64,000 bases of DNA. Source: Brachyspira suanatina (GTDB lineage: Bacteria; Spirochaetota; Brachyspiria; Brachyspirales; Brachyspiraceae). Both the position numbers and the translations under genes were made by a program. Shown here piece by piece: positions 1-64,000 of this stretch (its first letter is position 1; every line of letters begins with the position of its first letter). The DNA is taken from the NCBI RefSeq assembly GCF_001049755.1, contig NZ_CVLB01000003.1, positions 186,001-250,000 on the forward strand, written 5' to 3'. Below the pieces are notes generated by a model. The model saw nothing but the letters and a program-made list of their open reading frames with translations. It searched no databases and had not been told where the DNA came from.

Positions 1-135
1 TATATAAATCTTATAGTTGCAAGATTAGAAGATGAAGATAATAGCGTTTATAAAAAGATAGCTGAGACTTATAAAAAAAGAATAAAAGAGGTTGTCGAAT
101 CAGGAAAATTAAATGGAATTATCATCAATTATTAA
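1..135 (+). CDS. C-terminal end of a MetQ/NlpA-type lipoprotein (partial)
   Basis: The reading frame is open from the first base and stops at 133-135. Its 44 visible residues begin YINLIVARLEDEDNSVYKK. This matches the C-terminal part of the complete metQ gene just downstream (FVNLIAARTKDKDNELYKK), so it is very likely a second, paralogous methionine-binding lipoprotein cut by the window edge. Tandem metQ copies are common next to MetNI ABC transporters. Whether the transporter genes lie upstream cannot be seen here. The frame and similarity are clear; the function is by homology to its neighbour. Confidence 0.75.
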   Translation, partial: YINLIVARLEDEDNSVYKKIAETYKKRIKEVVESGKLNGIIINY

Positions 136-144
136 TAGTTTTTA

Positions 145-171
145 TTGAAATTATTCAAAAAATAATATAAT
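145..171 (+). promoter_or_regulatory. Candidate sigma-70 promoter of metQ
   Basis: TTGAAA at 145-150 and TATAAT at 166-171 lie upstream of metQ. The 15-base spacer is shorter than the ideal 17. It starts just after the stop of the preceding paralog, so the downstream metQ may be transcribed separately. Confidence 0.4.
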
Positions 172-213
172 CTAAATAAATTAATTTAATTAAAATTTTA
201 TAAAGGAGCGAAA

Positions 214-1029
214 ATGAAAAAATTTTTATTATTTATATCATCAGCCATATTATCATTAATGATATTATCATGCGGAAATACTTCTTCTGGTGATCAAAAG
301 GTAGTTAAAGTTGGTTTTGCTGGAGAGTCTGATTATCAAATCTGGGATCCTATAGTAGCTAAACTAGCTGAAGAAGGAATAAAAGTAGAGTTAGTATCTT
401 TCTCTGATTACACTATACCTAATCAGGCTTTAAATGATGGAGAGATTGATTTGAATGCTTTCCAACACTATGCATACTTTAATGATGAAGTATCAAATAA
501 AGGATATGATTTAACTGCTATAGCTGATACTTATATATCTGCTATGAATATTTATTCTACTAATATCACAGATGTAAAACAATTAAAAAACGGCGATAAA
601 ATAGCTATACCTAATGACCCTTCTAATGGTGGAAGAGCTTTAAAAGTTCTTCAGGCTGCAGGAATCATTAAAGTAAAACCTGAAGCAGGAGATACTCCTA
701 GTGTAAGCGATATAATAGAAAATCCTCTAAATATTGAAATCGTAGAAATGGATGCAGGTGCTATTTATGGTGTTCTTCCTGATGTTGCTTGTGCTGTTAT
801 TAATGGAAACTATGCTATAGACTTCGGTTTGAATCCTGGTTCTGACTATATATTCAAAGATGACCCTTCTATTTATAGTGGAAAATCTTTTGTCAATTTG
901 ATAGCTGCAAGAACTAAAGATAAAGATAATGAATTATACAAAAAAGTTGTAGCAACTTATCAATCTGAAATAGTAGAAAAAGTTTATAATGAGAATTTCT
1001 TAGGTTCTTATCTTCCTACTTGGAAATAA
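214..1029 (+). CDS. metQ: MetQ/NlpA family methionine-binding lipoprotein
   Basis: The 271-residue protein has a lipoprotein signal: a basic MKK start, a hydrophobic stretch and the lipobox ILSC with the lipidated cysteine near residue 20. The mature part follows the NlpA family pattern (VKVGFAGESDYQIWDPIVAKLAEEGIKVELVSFSDY, then NDGEIDLNAFQHYAYF and later DVACAVINGNYA). Family members are the substrate-binding component of the D/L-methionine ABC transporter MetNI, anchored to the membrane facing the periplasm. An AAAGGAG ribosome site at 202-208 fixes the start. It is the second of two adjacent paralogs and is followed by a clear terminator. No MetN or MetI gene is visible. Confidence 0.9.
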   Translation: MKKFLLFISSAILSLMILSCGNTSSGDQKVVKVGFAGESDYQIWDPIVAKLAEEGIKVELVSFSDYTIPNQALNDGEIDLNAFQHYAYFNDEVSNKGYDLTAIADTYISAMNIYSTNITDVKQLKNGDKIAIPNDPSNGGRALKVLQAAGIIKVKPEAGDTPSVSDIIENPLNIEIVEMDAGAIYGVLPDVACAVINGNYAIDFGLNPGSDYIFKDDPSIYSGKSFVNLIAARTKDKDNELYKKVVATYQSEIVEKVYNENFLGSYLPTWK

Positions 1030-1056
1030 TAAATAGAATTAATTTTTGATTAAGTT

Positions 1057-1090
1057 AAGCTATGTATATTTTTTATACATAGCTTTTATT
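1057..1090 (+). terminator. Rho-independent terminator after metQ
   Basis: A perfect 12-bp stem (1057-1068 with 1074-1085) with a five-base T loop is followed by a T-rich tail, 28 bases after the metQ stop. Confidence 0.8.
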
Positions 1091-1116
1091 TCATATTACT
1101 TAATTAATATAAAAAT

Positions 1117-1290
1117 TATAATATATTTTGGATAAAATGTGTATCATATAACTAATATCAAAGAAGCATAAAAAATTATAAGGAAAATTGTTTGTTAGCC
1201 TACTCTTCTATAATTAACTTCCTACTATATATATATTTTATGCTGAAAATCAAGTTACTCATTTCTTCCAAAATATACAATTTTTTCATA
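1117..1290 (+). ncRNA. Candidate structured RNA
   Basis: A perfect 11-bp inverted repeat (1122-1132 with 1267-1277) encloses a second perfect 9-bp one (1165-1173 with 1236-1244) and a 5-bp one (AGGAA 1181-1185 with TTCCT 1219-1223). Together they form one long interrupted stem of about 155 nt. A TATAAT box lies at 1117-1122 and a T-rich tract (1281-1286) follows the outer stem. A rod broken by internal loops is reminiscent of 6S RNA, but no family sequence signature was recognised. Chance pairing in A/T-rich DNA is the main alternative. Confidence 0.3.
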
Positions 1291-1757
1291 AAAAATAAGA
1301 ATTTATAAGTATAAATAACATTATTTTTTTAATATTTATCAAACTAAATAAAAACTTCATTTATCAGTTATAATAGTATATTTTAATTCCTTCCCTTTTA
1401 TGTATTTTATTTTTATTCAAAATTAGTAATATCATTTATTTTAAAGCTTAAATAATAAAAGCATTCATGACCAAGATTTTATTATATTTATAATCTCATT
1501 CACGAATGATGAGCTGATTCTTAAATATAAATAATATTTGAATTATTAATTTATTTATATTATTTTCTTAATCTACCGTACGTTGTATAAGTTATAAATT
1601 TAAAATTTCACATTATAACATTTATAAATAACAAAAATTGTCGCTTTTATAAAAAATAAGAAAATAAATAACTTAAATGCACTAAATAAAATTCTTAAGG
1701 TTTTTTTTATATTACCGTTAATATTAGAAGTTAATTACTAAAAAAGGAGTTCTTAGT
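1291..1757. other. Gene-free A/T-rich stretch with a repeat remnant
   Basis: No gene seen. Positions 1575-1606 (ACCGTACGTTGTATAAG, then TTATAAATTTAAAAT) resemble the right arm of the CGCACG module of the large intergenic repeats found elsewhere in the window, and look like a decayed copy. The ribosome site for the next gene is AAAAAGGAG at 1741-1749. Confidence 0.4.
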
Positions 1758-1997
1758 ATGACTATCAATAGAATAAATAATAATGTACAGCAAACAGCAC
1801 AAGTTCAGATGCCTGCTCCTAAAGAAAATATTGCAGCTCAAAACCCTACTAATATACAAAAGATAAGCCAGCAAGGAAACGGTATGTCTCCTCTTTCAAG
1901 CAGATACACTTACGCTATAGGACGTGATGGTAAAAGATACGTTTTACAGCTTAGAATAGATATATCTTCTGTAAGAGCTTTCAGTTCATTAGCTTAA
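1758..1997 (+). CDS. Small hypothetical protein with a YAIGRDGKRY motif
   Basis: The 79-residue protein has a good ribosome site (AAAAAGGAG, 8 bases before ATG). It has no signal peptide or membrane segment. The first 45 residues are polar and rich in Q, N and P, so probably disordered. The end carries YTYAIGRDGKRYVLQLRIDIS, which resembles the short conserved motif (YAVGxDGKRYAVGGEVSID) of the SprA-related putative metalloprotease family, without the rest of that family. Its MTINRI start also resembles the FlgM-like protein at 13585. Function unknown. It stands alone, with a long leader upstream and a hairpin at 2091 downstream. Confidence 0.6.
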   Translation: MTINRINNNVQQTAQVQMPAPKENIAAQNPTNIQKISQQGNGMSPLSSRYTYAIGRDGKRYVLQLRIDISSVRAFSSLA

Positions 1998-2090
1998 AAT
2001 ATATTTTTTGTATTAAGCATATATTATGTAAACATATACACTAGAAATATTTTTGTAAGGATAGTTCTATGCTGAATATTAGTATATAAA

Positions 2091-2112
2091 AGCTGGAATT
2101 TAAATTCCAGCT
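2091..2112. terminator. Hairpin between convergent genes
   Basis: A perfect 10-bp stem (AGCTGGAATT/AATTCCAGCT) with a two-base loop lies between two convergent genes. A short T tract follows on the minus strand, so it probably ends the NfeD transcript and perhaps also the upstream plus-strand gene. Confidence 0.65.
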
Positions 2113-2126
2113 TAATAATACTATAT

Positions 2127-3461
2127 TTAAATATATTTCTTTACAACTATTCTGTTGCCTTCTACAAGAATAACTTTTAAATTGCTACCTTTATCTATGA
2201 ATTCCCCTTCACTAACTGCATCGTACTTTTTTCCATCTATAACTATATATCCTGAAGGTCTGAAAAAAGTATCAGCTATTCCCTCTTTACCTATTAAATC
2301 ATCATAAGAAACGCTTGAATGATATCCAGAAGTATCACTATCTAATGTAATCTTATCTTTAAAATCTTTTGATTTACTCATAAACCTTGCAATCAATATT
2401 ATAAGTACAATATCTATTAATAAAGAAATAAATATCACAAAAGAAGCTACGGCTATATTATGTATGCCGAAAGAAATGAATACTCCGGCTACAATTCCTA
2501 TTATTCCAAGTATACCTGTAATTCCAAAACCCGGTATAAGAAATAATTCAACACAAAGAAGAACAACCCCAAGTATAAATATGGCAGGTGCTAAAAATGT
2601 GCTACTTCCTGAAAAAAACTGAATAAAGAAAAATACAGCAAAAGCTATTATGGCTGTTACTCCTCCAACACCAAACCCTGGGGTTTTTATTTCAATATAT
2701 ATTCCAGCTATACCTATAGACATTAAAATACTCAATACAAAAGGATTGAGAAGAAATTTCAATACAGAATCATATCCATCTTCTTCTATATTTACTATTT
2801 CAGCATTATTCATATTTTTTAATTCTAATATCTCATTTATGGAATTGGCTTTTTTATCAGCTATATTTATAGATACTGCCTCATCTGCACTTAATGTAAG
2901 TAAAGTCTTATCATCTAAATCTATACCGTCACTTTTCTTAGTTAAAACTATAGTTTCATCAACCATAGCTTCAGCAGCTTTGGAATTCTTTTTCGTAGTT
3001 TCTGCAGATGCTCTCATTGCAGCACGCATAGCACTAACCTCTTTTTCTCCTGCCTTTTTGGGTTCATTGCCATTTAAATATACAGGAGTTGCTGCCCCTA
3101 TAACGCTTCCGTCAGACATATAAATTTCTTTGGCACTCAATGATATCAAAGCACCAGCTGATAATGCATTCTTATTAATATAAACCACTACAGGTACATT
3201 ACTTTCCATAATATAGTTTTTTATAGATAAAGCCGAAGAAAGAAGTCCTCCAGGAGTATCAAGTTCTAATATAATCAAATCTGCCTTTTTATCATCTGCT
3301 TCATCTATAGCCTTTTTTAAATATCCAGCATACCATCTGTTTATCTCTTGAAATTCCTGTCTCTTTATAACATAAACTTTACCATCTTTCGAATATAAAT
3401 AATTAGAAAAAATAAAAATGCTCAAAAGAAGCATTATTAATATATTATTAATTTTTTTCAT
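2127..3461 (-). CDS. NfeD-family membrane serine protease (ClpP class)
   Basis: The 444-residue protein has an N-terminal signal segment, then a ClpP/SppA-fold protease domain (about 28-220). It carries LELDTPGG near 65-72 and the nucleophile serine in NALSAGAL (Ser101). A candidate general-base lysine lies near 157-161. Four or five membrane helices follow (about 240-365) and then a C-terminal NfeD OB-fold-like domain (DLIGKEGIADTFFRPSGYIVIDGKKYDAVSEGEFI). Long NfeD proteins are thought to cleave hydrophobic peptides of stomatin-type membrane proteins; no stomatin gene is adjacent. The ATG at 3461 is preferred over the GTG at 3470 because the GAGAG ribosome site lies 8 bases before the ATG and overlaps the GTG. 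Confidence 0.85.
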   Translation of the reverse strand: MKKINNILIMLLLSIFIFSNYLYSKDGKVYVIKRQEFQEINRWYAGYLKKAIDEADDKKADLIILELDTPGGLLSSALSIKNYIMESNVPVVVYINKNALSAGALISLSAKEIYMSDGSVIGAATPVYLNGNEPKKAGEKEVSAMRAAMRASAETTKKNSKAAEAMVDETIVLTKKSDGIDLDDKTLLTLSADEAVSINIADKKANSINEILELKNMNNAEIVNIEEDGYDSVLKFLLNPFVLSILMSIGIAGIYIEIKTPGFGVGGVTAIIAFAVFFFIQFFSGSSTFLAPAIFILGVVLLCVELFLIPGFGITGILGIIGIVAGVFISFGIHNIAVASFVIFISLLIDIVLIILIARFMSKSKDFKDKITLDSDTSGYHSSVSYDDLIGKEGIADTFFRPSGYIVIDGKKYDAVSEGEFIDKGSNLKVILVEGNRIVVKKYI

Positions 3462-3700
3462 AAATATCACTCTCTTATTAAATATATTATTATTTTAGTA
3501 TAACTTATATTTTTTTCAAGCATGCATTATAAAGTTCTAACACTTTATTCTAATCCACACCCAAACCTTATTCAAATTTATAATCTTTTCAACACCGTTT
3601 ATCAGACTATTGTTTATTGTTGAAATTATAATTTAAAAAATAGTATATATTTTAGGCGTATCACAGCGACGGTGAGGAAGTAAGAAATTTAAAAAAAAAT

Positions 3701-3910
3701 CTTGGGTGGGATGCTATTAAATTATAATTGAGTCACTAAAAAATTAAAAGTTTGAATTCATAGTTAAACTATAAATATAAAAAGGGTGGGGTGAAAATAT
3801 AGCTTTAAAACTTAATTACATACCACACCCTTTTTTCTATAAAATACAATTTAGAAATTTATGCTTAATTATTTTTGTATACGGACACTGAAATTATAAC
3901 GCCCACCCAA
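3701..3910. repeat. Nested G-rich/C-rich intergenic repeat, copy E
   Basis: The 465-base gap before the next gene holds a repeat with two nested inverted modules. CTTGGGTGGG (3701-3710) pairs with CGCCCACCCAA (3900-3910). Inside, AAAGGGTGGGG (3781-3791) pairs with CCACACCCTTTT (3824-3835), with TTTTAAAACTTAATTACAT-like sequence in the loop. The same modules recur at 19.3, 21.5, 35.0 and 39.0 kb. A possible degenerate CGCACG module lies at about 3655-3675. No gene is seen in the rest of the gap. Confidence 0.75.
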
Positions 3911-3935
3911 ATTTTATTTATATTGCAGAATTTTT

Positions 3936-4373
3936 TCATGATTGAAAGCTTATTATCAATGTACCTGCCACTATAAAAAGCACACCTATAATAATTTTTA
4001 TATTTAATGCCTCTTTTAAAAATATTGCAGCTAATATTATAGTAAAAATTATAGAAAGTTTATCTATAACTACTACTCTATTAACATTTCCAATCTGTAA
4101 AGCCTTGAAATAAAAAAGCCATGATAAACCTGTTGCTATGCCTGATAATACTATAAATATTATAGTCTTTGTATTGAGATTTTTTATAGTTTCAAAAGTA
4201 TTTATAGAGTTCACAGAATTTGTGTAAAATACTATAATCCAAGACATTATCAATATTATAATAGTTCTTATGGCAGTTGCTAAATTTGAATTAATACCGG
4301 CTAAACCTATCTTTATAAGTATAGCAGTAAGAGATGCAAATATTGAAGATAATAATGCAAAAATAATATCCAT
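3936..4373 (-). CDS. Small EamA/DMT-type membrane protein
   Basis: The 145-residue protein has about five hydrophobic helices. The ALQIGNVNRVVVIDKLSIIFTIILAAIFLKEAL segment is the typical end of an EamA repeat (drug/metabolite transporter superfamily). It is one repeat unit long, half the size of the ten-helix transporter at 16419, so it should act as a dimer like other single-unit DMT proteins. Substrate unknown. An AAAGG ribosome site lies upstream. It is separated from folD by only 56 bases and points the same way, so the two may be co-transcribed. Confidence 0.75.
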   Translation of the reverse strand: MDIIFALLSSIFASLTAILIKIGLAGINSNLATAIRTIIILIMSWIIVFYTNSVNSINTFETIKNLNTKTIIFIVLSGIATGLSWLFYFKALQIGNVNRVVVIDKLSIIFTIILAAIFLKEALNIKIIIGVLFIVAGTLIISFQS

Positions 4374-4429
4374 AGAAAAGCCTTTAATTTTTAATATAGT
4401 ATTTTTAATATTATATTTTTTATAATGAA

Positions 4430-5275
4430 TTATTTTTTATTCATAATGTTTTTATGGAGATAAAGCACATTATCTAAAAGCATAGAAACAGTAACGCTTC
4501 CAACGCCATTAGGTACAGGAGTAATATAAGAAGCTAACTTTGAAGCCTCCTCAAAATTAACATCACCTTTTAAAGAACCGTCCTCTAATACATTTATACC
4601 TATGTCTATAACTACAGCTCCTTCTTTTATATATTCTCCTGTAATGAATTCTGCTTTTCCAATTGATACACATAATATATCAGCATTCTTACAAAGCTCT
4701 TTTAAATTCTTAGTTTTTGAATGTGCTATAGTAACAGTAGCAGATTTTTGTAAAAGTAAATGAGCTAAAGGCTTTCCAACTATCTCGCTTCTTCCTATAA
4801 CAACAGCATTAGCACCTTCTATATTTATGCCGGATTTTTCTATTAAAGCCATAGCACTCTTTGCTGTACAAGGAGCTAAATTACTATCGCCTATAAATAT
4901 CCTACCCAAATTAACATGAGATATTGCATCAGAATCCTTTTCTATTGAAATAGTTTCATAAACTTTTTTCTTGCATATATGTTTAGGAAGAGGCATCTGA
5001 ATCATTATTCCACTTGTTTCTTTTTCTTTGTTTAAATATTCTATCAATGTTAAAAAATCTTTCTCTGTTGTATTCACAGGAAGATTATGCAAAGAACCTA
5101 TCATTCCTACACTTTCAGCTTGTTTCTTTGCCCTTTTAAAATAAACCTCTGTAGATTTATCATCCTCAAAATATAGAAAATCTATCCTTGGTTTCTTTTC
5201 AAGAATTTCTGTTTCCTTCTTTATCCTTTCTTTTATCTCTTTTGCTAATTCTCTTCCATCTAAAATATTAGACAT
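4430..5275 (-). CDS. folD: FolD, methylene-THF dehydrogenase/cyclohydrolase
   Basis: The 281-residue protein is full length for FolD, which interconverts 5,10-methylene-THF, methenyl-THF and 10-formyl-THF in the cytoplasm. Seen are IMIQMPLPKHI (family Q in ILVQLPLP), KDSDAISHVNLGR, the Rossmann segment VVIGRSEIVGKPLAHLLL, VIDIGINVLEDGSLKGDV and TPVPNGVGSVTVSMLL. Two positions are odd. The usual YxxxK catalytic pair aligns without gaps to Y45-FKR-A49, so lysine is replaced by alanine with lysines on either side. The usual PVPGGVGPMT reads PVPNGVGSVT. The dehydrogenase fold looks intact; cyclohydrolase efficiency is uncertain. A TAGGAG site supports the start. Confidence 0.9.
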   Translation of the reverse strand: MSNILDGRELAKEIKERIKKETEILEKKPRIDFLYFEDDKSTEVYFKRAKKQAESVGMIGSLHNLPVNTTEKDFLTLIEYLNKEKETSGIMIQMPLPKHICKKKVYETISIEKDSDAISHVNLGRIFIGDSNLAPCTAKSAMALIEKSGINIEGANAVVIGRSEIVGKPLAHLLLQKSATVTIAHSKTKNLKELCKNADILCVSIGKAEFITGEYIKEGAVVIDIGINVLEDGSLKGDVNFEEASKLASYITPVPNGVGSVTVSMLLDNVLYLHKNIMNKK

Positions 5276-5378
5276 ATAAACTCCTAATCAAATTTATTAT
5301 TATTTTATAATAATATAATGCTGTAAAATAAAATACAAGTATAGATTTTTTAATATTTATATTGTATATTATTAAACT

Positions 5379-6593
5379 ATGATAAAAAAAATATTTATTA
5401 TCTTTTTTACTGCCCTAACTATAAACAGCATATCTTTTGCTCAAAAAAAAATAATAATCTTTGAAACAGAATACAGCAATAATTACACATCATATGCCTT
5501 CAAAGATATTATAATAAAAAATTTATTCATTAACTCCGATTTTCGTATAATACCTTATATACCGTATAAAAGAAATGATTATAAAGAAATAAAATCAAAA
5601 ATTAAAGAACTCACCTTTAATAATAATGCTGATATATCTATCACATACAATTTATTAAAATATAAAAATGGATTTATTCTTAATTATGTGATATTTGACA
5701 GAGAAAAGCCTAATGAATGGAAAGAAAAAAATATTTATTCAAAAGAAGAAAAATTCTTTGAATCTATAAACAAAGTATTAGAAGAGATATATTCTTATTC
5801 TAAAAAAAATGATAATCTTGTAAAAGAATATGAATATATTCCTCTTATAGGATATTACAGCCAAATAGTAAGTGACAATGAATATAATGATGAAAATAAG
5901 AAAAAAATTTATGAAATGTTTTTTAATTTCTATAAAGATAATATTTATTTCAATATGGATTATCTAGAGTATCTCACAGAAAAAGGAAATAAAGATTCTA
6001 TTAATGATATAAATATAATAGTAGAAAACATGAAAAAATATTTAGACAAAAATAATCATTATTATTTTTCTGCTTTAGGAGATCTATATTATAGTAAATA
6101 CAAAACTAATGTAGAAAATGAAGATATAGATATCAGTATAGAAAATTATATAAAGGCAATAAATGCAAAAAATTATAATTATATATATTATAAAAAACTT
6201 GCCAATGCTTATATACTTAAAAATGATTATGATAATGCTTCAAAGTCTTATAATGCAGCTATAAAAATTTACGATAGAGATACTGCTTTAATAAAAGATG
6301 CCATATACTTACTTAGAAGAGATATGAATCAAAATGGAAATTTAGTAATAGAATATTTGAAAAAAATTATAGATATTAATAAAAATGATGATGAAGCTTT
6401 AGAAGAATTAGCAGATATATATGAAAATTTGGGAGATAAATATAACTCTCAAATCTATTATACTAAACTTCTTGAAGCTGTTAATTATAATCTTTACATA
6501 ATCAATAATGAAAAACCTAATCCTGTACTGTATGATAAATACATAAAAAAACGAAATGAAATAACAAAAAAACTTGAGAAATTGAAAATATAA
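5379..6593 (+). CDS. Secreted TPR-repeat protein
   Basis: The 404-residue protein has an N-terminal signal peptide (MIKKIFIIFFTALTINSISFA, probable cleavage near residue 21). An N-terminal region of about 130 residues follows, similar in style to spirochaete periplasmic proteins (FETEYSNNYTSYAFKDI). The second half has tetratricopeptide repeats: HYYFSALGDLYYSKYK, YIYYKKLANAYILKNDYDNASKSYNAAIKIY and DEALEELADIYENLGDKYNSQIYYTKLLEAV. TPR proteins act as scaffolds; the partner is unknown. There is no ribosome site, and a TATATT box ends only 8 bases before the ATG, so the mRNA may be leaderless. Confidence 0.75.
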   Translation: MIKKIFIIFFTALTINSISFAQKKIIIFETEYSNNYTSYAFKDIIIKNLFINSDFRIIPYIPYKRNDYKEIKSKIKELTFNNNADISITYNLLKYKNGFILNYVIFDREKPNEWKEKNIYSKEEKFFESINKVLEEIYSYSKKNDNLVKEYEYIPLIGYYSQIVSDNEYNDENKKKIYEMFFNFYKDNIYFNMDYLEYLTEKGNKDSINDINIIVENMKKYLDKNNHYYFSALGDLYYSKYKTNVENEDIDISIENYIKAINAKNYNYIYYKKLANAYILKNDYDNASKSYNAAIKIYDRDTALIKDAIYLLRRDMNQNGNLVIEYLKKIIDINKNDDEALEELADIYENLGDKYNSQIYYTKLLEAVNYNLYIINNEKPNPVLYDKYIKKRNEITKKLEKLKI

Positions 6594-6621
6594 TTATCAT
6601 ATAATATTTTTATAAACCATA

Positions 6622-6650
6622 TATACAAAAAAATATATTTATTGTATAAT
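6622..6650 (+). promoter_or_regulatory. Candidate promoter of the AGCS symporter gene
   Basis: TATACA (6622-6627), a 17-base spacer and TATAAT (6645-6650) preceded by TG (extended -10). The predicted start near 6657 leaves a leader of about 19 nt carrying the AAAGGA ribosome site. Confidence 0.5.
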
Positions 6651-6675
6651 CGCAAAAACCAAAAAGGAATAAAAA

Positions 6676-8085
6676 ATGAAAATTATTAATAGTATAATAA
6701 CAAATACTAATAATGTAATGTACGGTTATTTATTATTGGCGGTATTCTTTGTTATTTCTGTTTTCTTTACTATAAGATTAAAAGGAATACAAATTTCACA
6801 TTCAATACTTGCCTTAAAACTTCTATTTTCTAAACATGAAAAAGGAGACGGAGTTTCAGGATTTGTAAGTTTTTGTATAAGTACAGCTTCAAGAGTTGGT
6901 ACAGGAAATATTACAGGAGTTATGACTGCGGTTTCTGCTGGAGGACCTGGAGCTTTATTTTGGATGTGGATAATGGCATTATTAGGAGGAAGTTTAGCTT
7001 TTTCAGAGAGTACATTAGCACAGCTTTATAAAGAAAAAGATTCTCAAGGAAAGTTTATAGGTGGAGCTTCTTTCTATATAAAAAGCAGATTGAAAAAACC
7101 AATACTAGCAATATTATTTGCTTTATGTATGATATTCACATATACAACTTTTAACGGGGTACAGGCTAATACAATATCAAATGCCCTATCAAAATATAAT
7201 GTATCAGTTTATATAACAGCCATTTTCTTAACAGTAATCACAGGTATGATATTATTCAGCAAAAAAAGAGAAACTATAACTCATGCATGTGTATTTATAG
7301 TACCTGTTATGGCAATACCTTATATCTTGATGGGACTTTTTATATTTTTCAGCAATTTGCCTTCAGTACCTTTGGCATTTCAAAATATATTAGTGCAGGC
7401 ATTCAAACCTAGTGCTGTTTTCGGCGGTGCTATAGGAATTACAATTTCAAACGGATTAAAAAGAGGTTTATTCTCAAATGAGGCTGGTATGGGAGGTGCT
7501 CCTCATGCTGCTGCAGCTGCTCATACTTCTCATCCTTGCAAACAGGGTTTAATACAGATGTTCTCAGTATTTACTGATACTATATTGATATGTTCTATTT
7601 CAGGATTCATACTTCTATTATCTCCTGAAGCTATGAATGAAGTTAAAAATATGGAAGGTATTAATTTATTCCAATATGCTATGGAATCACATTTGGGAAG
7701 TTTCGGTTCTATATTTATTACAGTATGTATATTGTTCTTCTCTTACAGTTCTATATTAGGAAATTTCTTCTATATAAAAACTGGTGCTGCTGCTGTAAAA
7801 GATAATTTTATAGCCTATATAATAGTGGGACTTATGACTATAGTAATGGTTTTTGCCGGCTCATTGGCTGAGTTTAAAACTATATGGGGAGCAGGCGATA
7901 TGTTTATGGGCTTTATGGCTTTACTAAACATCATAGTTATGGTAATACTTAATAAACCTGTATACTTGCTTACTAAACATTATGTGAGCCAATTAAAAGA
8001 ACATGAAGAACCTAAATTTACTAAAGATATAATAGAAGAACTAAAAAATGATGATGCTATCACTCAATGGGATAATAAAAATTAA
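6676..8085 (+). CDS. AGCS-family sodium:alanine/glycine symporter
   Basis: The 469-residue, roughly eleven-helix membrane protein carries family signatures: ASRVGTGNITGVMTAVSAGGPGALFWMW, FIGGASFYI and GLKRGLFSNEAGMGGAPHAAAAAHTSHP. AGCS carriers (AlsT/DagA/CycA-like) import alanine or glycine with Na+. Length is normal and the start has AAAGGA 9 bases upstream. It has its own promoter and a strong terminator, so it is probably monocistronic. Confidence 0.92.
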   Translation: MKIINSIITNTNNVMYGYLLLAVFFVISVFFTIRLKGIQISHSILALKLLFSKHEKGDGVSGFVSFCISTASRVGTGNITGVMTAVSAGGPGALFWMWIMALLGGSLAFSESTLAQLYKEKDSQGKFIGGASFYIKSRLKKPILAILFALCMIFTYTTFNGVQANTISNALSKYNVSVYITAIFLTVITGMILFSKKRETITHACVFIVPVMAIPYILMGLFIFFSNLPSVPLAFQNILVQAFKPSAVFGGAIGITISNGLKRGLFSNEAGMGGAPHAAAAAHTSHPCKQGLIQMFSVFTDTILICSISGFILLLSPEAMNEVKNMEGINLFQYAMESHLGSFGSIFITVCILFFSYSSILGNFFYIKTGAAAVKDNFIAYIIVGLMTIVMVFAGSLAEFKTIWGAGDMFMGFMALLNIIVMVILNKPVYLLTKHYVSQLKEHEEPKFTKDIIEELKNDDAITQWDNKN

Positions 8086-8120
8086 TAGTATAAAAATTTA
8101 ATTAATAATAATATATTAAT

Positions 8121-8156
8121 AAGGGCTTAACTTGATAAAAAGTGAAGCCCTTTATT
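8121..8156 (+). terminator. Terminator after the AGCS symporter
   Basis: AAGGGCTTAACTT pairs imperfectly with AGTGAAGCCCTT and is followed by TTTATTTTATT on the plus strand. Confidence 0.75.
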
Positions 8157-8171
8157 TTATTAAAATTTAAA

Positions 8172-8210
8172 TAATAAAAAACCCCAAGCATTATATAATA
8201 ACGCTTGGGG
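8172..8210 (-). terminator. Terminator of the alcohol dehydrogenase gene
   Basis: CCCCAAGC (8182-8189) pairs with GCTTGGGG (8203-8210). Read on the minus strand it is followed by a TTTTTT tract, and it lies 25 bases past the adh stop codon. Confidence 0.85.
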
Positions 8211-8235
8211 AAAAACTATGATTAGAATATATTAA

Positions 8236-9405
8236 TTAAAAGTTGACATCATTTCCATAGTAAGCTGCTTCTAATACTTTTTTCATATTAGAAACGTCAG
8301 TCTCTCTTGGGTTAGAGCCCGTACAAGGATCAGCAACGGCATTCTTAGCTATATCATCGCATTTTTGTTTGAAATGATCTTCAGTTACGTCGTTATCTTT
8401 ATAAGTTTGTTTGATACCTAATTTAGCATTTAATTCTTTAACTTTATTTACTAAAGAAGCTGTAAGTTCTGCATCAGTATTTCCAGAAAGTTTAAGCATT
8501 CTAGCTATATCAGCAAATCTGTCAGCACAAACTTTTGAATTGTACTGAATAACATAAGGAAGAAGTATAGCATTGCATCTTCCATGAGTAATATGGAATT
8601 CAGCACCAGTTTTATGAGCCAAACTATGTACTATACCAAGTAAAGCATTTGAGAAAGCCATACCAGCTAAACATTGAGCAACATGAAGTTTTGCTCTACC
8701 CTCTTTATCTCCTTTCACTGCTTTTTCTATATTATGAACAATCATATCAATTGCTTTCATAGCCAAAGCATCTGTAATATCAGTTCTAAGTCCTGCAACA
8801 TAAGCCTCTATAGAGTGAGTAAGTGCATCCATACCAGTATCAGCAGAAACTGTTTCAGGCATTGTCATAGGTATTGAGTAATCAAGTATGGCAATGTCCG
8901 GAGTAATTTCAAAATCTGCTAATGGGTATTTAATGTTAGTAGAATAATCAGTTATAACTGAGAAAGCAGTAACCTCTGAAGCTGTACCGCTTGTAGAAGG
9001 TATTGCTGCAAATATTGCTTTCTTTCTAAGTTTAGGCATAGTGAAAGGAGTTTTAATATCATCGAATTTCTTCTCAGGATATTCATAGAACACCCACATA
9101 GCCTTAGCAGCATCAAGTGCAGAACCTCCTCCCAATGCAACTATTACATCAGGATTAAATTCTCTCATAGCTTCAGCACCTCTATAAACTGTTTCTATAG
9201 AAGGATCTGGTTCAACTCCGTCAAATATTTTAACTTCTAAACCAGTATCTTTTAATATTTTTTCGCATTTATCAAGAAAGCCTCCTCTTTTCATAGAAGA
9301 ACCTCCTGTAACGATTATGGCTTTTTTATAACCTTTCAAATTTTTCAATTCTTCCATAGCATTGTCGCCGTAGTATAAATCTCTAGGAATTGTAAATCTT
9401 GACAT
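8236..9405 (-). CDS. Iron-containing alcohol dehydrogenase (type III)
   Basis: The 389-residue protein has the Fe-ADH layout. The N-terminal NAD(P)-binding half has GGGSALDAAKAMW. The metal-binding half has DALTHSIEAYVAG and GIVHSLAHKTGAEFHITHG, supplying the conserved Asp and three His ligands. The family reduces aldehydes such as acetaldehyde, butanal or 3-hydroxypropanal to alcohols. The exact substrate cannot be read from sequence. AGGAGA 9 bases upstream supports the start. It stands alone with an 890-base upstream region, leaving room for complex regulation in a fermentative anaerobe. Confidence 0.9.
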   Translation of the reverse strand: MSRFTIPRDLYYGDNAMEELKNLKGYKKAIIVTGGSSMKRGGFLDKCEKILKDTGLEVKIFDGVEPDPSIETVYRGAEAMREFNPDVIVALGGGSALDAAKAMWVFYEYPEKKFDDIKTPFTMPKLRKKAIFAAIPSTSGTASEVTAFSVITDYSTNIKYPLADFEITPDIAILDYSIPMTMPETVSADTGMDALTHSIEAYVAGLRTDITDALAMKAIDMIVHNIEKAVKGDKEGRAKLHVAQCLAGMAFSNALLGIVHSLAHKTGAEFHITHGRCNAILLPYVIQYNSKVCADRFADIARMLKLSGNTDAELTASLVNKVKELNAKLGIKQTYKDNDVTEDHFKQKCDDIAKNAVADPCTGSNPRETDVSNMKKVLEAAYYGNDVNF

Positions 9406-10292
9406 CCTTTAATCTCCTGAAATATCTCTTTATTGTTCTTTATTATAACATTTATATAATTTTTGTCAATTATATTATAATAAATTGTTTAATTTTTATG
9501 ATAAAAAAGTATAATAATGTAAAATATTTTTATAAAACTATGTAAATATGAATATATTTTATGTAATTGGTTACAATTTTTATTAAAAATAATATTATAT
9601 AAATTTATAAAATTACAATAAATTTTAAACTAAATTTAAAATAAAATATATTGTTTAATTTATATACTATAATTCAAATTTTTAATTTGTATTTATTTTA
9701 CGGTTAGTATTAAAATTATTTATCATATTTTTATTTTTAAATGGTATACAGCAATACAAACTATTAACTAATTTATTATTAACTATTCTAGAATCATTTC
9801 AATTAATCAATATCGCAGTATATTTTAGACTTTTATATTTAAAACTTTAAGTTTATATAAAATATTTAGAAAATAATAATAGAACATATTTTTAACAATA
9901 TGAGTATTATTATATAAATGTTTATACTTTATGAAATGCTGTAATATAATATTTTCTATATTATTAATATATTTTTATATATTCCTGAAATAAAATTACA
10001 TACCTTAAGGAGTAAGTTTTAATTTTTCAATTTATTTAAATATATTATTTATTAAATTATATAATTATAACTTTAAATATTTTAATTCATTTAAAATCAA
10101 AATTTTATAAATAATTTTTTATTATCACTAACAATAAAAATAAATATACATCATAAAAATAATGTATCATATAAACTATATTTAAATTTATTATGCTGTC
10201 ATATTAATTGTATAATTATAACTAATAATTATACAACAATTAAAATATAGTAATCAATATATTATTTAAACATAAAATATTTAAATACCATA
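9406..10292. other. Long A/T-rich intergenic region, no gene seen
   Basis: About 890 bases of very A/T-rich DNA lie between the adh start and the end of the next minus-strand gene. An AAGGAG at about 10007 is not followed by a start codon in range. It contains the upstream region of adh but no operator or RNA that I can recognise. Confidence 0.5.
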
Positions 10293-10754
10293 TTATATTT
10301 GATTGTATAATTTTAATATATTTTCTATCATAGATGAAATTTTCTCCTCATCACCTACTTTAGAATTTCTTATAATGTTTTGAAGTTCTTCATCTTGAAC
10401 GATAACAGCAATTGATGTCAATACATCTATGAATTCATCATTTGCATCTAAAGGTGCAACTATAGAATAAGCCAAATCTATATCTTCTTCAGAATTATAA
10501 TCTATAGGTTTTAAAAGAGATACAACAATAACTTTAATTTCTTTTATAGATTCCATTCTGGCATGCGGCATTGCTACTAAATCTGCTATTACAGTATTTC
10601 CATCTTTTTCCCTGTCATATAATCCTTCTTTTATATCCTCTGCATTATAACTAGAATCTAATTCACTTATTTTTTTGGATAAAAAATCAAATAGTTCTTC
10701 TTTGGATGAACTATTATTTTCTAGAAAAATACTTTTCTTATCAATAAAACTCAT
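10293..10754 (-). CDS. PTS EIIA domain protein (fructose/nitrogen type)
   Basis: The 153-residue single-domain protein has the EIIA signature: GNTVIADLVAMPHARMESIKEIKVIVVSLLKPIDY. The histidine of MPHAR is the phosphoryl acceptor. It may deliver phosphate to a sugar permease or, like PtsN, act as a regulator. No EIIB or EIIC gene is adjacent, which favours a regulatory or orphan role. An AGGAGA site lies 5 bases before ATG. It follows the TonB-like gene by 42 bases on the same strand, so the two are probably co-transcribed. Confidence 0.85.
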   Translation of the reverse strand: MSFIDKKSIFLENNSSSKEELFDFLSKKISELDSSYNAEDIKEGLYDREKDGNTVIADLVAMPHARMESIKEIKVIVVSLLKPIDYNSEEDIDLAYSIVAPLDANDEFIDVLTSIAVIVQDEELQNIIRNSKVGDEEKISSMIENILKLYNQI

Positions 10755-10796
10755 AATAATCTCCTAAACTATAAAAATTTATAAAACTAATAATTA

Positions 10797-11723
10797 TTAC
10801 TCTCTGCTAAAATTTTGATATATAAATTTAAATGGAATATATATTTTTCCATTTTCAGCATAATCATTCCACAAACCTTGTGGAGGTGGCTTTAATTTTT
10901 TAGCATATTCAATAGCTTTTGAGCATGAATTATCTAAACTAGTTTGGCCGTTTATAGAAGTTTTCAAAAATTTTTCAAACTCTATATTTCCTTCTTCATC
11001 TATAGAAAGTAATACCTCTACTTCATCGGTTCTTATAAGTCCTAAATAATGTGCCTGATTAGGAATAGTAAGATACCAGGAATCTCTTATAGAACCAACC
11101 AAAGCATAGAAATACCAAAAATATTCCTGAGCCTTTGTACCAAGCTGCATACTTCCTGTTTCGCTAGAAAATACAACTGCTCTGTCTGCACCCTCTTCAA
11201 AAGATGCAGGTATTTTAGTATCCCCTTTTATGCCAGGGTTTTTAGGTTTATAAGTTTCTACTTTGTCTCTGGATATTTCATTTCCTAATTCTTTTTTTTC
11301 TCTCTGCTGATTTTGATTATTATTAGGTTTTATATTTTCTGTAGGTCTTCTTTCAATTATTGGGCTATTTGCTCCGTCTCCCAAAAATGAAAATACAGAA
11401 GTATCAGAAAAAACCTTTGAGGGTTTAACATCTGTCTGGCCTTTTGACCTCAATGTTTTATCTGAAGCAAAAGGAGTATCTTCTTCACTTTCTTCTTCCT
11501 CTACTTCAGGAGTTTCTACCAAGAACATATAATCATCTTTTTTATATCTTTCTTCTGCTTCTTTTTTAGCTTTCTCATAAGCAAATACTTCCTGCATTAT
11601 AGATGTATTTATAAAGCTAAATAAAAATATATGCAGTATAAAAGATACTATAATAGAAAATAATATATCTTTTCTTTTTATTAATTTTCTTTTTATATTT
11701 GAAATTTTTTCTTTTATGTTCAT
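10797..11723 (-). CDS. TonB-like membrane-anchored protein
   Basis: The 308-residue protein has a cytoplasmic basic tail, one membrane helix (about 20-45), an acidic stretch (VEEEESEEDT) and a long polar linker rich in K, N, Q and P. The C-terminal domain resembles TonB: VEVLLSIDEEGNIEFEKFLKTS, then LDNSCSKAIEYAKKLKPPPQG and IYIPFKFIY. TonB proteins transmit proton-motive energy to outer-membrane transporters. The linker is less proline-rich than in proteobacterial TonB, and no ExbB/ExbD is adjacent. An AAAGG site precedes the ATG. Another envelope protein with a TonB-C fold is possible. Confidence 0.65.
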   Translation of the reverse strand: MNIKEKISNIKRKLIKRKDILFSIIVSFILHIFLFSFINTSIMQEVFAYEKAKKEAEERYKKDDYMFLVETPEVEEEESEEDTPFASDKTLRSKGQTDVKPSKVFSDTSVFSFLGDGANSPIIERRPTENIKPNNNQNQQREKKELGNEISRDKVETYKPKNPGIKGDTKIPASFEEGADRAVVFSSETGSMQLGTKAQEYFWYFYALVGSIRDSWYLTIPNQAHYLGLIRTDEVEVLLSIDEEGNIEFEKFLKTSINGQTSLDNSCSKAIEYAKKLKPPPQGLWNDYAENGKIYIPFKFIYQNFSRE

Positions 11724-11831
11724 AGCCTTTATTCTATATTAATTAATATATTTTACAAGCTTTAAAACATATTAAAAACTTTAAAATAAAATCTTATTTT
11801 TAAATTTATTTTGTATTAATATATATAAAAA

Positions 11832-11847
11832 TGTTTCACATGAAACA
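11832..11847. promoter_or_regulatory. parS-like site 1
   Basis: TGTTTCACATGAAACA differs from the widely conserved ParB site TGTTTCACGTGAAACA at one central base. It lies in the gene-free 1-kb stretch upstream of the TonB-like gene. Confidence 0.6.
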
Positions 11848-12258
11848 TTTTATTTACAGAATAATTAATTATTAATATGATCTTATTAGCTTTTAGATAT
11901 AACTTTATTAATTAAATAAATTTTATTGAGCCCGCCCTCACGCACCAAATCTAACGCATGATTTACTTAATTTAAGGGAATATATAAAAACATATTCAAT
12001 ATACTATTAATTTATTAACCATACGATGAAAATTTTAATTATATAATAATATATCTATAGAAAAACTATTATAATAAGTAAATATCCCATAAACAAAATG
12101 TATTATTAAAAAATTGGTTAATTATAGTTAATTGTTATAATAGTACATTTTTCGGCGGGAAAAAGAACAAAAATTTAGAATTATTCTAATCAACACTAAT
12201 TATTAATATATTAGTTTTGAAACAAGTCTAATATTTTTAAAATATTATATTAATTATT

Positions 12259-12274
12259 AGTTTCACGTGAAAAC
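12259..12274. promoter_or_regulatory. parS-like site 2
   Basis: AGTTTCACGTGAAAAC holds the full parS core GTTTCACGTGAAA (13 of 16 positions agree), about 430 bases from site 1. Confidence 0.55.
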
Positions 12275-12566
12275 TTTAGTATTTTAATAATTTACTTAAG
12301 AAAGAGTAAAAATATTAAATAATTTTAGTATTTAGAAAAACTCATAACTTTACAAATATATATTGTATACATTTAATAGTATTGAATATACTAAAATTTT
12401 ATAGTTTGTCAAAAAACAAAATTTTGAATTTAAGTTATTTGTAGGGACCAGTTATAGTCGTGCTGCTCTACGTAATTTGTAATACCTAATTTATTTTGCT
12501 GTAAGCAATGTGCCTACTCGGAGAATAACGTTTGACTTGCTGAAGTCAGCCTGTGATGTACACACA

Positions 12567-12610
12567 AACTTTGATGAAGTACTCAGAATGAGTGCAGCAA
12601 AAAACTTGAT
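12567..12610. repeat. Dispersed repeat fragment (AACTTTGAtGAAGT type)
   Basis: A less A/T-rich patch at about 12440-12610 ends in AACTTTGATGAAGTACTC, then GAGTGCAGCAAAAAACTTGAT. This aligns with AACTTTGACGAAGTCCGC, then ATGTGCAGCAGGAAAAGTTGAT at 25824-25867, and with reversed fragments at about 36359 and 38986. No intact reading frame or tRNA is seen. The rest of the 11724-12749 gap holds only the parS-like sites and a GCCCGCCC fragment (11932-11940) of the large repeat family. Confidence 0.55.
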
Positions 12611-12658
12611 AATACATTTATAAAAATATAGTTTTTTAGCTATATACTAGATTAAAAA

Positions 12659-12674
12659 TATTTCATGTGAAACA
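12659..12674. promoter_or_regulatory. parS-like site 3
   Basis: TATTTCATGTGAAACA agrees with the parS consensus at 14 of 16 positions. It lies 76 bases before the rsmI coding frame. Confidence 0.5.
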
Positions 12675-12749
12675 TTTTTGATTCAATATTATTGTATTAA
12701 TGAAAACTTTAATATATAATAAAAATAAATCTAATATTGGAGAATCACT

Positions 12750-13595
12750 ATTAAAAAGAATAATAAAGAAATAATTAATAATGATGATTTTAAAACTGAT
12801 GAAAAGTTTATAGAAGAAATAACAAGTAATGATAATAATAAAAATGCTGTTGAAAATGGCGTTATATATGTAGTTGCTACTCCTATAGGAAATATGGAAG
12901 ATATAACTATAAGAGCTTTGAAAATTCTTAGAAATGTGGATTTTATATTGGCTGAAGATACTAGAGTGGCTTTGAAACTTCTAAACTTCTATAATATTAA
13001 AAATAAATTATTTTCTTATCATAGCCATTCATCTGAATATAGAATCAATGAATATATAAATGAAATATTAAATGGAAACTCTGCTGCTATAGTAAGCGAT
13101 GCAGGTACACCTTGTATAAGCGACCCTGGTGTAAGCATTATAAAATTGGCTATAGAGAAAAATATAAAGATTGTACCTGTTGGCGGAATATCTGCATTCA
13201 CTTCCCTACTCTCTGTTTCTGGAATTTCAGGAAATACTTTGTTTGTGGGATTTCTTTCTAATAAATCCGGTAAGAGAAGAAATCAATTAAAAGATTTATA
13301 TAATAATCAAAAAACAATAATAGTTATATATGAATCTGTATACAGAGTAAAAGAATGCATAGAAGATATTGTTAACATATTTGGAGAAAAAACGGATATT
13401 GTTATCGGAAGAGAAATAACAAAACAATTTGAGCAGATAATAAGATCCGATGCTAAAAATATTCTTGATTTTTTTACAGATGGTAGTATACTAACTAAAG
13501 GTGAATTTTGTATTATAATTGATAATAGAAAATCTAAAGTATGCGGGGCTAATGCCGAAAATAATTTATGTAAGGAGTCAGACTATGACAATTGA
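12750..13595 (+). CDS. rsmI: RsmI, 16S rRNA 2'-O-methyltransferase (C1402)
   Basis: The protein methylates the ribose of C1402 in 16S rRNA using SAM. Seen are YVVATPIGNMEDITIRALKILRN, LAEDTRVALKLL, SDAGTPCISDPG and VGGISAFTSLLSVSG, the standard family order. The first ATG in frame (12894) lies inside the conserved VVATPIGN motif and would delete it, so translation must begin upstream. The frame is open back to a TAA at 12732, without an ATG, GTG or TTG. The best candidate is an ATT at 12750, 7 bases after GGAG (12739-12742). This would give a polar 37-residue leader before the fold. The gene overlaps the next by 11 bases. Confidence 0.8.
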   Translation: MKKNNKEIINNDDFKTDEKFIEEITSNDNNKNAVENGVIYVVATPIGNMEDITIRALKILRNVDFILAEDTRVALKLLNFYNIKNKLFSYHSHSSEYRINEYINEILNGNSAAIVSDAGTPCISDPGVSIIKLAIEKNIKIVPVGGISAFTSLLSVSGISGNTLFVGFLSNKSGKRRNQLKDLYNNQKTIIVIYESVYRVKECIEDIVNIFGEKTDIVIGREITKQFEQIIRSDAKNILDFFTDGSILTKGEFCIIIDNRKSKVCGANAENNLCKESDYDN

Positions 13596-13878
13596 TAAAA
13601 TAGGCGGCACATCAAATATACAACAGAAATCTAACATTAAATATAATGAAAAAGTTTCTAAAATGGGTTCAGATAGAATAGAAATTTCTAATGAATCAAG
13701 ATTAGCTTTGCAAAATGAAAAGTTAGTAAACATTATCAAAGAAGCTCCTGATGTAAGAGAAGAAAAGATAGCCGAAGCTAAAAAAAGATTAGAATTATAT
13801 ATGCAAGATGGTGCCCTAAGAGAAGAGGTTCTAAACTCTTTGGCTAATTCTATAATAGATTCTATGCCTATAGAATAA
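13585..13878 (+). CDS. flgM: FlgM-like anti-sigma-28 factor
   Basis: The 97-residue protein (starting MTIDKIGG) has an AAGGAG site 7 bases before ATG, inside the end of rsmI. It follows the FlgM pattern: a disordered N-terminus, SDRIEISNESRLAL, then APDVREEKIAEAKKRLE and a C-terminal helix ending LANSIID. FlgM binds the flagellar sigma factor FliA and holds back late flagellar genes until the hook is complete. Spirochaetes run periplasmic flagella, so the role fits. It is translationally coupled to rsmI and ends at a strong hairpin. Confidence 0.7.
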   Translation: MTIDKIGGTSNIQQKSNIKYNEKVSKMGSDRIEISNESRLALQNEKLVNIIKEAPDVREEKIAEAKKRLELYMQDGALREEVLNSLANSIIDSMPIE

Positions 13879-13920
13879 TATGACTCTGTTATAAATTTAG
13901 TTATTTTAAATTCTAATCTT

Positions 13921-13951
13921 AAAAATAGTAAGAACAAAACTTACTATTTTT
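13921..13951. terminator. Bidirectional terminator
   Basis: A perfect 12-bp stem AAAAATAGTAAG/CTTACTATTTTT with a 7-base loop lies between the convergent flgM-like and luxR-like genes. A and T tracts at both ends suit termination in both directions. Confidence 0.8.
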
Positions 13952-13990
13952 AAAAACCTAGTTATCATAAGCAAGTAATTATATACATAA

Positions 13991-14950
13991 TCAATTCTTA
14001 GAAAACTTATTAACCAATTCTACCCTATTTTTTACGCCTGATTTTTCATATATATTAGCAACATGATTATTTACTGTATTCAGAGATATACTAAGTATTA
14101 ATGATACTTCCTTATTAGTTTTGCCATCAAGAAGATATGATAATATTTCCTTTTCTCTTTTAGTTAAATTTACCTCTATTTCTTTTGAAGATTCATTTTC
14201 TGTTTTAACATCATCTTTTATGATGTTTTCATTCTTTAAATTATTAGGATTAGACATTTTATTATTAACTATATTGATGAAATACCAAGATAAATAGCCA
14301 AGCATAACCAAATTCCACCATATATAAAATAATAATAATGTTATGTCCATGGAACCTATATCAGCTGCTTCCATTCTATAAATGATAAGCTGATATATAA
14401 GAACCGGATATATTATTATAGTTATAAGTCCTAATATCTTGACTATTAATTTCATTGTCTTATCTTTTATACTTTTATAGTTTACAGCTCCTATTATAAA
14501 TATAGCTATTATAGAAATATAGAATATAATGCTGCTTATAATATATATATCAAATGTTATTAATATTCCTAATATACTTAAAACAAAATGAACTATTGAT
14601 ATTATGATATAAATAATATTCTGTTTGAAATTCCATTTTATATTCAAAAATCTATATAAAAATGCTGGTATGAAATAAAGCATTAATGACATTGCTATAG
14701 AGAAACTAAAGAAATATAAAGTATTAAATATATTGTTAGACATAAAATATGGGACTGTTAAAAAACTTAGAAGTTTAACAGCTCTTATTAAAAGGAGAAA
14801 TGCAAAAGTAAATAAAAATATTATATAATATTTAAGCCATGCAACTCTTTCTATTATATAATAAATAATGGAAAAAAGTATTGTAGAAAAGCCTATTATA
14901 AAACCAAACAAATAGGCAACTAAAAGAATATATCCTAATACATAATTCAT
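13991..14950 (-). CDS. Membrane-bound LuxR-type transcription regulator
   Basis: The 319-residue protein has seven or eight hydrophobic helices (about 1-235), a short charged linker, then a C-terminal LuxR/GerE helix-turn-helix: LTKREKEILSYLLDGKTNKEVSLILSISLNTVNNHVANIYEKSG. The recognition helix is SISLNTVNNHVANIY. Membrane-anchored LuxR proteins sense a signal within or near the membrane and regulate DNA directly. Its ATG overlaps the end of the upstream kinase-like gene by four bases, so the two are translationally coupled and probably form one signalling unit. Ligand and targets are unknown. Confidence 0.8.
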   Translation of the reverse strand: MNYVLGYILLVAYLFGFIIGFSTILFSIIYYIIERVAWLKYYIIFLFTFAFLLLIRAVKLLSFLTVPYFMSNNIFNTLYFFSFSIAMSLMLYFIPAFLYRFLNIKWNFKQNIIYIIISIVHFVLSILGILITFDIYIISSIIFYISIIAIFIIGAVNYKSIKDKTMKLIVKILGLITIIIYPVLIYQLIIYRMEAADIGSMDITLLLFYIWWNLVMLGYLSWYFINIVNNKMSNPNNLKNENIIKDDVKTENESSKEIEVNLTKREKEILSYLLDGKTNKEVSLILSISLNTVNNHVANIYEKSGVKNRVELVNKFSKN

Positions 14951-15741
14951 AATTTATTCTTAGCTGGAAATATTATATTAATCCTTTGTTCATTTTTTGA
15001 AGATTCAAGCCATATATTGCCGTAATGTTCTTTTATTATTTTATATGCTGTATATAAATATAAATTATTAAAATTGAAATTATCATAAGATATTAATGGA
15101 GTTTTAAAAAGCATTCTTTTTATATCATCAGGTATATCATCACATTCAAAAGTTATAGATATATCTATACATTCCTCATTCAAATCAAGTATTTTTTCTT
15201 CTTTCTCACTTATATTATCAACACCATTAATCAATAAAAACTCTTTATCATCGTCATAATTTACTAAGCTATATGATATATTCATTGATGTATTTACTTT
15301 TATTATACTATAAATAAAAGAAAATATATTTAGAAGGCTTCTTTTTATTTTATCCCTATCCATTAAAACTACACATTCTGTTAGTATTTTATCACTTAAT
15401 GTTATCTTATTCTTTTTAGATTTAAATAAATCAAATACATTGTCTAAAGCTTCATTTATAACAAAAGATATATTCTCAAAATTCATATTAAGTTTAAAAG
15501 AATCAGAATTTATATCATTAAAGTCGTTTAAAGATTCCATAGTTCTATTTATCAGGAAAGATTGCCTTACTATTGTTGCTCTTGATTCACTGCAGTAATT
15601 ATTAGCACATCTTTCTAAATCTATATACTTTGATATTATACTATTATAATTTTGTACATCATAGATTATATTTGAAATTAAATCTTTTAATTTATTATTA
15701 ATATAAAAATTCTGTTTCATAATACTATCCAGAATAAACAT
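14947..15741 (-). CDS. Degenerate histidine-kinase-like protein
   Basis: The 264-residue protein lacks membrane helices. The second half resembles a GHKL ATPase domain: DRDKIKRSLLNIFSFIYSII sits where the N box should be. The last part, LYLYTAYKIIKEHYGNIWLESS, then RINIIFP, matches the kinase ending (lsivkkivexhgGxiwveS, then GtxfxixlP). The G1/G2 boxes and a clear phospho-accepting H box are missing, so it may bind without catalysing, or act as a scaffold for the coupled LuxR protein. The start is uncertain. The first ATG (15741) has no ribosome site; ATG at 15720 has a GGA nearby. Confidence 0.6.
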   Translation of the reverse strand: MFILDSIMKQNFYINNKLKDLISNIIYDVQNYNSIISKYIDLERCANNYCSESRATIVRQSFLINRTMESLNDFNDINSDSFKLNMNFENISFVINEALDNVFDLFKSKKNKITLSDKILTECVVLMDRDKIKRSLLNIFSFIYSIIKVNTSMNISYSLVNYDDDKEFLLINGVDNISEKEEKILDLNEECIDISITFECDDIPDDIKRMLFKTPLISYDNFNFNNLYLYTAYKIIKEHYGNIWLESSKNEQRINIIFPAKNKL

Positions 15742-15875
15742 AATATTTTAGATTATTATAACATAAAATTATTAAAAATGCTAATTATAGATTATGAATT
15801 CAAAATTTGAATTCATAATCAAAATTCATATAGTAAATTTTATATTGAAATTTATACAGTATTTTTTATTCAAAT

Positions 15876-16234
15876 TTATCAACATTATCAACAAGTTATT
15901 AACATTACTAAAATAATTGAATTCATTATATTTTATATATTCGAATTCAAATTTTGAAGTATCTTTGAATTTGTATTATATAATAATATTATATATTTAA
16001 ATTTTTAAATAAATTTTTTATTATTATTAAGCTGTTGATATGTTGATAACTTTTTGCATATAAGAAGAAATTGAAAAAACTATATAAATATAATGTTGAT
16101 AACTATGTTGATATTAACAAGTATGATATAATTAAGAAATAATAAATTTTATTCTGAAATTCAAAATTTTTATAAAATTAAAATTTGTTTGCAATGTTAA
16201 TATCTTTTCATAATTTATTAACATCTTATCAACT
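15876..16234. other. Candidate replication origin: DnaA-box cluster
   Basis: This gene-free stretch carries exact TTATCAACA at 15876 and 15885 (back to back) with TTATTAACA at 15896. The inverse, TGTTGATAA, is at 16041 and 16094, and TGTTGATAT at 16033 and 16106. Further copies are TTATTAACA at 16215 and TTATCAACT at 16226. The bacterial DnaA box is TTATCCACA, so each exact copy differs at one base. Between the clusters is a nearly pure A/T segment (about 15960-16030), suitable for unwinding. Repeats of GAATTCAAAATTTGAATTC type lie at 15795-15960. No dnaA or dnaN is adjacent. The parS-like sites lie 3.5 kb away. Confidence 0.45.
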
Positions 16235-16418
16235 AATGAAGAATTTTTTATTTTATTATCCCTACCCTACTCTAATTCTTGCATTATATAAAAAATATAT
16301 ATTATAAGTTCACCAACATGAAAACTTAGTGAAAAACATAAATATATAATTATTGATTTTTAGATGTTTTTAATATAATATTTGCCGATATTTAAAAACT
16401 AAATCAAAAGAAAATGAT

Positions 16419-17294
16419 ATGATTAACGATTCAAATAACAATATAAAATTAGGTTCATTATTTATAATGTTTTCTGCTCTTTCATTTAGTATAATGGAAA
16501 TAGCAGTAAAAATTTCAGGATCTAATATACCAGTAATGGAGCAGGTTTTTGCCCGTAATTTTATAACATTATTTATAAGTGCTTTTGTTATGATTAAAGA
16601 TAAAGAAAAGCCTTTTCCAGATAAAAGAAATATTTTGTCAATAATATGCAGAAGTATTTCAGGATATTTAGGTATTATATGCTATTTTTACGCTACTAAT
16701 AATATGGTGCTTGCTGATGCTTCAGTACTTCAGAAAACTTCGCCTTTTTGGTCTAGTTTTTTTGCTTTTATATTGATCAAAGAAAAGGTGTTAAAAATGC
16801 AGTGGATTGGAATGATTATTGCTGCAATAGGTTCTATATTTATAATAAAACCTACTATGAGTTCAAATGTATTTCCTGCTGTCATAGCATTATCTGCTGC
16901 TATGTTTGCAGGTATTTCATATGCTATAATAGGATCTCTAAAAGGAAAAGAAAGCAACTCATTAATAATATTTTATTTTTCTTTGTTTTCATGTATATTC
17001 TCATTATTCTTTGTAAAAAGTTTTGTAGTACCTAATTTGTTTGAAGTGTTATTACTTTTGCTTATAGGAATATTTGCAGGATTCGGACAATTCTTTTTAA
17101 CTATAGCATACAAAAAAGCTCCTGTTTCTGCTGTAAGCATATATAATTATACTGGTGTAATATTTTCATATATTTTCAGCGTATTTTTATTCAAAGAAAG
17201 AGTGGACATTTATTCTATAATAGGAATGGCACTTACAATATTTGCTGCATTATTAGTTTACTTTTATAAAAATAAAGTTTATATTAAAAATTAA
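16419..17294 (+). CDS. EamA/DMT-superfamily transporter (ten helices)
   Basis: The 291-residue protein has ten hydrophobic helices in two EamA repeats. Repeat 1 ends LADASVLQKTSPFWSSFFAFILIKEKV and repeat 2 ends APVSAVSIYNYTGVIFSYIFSVFLFKERVDIYSIIGMAL. The early residues (GSLFIMFSALSFSIMEIAVKISG) are typical. The family exports metabolites such as amino acids or nucleotides; the substrate is unknown. The ribosome site is weak. It is followed by the VIT1-type gene on the same strand after 70 bases. Confidence 0.85.
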   Translation: MINDSNNNIKLGSLFIMFSALSFSIMEIAVKISGSNIPVMEQVFARNFITLFISAFVMIKDKEKPFPDKRNILSIICRSISGYLGIICYFYATNNMVLADASVLQKTSPFWSSFFAFILIKEKVLKMQWIGMIIAAIGSIFIIKPTMSSNVFPAVIALSAAMFAGISYAIIGSLKGKESNSLIIFYFSLFSCIFSLFFVKSFVVPNLFEVLLLLLIGIFAGFGQFFLTIAYKKAPVSAVSIYNYTGVIFSYIFSVFLFKERVDIYSIIGMALTIFAALLVYFYKNKVYIKN

Positions 17295-17364
17295 TTTTTC
17301 ACTATATTTTTATTTCATATTATTATATAATATATAAATATAAAATATTTTATTGGAAATGAAA

Positions 17365-18246
17365 ATGAATAATAATATTTCTAAAAACACTATGAAGCTT
17401 TTATTAGAGATGCAGCAAAATGAGGTTACTGAGCATGCTGTTTATTTAAATCTTGTTAAGTTCGTAAAAAAAGAAGATGATAGAAAAGTATTGGAAAACA
17501 TTGCAAAAGAAGAATATGCTCATTCAAAAATACTAGAAAAATATACAAATAAAAAATTAAAGCCTCAAAGATTAAAAGTATTAAAATATTTTATATTGAG
17601 TTTTATATTAGGATATACATTTGTAATAAAGATAATGGAAGGCGGAGAAAAGAACGCCGAGAATATATACTCAAAAATAGTTTCCGAAGTTCCTGATGCT
17701 AAAAAGATAGCTTTTGATGAAGATGAGCATGAAAATAAACTCATATCAATACTAGATGAAGACAGGCTAAAATATGCAGGTTCTATGGTTTTGGGTTTAA
17801 GTGATGCCCTAGTAGAAATAAGCGGTACATTAGCAGGTTTAAGTTTCGCATTACAAAATAATAAATTAGTTGCATTATCAGGAATCATAACAGGAATATC
17901 AGCTACATTATCTATGGCTTCTTCTGAGTATTTATCTGCTAAAGCTGAAGGTGATAAAAATGCTTTTAAATCATGTTCATACACAGGAATAATGTATTTA
18001 ATAACTGTAACACTTTTAATATTGCCTTATCTTATTTTTCCAAGCAATCATTATTTATACGCTTTAATTACTATGCTTTGTATAGTTGTATTTATAATAT
18101 TTTTCTTCACTTATTATATATCTGTTGCTAAGAGTTTGCCTTTCAAAAAAAGATTTATTGAGATGGCTGGAATTAGTTTAACGGTTGCAGGAATAAGTTT
18201 TTTAATAGGGCTTTTAGTTAAGCAGTTTTTAGGCATAGATATTTAA
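17365..18246 (+). CDS. Ferritin-like/VIT1 fusion metal transporter
   Basis: The N-terminal part (about 1-125) is a rubrerythrin-like helical domain with diiron-type motifs (LLEMQQNEVTEHAVYL, then AKEEYAHSKILEKY and DEDEHENKLI). The C-terminal part is a CCC1/VIT1 transporter (LGLSDALVEISGTLAGLSFAL, SMASSEYLSAKAEG and three further helices). In MbfA-type relatives the ferritin domain handles Fe2+ and the membrane part exports iron or manganese. ATG at 17365 is preferred: GGA (17355-17357) lies at proper distance, and the earlier TTG and ATG (17353, 17359) overlap or abut it. It abuts the next convergent gene with no spacer. Confidence 0.85.
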   Translation: MNNNISKNTMKLLLEMQQNEVTEHAVYLNLVKFVKKEDDRKVLENIAKEEYAHSKILEKYTNKKLKPQRLKVLKYFILSFILGYTFVIKIMEGGEKNAENIYSKIVSEVPDAKKIAFDEDEHENKLISILDEDRLKYAGSMVLGLSDALVEISGTLAGLSFALQNNKLVALSGIITGISATLSMASSEYLSAKAEGDKNAFKSCSYTGIMYLITVTLLILPYLIFPSNHYLYALITMLCIVVFIIFFFTYYISVAKSLPFKKRFIEMAGISLTVAGISFLIGLLVKQFLGIDI

Positions 18247-18666
18247 TCAGCTTACTATACTTTCTAGTTCATCTATTATATTTGATATTATTTCATTATA
18301 TTCTTTGAACCATCCGCTATTGGTGAGAGTATCCCAAGTGCTGAATTTTAAATCTTTAGTATCTCCGGTACTATTATTTATAAGTTTAGTATTAGAAAAG
18401 TTAACGATAAATTTATCATATTCCAAATGAAAGTTTATATCAAAGCATAATGAGTTATTATCAATTACATTATTAGATACAAAGAATAAATATACTAGTC
18501 CATTATCATAGCTACTGAATTTATTATTTCCAGCTTCATTCTTTACCCATTTAAGAATCTCTTTTCTTAGATCATTTCCTTTTAATTTGGTTGATACAAA
18601 TATTTTCTGTTCGGCTACAGCTATTGTATAAATACTTAAGAAAAATATTAATACTATTTTTTTCAT
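18247..18666 (-). CDS. Small secreted protein, unknown function
   Basis: The 139-residue protein has a signal peptide (MKKIVLIFFLSIYTIAVAEQ, likely cut after AVA) and a globular domain with alternating strands and helices. The pattern (KGNDLRKEILKWVKNEAGNNKF, then DINFHLEYDKFIVNFSNTKLINN) is reminiscent of the DUF4468 TBP-like fold seen in secreted bacterial proteins, but this is a weak match by eye. Its stop codon directly abuts that of the VIT1-type gene. It lies 12 bases after the next minus-strand gene, so those two are probably co-transcribed. Confidence 0.65.
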   Translation of the reverse strand: MKKIVLIFFLSIYTIAVAEQKIFVSTKLKGNDLRKEILKWVKNEAGNNKFSSYDNGLVYLFFVSNNVIDNNSLCFDINFHLEYDKFIVNFSNTKLINNSTGDTKDLKFSTWDTLTNSGWFKEYNEIISNIIDELESIVS

Positions 18667-18678
18667 TTAAAGTTTATA

Positions 18679-19209
18679 TTATAACTCTCTTATTGTAGAT
18701 AAAATATTATTAATCTGTTTTGATTGTCTTTTATAATCATTTTTTATCAAGGCAACCATAACCTGATGATAGTAATTTTCTGTTTCTAATGTATACAAAA
18801 GATAATGAACCAAAGTATTTTCATAATATGAATCAAATTCTGTTACATACATTTCTTTATTATTAACTTTTATTTTATTGGAAGATATAATATTTTCTCC
18901 GTTTATGCTATTTAAAATACTTGTATTATAATCTTCCAAACTTATATTATTTAAGTTTTCTTTAGATTTAGAGAACATTATAAAGCATACACCGTTTTTA
19001 TTATTTATAGCTTCTAAATTAGAATTTTCATTTAGCTCATTTTTTACTTTAGATAATTTCCATTCATTGTTGAATATTAAAGCAAATTTTCCATCATAGC
19101 TTTTGATGTAAAATTCACCTTTACTGTTTCTTCTTTTTAATACTATTAAAGCTGCTGATACTGTGATGATTGTACTGCTTAAAATGATTAGAGGAAGTTT
19201 TTTGCTCAT
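18679..19209 (-). CDS. Membrane-anchored protein, PsbP/DUF1795-like
   Basis: The 176-residue protein has one N-terminal membrane anchor (LPLIILSSTIITVSAALIVL) and an extracytoplasmic domain with a pattern seen in small PsbP-like proteins (YDGKFALIFNNEWKLSK, then YVTEFDSYYENTLVHYLLYTLETENYYHQVMVAL and a final helix with NILSTIREL). No catalytic motif is visible. AGGGG 8 bases before ATG supports the start. It is the first gene of a two-gene unit with the secreted protein at 18247. Confidence 0.65.
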   Translation of the reverse strand: MSKKLPLIILSSTIITVSAALIVLKRRNSKGEFYIKSYDGKFALIFNNEWKLSKVKNELNENSNLEAINNKNGVCFIMFSKSKENLNNISLEDYNTSILNSINGENIISSNKIKVNNKEMYVTEFDSYYENTLVHYLLYTLETENYYHQVMVALIKNDYKRQSKQINNILSTIREL

Positions 19210-19319
19210 AGTAATTACCCCTATATTTTATTACTAATAATAGGCTATAATATTTTAGTTAAAAAATCAAGGAATTGTATTAAATTATTTTCTATTATTT
19301 ATTAAAAAATATTATAATT

Positions 19320-19752
19320 AACGCACGGTGGGTAGATTATAATATTTAATTTTTATTTTAATTATAAATAGATTAGTAATTATAGTATAGTTAATCGTGC
19401 GTTGTGTGAATTATAAATTTAAATAAAGCCTGGGTGGGTGTTATAATAACAGAAAAAGTTTTAAAAGAAAAACTGCATAAAAATAACTTAAAAAATTAAA
19501 AAGCATAAAGGGTGGGGTAGTGATAATAAAGTTTTAAAACTTAATTACATTTGCCCGCCCTTTATATTTATAGTTTTATTATTAATATTATCTTTAATTT
19601 TTCTTAATAATCAAATTAGAATTTATTGGCTACCCGCCCAGGAATTTTTTATATTTAAAGCAAATACACCGCACGTAGAATAGATTTAAAATATACATTT
19701 ATCTAGAATTACAATTTAAACTATAAATAATAGTTTTACTAACCGTGCGTTA
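19320..19752. repeat. Nested G-rich/C-rich intergenic repeat, copy A
   Basis: The 566-base gap before argS is filled by the most complete copy. Module 1 AACGCACGG (19320-19328) pairs with CGTGCGTT (19396-19403). Module 2 CCTGGGTGGG (19429-19438) pairs with CCCGCCCAGG (19633-19642). Module 3 AAAGGGTGGGG (19507-19517) pairs with GCCCGCCCTTT (19553-19563) inside module 2. A second module 1 follows (CCGCACG 19679-19685 with CGTGCG 19744-19749). The order is 1-2-3-2'-1. It contains no gene, and lies downstream of argS, where the stems could also end transcription. Confidence 0.8.
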
Positions 19753-19775
19753 AGAAAAATAATTTTTGATTAAGA

Positions 19776-21365
19776 TTATTCTTCAGACCACATTCTTTCT
19801 ACTTTAGATATTCCTATTATATCGAAGCATAATCCAAGTATTTTTTTAACTGCTTTTATTAGAGTAAGTCTTTCCTGTCTTATCTCTGCATTTTCTTCTA
19901 ATACAATATTATCATAATAGAATCTATGCAATGCACTGGCTATTTCATAAGTATAATTGATTAGAGTATAAACTTCTAAAGATTTAGCAGCCTCATATAT
20001 TTCATCAGGGAATCTCAATATCATTTTAGCAAGTTTTAAAGAACTTTCATTAGCGATTTTTGAAATATCAAAAGCCTTATTATCATCATAAGACATATTT
20101 TTTTCTTCTAGCTTAAAGAATATATTACAAATTCTAGCATAAGCATATTGAACATAATAAACAGGATTATCATTGTCCTTTTTCTTAGCAAGCTCCAAAT
20201 CAAAGTCTAAAGAGCTAGAATATGAACGCATAAGTAGGAAATATCTTGTAGGATCAACTCCTATCTCATCGATAACATCTTCAAGACTAATCATATCCCC
20301 AGTTCTTTTGCTCATTCTTACAAGTTCATTTCCTCTGTAAAGACGAACTAATTGACCAAGTATAACTTTCAAAGAAGCGGTATCTTTACTAACAGCTCTT
20401 ACAGCAGCAGTAATTCTAGGTACATAACCATGATGGTCAGCACCTAATATATCTATTAAATAATGATATCCTCTGTCAATTTTATTTTTATGATATGTAA
20501 TGTCCGGAGCGAAGTATGTATATGTTCCATTGCTTTTTTTAACTACTCTGTCTTTGTCATCACCGTATTTAGTGCTTTTAAACCAAATAGCATTATCCTC
20601 TTCAAATAAAAGTCCTTCCTTATCAAGGAAGTCCATAGTTTTTTCTAATTCTCCGCCCTCACGTATCTTTAATTCAGAAGCATAATTATCCATATGAGTG
20701 CCGAATCTCTCTAGTAGTTTTTTCTGACTTTCTAATATTATATCTTTAGGTACTCCGTCTTGTTTGGCAACATCTTTTATGTATTCGCCATGATAACCAT
20801 CTTCAGGAATCTCTCTTCCTTCTTGAACAGCCTTAACGCTTTCATTTAATTTAGTTATCTGTTCTCCTGCATCATTAACATAGAACTCCTGATAAACTTC
20901 ATGTCCTGCATATTTAAGTATGTTGGATAATGCACTTCCAATAGCAGCCCATCTTCCATGTCCTATATGAAGAGGTCCTGTTGGGTTTGCACTAACATAT
21001 TCTACTAATATTTTCTTTTTATCTTCAACTGTGTTTTTTCCATAATCATCATTGTTGATAAGTTCATTTATACATTCATTTATATAATTATATGATAATG
21101 TTAAATTAATGAATCCAGGTTTTGCAACTTCTATCTTATCAAAATATTTTTTATCTATTTTCTCTGTTATAGAGTTTGCTATTTCAAGCGGGTTTTTCTT
21201 TAAAACTTTAGCAAGTCTCATAGCTACAGGACAAGCATAATCACCAAATTTATCATCTACTGCATATCCTATTTCTATATAAGATTCTATGTCTTTAATA
21301 TCAGTATCTTTTAAATATTCTTTTAAAGCTTCTTTTAGGATATTTGAGATAATTTTTTTAAGCAT
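19776..21365 (-). CDS. argS: Arginyl-tRNA synthetase
   Basis: The 529-residue class I synthetase charges tRNA-Arg. Seen are the N-terminal additional domain ([22 protein letters not shown]), the HIGH motif in [25 protein letters not shown], the KMSK-like VRMSKRTGD, and the C-terminal anticodon-binding helices ending GISKVERMW. It is somewhat shorter than the 550-580 usual in E. coli-type ArgS but no core motif is missing. TAGGAGAG 6-8 bases before ATG fixes the start. It is flanked on both sides by copies of the large intergenic repeat and is transcribed alone. Confidence 0.95.
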
Positions 21366-21487
21366 ATGCTCTCCTACGATATAAAAGTAAAAATATTTTT
21401 TAGTATATAGAGTATATCAAAGATTAGAACTTCTGCAAGTATAATTTTTTATTTAGTAAACGTTTGGAATATAGCTATTGAATTAAA

Positions 21488-21722
21488 TGGGGTAGGGTAG
21501 TTAAATAAAGTTTTAAAATTTAATTACATATGCCCGCCCATTATACTTTTTAATATACTTAGAAATTTTTATATTTTAGTTATTTATTATTTAATTAGAA
21601 TTTTTTAATTCTCACCCAATCTTTTTTTATTAATTTACCGCACGCATAGTTTCATTTCTAATTATATAAAAATAAAAAATAATAGTGTATTCAATTAATA
21701 TAAAATCTGCTTACCGTGCGTT
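21488..21722. repeat. Nested G-rich/C-rich intergenic repeat, copy B
   Basis: This shorter copy sits in the 511-base gap between divergent argS and the receiver-GGDEF gene. Module 3 is AATGGGGTAGGG with TGCCCGCCCATT (21488-21542) and keeps the loop TTTTAAAATTTAATTACAT. Half of module 2 (CTCACCCAATC, 21611-21621) and a module 1 pair (ACCGCACG 21637-21644 with CCGTGCG 21714-21720) follow. The order 3-2'-1 equals the right half of copy A. Nothing else is seen in the gap. Confidence 0.75.
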
Positions 21723-21876
21723 ATATAAAATTAATATTATTATATAAATTAACAGTATTTATTGTTTAATAACTCTACTTTATATTATTAATATAACTCT
21801 ATTTTTTATTTAATAAATTCTATAAATTTACGATACTCTAATATGAGAATTATATACTTTGAAGACGTAATTAATT

Positions 21877-22899
21877 ATGAATGAGAATATTTTAGTAGTA
21901 GAGCATAGAGCAGACCTTTTAGACAGGTTTGTCGATCTATTAAGAGAAAGACATTATAATCCTATAGCAACAAAATCCAGAGCTCAGGCAGTTAATATTT
22001 CCAATGAAAGTACATTAGATTTGATACTTTTGGATGCGGATATTGGGGACTCGCAAGGTTTACAGCTTCTTGATACTTTCAAAAATCAGGAATCAACTAA
22101 GGGAACACCTGTAATTCTTTTGAGCACTCCTTATAGAAAAATGGAATTTATAGAAGAAGCTATAAATTTGGGAATTGACGGACTTATATTTATACCTTTT
22201 GATGAGATGGAACTTGTTGTAAGGGTTAATAGCTGTCTAAAGTATAGAAAATTATATGTAGAACATCAAAAGTTAATTAAACAGGCAGATTATCTTCAGA
22301 ATTCTTTAACTGATATGACAGAAGTTTCCAATAGGAATTATCAGTCATATAAAGATGCACAGAAAAAATATGACGATATATTGAATGTAGATTTGGAAAC
22401 AGGTCTTTGGAATAAAAAAGAGTTTTATGAACAGTTTACAAGACTTCTTTATGAAACAGTAAGACATGAAGAGACTATAGTACTTGCATGCTTTTCTATA
22501 GATGGGCTTGATAGTATCATAAGCGAATATGGAATAATTGCAGCCGAAGAAATAATGCTTAAATTCACAGAAGTTCTTAGAAGAACAACTAGAAGGGAAG
22601 ATATTTTAGCTAGATTTGATAATAATGAGTTTATGGTTGCTTTTAATAGAATGAATATAAGATTATATGATAAAAAGCTTGAAGAGATAAGAAGCTTTGT
22701 TGATAAGAATGAGCTTGAATATAATGGTATTATAATCAAATATACAATATCAGCTGGAATATCATATACAGCATATAAAAAGAATTATCATATAGAAGGT
22801 ATGGAAAAAGAAATAGCCCCTGTATTATTAGCACTTCATAATGCCAAAAGACGCGGATTTGCAAGTTTATTCGTTCATCCTACTTTAATAAAGAAATAA
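21877..22899 (+). CDS. Receiver-GGDEF protein with degenerate active site
   Basis: The 340-residue protein has a receiver domain (about 1-125), a coiled linker (130-170) and a GGDEF domain (175-335). The receiver keeps the phospho-acceptor aspartate in LILLDAD (Asp53) but has IPF instead of the usual KPF. In the GGDEF domain the catalytic GGDEF reads DNNEF. The inhibitory-site motif RxxD (RRED) is intact at exactly the normal five-residue distance. Known proteins with this combination bind c-di-GMP rather than make it, so a c-di-GMP receptor is the likely role (inference). No good ribosome site is seen. It may be co-transcribed with tsaC 17 bases downstream. Confidence 0.8.
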   Translation: MNENILVVEHRADLLDRFVDLLRERHYNPIATKSRAQAVNISNESTLDLILLDADIGDSQGLQLLDTFKNQESTKGTPVILLSTPYRKMEFIEEAINLGIDGLIFIPFDEMELVVRVNSCLKYRKLYVEHQKLIKQADYLQNSLTDMTEVSNRNYQSYKDAQKKYDDILNVDLETGLWNKKEFYEQFTRLLYETVRHEETIVLACFSIDGLDSIISEYGIIAAEEIMLKFTEVLRRTTRREDILARFDNNEFMVAFNRMNIRLYDKKLEEIRSFVDKNELEYNGIIIKYTISAGISYTAYKKNYHIEGMEKEIAPVLLALHNAKRRGFASLFVHPTLIKK

Positions 22900-22915
22900 T
22901 ATTTAAAGGCAATAT

Positions 22916-23512
22916 ATGATAATCAATCTCGATAAAAATAATTTAGAAAGTATAGAGTATGCAGCCAATGAAGTTATAAAAGTTATTAATGATGGCGGAA
23001 TAGTTGTTTCTCCAACAGATACAGTTTATGGAATGCTTGCTGATGCTTTTAATACCGATGCTGTAAATAGAATATATACTATAAAAGATAGAGAGAAAAA
23101 TAAGCCTCTTTTAATATTATCAAAAGATTTAGAAAGCGTAAAAAAATTCTCTGATAAAGAAGTTCCTGATATAATAAAAAATAATATACCGGGAGAATTA
23201 ACTTTCATTGTTCCTCTTTTAGAAGAATTAAAAAATAAGTTCTCATATTTAAAAGACACGGTAGCATTAAGAATACCGAATGATAAATATATGCAGCTTA
23301 TATTAAAAGCCACTAATCCTTTGGTAGCTCCTTCAGCCAACCCTAGCGGTTATGGTGTTATACTTGACGGCAACAAATTAGCAGAGCTTTACAAAGACAA
23401 AGCTGATTTAATAGTTAATGCCGGAGTCTTAGAAAATAAAATGCCTTCTACGCTTTATGACTGCTTAGAAAATAAAGTACTTCGTCAGGGCTCTGTTCAT
23501 TTGGATATATGA
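22916..23512 (+). CDS. tsaC: Threonylcarbamoyl-AMP synthase (TsaC/Sua5 family)
   Basis: The 198-residue protein has the YrdC fold signatures: VSPTDTVYGMLADAFN, IKDREKNKPLLILSKD, VALRIPND and NPLVAPSANPSGYG. The enzyme makes threonylcarbamoyl-AMP from threonine, bicarbonate and ATP, for the t6A37 modification of tRNAs reading ANN codons. It lacks the C-terminal Sua5 domain, so it is the short TsaC/YwlC form; the YciO-like paralog family cannot be excluded by eye. An AAAGG site precedes the start. Confidence 0.85.
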   Translation: MIINLDKNNLESIEYAANEVIKVINDGGIVVSPTDTVYGMLADAFNTDAVNRIYTIKDREKNKPLLILSKDLESVKKFSDKEVPDIIKNNIPGELTFIVPLLEELKNKFSYLKDTVALRIPNDKYMQLILKATNPLVAPSANPSGYGVILDGNKLAELYKDKADLIVNAGVLENKMPSTLYDCLENKVLRQGSVHLDI

Positions 23513-23519
23513 TTTTTAA

Positions 23520-24913
23520 TTATCGTAATGGTGCTTCAGAAATACTTACTTTTATCTCATCTAGTTTATTTTTATCGTTATTTTTTTCATGTAAAATTTT
23601 CCTTATATATTCGGCTACGGATTCATTATTTTCTACTTTAGAACCTATTATAATTTCTTTTATATAATTATTATTTTCACTAAATAACTTTATATAATCT
23701 ATATAAAGTTTGTTATTAATTCTGTCAGCCTTTATTTCTTTTGATTTATAATTTGAAGTTACTAACATTCTTAATTCCTGCTCTTCAAAGAATGCCTCAT
23801 GTTTTATTATGAATCTTATATTTTCAAATAGATATCCATATAATTTATTTTTAATATTACTATATTCATTATTTTTGTCTATTTTATTCTTAATTTTTTC
23901 TGTATAATTAAAAATATTTTTAAAAATATATTCAATTATGCATTTTATTTTTTCTTCACTTTTTAAATCTTCTATATTTTTATTGTTTATTTTTTCCAAA
24001 TTATTTAAATCAATTATAATATCAGCAGAATATTTAGATTCATTAGGATTAAATACTAACAAATTATCTTTTTCATTATAATAGAGTACCCAGTACAAAT
24101 TTCTTTTTTTATTAATAAAATCTATATTTTCTATACTGTTTTTTGTTTCTGATTGATAATAAAATGGTGCTTCATATAATAAATTAAAATATTCATTATT
24201 TAAAATTAAACTTGCTCCTGTAGCTTCTATATTTCTTTTTTTCCGTAAAATCTAAACATAGTTAAAGAATCTATATTTCTTGAATATGATGATTGCAATG
24301 TTATAGAATTATCATCACTATTTATCTTTATATCTATATTGTTTTTATTTAAAATACTTTCTATTATTCTTCCTTCTTTTGGATCATTAGCAGTTGTTAT
24401 ATTATACATTCTTATATTGCCTACATTTTCGATTTTATTATCATTATTGTTCAATAGTATAAATAGAGTAGATAAAGAAGTATAATGAGATATATTTATA
24501 TTTTGTTCTATATTAAATGATAATGTTTTTAAAAGTAAGTACTCGAATAAAAATAAATATTTTATATATTTTTTAGTTTCAGAATCAAAATGTTTATATT
24601 CCTCAAACTTAAACATTAGATTTATTATGGGTTCATTTTTCCATAGACATTCATTATTTTTTTCTGTTAATAATTCAAATAATTCATTAATATTTTTATA
24701 GTCTTCAAATAGTGTTAATATATAAGTAATATATGAAATATTATTTTCTTCATAATTTTGTATTATATTTTTTCTGATATTTTCTATAGTTTTATAAATG
24801 TCAATTTGATTTGATTTTAATTCATCTAATATTTTAATTTCTTCGTTACTATCAGAGGCATTTTCAAGTTCTTTGAATATTTTTTTAGAAATATTTGATT
24901 CATCATTACTCAT
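23520..24913 (-). pseudogene. DUF2971-like protein, frameshifted; partner of the Panacea gene
   Basis: Two frames join into one 464-residue protein if one A is added to the A7 run at 24236-24242 (minus strand). Without it, residue 228 ends in KKEI and a stop. The N-terminal 130 residues are charged and helical. From about residue 140 the protein follows the DUF2971 pattern: ISHYTSLSTLFILLN, MYNITTANDPKEGR, SLTMFRFYG and, after the break, YWVLYY and AFFEEQELRMLV. DUF2971 proteins are of unknown biochemistry and often occur in defence or mobile regions. Its ATG overlaps the Panacea gene by 4 bases. The break may be a real mutation, phase variation, slippage-tolerant translation or a sequencing error. 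Confidence 0.65.
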
Positions 24914-25352
24914 CTTGAAAAATATTCCTTCATTAATAGTTTGCTTATTTTTTCATTTTTTGGTGTTTGACTCCAAGGACTTCCTTCTCTATGACTCCAA
25001 TCTGATAGTTTTCCAGCACTATATTGTCCAAAATTATCCAGTACAACTTCAACCATTTTTTTTATAATATCAGCATGTTCTTTACTATCAATTTCATCTA
25101 TATTTAGATTATCATAATTTTTATTGAAATCTTCAGGATTTATTTTGGTAAAGACTTTGGGATATACTGGTCCATACTGCCAAGCTCGGCAATGTTCATC
25201 AACTGCATTTATATTACGTGCTAATAATCCGCCATCTAAAGCATAAAGGAGTTTCTGCAATTTTGTTATACACATTTCTGGTATTTTTTTATTTGAGCTT
25301 GCTTTATTATATATTTAGCAAGAAGAACTGAATCAATTCTTTCATCATACAT
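24910..25352 (-). pseudogene. Panacea-domain (SocA-like antitoxin) protein, frameshifted
   Basis: A GGAGG site 6 bases before the ATG at 25352 starts MYDERIDSVLLAKYIIKQAQ. This runs into a stop unless one A is added to the A7 run at 25284-25290. With that the protein is 147 residues. It follows the Panacea/DUF4065 pattern: ITKLQKLLYALDGGLLARN, then CRAWQYGPVYPKVF and a final helix with LSDWSHREGSPW. Panacea domains are antitoxin modules that neutralise diverse toxins. An internal ATG (25275) lacks a ribosome site and would lose the first helix. It is translationally coupled to the DUF2971-like gene, as expected for antitoxin then toxin. Confidence 0.7.
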
Positions 25353-25685
25353 AAAAAGCCTCCTTTTGATTATATATACTTATAATATAATCAATTCTTA
25401 TAAGTGATAATTAAATTTAATAAAGTTTATTTAAAGAACGGAATTTTTATTATTCTCCATAAAAATTTTATCATTAATTGACATTTTAGTCAAACAATAA
25501 ATTATAATATTTTACACTATTAAATTTATTTTTTATGCATAATTATATGTTATATCTTTATATTTTTTAATTATCAATTTTCCTATAAACATCATCAATA
25601 TTTTGAAATTGTTATATTAACATTATATTTAAATTTTTAATTCATCTAAGTATTTAAAAACATATGGAAAATTTGAATATTTTTT

Positions 25686-25870
25686 ATGCTTTTTGTTTGT
25701 GGTGGCTTTGCCCCCACACCCCTAGTTCTTTTATTGATATAAAATAACCAAAATAACTGCATTTTAAGTTAAAAATAGGCATTATAAAATATTTGCACTT
25801 TCGCGAAGCGTGCCTGCGGCAGCAACTTTGACGAAGTCCGCAGAGCATGTGCAGCAGGAAAAGTTGATAA
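25686..25870. repeat. Dispersed repeat (AACTTTGACGAAGTCCGC type) in a gene-free gap
   Basis: The 638-base gap upstream of the Panacea operon has no gene. At 25796-25870 a GC-richer block reads TTCGCGAAGCGTGCCTGCGG, then AACTTTGACGAAGTCCGCAG and ATGTGCAGCAGG. Related fragments lie at 12567-12610, and reversed at about 36359 and 38986. A second GC-rich patch (GTGGTGGCTTTGCCCCCACACC, 25698-25719) has an inverted counterpart in style at 36175-36260. A G-rich run GGGGAGGGTGGGTGGGC at 25898-25914 resembles module 2 of the large repeats. Confidence 0.6.
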
Positions 25871-25931
25871 ATGAATTAAAAAAATTAAAAGGAATTAGGG
25901 GAGGGTGGGTGGGCAGAATAAATTTTTAAAA

Positions 25932-25969
25932 TAAAAAAGGCTTACTATTTCTAAATAAACAGCAAGCCT
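25932..25969 (-). terminator. Terminator of the HEAT-repeat gene
   Basis: AGGCTTACTATTT pairs with AACAGCAAGCCT with minor mismatches. On the minus strand it is followed by TTTTTTATTTT, 20 bases past the stop codon. Confidence 0.75.
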
Positions 25970-25990
25970 AATAAAAATATATATAACTTT

Positions 25991-27151
25991 TTAATTAGCA
26001 GTATTAGCTGAATCGTTTTTTATACCTGTTAGAGATTCTTCTATAGTTGTAGCTGAATCAGAATCTCCCTCACCTATAACAGATTTGGCAAGATTCTTTA
26101 TTTTATCGCTGGCAGATGAAGTGGCCAATGTTTTTATAGCATCATACATATTTCCTGTAGGTGCGGATTCTTTGTATAAATTAAGTATCTCTGTAGTGAT
26201 AGCCTCTGAATTGTCATTTTTAAGTCTGTAAATTAGAAGTTCTTCTATTTCAGGCTCTGATTTGTAATTGGATAAAGCCTTAATAGCATAAATACGTACA
26301 GAATCACTGTCATTTTTAGCAGCTTCTATTACATCTTTTTTAACATCTCCATAAGCACTGTATTCAGGAAGTACATATATAACCCTTGCAGTAATCTCCG
26401 GTAAATCTTCAGCAAGAAGTTTTTGAAGTATCTCATAATTTTCAGCACTAGGATAAGCACCCAATGCCACAACACCCATATATCTAACCAAAGCAGGTTC
26501 TCCGGCATTTTGAGCTGCATTCTGACAAATCTTTTCACCTTTAGTGTTTTTAGTTATACTGAAATATCTTAATATCTCAACTTTAGTACTTGATCCTACA
26601 GTATTATTTGTATATATCTCTAATAAATAATCTGCAGCCATCTCTGATTTTATAGCTCCCAAAGCATTAACCATACTGTCTAATACAAGCCCTGAAGCAT
26701 TTGTAATTTCTGCCATTATAGGAACTTCATATTGAATATCAGGATAAATAGAACATAAATAATAAGCATCTTTTCTTACACTGTCACTTTCATCTTTAAT
26801 AGCATATTCTATTATAGCTTTTGCATTATCATTTTTGTTTTGTTTAAAGAAATTTATGATCTCACTTTTTACTCTGTTATTCTTTTCTTCAGGATAATGA
26901 GTAGCAAGCATTGCGATATCAGCTTCATTTTTTGTTCTTTTTATTTTAGCAATAGTGGCTATTTTTTGAGTAGGAGTTCCATATTTAAAAGCTTTTTCAT
27001 ACTCAGCATTAAGTATTCCTGATGTTTCAGCAGCTAAAGTATTTGTTGAAATTGTAGGAGCTGTAGGAGCTTCATTAGTAGGACTTTCAGAAAAAGCTGT
27101 AAAATTAATTAGTATAGTAAATATTAAAGTACAAATAACAATATTTCTCAT
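25991..27151 (-). CDS. Secreted HEAT-repeat protein
   Basis: The 386-residue protein has a signal peptide (MRNIVICTLIFTILINFTAFS) and a T/P-rich linker. At least seven HEAT-like helical repeats follow, each near 35 residues (AKAIIEYAIKDESDSVRKDAYYLC, AADYLLEIYTNNTVGSSTKVEILRYF, VKKDVIEAAKNDSDSVRIYAIKALSNYKS and others). The D-S-D-S-V-R turn repeats. HEAT arrays are protein-binding scaffolds; here it would act in the periplasm. The partner is unknown. The C-terminus (DSATTIEESLTG) is low-complexity. Transcribed alone, with a clear terminator. Confidence 0.8.
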   Translation of the reverse strand: MRNIVICTLIFTILINFTAFSESPTNEAPTAPTISTNTLAAETSGILNAEYEKAFKYGTPTQKIATIAKIKRTKNEADIAMLATHYPEEKNNRVKSEIINFFKQNKNDNAKAIIEYAIKDESDSVRKDAYYLCSIYPDIQYEVPIMAEITNASGLVLDSMVNALGAIKSEMAADYLLEIYTNNTVGSSTKVEILRYFSITKNTKGEKICQNAAQNAGEPALVRYMGVVALGAYPSAENYEILQKLLAEDLPEITARVIYVLPEYSAYGDVKKDVIEAAKNDSDSVRIYAIKALSNYKSEPEIEELLIYRLKNDNSEAITTEILNLYKESAPTGNMYDAIKTLATSSASDKIKNLAKSVIGEGDSDSATTIEESLTGIKNDSANTAN

Positions 27152-27184
27152 AAAATAAAAATTTCCTTAAAGTTTATAATAAAA

Positions 27185-27217
27185 ACCTCCTTTACAGTAT
27201 TAATGATAAAGGAGGTT
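27185..27217. terminator. Terminator after the OmpA-like pair
   Basis: ACCTCCTTTA pairs with TAAAGGAGGT around a short loop, with A and T tracts on the two sides. It lies just past the stop of the second OmpA-like gene on the minus strand and also before the HEAT-repeat gene. Confidence 0.7.
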
Positions 27218-27242
27218 TGTTTTTTACTATTTTGTAATACAA

Positions 27243-27881
27243 TCAATTTCCCTGATATGTACTTTCGCTTCTTACATCCAAATTAGAAATGTAAGTATTA
27301 TATTTTACTAAATCTTCATCATTGGCTATTATAACAAACTCATATCTTCTAAGTTCATTTTGAGTAGGGTATTCAGGAAGAGCTTCTCCAAGAGGACTTT
27401 CTATTACTCTTTCAGAAGGTACTCCCTTAGCCAACAAGTATGCCTTACCATTTTTAGCTCTTACAACAGAAAGATTATAATTATAAGGATAAGCCTTTCC
27501 TCTGTTACTAGTATGAGCTTCCAAAACTATATTTACATTAGGATTCTTATCTAAAAACTCTATAACCTGATTGAAAGACATTTCAGCTGTTGCTGGCATA
27601 TTAGTCTCTACGAATTTGAATATTACTTTTGGAGTAGTTTCTAGTATTTTTCCTCTTTCAGTATCTCTTATAGAAGTATCCATAGGAAGATAAAGCTCTT
27701 CAGAACCAGATGCCAATGTTTTTGTATCAGCTACTACTTCTTCTGGTTTTGGTTTTTCTTCTTCTACTGCTGGAGTATCGTCTGCTATCACAACATCCTC
27801 CGGAGTTGTACTTGTAGGCGTACTTTTACATGCTATTATGACAAAGATCAATAAACTAAAAATAAATAAAAGTTTTTTCAT
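27243..27881 (-). CDS. OmpA-like lipoprotein (copy 2)
   Basis: The 212-residue protein has the lipobox FVIIAC, a low-complexity E/P linker (VEEEKPKPEEVV) and an OmpA C-terminal-like peptidoglycan-binding domain: FNQVIEFLDKNPNVNIVLEAHTSNRG, then YNLSVVRAKNGKAYLLAKGV and ENELRRYEFVI-type ending (residues read QNELRRYEFVIIA). The family usually has NxxLSxxRAxxVxxyL and NRRVE; here NLSVVRAKNGKAYLL and ELRRYEF stand in. Such lipoproteins tether the outer membrane to peptidoglycan. The gene at 27902 is a paralog 20 bases upstream, so the pair arose by tandem duplication and is one operon. Confidence 0.8.
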   Translation of the reverse strand: MKKLLFIFSLLIFVIIACKSTPTSTTPEDVVIADDTPAVEEEKPKPEEVVADTKTLASGSEELYLPMDTSIRDTERGKILETTPKVIFKFVETNMPATAEMSFNQVIEFLDKNPNVNIVLEAHTSNRGKAYPYNYNLSVVRAKNGKAYLLAKGVPSERVIESPLGEALPEYPTQNELRRYEFVIIANDEDLVKYNTYISNLDVRSESTYQGN

Positions 27882-27901
27882 TATTTACTTAAACCTCGGC
27901 A

Positions 27902-28513
27902 TTAATTTGTTTCCTTATTAATGTCGACAGTTTTAGCAAAATCGTTATACTTTTTCAAATCATCTTCAGTCATTATTATTATAAATTCGCTTCTTCTATT
28001 TTCTTTAAGAGTAGGGTATTCAGGCAAAGCCTCTCCGAAAGCATTTTTTAATAATTTACTGTTTTCTACGCCTAATTTTATTATATAGTTGTAGCTTTTA
28101 TCAGATCTTCTTTGAGATAGAGCATAGTTATAAGGAGCAGGACCTTCTTTACTAGAATTGCCTTCTACCATTATTCTTATACCTGGATTATTATTTATTA
28201 TTTGATAAACTAAATTATAAGCCTCTTTATAAGTTCCTATTTCTATAGTATTATCAAAACCGAATTTTACCTCATAAGTTGAACCAGGCTTACCAACATC
28301 TGTTTTAGATTTAGGATCATGAAGTACTAATACTTTTCCTCTTGGAGTTTCTCTTACACTAGCTCCATCAGGAAGGTTAAGCCCTTTAGCATTTTGATTA
28401 TTTGCTTCAGTTGTTTTGAATCCGCTATTATCTTCTGGACCAGTAGCAACAGGGGCACTTTTACATGCGGCTGCTAGAATAACTACTGACATAAGTAAAA
28501 ATATTTTTTTCAT
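27902..28513 (-). CDS. OmpA-like lipoprotein (copy 1)
   Basis: The 203-residue protein has the lipobox LAAACK and an OmpA-like domain: AYNLVYQIINNNPGIRIMVEGNSSKEG, YNYALSQRRSDKSYNYIIKLGV and LKENRRSEFIIIM. The YALSQRRSxxxxxYI and ENRRSEF motifs are closer to the family consensus than those of its neighbour at 27243. The two share the LPxGxSxRxTxRGK segment (LPDGASVRETPRGKVL here, LPMDTSIRDTERGKIL there) before the domain, showing common origin. Probably in the outer membrane or periplasm, bound to peptidoglycan. First gene of the two-gene operon. Confidence 0.82.
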   Translation of the reverse strand: MKKIFLLMSVVILAAACKSAPVATGPEDNSGFKTTEANNQNAKGLNLPDGASVRETPRGKVLVLHDPKSKTDVGKPGSTYEVKFGFDNTIEIGTYKEAYNLVYQIINNNPGIRIMVEGNSSKEGPAPYNYALSQRRSDKSYNYIIKLGVENSKLLKNAFGEALPEYPTLKENRRSEFIIIMTEDDLKKYNDFAKTVDINKETN

Positions 28514-28693
28514 AATTATATTTCCTTAAATATCATATTATTATATTAAAACAATTAACATAATATACATCTATAACAAAAATAATACTATATTTGTAAA
28601 ATTGTAAAAACTATAGTTATTTTCATATATTGATAATTAATCATTGAATATACAAAATTTAAGCTACATTTAAAACATTTTTGCTTCAGTATC

Positions 28694-30412
28694 TTATTTT
28701 AATGACTTTTGATATATGCATTCAAATGTATCGCCTAAATTCTTACTTCTAGCAAAAGAGCTATATATTCCTGATAGAAAATTATTTTTTCTAATGAAAT
28801 TAAAGCCGAATATATCGCAGAATCTATTATAATAAACGCTTTGATTTTCTAAATTTATGCATTTTAAAGAATATTTAGACATAAGTAAGTCTAAGGATTT
28901 AGGGTTAGCTTCAAAAGCATGATCCGAAGGTACTATAGAAAAATAGTTTTTGTTGAATCTTCCGCTTAAACCATTACCATTAGGGGTAGCGAATGCTAAT
29001 ATTCCGTCATCTTTAAGGGAGTAAATTATATTTTCTAAAATACTTTCAAAATTGTATATATGCTCTACAACATACCAGGCTGTTATTATATCATATTCTT
29101 TTTCTTTATATTCAAAATCTAGCAAAGAGCAATTATGTACATTGAGATTAAGAGTGTTTATACAGTAGTTTGAGGCATATTCGCTTATCTCTATACCTTC
29201 TGTTTCATATCCGTATTCTCTTGCCTCTTTAAGAAAGAAACCCATTGCACTGCCTATATCAAGTACTTTTCCATTAGGTTTTATTTTCTTTATTTTTTCT
29301 AATCTTCTTTTTGCCAAAGCAGTTAAATTTGCACTGTCTTCTTCATAGGTTTTTCCGTACTGATTCTTATAATCTTCAACAAAATATTTAGATGAATAAT
29401 CTGTAAATGGAGGAAGGAAATATTTTCTAAACAGAGTATTGCATTTCTGGCATTTATACAAATTTGATTCCAAATTTCTATTTTTCATTTCTATATTTCT
29501 GCTTTTGCAAAATGGGCATTCTATATCTTTGAAATCTTTTATATTATCTATTATAGTTTTTATACGCTCTAAAGATTTATCTGTATTTATTAATTTACCT
29601 TTTTCTTTAAATTTATTTTGTATATCATCATTGAATAGAAATTCTTTTAATCTATTTAGAGCAGCATCACTATCTATATTTTGAAAAAATCCTAAATTAA
29701 AAAATAACTCTTCCTGACTTTTAGCCAAGTCATCATGATATTTTGTAGGTGAAAGCAATATTACAGGTATAGAAGATTCTATGCATTCAAAGGCAGTGAG
29801 TCCGAAATAGGTTATAACTGCACTGTATGGATTTTCAAATATATCAGTTCCGAAATTTTTATAAGTTATATTATTGTATTCACTTTCCCTTTCTGTATCT
29901 ATCAATACAAAATTTTTATCTTCTATTTTGCTTATTATTTCTATAGCTTTATTTTTTAATTCATTATTAAATCCAAGATAAAGAAGAATAGGGGCATCAG
30001 CATCATATTTAGGTTTTACATTAGAGTTTAATATAGTAGCAATAAAAGGCTTTATATTTACCTCTTTAGAATTATCTATATTAGGAAGCATTTCTATAAC
30101 TATATCGGCGAATGCTCTTTCATTTCCTACACTGTCTATTATTATAACACTGCTTATTTTTTTTAATTCTTTTATATATTTTGAGTCTACTTCTCTGCTG
30201 TCTACTATTATTAGATAAGGATTTAAATTTACTATTTCATTATATTTACATGTATTTATAGTATTATCTTTAAATATACCGCTGTTATCATTAATAGAAG
30301 AAAATGTAAAATTATAATATTCTTTTAACTTATTTGCTATGAACTTCATACGGGTAATATGTCCAAACCCGTATATTGTTCCTATATCTGTTATTATACA
30401 TATATCCTGCAT
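28694..30412 (-). CDS. PseG-like glycosyl hydrolase/transferase fused to a methyltransferase
   Basis: Residues 1-270 follow the PseG/SpsG fold: IYGFGHITRMKFIANKL (family G-x-GH-x3-R), then VIIDSVGNERAFAD and VITYFGLTAFECIESSIPVI. PseG removes UDP from a pseudaminic acid precursor. Residues 290-340 hold a four-cysteine zinc-ribbon (CPFCKS, then CQKCNTLF). Residues 375-500 are a class I SAM methyltransferase (VLDIGSAMGFFLKEAREYG, then DIITAWYVVEHI). The fusion suggests synthesis and methylation of a nonulosonic or related sugar, perhaps for flagellin or surface glycans. No other sugar-pathway genes are adjacent. The start ATG lacks a strong ribosome site. Confidence 0.75.
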   Translation of the reverse strand: MQDICIITDIGTIYGFGHITRMKFIANKLKEYYNFTFSSINDNSGIFKDNTINTCKYNEIVNLNPYLIIVDSREVDSKYIKELKKISSVIIIDSVGNERAFADIVIEMLPNIDNSKEVNIKPFIATILNSNVKPKYDADAPILLYLGFNNELKNKAIEIISKIEDKNFVLIDTERESEYNNITYKNFGTDIFENPYSAVITYFGLTAFECIESSIPVILLSPTKYHDDLAKSQEELFFNLGFFQNIDSDAALNRLKEFLFNDDIQNKFKEKGKLINTDKSLERIKTIIDNIKDFKDIECPFCKSRNIEMKNRNLESNLYKCQKCNTLFRKYFLPPFTDYSSKYFVEDYKNQYGKTYEEDSANLTALAKRRLEKIKKIKPNGKVLDIGSAMGFFLKEAREYGYETEGIEISEYASNYCINTLNLNVHNCSLLDFEYKEKEYDIITAWYVVEHIYNFESILENIIYSLKDDGILAFATPNGNGLSGRFNKNYFSIVPSDHAFEANPKSLDLLMSKYSLKCINLENQSVYYNRFCDIFGFNFIRKNNFLSGIYSSFARSKNLGDTFECIYQKSLK

Positions 30413-30587
30413 AGATCTTACAACTGTTTGAAATTTATTTATAATTCAAATTATTATATAACAAAAAAAATATTATTACAAATTAATATTCAATAGTAAT
30501 CATATTATTCTAAGTACATTTTTATATATTATAAAAGTTTAGGGGTGGGCGGGCGGGCAGTGTATATAAAAAAATAAAATATCATTT

Positions 30588-31295
30588 CTATTTATAATTA
30601 GATATCATATCATTTATTCTATTCATAGCTTTTAAATCTTCATTGTCTTCATTATAGCTTTCATTATTTTCATTGCTTTTTAGATATATGTAAGCATTAT
30701 CTCCATTATTATCAGTTTCATCAATATTAATATTATTTTCAAGAAGCTCTTTTACTATATCTTCTTTAAGCATTAAGCATGCATACATAAGTCCATTAAC
30801 ACCCTCATTAGTTTTGCTGTTAATATATGCATTATGATTTATAAGAAGTTTTAATATATTAGTATTATCATGATTGCAGGCATAAATGAGAGGAGTAAAG
30901 CCATCATTATTTTTTGTATTAACATCAGCATTGTATTTTAATAATAGTTTAACAATATCAATCCTTTTATAAAATACTGCAGTAAGAAATGCATCGAAAC
31001 CTTGTTTATTTTTGATATTTAAGTCAGCATTGTTTTTAAGCAGAATTTCAGCAATTTCACTATGCCCGTAAAATGAAGCAAATATCAAAGCAGTCCAATT
31101 TTCATCGGTTTGCAAATTAATATCAGCATTATTTTTTATTAATTCTTCGGCGATATTAACTCTATTAAATATAGATGCAAGCATTAAGGCAGTAAATCCT
31201 TCATCATCCAGCTTATTTATGTTAATATTTTTATTTAAGCATTCTTTTAATTTGTTTAAATCTCCGCTTTTAGCAGCATCAAAAAATTCTTTCAT
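30588..31295 (-). CDS. Ankyrin-repeat protein
   Basis: The 235-residue protein has six ankyrin repeats with no signal peptide. Examples are DDEGFTALMLASIFNRVNIAEELIKNNADINL, DENWTALIFASFYGHSEIAEILLKNNADLNI and NDGFTPLIYACNHDNTNILKLLINHNAYINS. The repeats are near-consensus and packed from residue 1 to about 210, with an acidic tail (NENNESYNEDNEDLKAM). Ankyrin arrays bind other proteins; the target is unknown. A G-rich repeat fragment (GGGGTGGGCGGGCGGGC, 30542-30558) lies just after the stop codon and may help end transcription. Confidence 0.85.
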   Translation of the reverse strand: MKEFFDAAKSGDLNKLKECLNKNININKLDDEGFTALMLASIFNRVNIAEELIKNNADINLQTDENWTALIFASFYGHSEIAEILLKNNADLNIKNKQGFDAFLTAVFYKRIDIVKLLLKYNADVNTKNNDGFTPLIYACNHDNTNILKLLINHNAYINSKTNEGVNGLMYACLMLKEDIVKELLENNINIDETDNNGDNAYIYLKSNENNESYNEDNEDLKAMNRINDMISNYK

Positions 31296-31484
31296 TTTAA
31301 TTAAAACCTTATTTCAATATAATAAAAAAATTAACTTACAAGATTAAAGACTGTATTTTATATAAAAAATTGATATTTTCAATTATATTTATATTTTTTA
31401 CATATTTTTTATTGCAAAAAGTTATTTTATTATTTAGAATATAAAAAAAGTTTACATTAATTATGATAATTAGGGTAATTAGAA

Positions 31485-33068
31485 ATGAAGAGAACTACAG
31501 CATTTATAATTTTAATGATAATATTATTTTTATGTTTTTCATGTTCAAAAAAGGAAATACCGCTTCCTGATGATAAGGTAGGGGAGTTTATATTAAATCC
31601 TAATGGACAAACTCCTTTATCATTGTTATACAAGATAGAAACCAATAATAATTATCCTGTTACAGTAATAACAGAAGGAAGATTGGGAGATAAAGATATA
31701 ATTTTTACTTATCCTAAAAATTACGGCTCTAATTTTGCAATACATGGGCTTTATTCAGAAAATACAAATACTGTTCATATTATTAATGGTACAAATAGAA
31801 TATCTACTAATATAATAGTTGATAAACTTTCTATAGACGGACTTTATATTCCAGCTACAAACAGAGTAATAAGAGATTTAAATCCTGAAGAAAATGTGTA
31901 TTTCTTTAATATTAATGATGAGAGTTCTATTACTAATTTAAAAGATAATAATGCAGAATTATATTTTGCAAGTCCTGTTATAAATAGAAGCTGGAAGGGA
32001 CTTTTTTTAATGGGTGTAAGCAGAAAAGGTAATTTGCGTTATGTGAATTATTCTAACTTCTATCTTACTAATGAGATAGCAAAAGTTATAAATCAAGATA
32101 ATGATATTGTTATATATGATACTATGGGGGTTAGCGATTTACTTGGAAATGCAAAACTTGATGTTACTAAATTGAATATAGGCGTTCATCATGATGTTAT
32201 AAGAAAAAAATCTGACAGTAATTATATAATGCTTGCTAATTCCGAGTGGGGCGTTGAAGATAGAATTTGCGAAGTTGATAGTAATGGAAATTTAATAAGA
32301 GATTTATATGTCGGCGATTTAATCAAAAAGATAGTTAATAAAAATGGCGATGAGGCAGAAAAAGAGTATTTAAAAAAATTAATATTCGATGAAGATAATA
32401 AATATTACAGCATAGGAAGAAAAAAAGATTTTCCTATGGATTGGGCACATTGTAATTCTTTAGTTTATGATGAGTCTAATGATATACTTTATTTATCTGT
32501 AAGAAGTTTAGCTGTTATGGCAGTTGATTACAGTGAATGGGAGCTTATTTGGTATATGGCTGATGATACATTAGATACTATGGAATCATACAATCCTTAT
32601 GGCAGATATTTAAAAGATTTAAAATCATTCGATCCTTATAAGGTATTAGGTAATGGAAATACTGACGGCCCTAAAAGTCAACATGCTTTATTTTTGATAT
32701 CAACTAATGTAATAGGTATGTTTGATAATCAAGGCGATGAAGATACAAATCCAAATGGCTCAAGATATGTAGAATATAAAATCACTGGTTCTCATGGTTC
32801 TTGGAAGGCTGAAAAAATATATGAATACAAAACAGAAGATAAATTATATTCTCATTATATATCAGACATAGATTTTTTAAGTAATGGAAATATGCTTCTT
32901 GATTTTGGGAACAATGCTCAGATAATAGAAGTTGATAAAGAAACGAAAGAAGTTTTTTATCATTTGAAATTCACAGTAAAGACTTGGGGTATTTATAGAA
33001 TAGATAAAATGCCTTTATATTATTCCGATGACTATAAATATAGCGAGGATAGTTCTTTTATAAATTAA
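31485..33068 (+). CDS. Arylsulfate sulfotransferase (AssT)-like lipoprotein
   Basis: The 527-residue protein has the lipobox LCFSC and an arylsulfotransferase beta-propeller. Seen are HHDVIRKKSDSNYIMLANSEWG, CEVDSNGNLIRDLYVGDL, DWAHCNSLVYDESNDILYLSVRSLAVMAVDY, GPKSQHALFLI and LYSHYISDIDFLSNGNMLLDFG. AssT moves a sulfate group from one phenolic compound to another through a sulfohistidine. Several histidines in matching contexts are present, and which is catalytic cannot be fixed by eye. A gut anaerobe could use it on host or dietary phenol sulfates. The nicotinamidase-like gene starts 31 bases later, so they may be co-transcribed. Confidence 0.8.
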   Translation: MKRTTAFIILMIILFLCFSCSKKEIPLPDDKVGEFILNPNGQTPLSLLYKIETNNNYPVTVITEGRLGDKDIIFTYPKNYGSNFAIHGLYSENTNTVHIINGTNRISTNIIVDKLSIDGLYIPATNRVIRDLNPEENVYFFNINDESSITNLKDNNAELYFASPVINRSWKGLFLMGVSRKGNLRYVNYSNFYLTNEIAKVINQDNDIVIYDTMGVSDLLGNAKLDVTKLNIGVHHDVIRKKSDSNYIMLANSEWGVEDRICEVDSNGNLIRDLYVGDLIKKIVNKNGDEAEKEYLKKLIFDEDNKYYSIGRKKDFPMDWAHCNSLVYDESNDILYLSVRSLAVMAVDYSEWELIWYMADDTLDTMESYNPYGRYLKDLKSFDPYKVLGNGNTDGPKSQHALFLISTNVIGMFDNQGDEDTNPNGSRYVEYKITGSHGSWKAEKIYEYKTEDKLYSHYISDIDFLSNGNMLLDFGNNAQIIEVDKETKEVFYHLKFTVKTWGIYRIDKMPLYYSDDYKYSEDSSFIN

Positions 33069-33099
33069 ACGATTTTTATATTGCAGGAGTATTAGCGGT

Positions 33100-34002
33100 A
33101 TGAGTGATGTATACGAAAAAATTGTTAATGAAAAATATATAGGAAAGGAAGTTAATCCTATCAATCAGAGTGATATATTTCATCTTGCTGATATTTATTC
33201 AAAAAAATTTAGTTTTAAAAATAATGATAATAATATAGCATTGTTAATAGTAGATACACAGAGAGATTTTATAGATCCTAAAAAAGGTTCTTTGCCTGTA
33301 AAAGGTGCTTTAAAAGATATTAAAAGAATAATAAATTTTATATATTCAAATTTAGAGGATATATCAAGAATTTATGTAACTATGGATACTCATTATTATG
33401 ATTCTATATTTCATCCATATATGTGGAAGAAGCATAGTGGAGAAGATGTTGATCCTTTCACTGAAGTTACATTGGATAAAATATATAATCATGAAATTAT
33501 ACCATTATATAAGAAAGAGCAGATACAATATTTAAAAAAGTTAGAAAAGGCTAATGCAAGAAATCTTATAATATGGCCTTATCATTGTATTCATGGCACA
33601 GACGGTTGGCTTATAGAAAAACAACTCAATAATATGCTTTTATTTTATGAAAGGCTAAGAGAAAAAAATATACATAAAATAATAAAAGGTACTGAACGTT
33701 TAACTGAGATGTATGGAGCTGTAAAACCTGAAGTTGTTACTCCTGAAACTAGATTTTTTGATATGGCTTGGGTTTATGAATTAAAAAATTATAAATATAT
33801 ATATGTTTGCGGCGAGGCAAAAGATTTTAGTCTTTATGATACATTATATCAGATATGTGATGTATATTCAAGCGATAAAAATATCACTAAGAAAATTAAT
33901 GTTATGATTAATTGCTGCAGTAGCATATACAATAATAAAGAAATTGAAAAAAAGTATAATCAATTACAAAAAAATTATGGAATTAATATTATAGAAGTAT
34001 AA
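33100..34002 (+). CDS. Nicotinamidase/isochorismatase-like protein with Ser for catalytic Cys
   Basis: The 300-residue protein keeps the family fold. ALLIVDTQRDF carries the catalytic aspartate, IYVTMDTHY and IIWPYHCIHGTDG match nicotinamidase metal-site regions, and IIKGTE supplies a candidate lysine. The nucleophile segment usually reads VGLATDYCVxxT; here it is VCGEAKDFSLYDT, with serine where the cysteine should be. It is about 100 residues longer than typical members (extra N-terminus and an inserted helical part at 130-180). Activity is therefore doubtful or altered. TTGCAGGAG lies about 10 bases before the ATG. Confidence 0.75.
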   Translation: MSDVYEKIVNEKYIGKEVNPINQSDIFHLADIYSKKFSFKNNDNNIALLIVDTQRDFIDPKKGSLPVKGALKDIKRIINFIYSNLEDISRIYVTMDTHYYDSIFHPYMWKKHSGEDVDPFTEVTLDKIYNHEIIPLYKKEQIQYLKKLEKANARNLIIWPYHCIHGTDGWLIEKQLNNMLLFYERLREKNIHKIIKGTERLTEMYGAVKPEVVTPETRFFDMAWVYELKNYKYIYVCGEAKDFSLYDTLYQICDVYSSDKNITKKINVMINCCSSIYNNKEIEKKYNQLQKNYGINIIEV

Positions 34003-34021
34003 TTAATATATTAAAGTTATA

Positions 34022-34056
34022 AAAATAGGTATGGATATTTTATCTATACCTATTTT
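34022..34056. terminator. Bidirectional terminator
   Basis: AAAATAGGTATGGAT pairs with ATCTATACCTATTTT around a short loop, between two convergent genes, with A and T tracts on either side. Confidence 0.8.
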
Positions 34057-34072
34057 AAATTATATATAATTA

Positions 34073-34525
34073 TTATAAATCTGTATTCCAGTTAGCAGAC
34101 TGTATCATGATATCAATATCATTAAATGCTTTTGATAATTTGTCAAATTCATTTTGTATATCTTTTACATTAACTAATACTTTCATTTTTACTTCATTTT
34201 TTGCTGTTCTAAAATCTTTACTGTTTACCTCTTTCAAAATGCTTTTATAAATATCTATTTCCCTGCTTAATTTATCTCTTATATTAATAGCTTCTGATAT
34301 TGATATACCTATCTCTAATCTTGTAGTATTCTCTTTATTGCTTATTTTCATCATCAAGTCGGACAATTCATTATTTGTTTCTATATATTCTTTAATCAAA
34401 TCATTGGGGTCTTCATTATTTTCATTATCTTCTTTTATGGCAACATTATTTTTAACTCTTTTCTTTAAATTATCTATTTTTTTGATATATTCCTCTTTTT
34501 TTAGCAATGCTTCTCCTAGTTTCAT
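34073..34525 (-). CDS. DIP1984-family coiled-coil protein
   Basis: The 150-residue, fully helical protein begins MKLGEALLKKEEYIKKIDNLKKRVKNNV, has EDPNDLIKEYIETNNELSDLMMKIS in the middle, and later ISEAINIRDKLSREIDIYKSIL. This follows the DIP1984/septicolysin-like family (MKLAEALxxRAxLxxRIxxLxxRLxxNA, then EDPxxLLxE). Function of the family is not established. Length is normal. AGGAGA 8 bases before the ATG supports the start. Confidence 0.75.
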   Translation of the reverse strand: MKLGEALLKKEEYIKKIDNLKKRVKNNVAIKEDNENNEDPNDLIKEYIETNNELSDLMMKISNKENTTRLEIGISISEAINIRDKLSREIDIYKSILKEVNSKDFRTAKNEVKMKVLVNVKDIQNEFDKLSKAFNDIDIMIQSANWNTDL

Positions 34526-34545
34526 AAATATCTCCTATAATTATT

Positions 34546-34573
34546 TTGACATAAATTAATTTTGTAGTATTAT
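34546..34573 (+). promoter_or_regulatory. Strong sigma-70-like promoter
   Basis: A consensus TTGACA (34546-34551), 16-base spacer and TATTAT (34568-34573) give a predicted start near 34580. The leader is short with AAGGA before the ATG at 34593. Confidence 0.65.
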
Positions 34574-34592
34574 ATATCTATAAGGACAAAAT

Positions 34593-35015
34593 ATGAACAT
34601 ATTACTAAAAATTATAATAATATTTTCTGCATTTTTTATAACCAGCTGTCTTAATTTTAATACAGGTTCAGTATCATTTAATAATAATGGTATAGATGAT
34701 AAATATTATGGTACTTATGAAGGATCAATAACTGTAAGAGAGAATAATAATTTGAGTTCTCAGGCATTTGCTAGTGTGGTAATAGGAAGCGGAAGTGCTA
34801 TAACTATAAGAATGAATGGAAGTCTTATAAACTTTTATAATACTGCTTACAAAGAGAATATAATAAGAATTTCTGATAATGTATATAAAGTTTCTATTAA
34901 TTCATCTGGATATAAATATGATTTTACTTTATCTTTCAACAATAGTTATATGAATCTTTCTTTTTATGCAAATAATAACACTTTAGGTGAAGGTAATTTA
35001 ACAAAGATAAGATAA
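34593..35015 (+). CDS. Small lipoprotein, unknown function
   Basis: The 140-residue protein has a signal with lipobox FITSC. The mature part looks like a small beta-barrel: YYGTYEGSITVRENNNLSS, then VVIGSGSAITIRMNGS, VYKVSINSSGYKYDFTLSF and a final YANNNTLGEGNLTKIR. The pattern of a GTYxG start and GxGxL end is common in small secreted bacterial proteins with a lipocalin-like fold; this is only a resemblance. The gene has a near-consensus promoter and an AAGGA site, so it is probably well expressed. Transcription likely ends in repeat copy C just downstream. Confidence 0.7.
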   Translation: MNILLKIIIIFSAFFITSCLNFNTGSVSFNNNGIDDKYYGTYEGSITVRENNNLSSQAFASVVIGSGSAITIRMNGSLINFYNTAYKENIIRISDNVYKVSINSSGYKYDFTLSFNNSYMNLSFYANNNTLGEGNLTKIR

Positions 35016-35038
35016 GTATAGAAAACTATTTTAGAGTT

Positions 35039-35350
35039 CCCGCCCTTTATGTTTTATAATTTATTTTTTAAATTTCAATCTGCATTATTTTATTATTTAT
35101 TTTGAAATGTTAACGCCCGCCCAAGCTTTAATTAGATTTAAAAATTATTCCACCGCACGGTGGGCAGATTTTGAAATATAATAAAAGTTGTATTAATAAC
35201 TTAATTTTATTTTTTTGTTTAGTTAACCGTGCGTTGTGATATTTTTTAAATTTAAAATCCGCTTGGGTGGGTGCTATAATTTCTAATTAGATTTTAAATA
35301 TAATTAGCATTAAAATCTAATGATACAGCATCAGACTTTAAAGGGCGGGG
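35039..35350. repeat. Nested G-rich/C-rich intergenic repeat, copy C
   Basis: The 348-base gap is almost fully this repeat, with three concentric inverted pairs. Module 3 CCCGCCCTTTA (35039-35049) pairs perfectly with TAAAGGGCGGG (35339-35349). Module 2 CGCCCGCCCAAGC (35114-35126) pairs with GCTTGGGTGGGTG (35261-35273). Module 1 ACCGCACGG (35152-35160) pairs with CCGTGCG (35228-35234). The order 3-2-1-2'-3' is copy A turned inside out. Copy D is a close relative with long shared A/T stretches. Confidence 0.85.
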
Positions 35351-35363
35351 AATGAGAATGAAT

Positions 35364-36047
35364 TTAATTATATTTAAAATTATTTTCTATATAGTTTTTT
35401 ACTTCTATTAAATCACTAAATTTTTTGTACGCTAATTCTTTTTCATCTTCCTCAGATAATAAAAGCAAATCAGGAATATAAAATCTTTTTTCTATATTAG
35501 CATTCTTGGCAGATAAAAGTCCGTTTTTAGAATCTTCTAATATTATTACATTATTTTTATCAGCATTAAAATAACTGCAGGCATTATTATATAAATGAGG
35601 ATAAGGCTTAGGAAATTCTGCTTCATCTCCGCAAACTATATAATCAAATTCTTTTTTCAAATTAGTTTTCTCTAAATACAAATCAACTTTTTTTCTTATG
35701 CTTGAACTAGCTATAGCTTTTTTTATATTATTATCATTTAAAAACTTTATTAATTCATTGGCTCCCTTTTTTATATTGATGCCATCTTCTCTAACTATAT
35801 TAAAAGATTCTTCTATTTGGCTTTTAATTATATCATAAAATAATTTTTCATTATTATTTGAAATTTCCATTATTGTATTTTTTATTGTATTTTCATTTGA
35901 CCCTAATATTTTACTGAAAAACAATTTTTCAACATCTATATTGACATTATAATTTTTAAAAGATTTTTTCCAAGCAGCCAAACTTATAGTTTCAGTATCA
36001 AGCAGCAGACCATCCATATCGAATATTACCAAATCTAATTTATTCAT
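35364..36047 (-). CDS. HAD-superfamily hydrolase, beta-phosphoglucomutase-like
   Basis: The 227-residue protein has HAD motif I VIFDMDGLLLDTE (both aspartates present), motif II IASSS, a lysine in the KPYPHLY segment, and motif III VIILEDSKNGLLSA. The helical cap between motifs I and II (residues about 15-90) is the C1 type of beta-phosphoglucomutases and small sugar-phosphate phosphatases. The substrate cannot be told. An AAGGAA site lies 9 bases before ATG. It is transcribed alone, with repeat copy C past its stop. Confidence 0.85.
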   Translation of the reverse strand: MNKLDLVIFDMDGLLLDTETISLAAWKKSFKNYNVNIDVEKLFFSKILGSNENTIKNTIMEISNNNEKLFYDIIKSQIEESFNIVREDGINIKKGANELIKFLNDNNIKKAIASSSIRKKVDLYLEKTNLKKEFDYIVCGDEAEFPKPYPHLYNNACSYFNADKNNVIILEDSKNGLLSAKNANIEKRFYIPDLLLLSEEDEKELAYKKFSDLIEVKNYIENNFKYN

Positions 36048-36174
36048 ATTTTATATTCCTTCAATTCTAAAAAGTAAAATTATTGATTAATTATATAATA
36101 CAATTTTTTTTAATATTGTGTAGTATATATATAAACAACTATATTTTGTTAAAAATAAAATTATATTTTATATA

Positions 36175-36375
36175 TTGGGCTTTGCACCATACCACACTTC
36201 TTTTGCGACCGGAGGAAGTGCCTGTGGTATTGCCACAGGCGAAGCCCGCCTATGGCGAGAAGCAAAAAGGCTACATTTTTGCTTTAATTTAATAAATTAT
36301 CTTACAAGTAGACAAAATTAGTATTATTTAATACTAATTTTATCATCAACTTTTTTGTGGACTTCGTCAAAGTTG
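36175..36375. repeat. Dispersed GC-richer repeat fragments in a gene-free gap
   Basis: The 373-base gap (36048-36420) holds no gene. At 36175-36275 is a GC-rich patch containing the inverted pair TGCCTGTGG/CCACAGGC and a later GCCCGCC. At 36355-36372 TGGACTTCGTCAAAGTTGC is the reverse complement of the 25824-25841 repeat core. Confidence 0.55.
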
Positions 36376-36420
36376 CAAAAAAGACATAAATGTTTTTTCA
36401 AAAATAAAAAATTAATACTT

Positions 36421-36960
36421 CTAACCATTTTCATCACATATTTTTATAGCAGTTTCATTACCATCTCTAGCTAAATATATAATTCTTTGTTTGTACTCTT
36501 TTTTAGATGTATCATCTGCTAAATCATAACCTTTAATAAAGTCATTATAAGCTTCTTCTATTAATTTATTATATTCTTCTTTATTTTCTGTGTTATTTGC
36601 TAATAATTGTTTTGGTAATACCATATTAAGATAAGCTTGTGCATAGTTAGGATTTAATTCTATAGCTTTATCATAATTTTTAATGGATTCTTTATATTGT
36701 TTTAAATCATCTTTAATAACCCTATATTATAATAAGCCATAGTATATTATTTGTGTACTTAGGATATTCTTCATAGTTTTCATCATATCCTTTTAAAATC
36801 ATCTGTCATTTCTATAATTATATGATGCCACAATTCTTTTGAACGCTGGTATATAAATCTTTTTAAGTATAAGAATTTAGATTTATTTCTAAAGTTTTAT
36901 TAAAATAAATAATAGCTTCTCATTATAATATAAATTTGATTCATATACACAATATAATTA
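36421..36960 (-). pseudogene. Remnant of a TPR-repeat protein
   Basis: An open frame of 67 residues (ending EYKQRIIYLARDGNETAIKICDENG) starts at an ATG without a ribosome site. The coding frame continues upstream with a classic TPR unit (IKNYDKAIELNPNYAQAYLNM, to about 36710). Beyond that, TPR-like pieces appear in other frames up to about 36960, broken by stops. I see a TPR protein gene destroyed by several frameshifts. It sits beside two other broken genes. Confidence 0.6.
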
Positions 36961-37010
36961 AAAGCTATTGAATAATTAATATTTTTAATACAATGGATTC
37001 ATTATAATAT

Positions 37011-38014
37011 TTAATTTATATCTTTATTATTTTCTAAAATATTTAGTGGTAGAGACATATTTTTAAAGTTTTTTACTCTATCTTCTAATGAATATACATG
37101 ATCTAATAGACCAGGAGCTTCTGCCCAATAATCACAATATTTACAAATCTTTAATTTATCTCTTCCTTTAATCATTAATTTATTTAAATTTTCATAAGTT
37201 TTTGAATTCCATATATCTTTTATAGAATTTTTACTAACATCTCCCATAGTCATTTCTCCATAAGTATCGCAGCAACATAATGAAACTTTACCGTCTGGTC
37301 TTATAGGAAAATGTACAGCAGGAATAAAACATAAAATAGGTATTGTTTTTAAAGTATCCTGTCTATTTGGGGCATTTCCAGCTCTTGAACTTAATAATTG
37401 ATCTTCATCTCTCATAAACATTACTGTTTTTTCTTTATATTCTGGGTTTGATAAACAAAAATCATAAATAGTTTTATTTGTATCTTTAAATTTATTATCC
37501 TTACTATAATTATTTATCACAATTAAATCTAAATATTTATATACCTCTTTATAAGTATCCAGATTTAGAACGCTTCCATTCGTAGAAATAAATATAAAGG
37601 CTTGTGGTAGTTTAGACTTTGCTATTTTAGTAAATTCTACCATTCTATCATCTAAAAAAGGTTCATTAGTAAAAAATAAATGAACTTCTTCTTTGTATTC
37701 CATTTCAACTAAATCATCTATAATTTTATTAAATAATTCTGAAGACATTTTTTTATATTCTCTCTTTTCATTTCCAACACTAACAGGACAGAAAGAACAT
37801 TTTCCATTACATCTGTTTATAGTTTCTATTAGAACAGTTTGTATTTTTCTTGTTTTATATGTATTTATTACTTTTTTATTCTGTTCATCTATATTTATAC
37901 CATTATATAATATATATGGTCTTTATATTTATGTGTTAAATAATTTCTAAAAGAATTTCTATATTTTTTTATAGGTATCCACCAAACAAATTTATCTATT
38001 ATGTTTTTAGTCAT
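37011..38014 (-). pseudogene. Radical SAM/SPASM protein gene with one frameshift
   Basis: ATG at 38014 follows AGGATG and opens MTKNIIDKFVWWIPIKKYRN, but the frame stops after about 39 codons. In the next frame the protein continues NGINIDEQNKK, then ETINRCNGKCSFCPV (the CX3CX2C iron-sulfur motif) and onward to a C-terminal SPASM-like cysteine set (CFIPAVHFPIRPDGKVSLCCCDTYG, later CKYCDYW). One base added near 37905-37935 restores a 334-residue protein. Radical SAM/SPASM enzymes modify peptides or sugars, or act in surface glycan clusters. A start at 37748 would lack the cluster-binding cysteines, so the remaining long frame alone is unlikely to work. Confidence 0.7.
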
Positions 38015-38261
38015 TATAAGTACATCCTATTAAATATAATTGTTTTAATAAAAAAAATTATTAATGATCATAACAAAATCTCATTTATAATATTTCTTAT
38101 GTATAATAAACTATATTTATGTTTATGTCAATCTATTATTTTATTATAATTTTATTGTAATTTTTTATATTCTAATAATGTAAAGTAATTTTATATAATA
38201 ATTTTAATATTTAACTATATTTTTTATAAGTTAATATGAATTTAAAATAGACCACTATTGT

Positions 38262-38864
38262 CTATATTGATTTTTCATTTTCAAACTTTAATTTTTCTAA
38301 TTCATTTTTTATAGAATTCATAGTATCATTAATATGCATTTTTTCTTTATCTATATAATATGATGTTTCTTTATATTGTTTATTAACATCTTGAATAAAT
38401 TTATTGATATTATCCTGTTGTTTATTAATATTTTTTTGTGTTTCTATATCTATATCAGATATAAGTTTTTTGGATTCATATTTGAATTCTTCCATTTCTT
38501 TTTTAAGGTTTTCTATATATTCCAGATTTTCTTTACTTTCGGATAAAATATTATTATTGGTAAATATACCTGCAAATGTGAATACTATCATTATTACAGA
38601 TAAAAATGCAAACTAAAAACTTAAAACATTGTTTGAATTTTTCATTATTTCGGACATTGAGGATTCTAATATTTTTGTATCTAAGTTAATCACTGTATTA
38701 GTATTATTAGTTATAATAGATTGTAAATGATTAGTATAATTTTCTAATATTTTATCGAATCTTCTATCAACATTTTTGGCATGTACAAAATATATTAAGG
38801 AAAATAAAAATATTGATATTAAAAATAAAGTTATAATTGTAGATTTGATTTCTCTGTCTTTCAT
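38262..38864 (-). pseudogene. Two-helix coiled-coil membrane protein interrupted by amber stop
   Basis: From ATG 38864 the frame encodes MKDREIKSTIITLFLISIF and a first membrane helix, then a linker with SSMSEIMKNSNNVLSF. It meets a single TAG at 38613-38615, then continues in the same frame with a second membrane helix (VIMIVFTFAGIF) and a long coiled coil (NLEYIENLKKEMEEFKYES) ending at 38262. With the stop read through it would be 200 residues. It resembles a signalling or chemotaxis-like membrane adaptor, but no known domain was recognised. A nonsense mutation (CAG to TAG would do) is the simplest explanation. Confidence 0.6.
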
Positions 38865-39034
38865 AAATAAACCTCATATGATTTGCTATATTATACAGCA
38901 TTATGAAAATTATTAAACAATATATAAAATGTAAGTATTAAAAAATTAAAAGTATATATACTGAAAATTTTTGTTTTTAGATTTCGTCAAAGTTGAAAAA
39001 CTATATATAAGTTTAATAAAATTTATTTCTGATT

Positions 39035-39344
39035 CCCGCCCTTTATATTTTAAAATTTATTTTTAAATTTTAATCTAAATTATTTTTATTATTTATTTTG
39101 AAATGTTAACGCTCGCCCAAGATTTAATTAGATTTGAAGTCTTCATACTGCACGCTGAGTAGATTTTTAAATATAATAAAAGTTGTATTATTAATTTAAT
39201 TTTAGTTTTTGATTTGCTAACCGTGCGTTGTGATATTTTTTTAAATTTAAAATCTGCTTGGGTGGGTGCTAAAAAATCTAATTAAGTAATGAAAAAATAA
39301 AAAACTTTATTTACAAATTTAAATAATAAGACTAGAGGGTGGGG
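39035..39344. repeat. Nested G-rich/C-rich intergenic repeat, copy D
   Basis: This copy fills much of the 565-base gap before aspS. It is the sister of copy C in the order 3-2-1-2'-3': CCCGCCCTTT at 39035, CGCTCGCCCAAG at 39110-39121, CTGCACGCTG at about 39149, CCGTGCGTT at about 39222, CTTGGGTGGGTG at about 39258, and AGAGGGTGGGG at 39334-39344. Module arms carry more mismatches than in copy C. A fragment of the other repeat type, TTTCGTCAAAGTTG, lies at 38980-38993 just before it. No gene seen. Confidence 0.8.
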
Positions 39345-39361
39345 AGTGGAAATAAATTCTT

Positions 39362-39402
39362 AAAAAATAAAAAGCCCCACTATGTAAATATAATGGGACT
39401 TT
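39362..39402 (-). terminator. Terminator of aspS
   Basis: On the minus strand AGTCCCATTAT pairs with ATAGTGGGGCT and is followed by TTTTTATTTTTT, 28 bases after the aspS stop. Confidence 0.8.
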
Positions 39403-39429
39403 TTTATTAATTAAATTTTATTAAAAAAA

Positions 39430-41190
39430 TTATTCTTCTATACTCAAATGTAACTCTTCTAATTGATCAGCATCAACAGTAGAAGGACATCCGCTCATCA
39501 AGCACTGACCTTTTTGAGTTTTAGGGAATGCTATAACTTCTCTAATGCTGTCTTGTTTTTGAAGAAGCATAACAACTCTATCTATACCATAAGCCATACC
39601 GCACATAGGAGGAGCACCATATTTCAAAGCATCAAGCAAGAATCCGAATCTCAATTTTGCTTTCTCTTCGTCTATGCCTAAAAGTTTGAATATTATAGCC
39701 TGTACTTTGCTGTCATAAATACGCTGACCGCCGCCGCCTATTTCATTACCATTTAATACCAAGTCATAAGTATCGCTTCTTACTTTTAAAGGCTCGCTTT
39801 CAAGTATAGCAACATCTTCAGGTACTGGGGCAGTGAATGGGTGGTGAGTAGCTGATATTCTCTTCTCTTTATGATCATATTCAAATAATGGGAATTCTAC
39901 TACCCATAAGAAATTTAATTTATCTTTATCTATTAAGTTCAATTTCTCAGCAACTTTTAATCTTAAATTACCCAAAGCATCAAATGTAACTTTTGGAGTA
40001 TCAGCAACGAAGAATAATAAGTCGCCTTTTTCTGCTTTAGTAACTTCTAATATTTTCTTTTGATTTTCTTCAGAGAAGAATTTAACTATATTAGATTCAA
40101 GTCCTTTTTCAGTAACTCTCATCCAAGCAAGTCCTTTAGCTCCGAATATACCAACATATTTAGTGAAGTCATCAATATCTTTTCTGCTTAATTTCTCTCC
40201 GCCTTTAGCATTCAAACATCTTATTATAAATTTGTTGTCTAAAGCATTTTTGAATACTGCAAAATCACAGCCTCTAACAGCCTCTTCAACATTGATAAGT
40301 TTTAATTCAAATCTAGTATCAGGCTTATCGCTTCCATACATTTCCATAGCATCATAATAATTTAATCTAGGGAATGGAGTAGGTAAGTCAATACCATAAA
40401 CATCTTTAACTATATTAGCAGTAACATTTTCCATAATAGATAAAAACTCATCAGTATTAAGGAAAGAAGTTTCAATATCAACTTGAGTAAATTCAGGCTG
40501 TCTGTCTGCTCTTAAGTCCTCATCACGGAAACATTTAGCTATTTGATAGTATCTGTCAAAACCGCCAATCATAAGTATTTGCTTGAATATTTGAGGAGAT
40601 TGAGGCAATGCATAGAAATCTCCAGCATTTAGTCTTGAAGGAACAAGGAAGTCTCTAGCACCTTCAGGAGTACTTTTATTTAATATAGGAGTTTCCACAT
40701 CTATAAAACCATTGTCAGATAAATGTTTTCTAAAAGCATTAGTAATTTGGAATCTTTTATATAAGTTATTGAATACAGTAGGTCTTCTTAAATCTAAGTA
40801 TCTGTATTTAAGTCTTATATCTTCACCAGTATCAATATCATCTTCAAGTAGGAAAGGAGGAGTTTCAGAAGTATTAAGAAGCTCCATTTTTTCAACCATA
40901 ACTTCAATTTCACCAGTAGGAATTTTAGGGTTAATCATTTCAGGACTTCTAGCTCTGATTTTACCTTCTACACTGATAACATATTCGCTTCTTAAATCCT
41001 GAGCGTCATTATGTGCTTCTTTGCTTATTTCAGGATTGAATACTATTTGTACGAATCCTGTTCTGTCTCTTAAATCTACGAATATTACTCCGCCATGATC
41101 TCTTCTTCTTAAAACCCAGCCTGCTAGCTTAACTTCTTTACCGATATCATCTTTTGTTAATATACCATTATAGGCACTTTTAAAACGCAT
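39430..41190 (-). CDS. aspS: Aspartyl-tRNA synthetase
   Basis: The 586-residue class II synthetase has the bacterial layout. There is an N-terminal OB-fold anticodon domain (WVLRRRDHGGVIFVDLRDRTG), motif 2 (KCFRDEDLRADRQPEFTQVDIE), the bacterial insertion (GAD-like) domain at about 290-410 and motif 3 (GMAYGIDRVVMLL). Other class II segments are HHPFTAPVPED and GNEIGGGGQRIYD. It charges tRNA-Asp. Whether it is discriminating or also charges tRNA-Asn cannot be decided by eye. AGAGGA 7 bases before the ATG fixes the start. Confidence 0.95.
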   Translation of the reverse strand: MRFKSAYNGILTKDDIGKEVKLAGWVLRRRDHGGVIFVDLRDRTGFVQIVFNPEISKEAHNDAQDLRSEYVISVEGKIRARSPEMINPKIPTGEIEVMVEKMELLNTSETPPFLLEDDIDTGEDIRLKYRYLDLRRPTVFNNLYKRFQITNAFRKHLSDNGFIDVETPILNKSTPEGARDFLVPSRLNAGDFYALPQSPQIFKQILMIGGFDRYYQIAKCFRDEDLRADRQPEFTQVDIETSFLNTDEFLSIMENVTANIVKDVYGIDLPTPFPRLNYYDAMEMYGSDKPDTRFELKLINVEEAVRGCDFAVFKNALDNKFIIRCLNAKGGEKLSRKDIDDFTKYVGIFGAKGLAWMRVTEKGLESNIVKFFSEENQKKILEVTKAEKGDLLFFVADTPKVTFDALGNLRLKVAEKLNLIDKDKLNFLWVVEFPLFEYDHKEKRISATHHPFTAPVPEDVAILESEPLKVRSDTYDLVLNGNEIGGGGQRIYDSKVQAIIFKLLGIDEEKAKLRFGFLLDALKYGAPPMCGMAYGIDRVVMLLQKQDSIREVIAFPKTQKGQCLMSGCPSTVDADQLEELHLSIEE

Positions 41191-41397
41191 ATTGATTCCT
41201 CTTTTTTAGTTGATTATTTTATTGTTTAAAATTTATTATAAAAAATAAGTTGTATTTCTTTTTTGAATAAACATAATAATTATATTATAAATAGGTATAA
41301 AAATCAACAATCTAATAAAATATGTATCAATTTTTATAGTAATTTATTGACCTATATAAAAGAATAATATCATATTTATGTTTGCAATAGTTTATAA

Positions 41398-41940
41398 TTA
41401 TCTAAAAATATGATTCCTGTAACAGAAAATTAATATTTCTAAATTATAATTGAATTGAAATCCTTTAAATATTTTTATAATTTCTTTTATAGTTTCACCA
41501 GAGGCATAAACATCATCTATTAAAAGTATATTTTTATTTTTGAGTTTGTCATAATTTATTATTTCAAAGGCATCTTTAATATTTTCACTTCTCTCTTTTA
41601 GAGTTTCTAAAAATTTCTGTTCTTTTATATTCTTATTTATTTTTATAAACTCGCATTTTTCTATATCAAACTCTTTAGAAATATAATCAGCAAAAAAATC
41701 CATTACACCGTTATTTTTATTTGAAGGTACATAAAGTATAATATCAAATTTTTTATTATTTGTTTTTATATAATCAGAATAATAATTTTTTATTTGTTTT
41801 ATTATATTTATAGGAAAATTGACACTCTTTTTTTTAAATGCTCTTAATTCATCTCCAAGCTCTTTATCCAAATCGCCTAATGCTGTTATAGGTATATTGT
41901 CTATACTGAATTTTTTATAAGCAGTAAAAATATTATTCAT
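41398..41940 (-). CDS. ComF-like phosphoribosyltransferase-fold protein
   Basis: The 180-residue protein has a PRTase loop ILLIDDVYASGETIKEI (family VLLVDDVxTTGxT) with both acidic residues, preceded by FDIILYVPSNKNN and a linker rich in lysine. It resembles ComF/GntX proteins but lacks the N-terminal zinc finger. Its partner reaction is unknown. The start (ATG 41940) overlaps the end of the preceding membrane-protein gene by 8 bases, so the two are translationally coupled. With an ECF-like membrane partner, a salvage role for a base or vitamin is possible, but this is inference. Confidence 0.65.
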   Translation of the reverse strand: MNNIFTAYKKFSIDNIPITALGDLDKELGDELRAFKKKSVNFPINIIKQIKNYYSDYIKTNNKKFDIILYVPSNKNNGVMDFFADYISKEFDIEKCEFIKINKNIKEQKFLETLKERSENIKDAFEIINYDKLKNKNILLIDDVYASGETIKEIIKIFKGFQFNYNLEILIFCYRNHIFR

Positions 41941-42433
41941 TTATTTTATCTTTTAATATTAAGTACATTATACTCGCAAAAATCCAATTTACTATTATTC
42001 CTTTATATCCTAAAATCATGCCGTTTAACCAAGTGCTAATATTGATATCAAAAATAAATGTTAGAATTACAGATGATAATCTTCCTAGTATTAAAGCAAG
42101 TAATGAGGTTAATATAAAAGATATATTTTTATTTTTCATTAAACTTATAACAATAGAAAATACTAAACCTTCAAGTATTAAAAAATATAATGTAGGTGGC
42201 ATAGGCATATTTGTAAGAAAATAATTCAAAAGAGGAGATATAAAACTAAGCATTATTAAAAATATAGGATTTAATATATAAGCTCCCAAAGATAGTGCAA
42301 AGAATATAGGAAGAAATTCTGTACCTTTAAATCCGAAATAATGTGTTATAATAGGGGAAGCTAAACTTATAATGCTTAGAAGAAACAATATAAAAATATT
42401 AACATTTATTTTTTTTAAATATATAGTTCTCAT
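41933..42433 (-). CDS. Integral membrane protein, ECF S-component-like
   Basis: The 166-residue protein has six hydrophobic helices. The pattern (LASPIITHYFGFKGTEFLPIFFALSLGAYIL, then MPMPPTLYFLILEGLVFSIVISLM) recalls substrate-binding S components of ECF vitamin transporters, which have six helices and about this length. No ECF ATPase or T component is seen nearby; S components can share distant ones. AGGA 9 bases before ATG supports the start. Coupled to the PRTase-like gene. Confidence 0.55.
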   Translation of the reverse strand: MRTIYLKKINVNIFILFLLSIISLASPIITHYFGFKGTEFLPIFFALSLGAYILNPIFLIMLSFISPLLNYFLTNMPMPPTLYFLILEGLVFSIVISLMKNKNISFILTSLLALILGRLSSVILTFIFDINISTWLNGMILGYKGIIVNWIFASIMYLILKDKINE

Positions 42434-42568
42434 AAAAATATCCTGATTAAATTATTTTCTTTTATTATACTTAATATATTTATATTTGTCAAAATTTATA
42501 CTTACAGTAAAAATTAAAAATAATTATTCACACTGTATATTATGAAATTTTATAATAATCATTAAAAA

Positions 42569-43567
42569 TTAATATATTATGGCCTCTGGATCTTTTAATT
42601 TTATTATTTTTATATTTTGATTAGTAATATTTGGATCTTTTTTTAAATAATTTATTAATTCTGTTTCTAATTGATTATTATAATAATCCTTACTCATTTT
42701 AACAGAACCGTATATGCTGAATATCTTTTTTTCAGTATCACTATATGTATTTGGACTAAAAAAATCATTTAGGACTATATGTGCTATATGTATTTGCCAT
42801 ATATTAATAACAAATCCTCCATGAATAAATATTTGTGTCCAATTATGTATTTTTTTTATGATCTCTATTTCAAGAGTATTTGGTACTTTGATATTTTCAT
42901 TATTGAATACAAAATTTAATAGTTTATCGCCTGGTATTTTTATTAATTTCCCATTATCAGAATTTATAATATAATCTATTCCCAATATATTTTTTAGTTT
43001 TAATTCTATAGACTGTCTTATTAAAAAAACACTATTATTAAGTGCTGGTATATATGAAAATGGACTTAAATTATTTTTTAAACGTAATGAACTTATAAAA
43101 GTTTCATAACTATTTATTCTGTTTCTTAATATAGCCATTTGTGATGCTTCTATACCGTAATTAACTTCTGATTCTTCTATAATTCTTAGTATGTTGCAAT
43201 ATAAACTAGAATAATATTCTAAATATCCATTAAATATTTCATCTTTATAAAAATCTTCTTTATTTTTAAATTCAATTATCATTTTATAATAGTCTTCAAA
43301 TACATATAACATAGCTTCAAACTGAACTTTATAATACATTGTTAGTTCTGATTTTTTTTTGAAATAAATCTTTGTATTAAAAACTTCTTTAGATATTTGC
43401 TGTAAATTATACTTCTTTTTATTTATTGGAAGTTTACTAATTCTTTTTTCCATATCAGTTTTTTCTTTTAAGTACAGATCCTCAAATAATGTAAAAAAAA
43501 TTTCTTTATGTATATTTTTATCTCTATATGCTGTAAAAAAATCCATAAAATTATTATAATCGGACAT
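42569..43567 (-). CDS. Uncharacterised helical protein next to the prophage
   Basis: The 332-residue protein is not recognised. It is almost all helical, with no signal or membrane helix. Segments NSVFLIRQSIELKLKNIL and later KIHNWTQIFIHGGFVINIWQIHIAHIVL recall HEPN/AbiV-type helical proteins (an R/S-E-L-K helix and an H-containing helix), but a canonical RxxxxH motif is not clear. Codon usage is A/T-rich like its surroundings. The GGAG site 10 bases before ATG supports the start. It lies between housekeeping DNA and the integrase, so it could be a prophage-edge cargo gene or a chromosomal gene. Confidence 0.6.
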   Translation of the reverse strand: MSDYNNFMDFFTAYRDKNIHKEIFFTLFEDLYLKEKTDMEKRISKLPINKKKYNLQQISKEVFNTKIYFKKKSELTMYYKVQFEAMLYVFEDYYKMIIEFKNKEDFYKDEIFNGYLEYYSSLYCNILRIIEESEVNYGIEASQMAILRNRINSYETFISSLRLKNNLSPFSYIPALNNSVFLIRQSIELKLKNILGIDYIINSDNGKLIKIPGDKLLNFVFNNENIKVPNTLEIEIIKKIHNWTQIFIHGGFVINIWQIHIAHIVLNDFFSPNTYSDTEKKIFSIYGSVKMSKDYYNNQLETELINYLKKDPNITNQNIKIIKLKDPEAIIY

Positions 43568-43657
43568 ATAATATTTACTCCAATTTTGTATTTAAAATAT
43601 TTTGTAATTAAAAATTATTATTTCAACGAATTTTAGAATCAAAAAAATATATAGAAA

Positions 43658-43743
43658 GCGGTACAAGGCTTTATTTTTATTGCCAAACAAAATACAAGCA
43701 GGAATCAAACTATTTGAGAGATAGTTTTTCACACTTGTACCGC
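43658..43743. repeat. Spaced 10-bp inverted repeat
   Basis: GCGGTACAAG (43658-43667) and CTTGTACCGC (43734-43743) are a perfect inverted pair 66 bases apart, in a gap without a convincing gene. A short frame across it (82 codons, minus strand, from 43840) has no ribosome site and no recognisable content. It is not a tRNA (no cloverleaf arms). Confidence 0.5.
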
Positions 43744-43974
43744 ATTTCGAGCTTATTAAAATTAAAGAACAATTACTGTTATTTTTCTTCTGAGCATACA
43801 ACTCTTTAGAAGATAGTATTATACCTCTATCAACTTTCATATTTTATGTCCTTATAATGCTTACAAAAGTTTCTCAGGCTTTTGTTTTTGATGCATTTCT
43901 TAATTTGGTTTGCATTTACTAATATACACAAAAATATTTTAAAGTCAACAAAAAAACATTTTTTTAAAAATTTA

Positions 43975-44003
43975 AAACACTGCCGTAAGCAGTGTTTTTT
44001 TAG
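43975..44003 (+). terminator. Strong terminator-like hairpin at the prophage edge
   Basis: AAACACTGC pairs with GCAGTGTTT around CGTAA, followed by TTTTTT. No gene clearly ends here on the plus strand, so a small RNA or an isolating function for the integrated element is possible. Confidence 0.6.
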
Positions 44004-44195
44004 TCAAGTATATATAAATGTATACCTAGATAAAAAAGTCCCTAAAAATAAGGCTCTACGCTTTAAATAAAGGCATTGTAATAAATACTTCAAACATCAA
44101 TTTGCATTATATTATCGCAATAGCATTCAAATATTTTTTTATTTCAGGAATTATAAAAAAATAAAATCTGCATAAGTCAGTTAGTTAGTTTAAAG

Positions 44196-44247
44196 TCTTT
44201 AAATAATCATTAGGTTAATCTTTAACAGGTCTTTAATATATCTTTAA
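44196..44247. repeat. Four direct TCTTTAA repeats downstream of integrase
   Basis: TCTTTAA occurs at 44196, 44219, 44230 and 44241, with spacings of 23, 11 and 11 bases. Helically phased short repeats beside a tyrosine integrase suggest arm-type integrase or accessory-protein binding sites. Nothing else is seen in 44004-44195. Confidence 0.45.
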
Positions 44248-44252
44248 ACTCG

Positions 44253-44340
44253 TATAGCAAAATGTTATTTAGCAATATAGCAAAATGTTATTTAGCAATA
44301 TAGCAAAATGCTATTTAGCAATATAGCAAAATGCTATATT
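44253..44340. repeat. 23-bp iteron array, four copies
   Basis: The unit TATAGCAAAATGTTATTTAGCAA repeats with exact 23-base period at 44253, 44276, 44299 and 44322; the last copy diverges at its end. In copies 3 and 4 the GTTAT is GCTAT, which makes an ATAGCA/TGCTAT palindrome inside each unit. The array lies 144 bases past the integrase stop. Confidence 0.8.
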
Positions 44341-44448
44341 AACCTATATATATGCAATTTTTTTATGATACACAAATTAATATTTTCTAATATTTTTTAT
44401 ATTAACTAAACAGTATTATAGTTTTTACTAATCATAAAATTAGCTCGC

Positions 44449-44478
44449 AGGCTGTAATCTTGGCAGAGATTACAGCCT
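44449..44478. terminator. Hairpin after the integrase gene
   Basis: AGGCTGTAATCT pairs perfectly with AGATTACAGCCT around a short loop, 6 bases past the integrase stop. There is no T tract on the minus strand; ATCTTTT follows on the plus strand. Confidence 0.6.
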
Positions 44479-44483
44479 ATCTT

Positions 44484-45653
44484 TTAAGCTCTATTAAAAT
44501 CCTTTTCGATTTTTTCAAAACTGTTTAATATTTGATTCATTCTGCACGTTAAGTCTTTCCATTCTTCAAGCATATTTGTTTTAATGTCTTTTTTAATACA
44601 GTCTTTTTTCGTACTATATCTAAACTTAGCAAACGGATGATTTTCCATAGCCTCTTTTATCATTCCAGCCAAAACATAAATATATCTTGACACTGTTGTA
44701 TTAATATTTTGATGACCGAGCATTTTTGATATAACATAAATGTCAGTTCCGTTTTCTGCCATGTCGGTTGCAAAGCCTCTTCTTAATGAATGACATGTAA
44801 CTTTTGTATTTGTCTTTTTAGAAATGAAATGCATTATTGTGCTTATAGTATTTATATTCAAAGGCTCGCCGTTTGTTTTAATAAATAGCATATTATGTAT
44901 TTTATTTCTTTGCTTTAATATAGATTTTCTTAATTTTAAATATTCAAATAGCTTAGATTTTATAGAACTAGAAAAAGAAATAATTCTTGGTTTATCTCCC
45001 TTGCTTTTATAAATAGCTATGGTATTATTATCAAAGTGAATATTGTCAATGTCTATGCAGGCAAGCTCCTTACGGCGTATGCCTGTGTTAGACATCAGCA
45101 AAAGCATGAATATATTTCTCTCATCTGCAAAACTTTCTGATTTTTCTTTTATCTTTTTTGTAATAGATAAAGTTTCATCTGCTTTTATTAATAGCTGATT
45201 TTTTACAATTATTTTTGGAGTTTTAAGCTCATCAAAAATATCAAAAAAAGTTTCGGTACTTATTTTTTTTAATTTCACTAAATACTTAAAATAACTTTTT
45301 ACAGCCATAACTCTGCAGTGAATGATGTCGGCGCCGAGATTTTTATTAACTTGATAAGAGATATAGTCTTCAATGCATTTTCTGTTTACTTTATTATACA
45401 ATACCGTAGTATTGTATAATAGTATATCTTTAGACAGTCTGATATTATTACTATTAAGTATTTTTTCAGACTGTACGATATTATACTGTCCGATACTGTA
45501 ATAATTATAAAGAAAATTATAAAAGTTTTTGATGCTGTTTGCATAAGTATTTACTGTAGATTTTGACTTATAAAGTTTTATATATTCAAGATAATTGATT
45601 ATTAAATTAGAATTATTGTTATCATATAATTTTAGATAGTCTAGCGTTTTCAT
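44484..45653 (-). CDS. Tyrosine recombinase (phage integrase)
   Basis: The 389-residue protein has an N-terminal SAM-like core-binding domain (about 5-140) and a catalytic domain with the full set. These are Arg in NTGIRRKELACI, Lys in KSKGDKP, His-x-x-Arg in CHSLRRGFATDMAENG, His in LGHQNINTT, and the nucleophile in SRYIYV. It should integrate and excise the neighbouring phage genome. ATG at 45653 is chosen because AAGGAG lies 8 bases before it; the frame is open upstream to 45710 but that part runs through a hairpin without a ribosome site. It points away from the control genes at 45914-46816. Confidence 0.92.
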   Translation of the reverse strand: MKTLDYLKLYDNNNSNLIINYLEYIKLYKSKSTVNTYANSIKNFYNFLYNYYSIGQYNIVQSEKILNSNNIRLSKDILLYNTTVLYNKVNRKCIEDYISYQVNKNLGADIIHCRVMAVKSYFKYLVKLKKISTETFFDIFDELKTPKIIVKNQLLIKADETLSITKKIKEKSESFADERNIFMLLLMSNTGIRRKELACIDIDNIHFDNNTIAIYKSKGDKPRIISFSSSIKSKLFEYLKLRKSILKQRNKIHNMLFIKTNGEPLNINTISTIMHFISKKTNTKVTCHSLRRGFATDMAENGTDIYVISKMLGHQNINTTVSRYIYVLAGMIKEAMENHPFAKFRYSTKKDCIKKDIKTNMLEEWKDLTCRMNQILNSFEKIEKDFNRA

Positions 45654-45680
45654 AAAAACAGCTCCTTTATTATTTAGATA

Positions 45681-45710
45681 AAGCCTGTCTTTGAGAGACA
45701 GGCTTTTCAA
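45681..45710. terminator. Hairpin in the integrase leader
   Basis: AAGCCTGTCT pairs perfectly with AGACAGGCTT around a five-base loop, followed by TTTTC on the plus strand. It lies between the integrase ribosome site and its upstream region, so it could also limit integrase expression from upstream. Confidence 0.65.
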
Positions 45711-45913
45711 ATAAAAAGTTTTTTAAACTGTTTTTAATATTTTTTCTGAGCAATAATATTATCGGCTTAAATAATTTTTCATTAAATATTATTTATATTT
45801 CATTTTATCCTTCCATCGATATTTCCTTATATTTTGTATATATGGTATAGAATAAAAAATATTTTTTTAATCTGATAAAAAAATATTTTTGCTAAATAAA
45901 AAAAGGAGGGATC

Positions 45914-45994
45914 ATGAATATTTATAAAATATTAAAGGCAATCACAGTTATTGCGAACGCCGTAATTGCCTTATACGAAATCTTCAAAGGATAA
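45914..45994 (+). CDS. 26-residue hydrophobic peptide
   Basis: AAAAAGGAGGG, an almost perfect ribosome site, lies 3-8 bases before ATG. The peptide is MNIYKILKAITVIANAV then IALYEIFKG and a TAA. It is hydrophobic to amphipathic, long enough for one membrane helix, with lysines at both ends. Size, charge and context (lysogeny-control side of a prophage) recall type I toxin peptides or small membrane regulators, but no antisense RNA has been shown. A hairpin with A/T arms (45857-45894) lies just upstream. The reading frame and ribosome site are clear; the role is inference. Confidence 0.6.
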   Translation: MNIYKILKAITVIANAVIALYEIFKG

Positions 45995-46007
45995 AAAATC
46001 CTTAAAA

Positions 46008-46038
46008 GTATCAGGCATATTAGGGTATGTCTGATACT
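46008..46038. terminator. Hairpin between peptide and RHH-like gene
   Basis: AGTATCAGGCAT pairs with ATGTCTGATACT (one G-T pair) around a 7-base loop. No T tract follows, so it may be a regulatory hairpin in the leader of the gene at 46081 rather than a terminator. Confidence 0.5.
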
Positions 46039-46080
46039 AAAAATTATAATATTAAAATAAATAATATCAAGGAGTTGTAT

Positions 46081-46272
46081 ATGACTAATGAATTAGAAAA
46101 AAAAGAAGAGTTAAAAAAAGCACCAAAAAAATTACACTGGGCTTTTACAGCCCCAGAAGAGTGTATTAATGAAATGAAAGACTATGCAAGAAGGTACAAT
46201 ATGTCTTTAGGCGAATATATAGAGGCTATTCATAAAAGATATTTAGAAAGTATAGAAAATAAAAAATTATAA
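46081..46272 (+). CDS. Ribbon-helix-helix-like protein (single copy)
   Basis: The 63-residue protein has AAGGAG 6 bases before the ATG. Its core WAFTAPEECINEMKDYARRYNMSLGEYIEAIHKRY fits the Arc/MetJ ribbon-helix-helix pattern: a short strand, helix 1 ending YARRYN, a turn MS, and helix 2 GEYIEAI. RHH proteins bind DNA as dimers through the strand. An ATG upstream at 46027 lies inside a hairpin and has no ribosome site. Its neighbour at 46454 has two copies of the same motif. Probably a phage-encoded repressor or regulator. Confidence 0.6.
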   Translation: MTNELEKKEELKKAPKKLHWAFTAPEECINEMKDYARRYNMSLGEYIEAIHKRYLESIENKKL

Positions 46273-46453
46273 TAGTTATTTAGTTATTGAAAATAATATT
46301 TTTTATTATAAACTTATAAACGGTAACTTTGTATTTTTTCTATATATTCTATTGTCTTTGGTGTAACATACGGTTACACCTTTTTTATTTATTTTATATT
46401 AACTTATTTATTTTTTATAAAGTATAGACAAAAAAATAAATAAGGAATAAAAA

Positions 46454-46816
46454 ATGGAAGAAATAAAGAAAAATAAAACTAAAGATATAATGGAATTAAT
46501 ATTACCACATAATAAAAGTAAAAAAGTGTCATTAGGATTTTATTATTATAAAAATATTATTGAGGAAATGAAAGAATATGCCAATAAATATAAGATGTCA
46601 TTAGGAGAATATATAGAGGAGATACATAATACATGCAAAAATATAAAAAATATATCTAAATTAAAAATGGAAGAAAATACAGAAAAAATTAGTTGGGTGA
46701 TTTTAGTAGAAAAAAATAATTTTGATGATATTAGGAATTATGCTAAAAAATATAAAATGCGAATTGGAGAATATATAGGATATATACATAAATTATATAT
46801 TTACAATATAAAATAA
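46454..46816 (+). CDS. Tandem ribbon-helix-helix-like protein (covalent dimer)
   Basis: The 120-residue protein carries the RHH-like motif twice. Copy 1 (about 19-60) reads VSLGFYYYKNIIEEMKEYANKYKMSLGEYIEEIH. Copy 2 (about 76-117) reads ISWVILVEKNNFDDIRNYAKKYKMRIGEYIGYIH. The shared pattern is [IV]S-x(14-16)-[MI]-x2-YAxKYKMxxGEYIxxIH. A natural single-chain dimer would bind an asymmetric operator. The gap to the previous gene (46273-46453) holds a short inverted repeat GTAACATACGGTTAC-like sequence at 46350-46376 that could be an operator. AAGGAAT precedes the ATG. A strong terminator follows. Confidence 0.6.
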   Translation: MEEIKKNKTKDIMELILPHNKSKKVSLGFYYYKNIIEEMKEYANKYKMSLGEYIEEIHNTCKNIKNISKLKMEENTEKISWVILVEKNNFDDIRNYAKKYKMRIGEYIGYIHKLYIYNIK

Positions 46817-46823
46817 AAAAAGG

Positions 46824-46854
46824 AGGCTGAAACCTTTCTAGTTCCAGCCTTTTG
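46824..46854 (+). terminator. Terminator after the tandem RHH-like gene
   Basis: AGGCTGAAAC pairs with GTTCCAGCCT (one mismatch) and is followed by TTTTG, 8 bases past the stop codon. Confidence 0.7.
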
Positions 46855-46983
46855 ACAAGCATCCATTCAGTACAAAATAAATAAAAAACTTTATCTTACT
46901 AAAAAGAAATGCTATTTCAATATAAATATTCTTATTATGGCTTTTTATTTATATATATAATAAAAAATATTAGAGATTATTAA

Positions 46984-47205
46984 TTATTTATCCCCTTCAA
47001 ACTTTGACTGATAACTTTTAAATCCAGCAAGTCCAAGCAAACCTCCCATTAAAAATGGAAGAGCTTCTCCAAGCCTAACATCTTTAGAAAAAACTAAGAA
47101 AGCTATACAAACAAGCATGACCGCTGAACCTAATAAACTTATTAAACGCATACTAGAAAGATGGCCAGTCTTGGAACAAGATATTAAATCTTTTAATGCC
47201 TTCAT
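46984..47205 (-). CDS. Small phage membrane protein, holin candidate
   Basis: The 73-residue protein has two hydrophobic helices (RLISLLGSAVMLVCIAFLVF and ALPFLMGGLLGLAGFKSY) joined by a short charged loop (SKDVRLGE), with charged ends. This is the topology of class II holins, which perforate the membrane to release endolysin. It is the last minus-strand gene of the late operon. The ribosome site is weak. Another small two-helix protein lies 8 bases upstream, so either or both may act in lysis. Confidence 0.55.
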   Translation of the reverse strand: MKALKDLISCSKTGHLSSMRLISLLGSAVMLVCIAFLVFSKDVRLGEALPFLMGGLLGLAGFKSYQSKFEGDK

Positions 47206-47213
47206 AATCAGTC

Positions 47214-47423
47214 CTATGCAATTACAGCTATAAAAAACATAACGCAGCCATAAGTTAATTTAATGAAATAATATATTGATGTTTTTTCTTTAATGAGAGC
47301 TTTTAATCTCTCTTTAAATGTTCCTTCTTTCTCATTCATAAACTTGTTATAGTATTTTACTATTTCAATGAAAGTGAAAAACACCATAGCACCTATTAAA
47401 AATATTAATATTAACTTAAACAT
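47214..47423 (-). CDS. Small phage membrane protein
   Basis: The 69-residue protein starts MFKLILIFLIGAMVFFTF. It has one N-terminal helix and one C-terminal helix (FIKLTYGCVMFFIAVIA) with a basic central region (KEGTFKERLKALIKEK). The start at 47423 is chosen because AAGGAG lies 11 bases before it; an earlier ATG (47465) has none. It may be a holin, antiholin or virion membrane protein. Its neighbours are a fibre gene upstream and the 73-residue holin candidate downstream. Confidence 0.5.
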   Translation of the reverse strand: MFKLILIFLIGAMVFFTFIEIVKYYNKFMNEKEGTFKERLKALIKEKTSIYYFIKLTYGCVMFFIAVIA

Positions 47424-47499
47424 ATTTTTTATGTCTCCTTTTAGTTTATTATTAATTTTATGCAATAATTGATTTTTTATAGCTATTAACTATAAAAAA

Positions 47500-49614
47500 T
47501 CAATTCATAACATCAAGGGTATAGTTTTTATCAGGTGTAAGATTAAAAGTTATTGTTTCTCCTAACTCTATATCTGTATCATCTTGATATCTTATAAATA
47601 GAAGATAAGAAGGAGCTTCTAATTTATCTGAATCTGTTTTTACAAAAGCAAATTTTAATGGCTTTCCTGAACTTGAAGTTATACCATCTGTATTTTTTAA
47701 ATCAAAATAAGATATATTTGATAAATTAAAGTAATTTTCTATAATGGGACTGTAGAAAGCTATTAGATAACCTACATCTCCCTCTTTTCTAATATATTGC
47801 CCTTTTAATTTTACTGTATTATTTTCCTGTTCTAATCTAAGGTGATAAAAATTGATTTTCTTTTGAATATTCATAAAACCATAAGAACTTGCAAATATAT
47901 TAGTATCCTGATTTTTTAATACTCTATTTTTTATATTAAGAGTTAATAGGCATATAGTATCTGGAGCAATATCTTCTAAAGTCTCATTTTTTATAACTAA
48001 AGTATTCATAGAATTGATACCATTAGTTATTCTAAATCTAGATTTAATTTGTAATGGTTTCGTTTCTATTAAATCAAAATTAATATTACCTTCTTTATCA
48101 ATTGGAGGATTTTCTTGCAATTCTTTTAGATTAGTTATGGATTCCCAAACTATTTCACCTTCTAATGAATCATAATAAGTTTCTTCAGTATCAGATACCG
48201 TTTTAAAAAATTGATTAATGATACTATAAAGTTTATATAAATTAGTATCTTTTTGATATAGATATAAAAGTACATCTGATTGAAAAGAAAGAACTGATTT
48301 AAAAATAATAAAATAATTATCATCTATTTTTTTTATAGCTATTGTTTGTTTTTCACCTGCTATAAAATCTATGGTTTCAGGTATTTCTACTTTAAACTTT
48401 GGAAAATCATAAATAGGTTTTTCTTCTGGTTCTGTTGGTATTTCTGGTTCAGTAGGCTCTGTAAATTCTGAATCAAAATCTCCGTTATATGAATCGCTTA
48501 ACGCTTCTATAGCATCCTGCACAGTTTCTATTACTTTTTCTTTTACTTCTACTTCTGCATTTTTGTCAGGAGTCAAATCGAAAGTTATTATTTCATTTTC
48601 TCCTATAGCTGAACCATCCTGATTTGATATCTTTAAATAGTAGGTAGTAGATTCATTATTATATCTAATAAATCCAAACTTTTTAGGCTTTCCTGAACTT
48701 GAAGTAATACCGTCAGTATTGATTAGCTCATCCCTGCTGCCTATGATATTAAAATAATTTTCTAATATTGGACTGTAGCATATTAATGAAGCATTATTGA
48801 TGTATCTATATGCCCCAACAAATTTTATTTTATTTTCATATCTTATTAATTCTAGTCTAAGGAAAGGGTTTTGAAAATTATTGCTAAAAAATATATTTCT
48901 GTCTAACCTATTGAATACCCTATTTTTTATATTAAAATAAATATTATAATTACCTTCTTGAATTATTTTACTTGGGTTATCAGGAGCAGGATATTCTTTA
49001 GGCATTACAATAAACATCAATGAGTTATTGTAAATAGTAAGATATAATTCAAAATCTTTTTCTCCAATCTGAGATATTATAAACTCTTCTTTATGCAGAT
49101 TAGAAGTTGTTATATTATCAATAGTAAAGAATTGAGAAAGTACGGAGTACATTCCTGCTAAAGTACGAAATCCATTAATAGATGAAACTATCCCTGCAAA
49201 TGCCGTGTTACAATAATAATTAGATAATGTGGATGTAGATTTAAATCTATATGTTCCATCGTATTGTTTTTCTATAACTGCAGAATGTTCTTGACTTCCT
49301 TTTTCATCAAAAAATCTTATATAATATTTTTCGCTTATATCTAATTTAAACTTCGGAAAATTATATTTTATATATTTAAGCTGAGCATTTTGATTATCAA
49401 AGTATATACTAGATGCATTAAGAGAATTATTTGTTATTATTTTATCTAATATATCTTTTAATTCTTTGATATTAGATACAGGAGCTTCATTAGGTTTTCC
49501 GCCTTTTAACTTTTCTATATTTGCTATTGTCTGATTATGATCCTCAGCAAATACAATTTCACCATCCTGCAGGGCTGGCACTTCTTTATAGTTTTCAGGT
49601 TTTTCTAAAGACAT
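47500..49614 (-). CDS. Phage tail fibre/appendage protein with internal duplication
   Basis: The 704-residue protein starts with a virion-attachment-like segment (VPALQDGEIVFAEDHNQTIANIEKLKGG). It then has two copies of a roughly 280-residue domain. Each opens FPKFKxxI and ends NTDGITSSSGKPKKFGF then a YLK or LLF segment and ITFDLTPDKN. Copy 1 spans about 89-355 and copy 2 about 400-700, joined by a P/E/T-rich linker (FTEPTEPEIPTEPEEKPI). The domain is unknown to me. It lies in the lysis block, apart from the main tail genes, and probably binds a host receptor. Confidence 0.65.
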   Translation of the reverse strand: MSLEKPENYKEVPALQDGEIVFAEDHNQTIANIEKLKGGKPNEAPVSNIKELKDILDKIITNNSLNASSIYFDNQNAQLKYIKYNFPKFKLDISEKYYIRFFDEKGSQEHSAVIEKQYDGTYRFKSTSTLSNYYCNTAFAGIVSSINGFRTLAGMYSVLSQFFTIDNITTSNLHKEEFIISQIGEKDFELYLTIYNNSLMFIVMPKEYPAPDNPSKIIQEGNYNIYFNIKNRVFNRLDRNIFFSNNFQNPFLRLELIRYENKIKFVGAYRYINNASLICYSPILENYFNIIGSRDELINTDGITSSSGKPKKFGFIRYNNESTTYYLKISNQDGSAIGENEIITFDLTPDKNAEVEVKEKVIETVQDAIEALSDSYNGDFDSEFTEPTEPEIPTEPEEKPIYDFPKFKVEIPETIDFIAGEKQTIAIKKIDDNYFIIFKSVLSFQSDVLLYLYQKDTNLYKLYSIINQFFKTVSDTEETYYDSLEGEIVWESITNLKELQENPPIDKEGNINFDLIETKPLQIKSRFRITNGINSMNTLVIKNETLEDIAPDTICLLTLNIKNRVLKNQDTNIFASSYGFMNIQKKINFYHLRLEQENNTVKLKGQYIRKEGDVGYLIAFYSPIIENYFNLSNISYFDLKNTDGITSSSGKPLKFAFVKTDSDKLEAPSYLLFIRYQDDTDIELGETITFNLTPDKNYTLDVMN

Positions 49615-49638
49615 AATAAAGCTCCTGCTTTTAAGATT

Positions 49639-49881
49639 TTATTTATACAAATAGTAATTACTAGAAACTTGCACATTATACCAGAGCTGCCACTCTCCAA
49701 TTTTTATAATACTTTCTTGATATCTTTTCATTAAATCTTGTCTGTTTGTAACAGGTTTTATAATAAATATTTTTGGAGGTGTGGATAGAGGTATTTTTAC
49801 ATATTTTACCTGAGCCTGACATGAAGTTAATATCATTAAAATACTTATAAAAATTATTAGATATATTATTAAATGTTTCAT
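49639..49881 (-). CDS. Rz1-like outer-membrane spanin lipoprotein
   Basis: The 80-residue protein begins with a lipoprotein signal ending LTSC and has a proline-containing mature part (IPLSTPPKIFIIKP), as in Rz1. Its ATG, with AAGGA 8 bases ahead, lies inside the gene at 49676-50182 in a different frame, and the two share 206 bases. This nested arrangement is the hallmark of Rz/Rz1. Spanins fuse inner and outer membranes in the last step of lysis. Family sequence conservation is low, so the call rests on architecture, position and lipobox. Confidence 0.65.
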   Translation of the reverse strand: MKHLIIYLIIFISILMILTSCQAQVKYVKIPLSTPPKIFIIKPVTNRQDLMKRYQESIIKIGEWQLWYNVQVSSNYYLYK

Positions 49882-50182
49882 GCTCTTTCCTTGTTAGTAA
49901 TTCTTTGTCTATATTTTTTATCATAGCTTCTGAATTACTAAAACTATTTTGAAGCTTTTTATTTTCATGCATAAATTGTATTTCATTTTGAAGCGTTTCA
50001 GTTTGAAGTTCTAAGCCCTTAATATCTTCCTGATACTGAGCAATTTCTTTTTCTTTTTTATGTATTTCACTGTCTTTAGCAGCTATTAATACTATAAAAA
50101 TAGAAACTATTAAAACCATTATGACTGCTATAATTATTTTTTTATTTATTTTGGATAAAAATCCTGTTATTATTGGAATCAT
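49676..50182 (-). CDS. Rz-like inner-membrane spanin
   Basis: The 168-residue protein has one N-terminal membrane helix (KIIIAVIMVLIVSIFIVLIAA) with the rest outside. There is a coiled coil (KDSEIHKKEKEIAQYQEDIKGLELQTETLQNEIQ) and an extended basic C-terminus. The topology is that of the i-spanin Rz, which pairs with the lipoprotein encoded inside its 3' half. The last 65 residues look translated from DNA chosen for the other frame (rich in K, N, C and Y), as expected for an overlapping gene. It lies between XhlA-like and fibre genes in the lysis block. Confidence 0.65.
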   Translation of the reverse strand: MIPIITGFLSKINKKIIIAVIMVLIVSIFIVLIAAKDSEIHKKEKEIAQYQEDIKGLELQTETLQNEIQFMHENKKLQNSFSNSEAMIKNIDKELLTRKEHETFNNISNNFYKYFNDINFMSGSGKICKNTSIHTSKNIYYKTCYKQTRFNEKISRKYYKNWRVAALV

Positions 50183-50215
50183 ATATACTCCTATTGTTGC
50201 TATATTTTTATTGTG

Positions 50216-50662
50216 TTATTTAGTGAAATAAAGAACAGCTCCGATTATAGTACCCATTGCTGCAATAAATCCAGATATACCAACTACAGCTTTTTGAAAC
50301 TTATGCAAAGTATCAACAGTAATATTGCCTTCTAAACTTTTCTTTATTTCTTTTAATTCTTCATCTCTTTTAGTTTTATATTCCTGTATTTCAGCTATAA
50401 AATCTGTCACATGATTTTCAAGCTTTTCTATTCTTAAATCTATTTTAATAAAATCTTCCGATAAATTATCTAGATATGTATCATAGCTTTTAATATCATT
50501 TCTAAGATTTTTAATTTCTTCTCTTACTTCTTCTACTTTATGAATAATACCATTTCCGTTTTTTGTACCGTCTTCATTATATCCTACTTGAAGCTCTAAA
50601 CGGCTCAATCTTTTTTCTATTTTTTCCAATAGAGCAGTTTTACTTTCTTTACTTGCTGCCAT
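50216..50662 (-). CDS. XhlA-like phage protein (coiled coil plus C-terminal helix)
   Basis: The 148-residue protein is mostly coiled coil (KTALLEKIEKRLSRLELQVGYNEDGTKNG, then LSEDFIKIDLRIEKLENHVTDFI) and ends with one hydrophobic helix (AVVGISGFIAAMGTIIGAVLYF). This is the layout of XhlA-type haemolysin/lysis proteins that act with holin and endolysin. It lies between endolysin and spanins. The start is preceded by AAGGAAAT. Other coiled-coil virion proteins are possible. Confidence 0.6.
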   Translation of the reverse strand: MAASKESKTALLEKIEKRLSRLELQVGYNEDGTKNGNGIIHKVEEVREEIKNLRNDIKSYDTYLDNLSEDFIKIDLRIEKLENHVTDFIAEIQEYKTKRDEELKEIKKSLEGNITVDTLHKFQKAVVGISGFIAAMGTIIGAVLYFTK

Positions 50663-50689
50663 TTAATTTCCTTATTGTTGTTAACACTC

Positions 50690-50752
50690 CGCACGCTTAA
50701 AATTAGATTGTTTATTTTACAATAAACAATCTGCGTGCGTCGTTTTTATTTT
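50690..50752. repeat. Compact CGCACG-type hairpin between lysis genes
   Basis: CGCACGC (50690-50696) pairs with GCGTGCG (50733-50739), and inside AGATTGTTTATT (50705-50716) pairs perfectly with AATAAACAATCT (50721-50732). The 19-bp stem with an 8-base bulge is followed by a T tract on the plus strand. The arms match module 1 of the chromosomal nested repeats. It may be a terminator or attenuator within the late operon. Confidence 0.75.
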
Positions 50753-50766
50753 TTTACTTTATATTT

Positions 50767-51366
50767 TTAGTTTTCAGCATTCAATATTTTTAAAATATTA
50801 TTATACCTTTCTTCTCTGTCTTCAAGTCCATTAAAGCCGCCGTTAATAAGTTTAGTAACACCTTTCACATCTCCTTGACGTGCAAGCAAACCACATCCTT
50901 TTTCCTGCCAAAATAATAATGCAATCTCTATAGCATTGTTAGGTTCTTTGGCAAGTTCTGGATTATTAACTAAATCAGCATGTATTTTTTTACCATATTT
51001 CTTATAATTATTTTTTCCAGTAAGCTGTATTATTCCTCTGCCTCTATATTTATAGCCTTCATTTTCAGTATTACCTAAACGACCGCCATAAACAAAATTA
51101 GCAATAGACTCAGCTCCTTGAAGACATAGTTTTTTAGCATTTTCTAAACTTCCAACTCTTTTTTTGAATACTTCAAAAAGCCTCTGAGGTGTGTATCTAA
51201 AACTCTCTTCAAGTTTTTTATAATTATTGCTTTCATGTGTTGTTTGTGCCAAAAACATAGCAGCTTCTTTTGTATCTGTAATGTTATGTTTTTGAAAAGC
51301 ATTATTTAATGGTAAAAGCCATTTCTTATTTATACCTATTTCATTTAATATATTTTCATTTAGCAT
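50767..51366 (-). CDS. Phage endolysin, GH19 chitinase/lysozyme type
   Basis: The 199-residue protein follows the GH19 fold: AMFLAQTTHESNNYKKLEESFRY with the catalytic glutamates, YGGRLGNTENEGYKYRGRGIIQLTGKNNYKKYG, and LINGGFNGLEDREERYNNIL. GH19 endolysins cut the glycan strands of peptidoglycan. It has no signal peptide, so it needs a holin for export. It lies in the lysis block with the XhlA-like and spanin genes. The start codon overlaps the end of the preceding interrupted gene by a few bases in spacing (3 bases apart), indicating one operon. Confidence 0.88.
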   Translation of the reverse strand: MLNENILNEIGINKKWLLPLNNAFQKHNITDTKEAAMFLAQTTHESNNYKKLEESFRYTPQRLFEVFKKRVGSLENAKKLCLQGAESIANFVYGGRLGNTENEGYKYRGRGIIQLTGKNNYKKYGKKIHADLVNNPELAKEPNNAIEIALLFWQEKGCGLLARQGDVKGVTKLINGGFNGLEDREERYNNILKILNAEN

Positions 51367-51369
51367 AGA

Positions 51370-51714
51370 TTAAGCCTCTTTATTTTTGTTTTGTAATTCA
51401 TATACTTTTATATATTCAGTTTTTTGTTTCTCTTTTGCTATTTGGAGTGTTACTTCTCTTTGTTTTAATACTTTAATCTCTGTTTCTATATTCTGTATGG
51501 ATTCACTATATTGATATGTTGTACTCTCATGCATTGATATATTATATCCGTTATGCACGATTTTACCTTCATGTTTTTTTAATATTTTAAGAACATCATC
51601 TTTAAGATCTTCAATATTTTCTTTATTCTTTTTCTCTTCAGCTTTTTATTTGATATATTTTTCTATTATTGAAGTTTCTTTTTTTGTAAGTTCTTTTACA
51701 TCATTGTTTGACAT
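51370..51714 (-). pseudogene. Small coiled-coil phage protein with in-frame TAA
   Basis: ATG at 51714, after AAGGAT, starts MSNNDVKELTKKETSIIEKYIK. It meets TAA at 51646-51648 and then continues in the same frame: KAEEKKNKENIEDLKDDVLKILKKHEGK, and on to a coiled coil (NIETEIKVLKQREVTLQIAKEKQ) ending at 51370. With the stop read as an amino acid it would be 114 residues. CAA to TAA is one base change. The 62-residue downstream part alone (ATG 51558) has no ribosome site. Function unknown; it lies between the sigma-like gene and endolysin. Confidence 0.6.
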
Positions 51715-51770
51715 AATTTATCCTTATATCTTTATTTATACATATAATAAAAAATATAAGGATAATTCAT

Positions 51771-52163
51771 TTAAACAACATAAGGCAGTATCTGGACGAC
51801 TGAGTTTCTTAATTCTCTCTTTATCGCTTCTAATTTTTGAGATATGCTGCTTTGCGTTACATTTAATTTTTCGCCTATTTCTTTTTGAGTATAACCTTCC
51901 GAATATAATTTCAATAGTTCTATTTGATCTTTTGTTAATATTGCTATTATTATGCGTTTCACATCTCTGGATTCAACATCGGAAAGCCCATGTGTATATA
52001 CAATATTGTCCATATTATCTAAACGCTGATTATATGAATTAAAAGTGCTATCTGAGTGTACTTTATTTGTGCTTATATTATTATTTAAAATATTTTCCAT
52101 AGACTTACACAATTGTTTGCAAGAATTTCTTTTATCACAAGTATTGCATGTTAAATCACCCAT
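51771..52163 (-). CDS. Small sigma-70-like regulator with cysteine cluster
   Basis: The 130-residue protein starts MGDLTCNTCDKRNSCKQLC, a C-x2-C-x5-C-x3-C set that could bind a metal. The C-terminal half is a sigma region 4-like helix-turn-helix: LTKDQIELLKLYSEGYTQKEIGEKLNVTQSSISQKLEAIKREL. GGAGG 9 bases before ATG 52163 selects this start over the in-frame ATG at 52184. It lies between tail and lysis genes, a place suited to a late-gene activator. Phage regulators such as ArpU/sigma-like proteins have comparable size. Target promoters are unknown. Confidence 0.65.
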   Translation of the reverse strand: MGDLTCNTCDKRNSCKQLCKSMENILNNNISTNKVHSDSTFNSYNQRLDNMDNIVYTHGLSDVESRDVKRIIIAILTKDQIELLKLYSEGYTQKEIGEKLNVTQSSISQKLEAIKRELRNSVVQILPYVV

Positions 52164-52167
52164 ATTG

Positions 52168-52359
52168 TTAATCCTCCATATCATTCATATAATTAGCTAT
52201 TCTTTGAGCATCATTCATAGAAAATGGTTTTTTTATACCAAGAGCTTTTGCCGCTAATTCTACATCTATTTTTAACTCTATACTATTATAGGGATCTTTC
52301 CTGTATGCTAAATCCTCAGTTGGCATTTCTGCAATTTTTTGTACACCTAATGCTGTCAT
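52168..52359 (-). CDS. Small phage protein, unknown function
   Basis: The 63-residue acidic protein (MTALGVQKIAEMPTEDLAYRK, then ELAAKALGIKKPFSMNDAQRIANYMND) has TAGGAG 8 bases before the ATG. It lies tightly between the baseplate gene (18 bases) and the sigma-like gene. No domain recognised. Confidence 0.55.
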   Translation of the reverse strand: MTALGVQKIAEMPTEDLAYRKDPYNSIELKIDVELAAKALGIKKPFSMNDAQRIANYMNDMED

Positions 52360-52377
52360 TATACAAACTCCTAGTTT

Positions 52378-54297
52378 TTATATTTGTCTTAGCTTAATTA
52401 CATTATCAAAAATATTTAATTTGATAATTTCACAAAGACATGGTTTTATATAATAACTTCCATCTTCTCTTCTATATTCTATTTCTACTAAATCAAATAA
52501 CTTTAGAAAATCTAAAGTTTCATAATATTCAAATGTATAATACTCTTTTAACAAGTATCTGCTTCTCATTATTTCATTAGATAAACTGATAGCATCTTCT
52601 TTTCTTTTTAATAAAGTTTCAAACTCTTCATGAGTATTTATTCTATGTCTTTTTTTAGCTTCTTCTTCAAAGTCAGTATTTTTATATGTGGACTTTAATA
52701 AATCATATTTAATACTGCAGCTTGATAAATATTCACCTTCTTCTACTGTTTTATCAACTCTACCCATACAGTATTGCTTTATTTTATACTTAGCTTCATT
52801 GCTGCGAAATCTTGTACTAATAAAGTCTATTTTATTATTGTATATTTCTAATCTTCCTTGTTCTAAAAAGGAAAGTTCTCCTATTAAATCAAGTGTAGTC
52901 TTTTTATTATCATTATCAAGAAGAACAGCTATTTCCCTTGAACGTTCTTCTTCAAGCTGCCAATTTTCTATGTTATAATTTTCTTTAATGTATGCTATGT
53001 TTTCATAATCTTCTAAAATCTCCCTCATTAAAGTTAAAGATTTATAAGGCGGAATGTTTATTTCCGCATATATTTCATATAAATTATCATTAGTATCTGT
53101 TATAGAATGTACCTGTTTATGTCCCCTAAAAATTAACTGACCTTTTTCTTTATCTAATGTCCATACTCTTTGGCTTCCTTTTCCGTCATTGTAATCCTTG
53201 AACTCAGGAATAAATATTTCTAATTCTCCGCTTATTACAGTTCCTTCACGTTCTATTATTTCATTTTCGCTCTCTGGTGTTTCTATAAAATATATATGAG
53301 GCTTCAATTTATTTTCATCAAGAGGATCATTTCTATTAACAATACTTTCTATTAAATGTCTTGATGTGTCGCATATTTCAAAAACTACCTCCGGTATTAA
53401 ATCAGGATTTAATATATCAGGAGTATAATATTTTATAGGCTTTAATTTTACTATAATGCCATGTCCTGCCGCAAAGGTTCTGCAGGTATCAACAATGTCT
53501 TCTCCATTTTGTACATTCTCTGGGAAGTTTTTTAAATCTGGATATTCTTTTTCACTGAAAACATTTTTAGGGAGTTCAGTAGAAAAAGAAGCTCTTATAT
53601 CCGATGCTGTTATTGTTACACTTTCTAAAAAAGCATACTCAGGTTTTTGAATAAAACCAGAGAATATAATTTTTGAATCTTCAAAATTACTGCTATCAAA
53701 TACCTGCCTAACTAAAAATCTATTGCCGTATAAATTAATAAAATCATCAAAAAGTCCATCATCATTTCTTAATGTAACAGACATTTCATTTGTTTGAATA
53801 GTATCAAAAGAAAGTGAATCACCTTCAATGTCTGCTGTATCTATCTCTTCAACACGAGGCTCTATATACATATTATTTAATTCAGTAATTAAATTATTAT
53901 TACTATCAAGCCATTCACGTGTGGAGAATAATCTTTTAATATTTATAATAATATTCTTTTTGCTGTAAGGAGTTTCAAAGTTATTAAAATGTATAGCTAT
54001 ATAATTAATATTATCTTTTTTATATTGATAATAAGATTTATTTTGTTTATAAAGAGCTTCTAAAGAAAATACTTCTATATATCCTCTGTCATTGTCAACA
54101 CTGATAGAACCTATATTAAATAAATTATATAATTCATTTTCTTCTATATTAAATAATTCATTAAAATAAGAATCTCTGTATAATGAATATATTTCATTAA
54201 TACTTGCAATCCATACGCCTCCAGAAGGTGCAAATATTAATCTAGTATCAGGACTAGAAATATCAAGTTCTATAATATTAGCAAAACTCTTAAGCAT
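52378..54297 (-). CDS. Phage baseplate/tail-hub-like protein
   Basis: The 639-residue protein is in the position and size range of tail-hub or baseplate proteins. It has an N-terminal part with SISVDNDRGYIEVFSLEALY, a middle EGDSLSFDTIQTNEMSVTLRNDDGLFDDF typical of phage tail baseplate proteins (a strain-like TIQTNEMSVTLxNxDG segment), and VTITASDIRASFSTELP. The C-terminus has EYYTFEYYETLDFLKLFDLVEIEYRR. Other segments are not recognised. Overlaps nothing; the start follows the fibre gene by 9 bases. Family assignment rests on pattern and context. Confidence 0.6.
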   Translation of the reverse strand: MLKSFANIIELDISSPDTRLIFAPSGGVWIASINEIYSLYRDSYFNELFNIEENELYNLFNIGSISVDNDRGYIEVFSLEALYKQNKSYYQYKKDNINYIAIHFNNFETPYSKKNIIINIKRLFSTREWLDSNNNLITELNNMYIEPRVEEIDTADIEGDSLSFDTIQTNEMSVTLRNDDGLFDDFINLYGNRFLVRQVFDSSNFEDSKIIFSGFIQKPEYAFLESVTITASDIRASFSTELPKNVFSEKEYPDLKNFPENVQNGEDIVDTCRTFAAGHGIIVKLKPIKYYTPDILNPDLIPEVVFEICDTSRHLIESIVNRNDPLDENKLKPHIYFIETPESENEIIEREGTVISGELEIFIPEFKDYNDGKGSQRVWTLDKEKGQLIFRGHKQVHSITDTNDNLYEIYAEINIPPYKSLTLMREILEDYENIAYIKENYNIENWQLEEERSREIAVLLDNDNKKTTLDLIGELSFLEQGRLEIYNNKIDFISTRFRSNEAKYKIKQYCMGRVDKTVEEGEYLSSCSIKYDLLKSTYKNTDFEEEAKKRHRINTHEEFETLLKRKEDAISLSNEIMRSRYLLKEYYTFEYYETLDFLKLFDLVEIEYRREDGSYYIKPCLCEIIKLNIFDNVIKLRQI

Positions 54298-54306
54298 TCA
54301 TATAAC

Positions 54307-55431
54307 CTATTTTTGCATATACTCTATAACTGCTGATCCATTTTCTCCATTTTTTGAATCTTTATATCCTGCTGTAACACCAGCAGCACCACCACCACCT
54401 ATTACAAGTTTTATTTTCTGTGAAGTACCTAGCATTGATCTTGTAATATCCACTATAGCAGCACTTCCACTTCCTCCACCTGCTGTACCAGTGTATGCTC
54501 CTGTTACTACTCCTCCATCCCCTCCATTACCTCCGCTAGCCAATGTTATATTATTTAATTTTCCGCCTTTTGCTATTCTGTTAGTACTTAATCTATTTAG
54601 AGCTTCACCCTGTACCCCTTGAATTAATTTTCCGCTTCCTGTAGCTACTCCTCCGCTTCCTGCTCTCTCGCCAAGTTTTCCATCTATATTTCCTGATTTA
54701 CCACCGCCGCCTGCTCCGCAAGTTGTTATAACTTTATCATTTATTAATATTTGGGAATTACCTCCTGAAGCTCCTTCAGAACTATAAACACATCCGCCAC
54801 CACCGCCTGAAGTTATATGAACTGTAATACTATTAACATCACTTGGGAAATTAAACTCATGAGTACCAACACCAAAGTTTACTGTTTTTCTTTTTAATGT
54901 TTGACCTTTTCTATTTATATCATTAATGTTCCAATATTTCTTTTCTACATATCCGCCTAAATTAGAGTCATATTTCATTGAGATTCTTAAATATTTCTCT
55001 ATTGCTTTTCCATTAGAATCTAAATTATAAAAACCTCTATTCTCATAATCGTAAGTTGGAAATCCATTGCCAACTGTTTCACTATATCCGCCTGCTATTT
55101 CAGCTCTTAAATAATCATTATCTTTATTATTAGAATCTCTTACTATAACAAGTTTTATAAATCTTAAATCTTGTTTAATTGTACCGCCGCTGCTAATATT
55201 ATCAGTCAATTTTATGGTTTGATTTGTTTCCAATAATCTTCCTTCGAACTCACAAATACTGCCTGCTAAAATATCAGGAAGTTCTCTGTCTGTATCACTC
55301 CAATGATTTAATTTTATACCATCAAAGGCAGTATGAAGCATACGCATTTTTTGCATAATGATATTCTGCTGTCTATAGCTATCTAATAAATTGCTTGGAT
55401 TTTCTGTTGGTTCTTTAATTACTCTAAACAT
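54307..55431 (-). CDS. Tail fibre protein with glycine-rich receptor-binding-like end
   Basis: The 374-residue protein has an N-terminal module (residues 1-160: QQNIIMQKMRMLHTAFDGIKLNHW, then LAGSICEFEGRLLETNQTIKL) shared with the next gene at 55431. The C-terminal half is a glycine-rich domain (VHITSGGGGGCVY, TTCGAGGGGKSG, GTAGGGSGSAAIV, LVIGGGGAAGVTAGY), as in phage adhesins with polyglycine loops that bind host receptors. Its start shares one base with the stop of the previous gene. It probably determines host range. Confidence 0.75.
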   Translation of the reverse strand: MFRVIKEPTENPSNLLDSYRQQNIIMQKMRMLHTAFDGIKLNHWSDTDRELPDILAGSICEFEGRLLETNQTIKLTDNISSGGTIKQDLRFIKLVIVRDSNNKDNDYLRAEIAGGYSETVGNGFPTYDYENRGFYNLDSNGKAIEKYLRISMKYDSNLGGYVEKKYWNINDINRKGQTLKRKTVNFGVGTHEFNFPSDVNSITVHITSGGGGGCVYSSEGASGGNSQILINDKVITTCGAGGGGKSGNIDGKLGERAGSGGVATGSGKLIQGVQGEALNRLSTNRIAKGGKLNNITLASGGNGGDGGVVTGAYTGTAGGGSGSAAIVDITRSMLGTSQKIKLVIGGGGAAGVTAGYKDSKNGENGSAVIEYMQK

Positions 55432-55886
55432 TAATATACCTCATTATTATAATTGTCTAAATAATATCCATTGTATCTATTACCATCATAATACATATAA
55501 TAGGCTATATATTTATATAGCTCTCCATTGATTTCTTTATAAAATCCGCCAAGTTCTTCATTATAAAAACAATCAAGATTTGTAACTAATTCTGCAATTA
55601 AGTTTTTACCATTATTAGATAGCTTCAATCTTATATATCTGTTGCCTTCTTCTCTGCTATTGTCAACAAGCTTTATGTCCTCTTTACTTTCATATATAGA
55701 ATTACAAAATAAACAAATAGAACCTTTCATTAAAACAGGAGGTTCTATATCTAAAAAATGATTAAGTTTAATTCCTTCAAAAGCTGTATATAAAAATCTA
55801 GTTTTATTTAATAAAATATTTTGTTTTTTATATCCTTCCTCAATTGTAAGCGGTATGCATGAAGGTTCATATATTAACTCAAACAT
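55431..55886 (-). CDS. Short paralog of the fibre N-terminal module
   Basis: The 151-residue protein matches the first part of the fibre at 54307 (QNILLNKTRFLYTAFEGIKLNHFLD and MKGSICLFCNSIYESKEDIKLVD). It lacks the glycine-rich end, and closes with YKYIAYYMYYDGNRYNGYYLD. It arose by duplication or is an adaptor joining the fibre to the baseplate. It shares the stop/start base with its paralog downstream and lies 1 base after the gene upstream. Confidence 0.65.
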   Translation of the reverse strand: MFELIYEPSCIPLTIEEGYKKQNILLNKTRFLYTAFEGIKLNHFLDIEPPVLMKGSICLFCNSIYESKEDIKLVDNSREEGNRYIRLKLSNNGKNLIAELVTNLDCFYNEELGGFYKEINGELYKYIAYYMYYDGNRYNGYYLDNYNNEVY

Positions 55887-55887
55887 A

Positions 55888-56709
55888 TTATTTAATTTCC
55901 CTAAATGTTAATTCTGTAGAATATTGATATAAATCATTCTTTCCTTTCTTAAAATCTATTTTATCATTAGTACATACATAAAGTCCTGATTTCATATAGT
56001 ATTTAGGATAATTAATTTTTGTTCTACTTCCGTATACAGCTTTTCCATATTTACTATAATTATATATACCAAGTTCTCTTTCCGTATTTGGCATTATAGT
56101 TTCTTCAATCCACACTTGAAGAACAAAAGGTTCAAAATTATTTTCATTAAAAAAGTTAATTATTTTATCTCTATCAGCATTTGTTAAATATGGAAAAGAT
56201 ACTTTCCAAGTATCATAGCTTTTAACAGGAAGCCTCCTGCAAAAATAATGACCGCTTTGAGAAAAATACTGTTCATGTGTATAATTTACAGTATGCGTTT
56301 TGGTTTTATCATGAGGAGGGAAATCTACTGCCTCTCCTATAATAAAATATCCGCATTCTATAATATTGCCGTCTGCTTTTTTATTAAAAATTATTTTTAT
56401 TCTTGTAAACTCAACAGGAGCTATATTATAAACTCCATAATTGTTTTTTATATAAACATTATAATAAATAAAATTGCCGTATATATCTTCTATTTCTATA
56501 TTTATATTTTTAATATTTGTATTAAAAATAGCAAAACAGTTTATAGTACCTTTCCCATCTAAAAATAAACTTGCCTCTTCTTCGCTTTTGAATCTTCCAA
56601 CTTCCAGAGTTTGATAATTAAACATATTTTCTATAGGAAAAAAATCATCTTCGCCTCCAGATATAGTATACGGAAATAGATTAAATATGTTATTACATAA
56701 TAATCTCAT
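55888..56709 (-). CDS. Phage distal tail protein-like
   Basis: The 273-residue protein follows the tape measure gene with a 4-base ATGA overlap. This is the usual place of the distal tail protein (Dit) in siphophages. Visible segments are NMFNYQTLEVGRFKSEEEASLFLDGKG, a beta-rich middle (INIEIEDIYGNFIYYNVYIKN), and a late region with VSFPYLTNADRDKIINFF and STELTFREIK. The function is inferred from position; I did not recognise a domain. Confidence 0.6.
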   Translation of the reverse strand: MRLLCNNIFNLFPYTISGGEDDFFPIENMFNYQTLEVGRFKSEEEASLFLDGKGTINCFAIFNTNIKNINIEIEDIYGNFIYYNVYIKNNYGVYNIAPVEFTRIKIIFNKKADGNIIECGYFIIGEAVDFPPHDKTKTHTVNYTHEQYFSQSGHYFCRRLPVKSYDTWKVSFPYLTNADRDKIINFFNENNFEPFVLQVWIEETIMPNTERELGIYNYSKYGKAVYGSRTKINYPKYYMKSGLYVCTNDKIDFKKGKNDLYQYSTELTFREIK

Positions 56710-59700
56710 AATATACCTCTCTGGCTGACAACTTTTACACCTCGTTTGCTTAAATTGAGCATAGTACTTGCCACTATCTTTCCATCAAGCATTAAATAAA
56801 CAGGCTGATTGAATACAGTTTCTGATGTTTTTGTATCAACAGAATAACTGCCATCTTCAGCTTTACTTGCTTCAAAAATTTGACTTCCTATTTTTGAAAG
56901 TATTCTATCTTCAAGAGGTATAACCGCTTCATCGCTTGCTCCCTCTCCAATTACAGCATTAATTCCTCCGTTTCTTCTTTCAACAAGTCCGCCTTTTGCT
57001 AAGTATTTAGGCTCTTGCGGTTTAGCTTGGTTCATTGTTACCAAATTAATAGCACCGCTTCCTACAATTCCAAGTAAAGTAGCATAAGCAAGTAAATTAG
57101 CAGGGAAAGGGACTGCCATTGCTGAGGCTAGAGCGTTTATTGCTGCCTGGGCTAAAGAAGCTGTTGCCTGAGCCAAAGACATTTTCCAACTTTCCATTTG
57201 AGAATTATATTCAAGCCTCATCTTTTCATTATTGTAGTTTTTTTCTACTTCCATTTGTTTGGCTTTAGCTTCTTCTTCTATTTGTATTTTAGCTAGTTCT
57301 TTTTGTTTCTCTTCAAGTTCAGCTTTTATTCTCTCCTGCTCATAAAGTCCTAGAGCAACTTTTTGTCTATTTTGTAATTGCTTTATTTCTTTTAATAAAC
57401 TCTGCTTTTGAGAGTTTTCCATTATTCCTATAGCTTCAAGTCTTGCTTTCTTTTCTTCTTCTATCGCTTCTAATGCCGCTTCTTTTCTTTCCTCATTTTT
57501 TTCTATTTCAAACTCTATAGCCTGTATTTGCATTTCCTGCACAGCAGAATAAAAATCACTTGTATAGCCGATTGTGTCATTAAGCATTTGAAGCCAATTG
57601 GCACTAAAATAACTTGCAAGGCTTTGAGTTGGAGTTTTCCAAAGCTCTCCAAACTTCTCTTTTAATATTTCTACTTGTTCAGTTGTAAGTTCTAATTCGT
57701 TTGTTATGCTCTCTATGCCGCTTCTTACTATTTCGCTTTTCTGTCCTTGCTGTTCGGCTTCACTTACTTTATCACCGAACTCCTCAGCAACTGCCACACC
57801 TCTTTCATAAGCGGATATACTATTTTCTATTTCTTTTACTAATTCTGAAAATCTATCAGTTTTTATGCTGTCTAATGCGTATCCGTAATTATCACTTAAA
57901 TACTTTATCTGATTAGTATTCAAGTTTAATGCTGTACTCATTTCTGTGAGTATAGCACCTACTTTATCTTTTTTAGCTTCAAGAGCTTCAGCATCACTTA
58001 TTTCAGCACCCATATTACGAAGGTTGCTGACTCTTCTTTTTTCTTCTTCCTCCGCTTGTTTCAATAGAGCTAAATAATCTTCATAAGTTTTTCCGCTTGT
58101 CTTTACAGCATCAGATTTTCCTTTTATTGCATTAATGCTCTTTTCATTAGCTTCTTTTTCCTTAGTCTCTAAATCTATTCCATCTCTAGTTAGAGACTGT
58201 CTTAAATGCATACTTTGATTTAAGTCATTTCTTTGTTTTTCTAATGTATTTAATGTATTTTCTACTTCTGATAATTTTTTATAATCAGACCTTTTTAATA
58301 TTTCATCATTAGCTTGGCCTTCGCTCATACCAGCTGAATATAAGAAAGTTTTTAGATTTTCAACAGCAGCATTATATATCTTTCGCTTTTCTTCTAATTC
58401 TTTTATTTTTGTTTCTATAGTTTGTATTTGTATACTTTCTTCTGCCGTTCTATAATCTTCTAACTTCATAGTAGCAGAATCTATATAGGTTATTCCATCT
58501 AAAACTACAGTTTTTAAATTAGGATATAGTCTAGTAAGTTTATCAGTTACTTGTCTTAATCTTTCAGTAGCTGCTGCATCTAACTCTTTGGCACTAGCTA
58601 GTTTTTGATACTCTTCAAATAAACCTACATCTTTAAAAGCATTATCATTTAATTCTTTTGTGCTATTAGCTAATTGGTTTGAAGTCTCTATTAATGCTTT
58701 ATATTCCTGATTTAATTTATATGCTTTTACTGCTAAAGCACCAAGCCCTACAGTTAAAGCTGTTATAACTCCAACAGGACTTGCAAACATAACAGTATTT
58801 AATGCTTTCCAAGCTGTGCTTAATCCTTGAATAGAACTAGCGGATGTTTTTAATGTAGATACTGCATTTTTAAAATCTGATATAGTTTTCTTAGCTTCTG
58901 TTAATCCTTTTCCAAGTCCTACTATACCTTTTAATGCAGGACCGAAGCCTGCTGCTAAAGCAACAAATCCTACACTTGCCGCTTGCAAAGGTGCAGGCAA
59001 ATCGCTGAATGTTTTTATTAATGATATTATAGTAAGAATCATTTTTTCAGCGAGAGGAACTGCTTTATCTCTTATAACAGGAAGTAAATCTTCATTAACA
59101 ACAGGAAGAAGGCTGTTTCCAAGCTCTATTACTAAAGCACTAAGTTCTGCTTTTATTTTTTCAAACTGTCTTGCTGGACCATCATCTATTTTTTTGAATG
59201 CCTCAGCTGTAGCACCTGCTGAATTATTCATTTGATCTAAAGCATCTTTGAACTTACTAGCATTCTTTCCAGATAATGCCAAAGCAGCATTTCCTGCCTC
59301 AACGCTGCTGAACATACTAGAAACATCTTTTCCGCTTTTAGCAGCTTTTTCAGCAAGCATTTGCAGAGCTTCCTGAAGAGTACCGCCTTGTTCGATAAAC
59401 TCTTTAAAGCTAGTTCCTGCTATTTCTCTAAACGCTTTATCTGTGGTGCTGCCTTCTTTATTAAGCTCTACTAAAGCTTGCCTAATCTGCGTTGTAGCCA
59501 CAGAAGTAGGCGTACCCTGTGCAGTCATTACAGCAATAGCAGCTCCTATATCTTCAAACTGAACACCTAATGCTGAAGCGGTAGGAATGACATTAAATAA
59601 AGATTTTGATAACTGAGTAAAATCAGTTTTTCCTAGCTTTACAGTTTGAAACATTATGTCCGAAGCTCTATTAACATTAAGAACTTCTGTTCCATAAGCA

Positions 59701-60176
59701 TTTGTCACTGAAGTAAGTCCGTCTACTGACGTTTCTAATTCAGCAACACCTGCAACTGAAGCTTCAGCTGCTGTTTTTAAGAAGTCAAATACATTTTCTC
59801 TAGGAACTCCTGCAGAAAGTGATTGATATAAAGCAGGTACTACTTCTTCAGGTACTTTTCCGATTTCTTTAGAAAAAGCCAAAGTTTCCTGCTTTAAAGA
59901 TTCAAAACCTTCACTCCCTAATTTAGGAAGAAGCGTAAGAACCTCACGCATTCCATTATCAAAATCAGTAGCTTTTTTAGTTGCTAATGCAAAAGCTGTT
60001 GTTCCTGCAGCTATTGGAACAGTTAAACTTTTAGTAGCTAAAGAACCGAACTTATCAAAAGATTTTCCTATTTTATCAAAACCTCTTTCTAAGTCGGTTG
60101 TTTTATCTTTAAGTTTTCCAAATGCTTCAATAGCTTGGGAAGCATCTGCATATATACTGACATTTAAGTTACTCAT
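56706..60176 (-). CDS. Phage tail tape measure protein
   Basis: The 1156-residue protein has the TP901 family N-terminus: LNVSIYADASQAIEAFGKLKDKTTDLERGFDKIGKS, SLTVPIAAGTTAFALATKKATDFDNGMREVLTL, and VEDLTSVTNAYG-type segments (VDGLTSVTNAYGTEVLN). A middle region has hydrophobic stretches (ALGALAVKAYKL region near 475) and long coiled coils (about 600-980, e.g. FEIEKNEERKEAALEAIEEEKKARLEAI). Another hydrophobic part (AQATASLAQAAINALASAMAVPF) and RNGGINAVIGEGASDEAVIPLEDRIL close it. It sets tail length (about 170 nm by the usual 0.15 nm per residue) and helps DNA entry. A long siphophage tail is implied. Confidence 0.9.
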   Translation of the reverse strand: MSNLNVSIYADASQAIEAFGKLKDKTTDLERGFDKIGKSFDKFGSLATKSLTVPIAAGTTAFALATKKATDFDNGMREVLTLLPKLGSEGFESLKQETLAFSKEIGKVPEEVVPALYQSLSAGVPRENVFDFLKTAAEASVAGVAELETSVDGLTSVTNAYGTEVLNVNRASDIMFQTVKLGKTDFTQLSKSLFNVIPTASALGVQFEDIGAAIAVMTAQGTPTSVATTQIRQALVELNKEGSTTDKAFREIAGTSFKEFIEQGGTLQEALQMLAEKAAKSGKDVSSMFSSVEAGNAALALSGKNASKFKDALDQMNNSAGATAEAFKKIDDGPARQFEKIKAELSALVIELGNSLLPVVNEDLLPVIRDKAVPLAEKMILTIISLIKTFSDLPAPLQAASVGFVALAAGFGPALKGIVGLGKGLTEAKKTISDFKNAVSTLKTSASSIQGLSTAWKALNTVMFASPVGVITALTVGLGALAVKAYKLNQEYKALIETSNQLANSTKELNDNAFKDVGLFEEYQKLASAKELDAAATERLRQVTDKLTRLYPNLKTVVLDGITYIDSATMKLEDYRTAEESIQIQTIETKIKELEEKRKIYNAAVENLKTFLYSAGMSEGQANDEILKRSDYKKLSEVENTLNTLEKQRNDLNQSMHLRQSLTRDGIDLETKEKEANEKSINAIKGKSDAVKTSGKTYEDYLALLKQAEEEEKRRVSNLRNMGAEISDAEALEAKKDKVGAILTEMSTALNLNTNQIKYLSDNYGYALDSIKTDRFSELVKEIENSISAYERGVAVAEEFGDKVSEAEQQGQKSEIVRSGIESITNELELTTEQVEILKEKFGELWKTPTQSLASYFSANWLQMLNDTIGYTSDFYSAVQEMQIQAIEFEIEKNEERKEAALEAIEEEKKARLEAIGIMENSQKQSLLKEIKQLQNRQKVALGLYEQERIKAELEEKQKELAKIQIEEEAKAKQMEVEKNYNNEKMRLEYNSQMESWKMSLAQATASLAQAAINALASAMAVPFPANLLAYATLLGIVGSGAINLVTMNQAKPQEPKYLAKGGLVERRNGGINAVIGEGASDEAVIPLEDRILSKIGSQIFEASKAEDGSYSVDTKTSETVFNQPVYLMLDGKIVASTMLNLSKRGVKVVSQRGIL

Positions 60177-60180
60177 TTAT

Positions 60181-60797
60181 TTAATTATCCGTTATTATTG
60201 TTTCTATTTCCCAAAGCCCTTGCTTTTCTCTTCTTATAGTTTTATTTCCCTGCTTTGTTTCTGTTACATTATTATCTGACTTTGTTTCTTCTTGAACTTC
60301 GATTATATAAGGCAAATTTAAAGAAGCTGTATAATAGAGCAGAAGTCTTTGCAAACTCATCTCCATCATACAGTCTTCTGTCCAGCCATAACTATGAGCT
60401 AGATGTGCCAACAATTTTATTAGTTCTATTTTTATTAGTTTTCTTTTTTTTTATTTTTTGTATTAACCTCTTTTGTTTCTTTTGAATCAGTTCCTGCATG
60501 AAGATAAGATTCAAATATCATATTCAGTAATTTTAATAATTGATCATAATTAAACTCTTCCAATATTTTTTCTCTATCTACATTTGCATTTTGTCTTTCT
60601 ATAAGAGGAATTACTATCTCATCAATCAATAACTCTATATTAAAATCTTCATTGTTCTGAATGCTCTTAAAGTGATTATTTACTTTAAGAGCTATTTTAA
60701 GAGATAGATCATTAACATTAATGTTATAATCTCCAAGTTTAGCATAAACTGCTTTCTTTTTACTAAACTCTTCTAAATCTGTAATTACTATTTCCAT
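60181..60797 (-). CDS. Tail assembly chaperone GT, made by -1 frameshift
   Basis: The upstream chaperone gene (60435-60797) ends at 60435. A second frame without its own good start runs from the A9 tract at 60444-60452 to 60181. After a -1 slip on the A-AAA-AAA tract, the frame reads KRKLIKIELIKLLAHLAHSYGW and on to KQGLWEIETIITD without a stop. The result is a fusion of about 205 residues, as in the lambda G/GT system. The isolated second frame would have to start at a TTG (60414). Position just before the tape measure gene is exactly where G/GT chaperones lie. Confidence 0.7.
60435..60797 (-). CDS. Tail assembly chaperone G
   Basis: The 120-residue acidic helical protein (MEIVITDLEEFSKKKAVYAKLGD, then FNIELLIDEIVIPLIERQN and LLKLLNMIFESYLHAG) ends in a lysine tail (KNKKKEN) encoded by the A9 tract. 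It lies between the tail-tube and tape measure genes, as G-type chaperones do. Its frameshifted GT form would coat the tape measure protein while the short form polymerises. No ribosome site stronger than AAGAAT is seen. Confidence 0.65.
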   Translation of the reverse strand: MEIVITDLEEFSKKKAVYAKLGDYNINVNDLSLKIALKVNNHFKSIQNNEDFNIELLIDEIVIPLIERQNANVDREKILEEFNYDQLLKLLNMIFESYLHAGTDSKETKEVNTKNKKKEN

Positions 60798-60863
60798 AAT
60801 TCTTATTCAAACTTTCCCCAAAAAAAAGATCATAGGGAAGCTTTACTTCCTCCTAATTTTTTA

Positions 60864-62471
60864 TTAAGCTGCAACATTAATAACAATGTCTAATTGTTTA
60901 TCTTCATTGCCTGCTTTCTTAGCTGTTATCTTCAATGTTACACTGCCTGCTGCCTTACCTGTAATAGTGAATACTTTATCAGCATCATTGTATTCAACAT
61001 CAATAAAGCCTTGTTCTTCTGGCTCTATTAAATATGTTATTTCATCAGCATTGCTTGTAATATTTATTGTAGGTTTTTCTCCGACTCTTAAGTCTAAACT
61101 TTGCTTGTTAGCTTCCAAAGTAAGAACTTCTGCCACAGTAATTGGTATGCTGAGTGTTATATCTTCATTGCCTGCTTTTTTACCTACTACTTTCAATACA
61201 GCATTTCCTGCTTTTTTTCCTGTTATAGTGAACACTTTATCCGTATATTCAGCATCAAAATAATCTTGCTCAGTAGGTTCTAAGCTATAATCTATAGTAT
61301 CAGCGTTGCTTATAAGATCTATAGTAGGTTTTTCTCCGACTTTTAAGCCTAAACTTTGCTTGTTAGCTTCCAAAGTAAGAACTTCTGCTACAGTAATTGG
61401 TATGCTTATTATTTTATCTTCACATCCAGCTTTTTTAGCTATAATTTTTAATACAGCCTTGCCTGCTTTTTTTCCTGTTATAGTAAATATCTTATCAGTG
61501 TCATTATATTCTGCATCAAAATAATCTTGCTCAGTAGGTTCTAAGCTATAATCTATAGTATCAGCATTGCTTGTAAGATTTACATTCGGTGCTTCACCAA
61601 CTTTCAAATCTAAACTTTCCTTGTTTGCTTCTAAAGTAAGTTCCTCTTTTATAACTTCATCTTTTTCATCATCGCTGACTGCTTGTTCATCTTCATACCA
61701 TGCAAGCTGTTCTCCGCTTTGCTGACTGCCTGATGTAGTTGCTGTAAAACTCAATTTCCCTACTAATACATCCTGTGCTTTATCTGAAGGGAATGTAAAC
61801 TCTAAGCCTCCTGCTATTGAAGCTTGTGGTAAATATATTCTAAATTCTTTACCTTCAGCATTAGTATTAACTATCATTATGCATTTAGGTTTTATTTTAG
61901 AACTTTTTCCGCCTGTTGTCATTCTTACCATTTTAGGCATTATTCTAGTATATGTTATAATTAAAGTATCTGTACTAGGAGATATTTTACTATCTGTAAT
62001 TTTTATTCCATTAGTTCCTATTTTTTCGTAGCTTGATTCTTCTATGAGAATATTTCCCATAGAGTTTTTCTTTTCTACTTTAGTTATTGTGACTTCGCTT
62101 CCATCTGCATTCTTAAATGGAACTTTTATTTCTTCACCTCTTTTATATGTATCTGATTCTACCACATACTGTTTTGTAACTTCTGTTTTACCATCATATT
62201 CGTTTATATTATCAATACCGCCTCTTGCCATAGCATAGTTTTTGAAATTAATTTCTAAACTATCAAGTGAAACCTCAATTTTATGCTCTGTCTGTAGAGT
62301 AGCTATAGTTCCTGCATTGTCACTTTCTATATCTGCTGTAGACATAGTTTCTTTTAAACTAACATTGCGTCCTGCCCCTATGTCTACAAGTTTATCAAAT
62401 CTATCTCCAATTAAAACTTTTGCACTTCCGTATCTTATTGTACTTTTTTCTTGAACTTGTGTTTGACTCAT
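60864..62471 (-). CDS. Phage major tail (tube) protein with three Ig-like repeats
   Basis: The 535-residue protein has an N-terminal tail-tube domain (about 1-260: YGSAKVLIGDRFDKLVDIGAGRNVSLKE, then IASIAGGLEFTFPSDKAQDVLVGKLSF-type segments). Three BIG2/Ig-like repeats of about 85 residues follow: LTLEANKESLDLKVGEAPNVN, LTLEANKQSLGLKVGEKPTID and LTLEANKQSLDLRVGEKPTIN. Each has DYSLEPTEQDYFDAEY or a variant and IFTITGKKAGKAVLKI. The repeats are close to each other at DNA level (the 61080-61600 part), so they can gain or lose units. Surface Ig-like domains are thought to aid weak binding to cells or mucus. Confidence 0.8.
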   Translation of the reverse strand: MSQTQVQEKSTIRYGSAKVLIGDRFDKLVDIGAGRNVSLKETMSTADIESDNAGTIATLQTEHKIEVSLDSLEINFKNYAMARGGIDNINEYDGKTEVTKQYVVESDTYKRGEEIKVPFKNADGSEVTITKVEKKNSMGNILIEESSYEKIGTNGIKITDSKISPSTDTLIITYTRIMPKMVRMTTGGKSSKIKPKCIMIVNTNAEGKEFRIYLPQASIAGGLEFTFPSDKAQDVLVGKLSFTATTSGSQQSGEQLAWYEDEQAVSDDEKDEVIKEELTLEANKESLDLKVGEAPNVNLTSNADTIDYSLEPTEQDYFDAEYNDTDKIFTITGKKAGKAVLKIIAKKAGCEDKIISIPITVAEVLTLEANKQSLGLKVGEKPTIDLISNADTIDYSLEPTEQDYFDAEYTDKVFTITGKKAGNAVLKVVGKKAGNEDITLSIPITVAEVLTLEANKQSLDLRVGEKPTINITSNADEITYLIEPEEQGFIDVEYNDADKVFTITGKAAGSVTLKITAKKAGNEDKQLDIVINVAA

Positions 62472-62486
62472 AAAATATCCTTATAA

Positions 62487-62855
62487 TTAATATTTATATA
62501 ATATATTTACTATGCTTACAGCTTGATAAAAATCTTCAGTATAGTTATGTGTTTCATTTGAAACGCTGCATCCGCATATTTCTGTATCATCAATAATAGC
62601 TGTTAAATTGGTAAAATATTTGCCTATTGCTTTTTGTATATTCAATGCTTTACTCAAATCATTAGAATATACTGCTATTTGATAAACATTCCTGCCATAT
62701 TCAAATTCATAATGCGGTGTGCTGCTTGTTAAAGAATAAACTATATATGTTTTATTTTTATCTATTTGAGAATCAGAAACGAAATCTAAATAAACTCCGT
62801 CCGCTTCTCTTTTTGTTAATTCTTTAAGTATTGTATATATAGCATTCTCAATCAT
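62487..62855 (-). CDS. Phage tail completion/terminator-like protein
   Basis: The 122-residue protein (AIYTILKELTKREADGVYLDFV, IVYSLTSSTPHYEFEYGRNVYQIAVYS, and EDFYQAVSIVNILYKY) follows the DUF3168/tail-completion pattern (a beta-sheet with Y-x-Y-F and QI.VYS motifs). It lies between the gp10-like and tail-tube genes, the standard place of the tail terminator. It would cap the tail before head joining. Confidence 0.65.
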   Translation of the reverse strand: MIENAIYTILKELTKREADGVYLDFVSDSQIDKNKTYIVYSLTSSTPHYEFEYGRNVYQIAVYSNDLSKALNIQKAIGKYFTNLTAIIDDTEICGCSVSNETHNYTEDFYQAVSIVNILYKY

Positions 62856-62881
62856 TATTGTTATACTCCTGCTCGGCTATA

Positions 62882-62908
62882 AATACAAAGCAAATAAATT
62901 TGCTTTGT
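62882..62908. terminator. Hairpin between gp10-like and tail-terminator genes
   Basis: ACAAAGCAAA pairs with TTTGCTTTGT around a short loop in the 65-base gap. No T tract on the minus strand; perhaps an mRNA-processing hairpin. Confidence 0.5.
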
Positions 62909-62920
62909 GCCTCGCATTCG

Positions 62921-63394
62921 CTATTTATTCTTTTTGTTTGCTTTGTCTATTGCTTGCTGTAATTTTTGTTTTATATATTCTTCTATAACATCTTTTTTAC
63001 TTTCAAAAATAGGAATTAAAAGAGGCTGAGGAGGCTGAGAAACTGTCCCATATTCAGGGAAGCGTACATAATATCTATCTCCCTGTTCTTTATACCATTT
63101 TATTTTGTTCTTAGATGGAACTCCGCCGCCTTTTTTTTCTAATGTTCCAACTTTTATAGCTACTGAAGTGTCGCTTCCTTTTGATGATTTTCTTTCTTTT
63201 ACATCATAGTATTTATTTTCACTCCAGCCTCTACTTTTTGCCTCAGCATTGGCTTCTTTTGCAATTTCATTTCCTGCTTTTCTAGCTCCTGCTTTTATAG
63301 CTTTCTTGAAATCGCCGCCTAGTTCTTCTAAAGTCTTTCTGAACTCATCAAGTCCTTTTATACTTATAGAAGTTTTTCTGATAACACCTGACAT
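62921..63394 (-). CDS. HK97 gp10-family tail component
   Basis: The 157-residue protein starts MSGVIRKTSISIKGLDEFRKTLEELGGDFKKAIKAGARKAGNEIAKEAN. This fits the HK97 gp10 family (small basic head-tail joining protein), with the usual A-x-x-GAxxxxxxAKxxA pattern. A beta-rich middle (TSVAIKVGTLEKK, YYVRFPEYGTVSQPPQPLLIPIFE) and a basic tail complete the family form. It lies between the head-tail adaptor and tail-terminator genes, as expected. Confidence 0.85.
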   Translation of the reverse strand: MSGVIRKTSISIKGLDEFRKTLEELGGDFKKAIKAGARKAGNEIAKEANAEAKSRGWSENKYYDVKERKSSKGSDTSVAIKVGTLEKKGGGVPSKNKIKWYKEQGDRYYVRFPEYGTVSQPPQPLLIPIFESKKDVIEEYIKQKLQQAIDKANKKNK

Positions 63395-63395
63395 A

Positions 63396-63737
63396 TTATC
63401 CGCTTTTATTATTTATCAATTTTTTTATTGTAAATATACATTCTATATTTTTATATGAAACATTTTCTCTATAAATTACTTCATAAATATCATCTTCATT
63501 ATTTATTTTGGCCATCATTCCTTTAGTATCAAACTCTTTGAAATAATGAGTATGTACTTTTAAAGTTCTTTCTAAATCTTTTCTTTTACCTTGCTGTATA
63601 TCTTTAAATGTTATATCTTCAATAGAACATTTAACTTTTCTTAATTCTTTTAATTGAGTTTTTCCTGTTCCATTTTTATTATCTACATATTCAGATATAT
63701 AAAAAGTTATAGAATGTATCAGTTTAGCCACTTTCAT
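63396..63737 (-). CDS. Phage head-tail adaptor (head closure) protein
   Basis: The 113-residue protein (LIHSITFYISEYVDNKNGTGK, LRKVKCSIEDITFKD, HTHYFKEFDTKGMMAKI, and IYEVIYRENVSYKNIECIFTIKK) fits the SPP1 gp16-like head-tail adaptor family. It plugs the portal/connector after DNA packaging. It overlaps the gene upstream by 4 bases (ATGA) and precedes the gp10-like gene by 1 base. Confidence 0.75.
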   Translation of the reverse strand: MKVAKLIHSITFYISEYVDNKNGTGKTQLKELRKVKCSIEDITFKDIQQGKRKDLERTLKVHTHYFKEFDTKGMMAKINNEDDIYEVIYRENVSYKNIECIFTIKKLINNKSG

Positions 63738-64000
63738 AAAGTAAACTTTTCCCTAGCTATAGCCAATAATCTATGCACACCTTCCAAAGCTACTTTTTCA
63801 CTTTGACTGGCTTCTCCTGTTTTGCTTTCAAAATAATGAGTAGCAAGTCCAAGAATTGCATACTTAACTTCAGGAGGACAATCAATTCTTTTGTATTCTG
63901 TTTCATTAACTTTATTACAATAGCTGATTGCACTATCTAAAGCCAATTGCAGTATATCATCATCATAATCAATGCCTTCTAAGTTTAGAAACTTTTTAAA
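63734..64000 (-). CDS. Head-tail connector protein, gp6-like (partial)
   Basis: The frame is open to the window edge; the visible 88 residues begin FKKFLNLEGIDYDDDILQLALDSAISYCNKVN. This fits the gp6-like head-tail connector family (a helix with a YxxDDDxLxxAxxxAxxYC pattern). It continues PPEVKYAILGLATHYFESKTGE and ends LLAIAREKF. The TTG at 63946 is not the true start. It joins the tail to the portal. Upstream capsid and packaging genes are expected beyond the window. Confidence 0.75.
   Translation of the reverse strand, partial: FKKFLNLEGIDYDDDILQLALDSAISYCNKVNETEYKRIDCPPEVKYAILGLATHYFESKTGEASQSEKVALEGVHRLLAIAREKFTL

Follow-up and report, generated by a model that had tools for sequence, protein, structure and literature searches.

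In the first genome papers on Brachyspira, those on B. hyodysenteriae WA1 and B. pilosicoli 95/1000, the replication origin was placed at dnaA. The 2011 genome paper on B. intermedia combined strand skew with Ori-Finder and arrived at an origin unlinked to dnaA (PMC3163572), in which the 2012 paper on B. pilosicoli B2904 agrees (PMC3532143). Therefore, an origin away from dnaA is already known for the genus, and it was set from GC skew; the passages on the origin in these two papers contain neither a box consensus nor the anatomy nor the exact interval of the origin. Origins of this kind, in which a box array and an A/T stretch lie at a great distance from the initiator gene, are ordinary. The oriC of E. 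coli is likewise a single compact origin away from dnaA, with DnaA boxes in two orientations and an A/T-rich unwinding element. In the B. subtilis incC and the basal unwinding system, adjacent boxes, the stronger one distal, are followed by a short spacer and by central-A triplets running into A/T-rich DNA (PMC6669920, PMC8287927). The corresponding search rule comprises one or more DnaA boxes and at least three 3'-NAN-5' triplets, with spacer lengths peaking at 10-13 nt (PMC8287927). The box itself is subject to drift, accompanied by changes in helix 5 of DnaA, as exemplified by the TTCAC core of Epsilonproteobacteria, the 12-mer of Thermotoga and the cyanobacterial TTTTCCACA.

The stretch of DNA analyzed here (the window, 64,000 nt) comes from an assembly of 3.26 Mb and 34 contigs, in which it occupies C3:186001-250000. 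Within it, an intergenic region of 677 bp (15742-16418; 15% G+C) separates the divergent ORFs 14947-15741 (minus strand) and 16419-17294 (plus strand), and this region is with high confidence the chromosomal replication origin (oriC) of a Brachyspira species. It contains nine boxes within 359 bp, four of them exact copies of TTATCAACA and five with one mismatch. On the left, two exact plus-strand boxes at 15876 and 15885 touch each other and are followed, after the dinucleotide AG, by the one-mismatch box TTATTAACA at 15896, which yields the triple box TTATCAACA TTATCAACA AG TTATTAACA (15876-15904) with offsets of 0, 9 and 20. The middle is occupied by four minus-strand boxes: a weaker, one-mismatch box ATATCAACA (16033-16041), which has one base in common with the exact box at 16041-16049, the predicted anchor of the unwinding system, a further exact box (16094-16102) and a second weaker, one-mismatch box ATATCAACA (16106-16114). 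The right pair, again on the plus strand, consists of the one-mismatch boxes TTATTAACA (16215-16223) and TTATCAACT (16226-16234). Between the left triple and the middle boxes lies an A/T-only segment of 57 bp (15974-16030), a predicted DNA unwinding element and the longest such run in the 64-kb window, the next one measuring 42 bp. An earlier note on this DNA had listed the four exact and five near boxes, two of them in contact, around an A/T-only segment, and these elements are present letter for letter. It had also described the left cluster as pointing one way and the right cluster as mostly pointing the other; the three left boxes face right, the four middle boxes face left and the last two face right.

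To assess the density of the array, the 677-bp region (15% GC) was dinucleotide-shuffled 2000 times. The shuffled sequences contained at most five boxes in total, so that none of the 2000 reached nine, and at most one exact box against the four observed. Three boxes is the maximum for any stretch of 359 bp in the rest of the 64-kb window; an equal density of the motif in other gaps, named in the earlier note as evidence against an origin, is not seen. By itself, the motif TTATCAACA is common genome-wide, with 158 exact copies compared to 66 for the reversed control, and the special property of the array is its clustering and spacing, not the motif. A near-match ranking of the 9-mers within the region was uninformative, because A/T-only words dominate it.

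Conservation of the boxes in related genomes, which had been suggested as a check, was found throughout most of the genus. The intergenic DNA was matched in 24 of 26 genus genomes, and in the 23 oriented loci the box offsets are near-constant (0, 9 and 20 on the plus strand, approximately 160-166 and 212-220 on the minus strand and approximately 335-352 on the plus strand). The 0/9/20 spacing of the left triple is kept in 22 of the 23 aligned genus loci; G025 has no triple in the stretch examined. The same array was also found in two sister genera, represented by three genomes, two of which (G026 and G027) have a relative of the left-hand gene next to it. The anchor box at 16041-16049 is exact in nearly all loci, the exact box at 16094-16102 follows at a distance of 51-53 bp in almost all species, and the weaker box at 16106-16114 is found in close relatives only. 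The right pair, whose members are 11 bp apart, is located in most species at about 330-340 bp from the first box of the left triple. Each of 21 genomes contains a single copy of a composite motif, TTCTTATATN(3-10)TTATNAACATAT, invariably at the origin locus; its reversed control has 0 occurrences. The composite motif and the DNA match together give the single copy and the conservation in relatives that are expected of an oriC. Absence of the motif is partly explained: the G007 record is cut in mid-motif, the G024 contig ends there and a box of G019 has diverged. In G016 (99% complete) and G003 (88%), the array and the left gene both went undetected and the origin search gave A/T-rich chance matches only, which likely reflects an assembly gap.

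Gene direction dominates GC skew in Brachyspira (PMC3163572). For this reason, third-codon-position skew on the plus strand, corrected for gene strand, was used, and fine skew was computed in three genomes: the own contig and the complete chromosomes G010 and G011, a pair comprising B. murdochii and a 2.56-Mb relative. The turn from lagging to leading strand expected of an oriC was found in both complete chromosomes, the corrected minimum falling within approximately 3 kb of the locus. In G011, the third-codon minimum lies at 1,886,647 (1,889,310 for corrected G-C alone) and the locus at 1,886,119-1,886,582. In G010, the third-codon minimum at 1,593-1,596 kb and the raw GC minimum at 1,597,259 accompany a locus at 1,596,319; T-A taken by itself reaches a minimum earlier, at 1,489 kb. 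The chromosome record of the complete relative G007 starts inside the locus, and its skew, which is positive over the first half and mostly negative over the second, is consistent with an origin there. In B. intermedia PWS/A, the locus is situated 11 kb from base 1 of a file permuted to the skew origin. The own contig exhibits a broad inflection, since its raw cumulative GC minimum (C3:309,698) is about 108 kb from the locus at 202 kb and its third-codon minimum (C3:172-183 kb; corrected, 177-183 kb) is 20-30 kb away. Raw cumulative GC skew of the window or contig is a misleading guide to the origin because it follows gene direction, here a long run of minus-strand genes. A skew minimum elsewhere, which the earlier note had regarded as incompatible with an origin, was encountered in the own contig, at 20-108 kb, and not in G010 and G011. 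On contig C1 of the own genome, the skew turns from positive to negative near 1.3-1.4 Mb, opposite the locus, as expected for a terminus.

The sole copy of dnaA is located on C1 near 1.052 Mb, on another contig than the locus, and in complete relatives dnaA lies 0.67-1.6 Mb from the locus, so the origin is not linked to it. Around dnaA, no sign change of the skew was found in G000, G007, G010 and G011. The position away from dnaA had been called unusual; the distance is real, and for this genus it had been published in 2011.

Compared with E. coli oriC, the sequence and the box layout are unrelated, and position 6 of the Brachyspira box is A, not C. The genus-wide box reads TTATNAACA, in which position 5 is free and position 6 is A where the classical box has C. 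This A occupies essentially all array positions across the family, and the C of the consensus DnaA box TTATNCACA was not met. Brachyspira DnaA retains the equivalents of E. coli R399 and RDH, and its recognition helix reads RDHAS[VI]IH compared to RDHTTVIH or RDHTTVLH, with one residue fewer ahead of the helix and Ala-Ser in place of Thr-Thr at 435-436 (E. coli numbering). In E. coli, R399 reads the TTA end of the box. The DnaA variant T435M of E. coli is defective in box binding, and the helix concerned reads the TnCACA end (PMC5742627). The lineage-shifted DnaA box that had been proposed is supported computationally by a genus-wide consensus and by matching changes in the recognition helix. 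These data fit a joint change of protein and box, and we infer that the two may be causally related; judged from sequence, it is very likely that the boxes are bound by DnaA. The drift resembles that of the lineage-specific boxes mentioned above and differs from them in affecting position 6 of the 9-mer, with RDHAS instead of RDHTT in DnaA. A literature search for TTATCAACA returned no Brachyspira paper among the matches listed; a box with the same letters is described for the linear chromosome of Cyanothece.

On the minus strand, the order of elements is TTATCAACA, the weaker box and then triplets with a central T (3'-NAN-5' on the bound strand) that lead into the A/T-only segment. These triplets constitute a DnaA-trio-like run, TTA-ATA-ATA-ATA (16019-16030, minus strand), starting 10 nt past the box at 16041-16049. 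At least three trio-like triplets occur at the same 10-nt offset, beside a perfect and a weaker box, in all 23 loci, all of which conform to the basal unwinding system rule with a 10-nt spacer; the rule is weak on its own, because central-A triplets are easily found in A/T-rich DNA. At the level of sequence, the likeness to B. subtilis incC extends to the adjacent boxes with the stronger one distal, the short spacer and the triplets running into A/T-rich DNA. In contrast to incC, the Brachyspira origin does not lie beside dnaA, its box is TTATNAACA and not TTATCCACA, and its triplets are AAT/TAT, devoid of the preferred G, and not GAT. Beside the left triple box, inspection by eye gave no consistent run of DnaA-trios.

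Several further elements are situated in the region. A conserved block, TTCTTATAT (16058-16066, minus strand), adjoins the anchor box. A perfect palindrome, GATTATGAATTCAAA-A-TTTGAATTCATAATC (15790-15820), carries a core, AATTCAAAWTTTGAATT, that is kept in most species. Palindromes and half copies of AATTCAAAWTTTGAATT are found inside the origin at 15790-15820, 15943-15958 and 16158-16169, likewise kept in most species, and possibly serve as a site for another origin-binding protein. The contigs of many relatives break at this A/T-rich palindromic DNA. Outside the window, the own genome contains a near-palindromic 29-mer, TTATCAACATTGTTGACAACTTATAAACA (C3:268603-268631), in which two TTRTCAACA halves are arranged head to head with 1 bp between them. 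Copies of it, often identical in every letter, are also found away from the origin in G002, G004, G005, G010, G016 and G023, and the element might function as an operator or as a titration site for DnaA.

The ORF to the left (14947-15741, minus strand) encodes a degenerate histidine-kinase-like protein of 264 aa with a profile match to histidine kinases (best 4jas, E 3.5e-7). It adjoins the origin in 22 aligned genus loci, and a relative is also present in two sister-genus genomes. Its partner (13991-14950, minus strand), present in 21 aligned loci, encodes a membrane protein with a C-terminal LuxR-type HTH (GerE, E 1.5e-18). This left pair (13991-15741) is constant beside the origin across the genus loci and only the right side varies, the EamA transporter gene found here (16419-17294, plus strand) occupying this place in only 6 of 23 loci; the B2904 paper, in its passage on the origin, describes the origin genes as varying between species (PMC3532143). 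In one species only, the kinase-like gene carries an in-frame TAG (L024 of G001). That the two proteins form an origin-coupled signaling module controlling initiation, for example via the TTCTTATAT block or the AATTCAAAWTTTGAATT palindrome, is an unlikely though conceivable role.

The synteny of this gene pair with the array across the whole genus, together with the DNA-binding domain of the LuxR protein, might suggest that the array is the operator or promoter of the divergent left genes and is bound by the LuxR-type regulator rather than by DnaA. However, in relatives the array coincides with the turn of the skew. The oriented and spaced boxes span 360 bp, the far pair being 474-493 bp away from the start of the gene, and are interrupted by a 57-bp A/T run; instead of dyads, they are directional 9-mers that have the form of DnaA boxes, with position 5 free. 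These features render an operator very improbable. It is equally improbable that the array, lying close to the true origin without being it, acts as a datA/DARS-like site for DnaA titration or regulation. Such a site would accommodate the displacement of the own-contig skew minimum by 20-108 kb, depending on the measure, but not the corrected minima within approximately 3 kb in G010 and G011; moreover, no other tight multi-box array is found nearby, and the A/T-only segment and the trio-like run are features of origins.

An origin beside dnaA, finally, is what the first genome papers (WA1 and 95/1000) proposed, a placement that later papers abandoned. No dnaA locus contains more than one TTATN[AC]ACA box, and in four genomes the skew keeps its sign across dnaA, which leaves this proposal with virtually no probability. 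The replication origin claimed in the earlier note is supported by the box cluster, the skew turn in relatives and its absence at dnaA, the conservation and the unique composite motif per genome.

As regards DnaA binding, the site of melting and the use of the triplets, we infer an unwinding model that appears somewhat more probable than its negation. DnaA, encoded on another contig, would bind the lineage-specific box TTATNAACA, and the convergent groups at 15876-15904 and 16033-16049 both face the A/T-only segment at 15974-16030. Seated on the perfect box (16041-16049) and on its weaker neighbor (16033-16041), DnaA would load onto the single-stranded triplets at 16019-16030 and melt the A/T segment, while the boxes at 16094, 16106, 16215 and 16226 may recruit and shape the complex. 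The helicase would then enter the bubble and forks would depart both ways.

The exact conserved interval, the TTATNAACA consensus, the family-wide array and its extension to sister genera were not found in the literature searched. Part of this information may be contained in DoriC. For a family of gut spirochaetes to which animal and human pathogens belong, an origin approximated from skew is replaced by an interval that is exact and conserved, together with a box consensus. The locus can serve as a fixed reference when genomes are rotated and as a test case of joint change in DnaA and its box (box position 6 with residues 435-436), and the Brachyspira origin becomes directly testable in vitro.
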